Below the pieces are notes generated by a model, which did no database searches, was not told where the DNA came from, and saw nothing but the letters and a program-made list of their open reading frames with translations. Position numbers and translations under genes: made by a program. A stretch of DNA of 5,897 bases from Candidatus Methanomethylophilaceae archaeon (GTDB taxonomy: Archaea; Thermoplasmatota; Thermoplasmata; Methanomassiliicoccales; Methanomethylophilaceae). The stretch lies in the NCBI GenBank assembly GCA_016296195.1, contig JAEDJU010000082.1:1-5897 (forward strand), given 5' to 3'. Below, piece by piece: positions 1-5,897 of the stretch. Numbering within the stretch: position 1 is the first letter of the stretch; each line of letters begins with the position of its first letter.

Positions 1-463
1 CTGGTCCAACGAGTCCGTCGAGTACCACCCCGAGTTCGGTGGAACCTCCGTCCAGTGCTGGTTCGGATCCATCGCTTACGAGGCTGCACTCATGAACACT
101 GCAACCCAGCTCGGCCAGGAGAAGACCCTCAGGGACCTGTACATGTACGCTGACAGGACCAGGGGACCCGAGGGATACGTCCTCGCATACGACCACGCAT
201 ACATGGTCGGACAGGCTATCGCCGAGAACGGAAACGACCTGTACCTCAGGGCAAAGGCAGCTGGACTGACCGGTGCCAAGATCATCAAGGCCGGATACGA
301 CTCCAAGGAGCTCGGACTGACCAACAAGCAGCTGGACACCCTCAACTCCATCATCAAGACCCTGGAGTCCCTGCCTGACGACACCGACAAGATCACCGAG
401 TTCTGCACCAAGGAGTACAAGGACTCTGTGCCCAACTACAACCCCAAGAACTACGACCTCTGA
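1..463 (+). CDS. mtaB: Methanol:corrinoid methyltransferase MtaB, C-terminal part (5' truncated by window)
   Basis: MtaB moves the methyl group of methanol onto the cobalt of the corrinoid protein MtaC, the entry step of methanol-dependent methanogenesis in the cytoplasm. The frame is already open at the left edge (first full codon at base 2) and gives 153 residues before TGA at 461-463. The full enzyme is about 460 residues, so this is roughly the last third. Recognition rests on the family-typical stretch WSNESVEYHPEFGG at the left edge, followed by VLAYDHAYMVGQAIAENG, LYLRAKAAG and the C-terminal VPNYNPKNYDL, which match MtaB of Methanosarcina as I remember it. The Glu/Cys zinc ligands lie upstream and cannot be seen. 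The ATG at 92 is internal and is not the start. Codon use is strongly biased: all four visible Arg codons are AGG and C- or G-ending codons dominate, as expected of a very highly expressed gene. A second in-frame stop (TAG, 467-469) follows the TGA. A strong hairpin terminator follows, so mtaB is the last gene of its transcript. Confidence 0.95.
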   Translation, partial: WSNESVEYHPEFGGTSVQCWFGSIAYEAALMNTATQLGQEKTLRDLYMYADRTRGPEGYVLAYDHAYMVGQAIAENGNDLYLRAKAAGLTGAKIIKAGYDSKELGLTNKQLDTLNSIIKTLESLPDDTDKITEFCTKEYKDSVPNYNPKNYDL

Positions 464-491
464 GTCTAGTCGGGGTTTCTTAAACCTTTTA

Positions 492-540
492 GGCCCGGGA
501 GACTACTCTGTCTCCTTCCGGGCCACCTTTTTCCTTTCTT
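492..540 (+). terminator. Hairpin plus T-rich terminator after mtaB
   Basis: The left arm at 492-503 (GGCCCGGGAGAC) pairs with GTCTC at 510-514 and CCGGGCC at 518-524. There is a 3-base bulge (515-517) and a 6-base loop. The T-rich run TTTTTCCTTTCTT (528-540) follows directly. It starts 29 bases after the mtaB stop. Archaeal termination depends mainly on the T tract; the hairpin may also protect the 3' end of the abundant mtaB mRNA. Confidence 0.75.
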
Positions 541-576
541 CCATTTCCATCGTTCGTCACGTCTGTCCCGACGATG

Positions 577-590
577 CCAACTTTTAATAT
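577..590 (+). promoter_or_regulatory. Archaeal TATA-box promoter for the universal stress protein gene
   Basis: TTTTAATAT at 582-590 resembles the archaeal TATA consensus. It sits in an otherwise GC-rich setting, with an A-containing stretch (GCCAAC) just upstream where a BRE would lie. Archaeal transcription usually starts about 25-27 bases downstream of the box centre, which puts +1 at about 611-616, on or next to the ATG at 616. No Shine-Dalgarno sequence precedes that ATG, so the predicted mRNA is leaderless or nearly so. The assignment rests on pattern and spacing only. Confidence 0.6.
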
Positions 591-615
591 CTGGCTATGT
601 GTGCATTGAACCGCA

Positions 616-1014
616 ATGACAATCCTCATCGCATACGACGGGAGACCCAATACGGAGAGGGCTCTCGATTACGCAGTGAGACACTCCGTCAATTACAATG
701 AACCCCTTTACATCCTCACAGTGGTATCCAAGGATCAGATGGATCCAGAGGATCCCGACCCATCCGTCCGTGAGTACATGGAGGCGGCCCAGCGCAAGGC
801 AGCCTCTCAGGGAGCGGTTGTGCACACGATAATCGAGACCGGAAGGCCCGATGAGACCGTGCTCGAGACCGCCGGACGTTTCAAATGCGATACAATAGTC
901 GTGGGAAGATCCAACAAGTCACCTCTTGACAGGTTCATCCTGGGAAGCGTTTCCAACTACATTGTCAAGAACGCTCAGTGCACCGTCATCGTTGTATCGG
1001 ATCCGGAGGAGTGA
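616..1014 (+). CDS. Universal stress protein, UspA family, single domain
   Basis: This 132-residue protein matches the usual length of a single UspA domain, an alpha/beta fold that often binds ATP and forms dimers in the cytoplasm. The N-terminal strand ILIAYDG (residues 3-9) carries the conserved Asp8 expected to contact the nucleotide. The C-terminal part holds the phosphate-loop region VVGRSNKSPLDRFILGSVSN (residues 95-114), followed by the strand CTVIVV. The usual loop is G-x2-G-x9-G-S/T; here it reads G97-x2-N100-x9-G110-S111, so the second glycine is Asn. ATP binding is therefore likely but not certain. The ATG at 616 is chosen because the conserved first strand begins at residue 3 and the TATA box at 582-590 fits a leaderless transcript. 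The gene appears monocistronic: a terminator precedes it and the next gene is convergent. Codon use is mixed (Arg as AGA, AGG, CGT and CGC), unlike the strongly biased mtaB, suggesting lower or conditional expression. The partner and exact stress role cannot be read from the sequence. Confidence 0.92.
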   Translation: MTILIAYDGRPNTERALDYAVRHSVNYNEPLYILTVVSKDQMDPEDPDPSVREYMEAAQRKAASQGAVVHTIIETGRPDETVLETAGRFKCDTIVVGRSNKSPLDRFILGSVSNYIVKNAQCTVIVVSDPEE

Positions 1015-1020
1015 TGAACA

Positions 1021-1034
1021 GGTCGTTCGCGACC
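1021..1034 (+). other. Small perfect hairpin with TTCG tetraloop after the usp gene
   Basis: GGTCG (1021-1025), loop TTCG (1026-1029) and CGACC (1030-1034) form a perfect 5-bp stem with a UUCG loop, beginning 7 bases after the usp stop codon. The closing pair is G-C rather than the most stable C-G. No T tract follows it directly, so it is more likely a 3'-end stabilising or pausing element than a terminator. It could also be chance. Confidence 0.4.
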
Positions 1035-1076
1035 ATCATCCCCTCCATATCACGTTTTCAGAAAAGGGAAAAGGTT

Positions 1077-1096
1077 TGGGGCCGTGGCCCCTTTTT
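1077..1096. terminator. Probable bidirectional terminator between convergent genes
   Basis: GGGGC (1078-1082) and GCCCC (1087-1091) enclose a 4-base loop. On the plus strand the stem is followed at once by TTTTT (1092-1096), ending the usp transcript. On the minus strand it is followed by a run rich in T (the complement of AGGGAAAAGGTTT, 1065-1077), which could end the four-gene operon. Its far stem edge is 8 bases past the Hsp70 stop codon. Confidence 0.65.
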
Positions 1097-1098
1097 GA

Positions 1099-2676
1099 TC
1101 AGTTTCCGTTGGTGACCTTCTCCATGAGTCCCTGGGACTTGGCGATGGATTCCTCGGACATCTTCAGATCGTTCTCGATCTGATAGTCGGTGTGCTGCTC
1201 CATGCAGTCCACGGATGCGATGAGGATTCCCTCGTCGGTTGCGGTGAACTTGACGGTGATGGGTGTGTTCTTGGTCACATCCATGGGCAGCTCCATCATG
1301 AACTCTCCGACAGGGGCTCCGTCGATGATGGCGGTCTTCTTTCCATCGGCGTCGTTGACGGCCGCATCCTCGTAGATCTCGACCTTGATGGTGGACTGGC
1401 CGTCATCCACGGGGTAGTATGTCTTGATGGACTCGATGGGGAGGACCTCATTCCTGAAGATGATGTTGGAGATCATCTCGGTTCCGTCCTCGTAGATGGC
1501 CTTGATTCCGAAGGTCTTGCTGAGGACGTTGTGGACGCTCAGGACTCCCTCAACGGGCTCTGCGGGAGCTCCGGTCTGGGGATCGACGGGTGCATCGGCG
1601 GGCATCAGTGCGTTGGACTTGGCGAAGATCGCAGCTCCCTTTGCGACGGACTGGTCGGGGTCGAAGACCTTGATGTTGGCATCGGGGTACTTCGCGGCGA
1701 TGGCGTTCTTGACCTGGGGCATCCTGGAGGATCCTCCGACGAGGACGACCTCATCGATGTCGGCCATGGAGAACTCCTTGGAGGCGAGGACCTTGTCGAT
1801 GACCTCGACGGTCTTCTGGATCAGACCTGCGGAGGCGGCCTCGAACTCGTCACGGGTGATGGTGTATACGATCTTCTGTCCCTCGACGGTCAGGGTTCCC
1901 TTGGTGGACTCCGCGGTGGAGAGCCTCTTCTTGATGGTCTCGGAGTCGTTGACGAGGCTCTGCCTGATCTCCTCGTCCTCGTCCAGGGTCTCGATGTCGA
2001 CTCCGGACTCCTCGGAGACCTTCTCCTTGATGATCTTGGAGATGACCGCATCCCAGTCCTTTCCTCCGAGGAACCTCTCTCCGTCGGTTGCGACTGCGGT
2101 GAATGCACTTCCCTCGATCTCGAGGACGGTGACATCGAATGTTCCTCCTCCGAGGTCGTAGACGAGGACCCTCTTCTTGCCGTCGGCTGCGTTTCCGAAA
2201 CCGAAGGAGATGGCGGCGGCGGTGGGCTCGTTGATGACGGTGACGTCGTCCAGACCGGCGATGGTTCCGGCGGTCTTGGTGGCGTCCCTCTCGTTCTGAC
2301 CGAAGTATGCGGGACAGGTGATGACGGCTTTCTTGACGTCGCAGCCGTGGTTCTCGTTGAAGTCGTTGATCATCTTCCTGAGGATCACTGCCGAGAGCAT
2401 GATGGGGTTGTATTTCTCGCCGTCGATATCGACTTCGTAGTCAGTTCCCATCTGCCTCTTGATGGCTGTGATGATCCTCTCCGGGGGATACATCATCGCC
2501 ATGTCCTTGGCGGGTGATCCGACGATGATCTCGCCGTTCTCGTTGAAGAGGATGACTGAGGGTGTTGTGTCTTCTTGCTCGAAGTTTTTCTCCACAACGG
2601 GGTCCCCATCCTCGTCGATATATGCAAGGCACGAATATGTCGTACCGAGGTCGATACCGATGCAATACTCACTCAT
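1099..2676 (-). CDS. Short Hsp70-family chaperone (DnaK-like) without the helical lid
   Basis: This 525-residue Hsp70 paralogue has a complete nucleotide-binding domain (about 1-355). Phosphate-1 is GIDLGTTYSC (7-16), the DnaK Lys70 equivalent is about K73, and NEPTAAAISFG spans 149-159 with the catalytic Glu at 150. Phosphate-2 is DLGGGTFDVTV (174-184, with T179 and D181), and the adenosine motif is VVLVGGSSRMP (310-320). ATPase activity is therefore expected. A Pro/Ala-rich segment (about 357-377) follows, and VEGVLSVHNVLSKTFGI (375-391) sits where DnaK has its hydrophobic linker and first beta strand. The beta-sandwich substrate domain is recognisable (about 388-500, including DEGILIASV), but the protein ends some 25 residues later. 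The helical lid of a 600-640-residue DnaK is missing. The ATG at 2676 overlaps the upstream stop by 4 bases and has AGGAGG 7 bases before it. It is the last gene of a four-gene operon that also supplies a GrpE-like partner; no J-protein is visible. It is more likely a dedicated chaperone or switch than the housekeeping DnaK, which is inference. Confidence 0.93.
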   Translation of the reverse strand: MSEYCIGIDLGTTYSCLAYIDEDGDPVVEKNFEQEDTTPSVILFNENGEIIVGSPAKDMAMMYPPERIITAIKRQMGTDYEVDIDGEKYNPIMLSAVILRKMINDFNENHGCDVKKAVITCPAYFGQNERDATKTAGTIAGLDDVTVINEPTAAAISFGFGNAADGKKRVLVYDLGGGTFDVTVLEIEGSAFTAVATDGERFLGGKDWDAVISKIIKEKVSEESGVDIETLDEDEEIRQSLVNDSETIKKRLSTAESTKGTLTVEGQKIVYTITRDEFEAASAGLIQKTVEVIDKVLASKEFSMADIDEVVLVGGSSRMPQVKNAIAAKYPDANIKVFDPDQSVAKGAAIFAKSNALMPADAPVDPQTGAPAEPVEGVLSVHNVLSKTFGIKAIYEDGTEMISNIIFRNEVLPIESIKTYYPVDDGQSTIKVEIYEDAAVNDADGKKTAIIDGAPVGEFMMELPMDVTKNTPITVKFTATDEGILIASVDCMEQHTDYQIENDLKMSEESIAKSQGLMEKVTNGN

Positions 2677-3479
2677 TCTTCTTCCTCCTGTCTCTCGGTT
2701 TCCTTTTCTTCGGATTTCTTGTCTGAAGTCGTTTCGGAAGTCGTTTCATCCGCCTTCGCCGTCTCGGTGAACCTGTAGATCGTGACCTTCTCCTTCAGAA
2801 GGACCTTGTTTCCGATCTTGTATCCGTCCGAGAGCCTCTCGGCGATCATACCGTTCTTCTCCTCGTCATCGGTCGGTACCACACCGATGATCCTTTGGTG
2901 GAGTGTGTTGAGCCTGTCGTAAGGGAACGGTCCGATGTAGACCCCTCCGTCGGTGAGGATGTTCTCCATGTCGACGCTGTACGCCTCGAATGAGGACAGC
3001 ACATCCTCCGCGGTCATGTCCCCTATGCGTTTCCTCATACCCTGGCAGAGCTTGAAGAAGTCCTCCCTCATGACGGAGATCTGCTCCATGGCCTTCACCA
3101 GGTTCTTGTTGGATGTGTCCGCGTCCCTCTTGTCCAGGGATGCGGTGAGTGTCTTCATCTGCTCCTTGGATGTGAGGTATGCAGACATGTCCGGCATCTC
3201 GACCTTGACGGGCTGGGGTTCCGCGACCGCGGGCTCCCTGTCCTTCAGGTCCTCCAATATGTATCTGATCTTCAGGAGCTCGCTGCGGATCTCCTTCATG
3301 TCCTCATTCTCGGGAGCCGGTTCGGTGGCCTCCATGCGGATCTCACCCGCATCCTCGGAAACACATTCCTCGTACACAACCTCCTCATCGTTCTCGGCGA
3401 TGTCGATGGGGATCTCCCCCGAACCCTCCTTGATGGTGAATCCGTTGACGAGGAAGTTCTTGATCTTGTTCTCGTTCAT
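2673..3479 (-). CDS. Diverged GrpE-like nucleotide exchange factor
   Basis: This 268-residue protein is the probable ADP/ATP exchange partner of the adjacent Hsp70. The C-terminal region (about 160-236) has the GrpE pattern: a helix (LSSFEAYSVDMENIL), then GVYIGPFPYDRLNTLHQ, aligning with the GrpE segment around FDPxxHEAV. It ends with AERLSDGYKIGNKVLLKEKV, aligning with the beta-wing ending VLQKGYxLxxRVLRPAxV. Residues about 60-80 and 103-155 are charged and helical, as expected for the GrpE dimer helices, but a Pro-rich break (82-97) separates them. The first 60 residues are acidic and probably disordered. The tail (about 237-268) is very charged and ends in REEEE-like sequence (RQEEEE). 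I chose the ATG at 3479 because GGGAGGG lies 6 bases upstream and it overlaps the GTPase stop as ATGA. The in-frame ATG at 3572 would add 31 residues inside the GTPase gene with no RBS argument. It is longer and more diverged than ordinary GrpE (about 170-210 residues). The GrpE call combines the C-terminal match with the Hsp70 neighbour. Confidence 0.78.
   Translation of the reverse strand: MNENKIKNFLVNGFTIKEGSGEIPIDIAENDEEVVYEECVSEDAGEIRMEATEPAPENEDMKEIRSELLKIRYILEDLKDREPAVAEPQPVKVEMPDMSAYLTSKEQMKTLTASLDKRDADTSNKNLVKAMEQISVMREDFFKLCQGMRKRIGDMTAEDVLSSFEAYSVDMENILTDGGVYIGPFPYDRLNTLHQRIIGVVPTDDEEKNGMIAERLSDGYKIGNKVLLKEKVTIYRFTETAKADETTSETTSDKKSEEKETERQEEEE
2684..2689 (-). promoter_or_regulatory. 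Ribosome binding site of the Hsp70 gene
   Basis: AGGAGG (minus strand) lies 7 bases before the ATG at 2676, inside the Glu-rich last codons of the upstream gene. With the ATGA stop/start overlap it fixes the Hsp70 start and indicates coupled translation. Confidence 0.8.
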
Positions 3480-4726
3480 CTGAGTCCCTCCCTGTTGAGC
3501 AGCCATATGAACGGGTCCTCTACCCTCATGGGCGACACACCCCTGGGGAGGCTGCTTCCCACAGGGTTGCATCCCAGGGCCGAAACGGCGAAGAAGCAGT
3601 GCTCCTTGAATCCGTTGACCATCTGGATGAAGTTGTCACCGACCGTCCTTCTGAGGTATTCGGACAGTTCGGCATCTATCTGGAGGAAGTTCTCCTCATC
3701 GTACTTCCCGTGTTCCCTGGGGATGAACACCGATGCGTTCTTCCCGAACAGGACTTTGTCCTCCTCATCATTCTCGGCGTTCTTCATCAGGACGTCGCAT
3801 TTCGTGAGGCAGACGGCCAACGGGATGTCGATCTTGTCCTTGGACCTGATCTTCTTGTTCCCGCGTATGGTCTGGCAGATGTTGTTCAGTATATCGGAGA
3901 CGTCCGGTCCCACGGAGGGCTTGTTCTCCACGTTGATCCTGTTGTTGATGTACTTCACCTGGAGTGGGTCCACCAGGTAGACTATGCCCGCGGCGTTGGT
4001 TATGAACGCGTCCATGCTCAGGGACGAGATCTTCCCACTGGATGTCAGGTCCTCTCCGGCGGTGTCGAAGAACGCGAAGGTGTAGACCTTCGGCCTCTCC
4101 TCGTCGAAAAGTCTCAGGTAGTAGATCAACGGTTCACGCGATTCGTTCGATATGTCGAATGATTTCGTGGGCAGCAGCTTCCTCTTCTCCTCGAACAGGC
4201 GGCGGTAGTACATGTCCCTGTAGCGGAGTGTGGTGCTGTCGTTGGCCGCATGGAGGACGCCGTCGAATTCGCTCGACACATAGTTCTTCAGCTGGTTGAT
4301 CAGCACGGCTATGTAGTGGCTCTTCCCCACACCCTTGGGTCCCAGGATCACGAAGATGTTGTTCCCGTCCTCCTCGGCTCCCGGGGGGATGTTGTTGTGG
4401 CATATGGGACAGACCCTGGTGTATACAGGACGTTTGCATATGTCGCACAGTCCGGAGGAGTTCCTGATGATGTGCTGTTTGGCCACAACCGCATCGGGTC
4501 CCTCCGGGTCCTTCCCGTAGAAACGGCTCTTCTCCGGGTCGATCTCGGAGAGTCCGTCCCTGGAGATGTACTTCTTGGCATCCACGTTCTTCATGCTGAA
4601 TGCGGCGGATGCGAATGATTTGGCGCATGTCGGTCCGGTGCACACGTAGTGGACATCGTTGAGGTCTATCCTGCTGAAGCAGTACGGGCAGACATACTCT
4701 ATCGCGTTCTTGTCCTTCCTGGCCAT
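3476..4726 (-). CDS. Double zinc-ribbon protein with TRAFAC-like GTPase domain
   Basis: This 416-residue protein is probably a cytoplasmic GTP-driven switch. Two Cys4 zinc-ribbon-like modules precede the GTPase. The first has C13-x2-C16-x12-C29-x4-C34 and the second C94-x2-C97-x8-C106-x2-C109. The P-loop follows as GPKGVGKS (129-136). The G3/Walker B motif is FFDTAGED (219-226). TKCD (308-311) stands at the G4 position in place of NKxD, after the strand IPLAVCL. SAL (382-384) fits G5. The presence of G1, G3, G4 and G5 in order argues for a real GTPase rather than a generic ATPase. About 80 residues rich in Tyr and Arg lie between the P-loop and G3, longer than in small Ras-like GTPases, and the G2 threonine cannot be assigned. 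The set resembles the families called TRAFAC-clade GTPase or double-GTPase 2, known from predicted conflict systems; that family name is from memory and unverified. No membrane segment is visible. The ATG at 4726 follows the previous stop after one base and has AGGAGG 7 bases upstream. The stop overlaps the next ATG. Confidence 0.85.
   Translation of the reverse strand: MARKDKNAIEYVCPYCFSRIDLNDVHYVCTGPTCAKSFASAAFSMKNVDAKKYISRDGLSEIDPEKSRFYGKDPEGPDAVVAKQHIIRNSSGLCDICKRPVYTRVCPICHNNIPPGAEEDGNNIFVILGPKGVGKSHYIAVLINQLKNYVSSEFDGVLHAANDSTTLRYRDMYYRRLFEEKRKLLPTKSFDISNESREPLIYYLRLFDEERPKVYTFAFFDTAGEDLTSSGKISSLSMDAFITNAAGIVYLVDPLQVKYINNRINVENKPSVGPDVSDILNNICQTIRGNKKIRSKDKIDIPLAVCLTKCDVLMKNAENDEEDKVLFGKNASVFIPREHGKYDEENFLQIDAELSEYLRRTVGDNFIQMVNGFKEHCFFAVSALGCNPVGSSLPRGVSPMRVEDPFIWLLNREGLR
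3486..3492 (-). promoter_or_regulatory. Ribosome binding site of the GrpE-like gene (decides its start)
   Basis: GGGAGGG (minus strand) lies 6 bases before the ATG at 3479. It is formed by the Arg-Glu-Gly codons near the end of the GTPase gene. It supports the start at 3479 over the longer in-frame option at 3572. Confidence 0.78.
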
Positions 4727-4727
4727 C

Positions 4728-5897
4728 TCAGTCCCTCCTGTACAGCGGGTGCACGAACCTGTAGAGGTAGTAGTTCTCCTCGTTCTCGAAGAACAGCCTC
4801 ATCTTCTTGATGTCCGTCACCTTCCCGTTGGGGATGGTTATCTGTGCGGCACCTCCGGACAACCTGACCGTCTGGTCGGATCTCCAGACCACCTCTCCAT
4901 CGCACCTCTTGAGCGGGATACCCTCGGTGACCTGCACGGCGATGATCTGCGGCAGTTCGGGGATGGTCTTGTCGGTCGTGATCTCCAGGGTGGTTCCGGA
5001 ACGGTCCTGTTTGACGTTGTACCTGACCTTCTTGCACTCTGCGGAGTACACGTCCAGGGCGAGTCCCCTGGAGGGGATGTCCTCATCGTCCACACGGTAG
5101 ATGGCGAAGATGTTGAGGCACTTCTTCACGGACTTGCCCATGGGGATCCTGATGAGCTTCTCCTCTTGGTATTCCTCGCGTCTTACCGTGAGGATCTCGG
5201 CATCGATGTCGTTGAGGTTTCTGACCCCGTTGTTGGATATGACGACCTTGGCCTCTATGGCCTCGGGGGGCCAGATCATGGTGAGGATGCAGTCCCTGTT
5301 GCTGAGTGTGGTCTTCACATCGCGGAAGGGTCTGACGTTGGCCACCATGGCCTCCCTTCCCTTCACGGCCATCCTGCCGCGGGGGATGATGGGGTAGACG
5401 TACTGCACAGCACCGTCCGGGAGCATGAACCTCGCTCCGTCGACGAACTCCTGCACAGGTTCGACCTTGGTCATCCACGAACGGATGTCATCCATCTTCA
5501 CCAGTCTTCCCGGGATGGATATCCTCTTGGGTGTGATGTACAGTTCGACCTGTTCCTCGGTGGACCATCTGGCGGTGTAGCTTCCGTCCTTGCTGTTCCA
5601 TCTGATCTCCATGTCCTTCACGGGCTCTGGAGCATCGACAGGTATCGCGGCGAACATGTTACCGGCGGACCTCTCTACACGGCTGCGGGTCTCGTACTCG
5701 GCGACGAAAAGGTAGTAGTACTTCTTCCCGCCGGTGAGTCCGGTGTCGTCGTACACGGTCTCCCCGTTCAGGGCGATCTCTATGCCGTTCCCGTTGCCGG
5801 TGGAATCCTCGGTCCTCCACAGGCGCACCCTCGTGCAACCGCGGGGCTTCTCGTACATGATCCTGAGCCCACCGTCTATGGGTTCGATGTGGACGTT
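4728..5897 (-). CDS. Beta-rich protein with tandem FN3-like repeats (5' end beyond window)
   Basis: No precise family is recognised. The frame is open to the right edge, giving 389 residues to the TGA at 4728-4730. The ATG at 5858 falls inside a beta strand (GGLRIMYEKP) and is probably not the start. Sequence rhythm suggests about four units of 90-100 residues, each fibronectin type III-like. Unit 1 includes RIMYEKP, VRLWR and DDTGLTGGKKYYYLFVAEYE, a typical FN3 E-F strand pattern. Unit 2 starts near APEPVKDMEIRW (about 5630) with YTARW. Unit 3 starts near VRPFRDVKTTL (about 5330) with ILTMIWPP and LNIFAIYRVDDED. Unit 4 starts near VRYNVKQDRSGTTLEI (about 5025) and ends LFFENEENYYLYRFVHP. No signal peptide can be judged and no membrane segment is seen. 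It is the first visible gene of the operon, one base from the zinc-ribbon GTPase. Being cytoplasmic by association with Hsp70 and GTPase partners, it may be a scaffold, substrate or target-recognition subunit; that role is inference. An N-terminal domain may lie outside the window. Confidence 0.72.
   Translation of the reverse strand, partial: NVHIEPIDGGLRIMYEKPRGCTRVRLWRTEDSTGNGNGIEIALNGETVYDDTGLTGGKKYYYLFVAEYETRSRVERSAGNMFAAIPVDAPEPVKDMEIRWNSKDGSYTARWSTEEQVELYITPKRISIPGRLVKMDDIRSWMTKVEPVQEFVDGARFMLPDGAVQYVYPIIPRGRMAVKGREAMVANVRPFRDVKTTLSNRDCILTMIWPPEAIEAKVVISNNGVRNLNDIDAEILTVRREEYQEEKLIRIPMGKSVKKCLNIFAIYRVDDEDIPSRGLALDVYSAECKKVRYNVKQDRSGTTLEITTDKTIPELPQIIAVQVTEGIPLKRCDGEVVWRSDQTVRLSGGAAQITIPNGKVTDIKKMRLFFENEENYYLYRFVHPLYRRD
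4734..4739 (-). promoter_or_regulatory. Ribosome binding site of the zinc-ribbon GTPase gene
   Basis: AGGAGG (minus strand) lies 7 bases before the ATG at 4726. It is formed by the tandem Arg codons AGG AGG near the end of the upstream gene (…YRRD, stop). The stop and ATG are separated by a single base (TGA-G-ATG), so ribosomes finishing the upstream gene are well placed to reinitiate. Confidence 0.8.

Follow-up and report, generated by a model that had tools for sequence, protein, structure and literature searches.

A gene cluster in a Methanomethylophilaceae archaeon is part of a conserved five-gene module that encodes two lidless Hsp70 proteins, a GrpE-like protein, a zinc-ribbon DO-GTPase, and a fibronectin type III (FN3) protein. 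We are highly confident that this module is a relative of the chaperone-themed double-GTPase systems that lacks GAP1. On the sequence evidence, we assign a probability of about 0.5 to the reading that it is a chromosomally fixed branch of those systems whose task is NTP-gated client handling and not active immunity. The most interesting features are the replacement of the lid of one Hsp70 by a von Willebrand A (vWA) domain and the coexistence of GAP1-less and GAP1-containing gene sets.

Results

Gene content of the window

The DNA stretch analyzed, referred to as the window, is 5,897 nucleotides long and holds four minus-strand module genes, the FN3 gene being cut by the window end (Table 1). 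Their junctions are +1, −4, and −4 bases, and good ribosome-binding sites precede the three downstream starts. The gene coordinates thus confirm the tight packing described in the original prediction, and its family calls (FN3-like protein, zinc-ribbon GTPase, GrpE-like protein, and lidless Hsp70) were also right, with an HSP70 match, a PF19993 match above its cut-off, and, less securely, a GrpE match below its cut-off. The GTPase contains the motifs GPKGVGKS, DTAGE, and TKCD, with paired cysteines ahead of the P-loop. Its gene adjoins the FN3 gene on one side and the GrpE-like gene on the other, with no GAP1 gene in between. None of the PADLOC models (library of 2023) matched the four window proteins.

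Table 1. Features of the window, with strand and supporting match or location
Feature	Position	Strand	Match or location
mtaB, gene end	2-463	+	left of module
Universal stress protein gene	616-1014	+	left of module
Hsp70b, lidless Hsp70, 525 aa, last module gene	1099-2676	-	Pfam HSP70, 316.7 bits
GrpE-like protein, 268 aa, probable nucleotide-exchange factor	2673-3479	-	GrpE, 21.6 bits (below cut-off)
Zinc-ribbon double-GTPase (DO-GTPase2), 416 aa	3476-4726	-	PF19993, 31.7 bits (cut-off 27)
FN3 protein, C-terminal part, 389 aa, cut by window end	4728-5897	-	90% identity to L001 protein

The nearest relative, locus L001, has the same genes, with amino acid identities of 99% (326 codons), 88%, 96%, and 90% (FN3 part) and dN/dS values of 0.013 to 0.20 relative to the window. 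The FN3 part in the window corresponds approximately to residues 612 to 1000 of the L001 protein. Assemblies of the six relatives that bear names are assigned to Methanomethylophilaceae, Methanomassiliicoccaceae, or Methanomassiliicoccales; Methanomethylophilaceae is a family within the order Methanomassiliicoccales.

A conserved five-gene module in Methanomassiliicoccales

In loci L001 to L006, the FN3 gene is preceded by a fifth gene encoding an Hsp70 with a C-terminal vWA domain (Hsp70-vWA; cut by the contig end in L001). The module therefore reads Hsp70-vWA, zinc-ribbon/FN3 protein (about 1,000 residues), zinc-ribbon DO-GTPase2, GrpE-like protein, and lidless Hsp70. A four-gene module had been proposed; the genes do belong together, but there are five of them, the first coding for the Hsp70-vWA fusion. 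Loci were chosen by us (36 module loci plus the window), genes were called with our own codon-usage script, and genes missed by the script were recovered by profile search. Profiles of the five proteins placed all five genes on one strand and in the same order in 31 of the 36 loci. Two others (L059 and L060) have four genes, without the GrpE-like gene, and in three (L074, L080, and L082) a contig end truncates the module, the remaining genes keeping the order. The homologs are thus not scattered in related genomes, and the proposal that the genes form one unit was right, while one machine driven by two NTP switches, as also proposed, remains a hypothesis.

The FN3 profile matched 124 of 147 genomes of the order at an E value of ≤1e−3. 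Strong matches (E value of <1e−90, a cut of our own) were found in 67 of these, hereafter the module genomes, and the other 57 matches were to short stretches. Since 80 of the 147 genomes have no strong FN3 match, the order as a whole does not depend on the module. DO-GTPase2 (PF19993) matches were likewise found in 67 genomes of the order, 56 of them above the cut-off, although these are not the identical set of 67. Across the phylum, the GTPase profile matched 31 of 389 genomes drawn; 29 of the matches were strong and all came from the order, while G290 and G310 gave only weak P-loop matches. The GTPase had no match among 50,697 phage records, and none was confirmed in viral contigs. Relatives at about 30% identity occur in two Rhodococcus plasmid records. 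In one of them (L063), GAP1 lies two genes ahead of the GTPase, and no Hsp70 was found among the 6 of 15 called open reading frames that were scanned.

Pairwise distances in the five module gene trees are correlated (r of 0.71 to 0.97 over 10 pairs). The trees omit copies below length limits or of ≥1,300 amino acids, as well as L007-L042, L048, L049, L054, L055, L061, L063, and L074. Neighboring genes on the flanks recur within groups of loci; from the look of their sequences, we take some of them to be genes for a pseudouridine synthase, a parvulin, and mtaC. The conserved order, the correlated tree distances, and the recurring flanks point to vertical inheritance of the module in part of the order. 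The module genes are under purifying selection as judged by dN/dS, and the GrpE-like and FN3 proteins evolve faster than Hsp70b (dN/dS of 0.26 to 0.44 against more distant relatives). No effector was noticed at the module in the part of the flanks scanned with Pfam.

Two Hsp70 proteins distinct from DnaK

Hsp70b ends soon after the beta substrate-binding domain, so that this region is kept and the lid is absent. In the Hsp70-vWA of L004, the HSP70 match stops at residue 471 and the VWA match starts at residue 503, which leaves no space for a helical lid and puts the vWA domain in its place. The MIDAS elements DxSxS, T, and TDG are present in all 26 module copies of Hsp70-vWA, and the DLGGGTFD-type phosphate motif was found in 32 of 33 Hsp70-vWA and 34 of 34 Hsp70b sequences. 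A homolog search with the vWA domain, which finds only relatives with shared short exact words, returned 150 matches. All of the 120 listed have both HSP70 and VWA, and the named ones among these are Methanomassiliicoccales, Thermoplasmata, or Euryarchaeota. In the open-licence PMC literature, which leaves most subscription papers outside, no report of an Hsp70-vWA fusion or of the archaeal module was found.

The window Hsp70 is not the DnaK of these organisms. It scores 317 of 648 and 305 of 823 bits against the NCBIfam DnaK equivalogs, far below the cut-offs. In a tree rooted with four DnaK copies, Hsp70-vWA (33 sequences) and Hsp70b (34 sequences) form clades with supports of 0.999 and 0.966. 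The four DnaK rows were not scored as a single clade, which we take to be a re-rooting artifact because the other 67 sequences form one clade with a support of 1.0. HSP70 matches were found in 144 of the 147 genomes of the order. Of the 67 module genomes, 45 contain an additional DnaK match of nearly full length (E value of <1e−200) and 8 a partial one, and in 14 none was seen, possibly because of assembly incompleteness. Those 45 genomes thus have a DnaK besides the module Hsp70s. A DnaJ domain was detected in 128 of the 147 genomes; among the module genomes, 13 have none and 1 has a weak match only. The available part of PMC10804542 mentions dnaK, dnaJ, and grpE in Methanomassiliicoccales and does not mention the module.

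The FN3 and GrpE-like proteins

In L001 to L006, the FN3 protein has about 1,000 residues, and fold searches matched a model of the L001 protein to fibronectin type III. These searches covered almost solely the FN3 part, leaving the start of the protein uncovered, and no J-protein was among the matches listed. When the N-terminal 95 residues from 21 FN3 proteins were compared with DnaJ J-domains, the hhalign probability was 34.3% for local and 6.0% for global alignment, whereas three control segments reached 0.1 to 0.8% locally, and the FN3 N terminus aligned in register with the first J helix. The HPD motif is present in 0 of the 21 starts, and Pfam found no J-domain in 10 N-terminal FN3 pieces at an E value of ≤10. 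As a weak lead, the start of the FN3 protein, which lies outside the window, may be a degenerate J-like docking segment without HPD. The earlier statement that the module has no J-protein is therefore unsafe.

The GrpE score of the window protein compares with 40.3 bits for a GAP1-linked copy. Long frames in L083 and L078 suggested an FN3-GTPase-GrpE-like gene fusion, which we do not claim: in a domain check, FN3 and GrpE-like shared an open frame of L083 while the GTPase lay in a different one, and L078 had no multicomponent frame. Sequence-profile searches of solved structures gave nothing convincing for the GTPase, GrpE-like, and FN3 profiles except zinc ribbons.

A second, membrane-associated DO-GTPase

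Second PF19993 matches were considered as duplicated modules, but those examined proved to be separate DO-GTPase2 proteins with predicted membrane helices. This second DO-GTPase2, with N-terminal membrane helices by hydropathy, is strongly matched in 51 of the 147 genomes, 48 of which are module genomes; the remaining 19 module genomes have no strong match. Its gene lies on the module contig within about 10 kb in G062, G063, G064, G073, and G078 and elsewhere in the others, mostly not adjacent. In double-GTPase systems that have two DO-GTPases, the second bears membrane helices, and this protein may be its counterpart here. No membrane segments were predicted in the five module proteins.

A GAP1-containing paralogous locus

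GAP1-N2 (PF20013) was detected in 8 of the 147 genomes of the order, 7 of them above the cut-off, on contigs other than that of the module. All seven genomes are module genomes, and in them a paralogous locus (L064-L071, L075) encodes the GTPase, GAP1, Hsp70-vWA, FN3, GrpE-like, and Hsp70b proteins. L067 and L068 carry the whole set on one strand. In L064, L065, and L066 it is also complete, with the GrpE-like and Hsp70b genes reversed, and in G091 and G099 it is truncated or divided among contigs. Pfam recognized both GAP1-N2 and GAP1-M in L065, in L067, and, in two neighboring frames, in L064. A membrane protein at these loci scored 22.8 bits against PF19993 in L067, below the cut-off, and had no match in L065.

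The GAP1-linked copies form their own clade in all five gene trees (supports of 0.991 to 1.0), and the DnaK-rooted tree has the same split between GAP1-linked and module sequences for both kinds of Hsp70. Because the five trees and the rooted tree split alike, both Hsp70s must have been present in a common ancestor, with the loci then diverging as whole sets. Given that bacterial systems have GAP1 in their core, the simplest explanation for its absence from the module would be loss.

Discussion

Double-GTPase systems have a core of a DO-GTPase and GAP1, with the GAP1 gene next to that of the GTPase or fused to it, and a role in biological conflict has been predicted for them (Kaur et al. 2020, PMC7159879). 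According to the available part of that paper, about 14% of GAP1-N2 type neighborhoods hold HSP70 and GrpE, sometimes with a second HSP70 lacking the peptide-binding domain, and the FNIII protein is typically fused to DnaJ or TPR. The kind of system is thus already known, and the archaeal module is this HSP70/GrpE/FNIII theme without GAP1. The original prediction had rightly linked the genes to predicted NTP-dependent conflict systems. In the bacterial prototype, described in 2020, GAP1 belongs to the core, and it is GAP1 that the module lacks.

In the machine that we propose, the FN3 protein would serve as the scaffold, and the GTP state of the DO-GTPase, together with its membrane-anchored partner where present, would set the time of chaperone docking. 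The vWA domain that replaces the lid may capture a client or partner via its metal site. The two lidless Hsp70s would bind and release peptide segments under ATP, holding clients briefly with fast release, and the GrpE-like protein would reset both. GAP1, presumed to link sensing to an effector, was likely lost. Since lidless Hsp70s would hold clients only briefly, assembly or remodeling of a particular complex suits this arrangement better than general folding. A bolder version, which we hold tentatively, is that methanogens domesticated a predicted immune machine: having lost GAP1 and effectors, it would have settled alongside DnaK as a second, fixed Hsp70 system. Its chaperone architecture would be new, with a metal-dependent vWA domain for a lid and with the GTPase, instead of a J-protein, gating the cycle.

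Client assembly or remodeling also fits better than defense because the genes are under purifying selection, their order is fixed, and no effector was seen in the part of the flanks scanned. The defense alternative would be an active antiviral conflict system in which, as proposed for the bacterial relatives, FN3 senses the invader, the GTPase sets the threshold, and the Hsp70s form a multimeric effector. We consider this unlikely, but it stays alive because the FN3 and GrpE-like proteins change faster, as a conflict sensor might, and because DO-GTPase2, FNIII protein, HSP70, and GrpE are shared with systems predicted for conflict in the available part of PMC7159879. GAP1-containing paralogs, moreover, coexist with the module in seven genomes. 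Against it stand the missing GAP1, the recurring flanks, and the lack of a PADLOC match for the four window proteins in the 2023 library.

There are two further readings. In a membrane or envelope stress device, soluble and membrane DO-GTPases would pair at the membrane and recruit the lidless Hsp70s. The membrane DO-GTPase2, which 48 of the 67 module genomes encode, sometimes close to the module, suits this reading, as does the link of DO-GTPases to membrane stress in PSP operons in the available part of PMC11237479. The device is rather improbable, however, given the 19 module genomes without a strong membrane GTPase match and five module proteins without a predicted membrane segment. An ordinary DnaK operon was rejected on the five-gene order and the separate DnaK, and the prediction that this is not a general folding operon was upheld by the same DnaK and by the DnaJ domains found in most genomes of the order. 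Even a divergent folding operon of the DnaK-DnaJ-GrpE type, to which the GTPase and FN3 genes are neighbors by chance, is hardly credible: Hsp70 and GrpE are general partners and the FN3 protein may begin with a J-like stretch, but the order recurs in 31 of 36 loci, DnaK and DnaJ matches exist separately in most of the genomes, the J-like starts lack HPD, and the lid is absent in both Hsp70s.

In the literature found, the role of double-GTPase systems has so far only been predicted. A client-handling machine of the kind preferred here would tell whether predicted conflict modules can turn into housekeeping parts, and its five soluble proteins are open to reconstitution. The fixed GAP1-less form and the GAP1-containing form of seven genomes, in one lineage, amount to a natural experiment on GAP1 function. 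An Hsp70 with a vWA domain for a lid would, if true, represent a distinct mode of client holding and release.

Among known systems, the CoCoNuT type IV restriction systems, in the available part of PMC11090510, resemble the module in having Hsp70-like units and vWA domains near NTPases. This is a resemblance only, and they have an McrB-type GTPase, nucleases, and RNA-targeting domains, none of which was seen in the module. The canonical DnaK-DnaJ-GrpE system shares the Hsp70 ATPase fold and a GrpE-like factor, whereas the module lacks the lid and an HPD-bearing J-protein, belongs to another clade, and adds GTPase, vWA, and FN3 parts. With GAP1-N2 double-GTPase theme 2, as described in the available part of its source, the module shares a zinc-ribbon DO-GTPase, an FNIII-repeat protein, HSP70 and GrpE, and a second Hsp70. 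It differs in having no GAP1 and no effector seen in the flanks scanned, in the C-terminal vWA domain of one Hsp70, in the other Hsp70 being lidless but keeping the beta substrate-binding region, and probably in its largely fixed order and group-wise recurring flanks as against mobile neighborhoods with variable effectors. The GAP1-containing paralogous locus has the same five kinds of genes, each forming a sister clade of that of the module, and differs from it by GAP1 between the GTPase and Hsp70-vWA, by another gene order, and by a change of the MIDAS Thr to Asn in five of seven Hsp70-vWA copies.

Variants and neighbors of the module

The module FN3 gene contains one in-frame TAG at two loci of relatives, L072 and L073. 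Because the order Methanomassiliicoccales is known for pyrrolysine (PMC4153887), it is possible that these codons are read through as pyrrolysine. GAP1 is split into two adjacent frames at two loci, with the break at a roughly equal position in both, between GAP1-N2 and GAP1-M (Pfam assignment made for L064).

Module composition also varied among relatives. The GrpE-like gene is absent from the module in L059 (G122) and L060 (G120), where the gap from the GTPase gene to Hsp70b is only ∼75 to 80 bases. L074, a divergent module copy with a far weaker GTPase match (92 bits), was excluded from the trees; its genome, G091, carries a GAP1 locus besides this copy. The universal stress protein gene and mtaB that adjoin the module in the window were seen again in several relatives and were absent in others.

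L048 has a row of three genes: the first encodes a coupling protein of the TraG/TraD-like kind (PF02534, 112 bits), the next is GrpE-like (26.7 bits), and the last encodes a third Hsp70. The third Hsp70 is divergent (28% to the window's Hsp70), and the row is a further Hsp70/GrpE pair together with an NTPase.

Coordinates of variant and neighboring features
Feature	Locus	Coordinates	Genome:contig
FN3 gene, one in-frame TAG	L072	5453-8425	G086:C15
FN3 gene, one in-frame TAG	L073	4006-7233	G098:C38
GAP1, two adjacent frames	L064	3629-6010	G086
GAP1, two adjacent frames	L069	5669-8017	G091
Divergent module copy	L074	4004-10707	G091:C94
Coupling protein/GrpE-like/Hsp70 row	L048	13616-17800	G006:C9
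Universal stress protein gene, mtaB	window	2-1014
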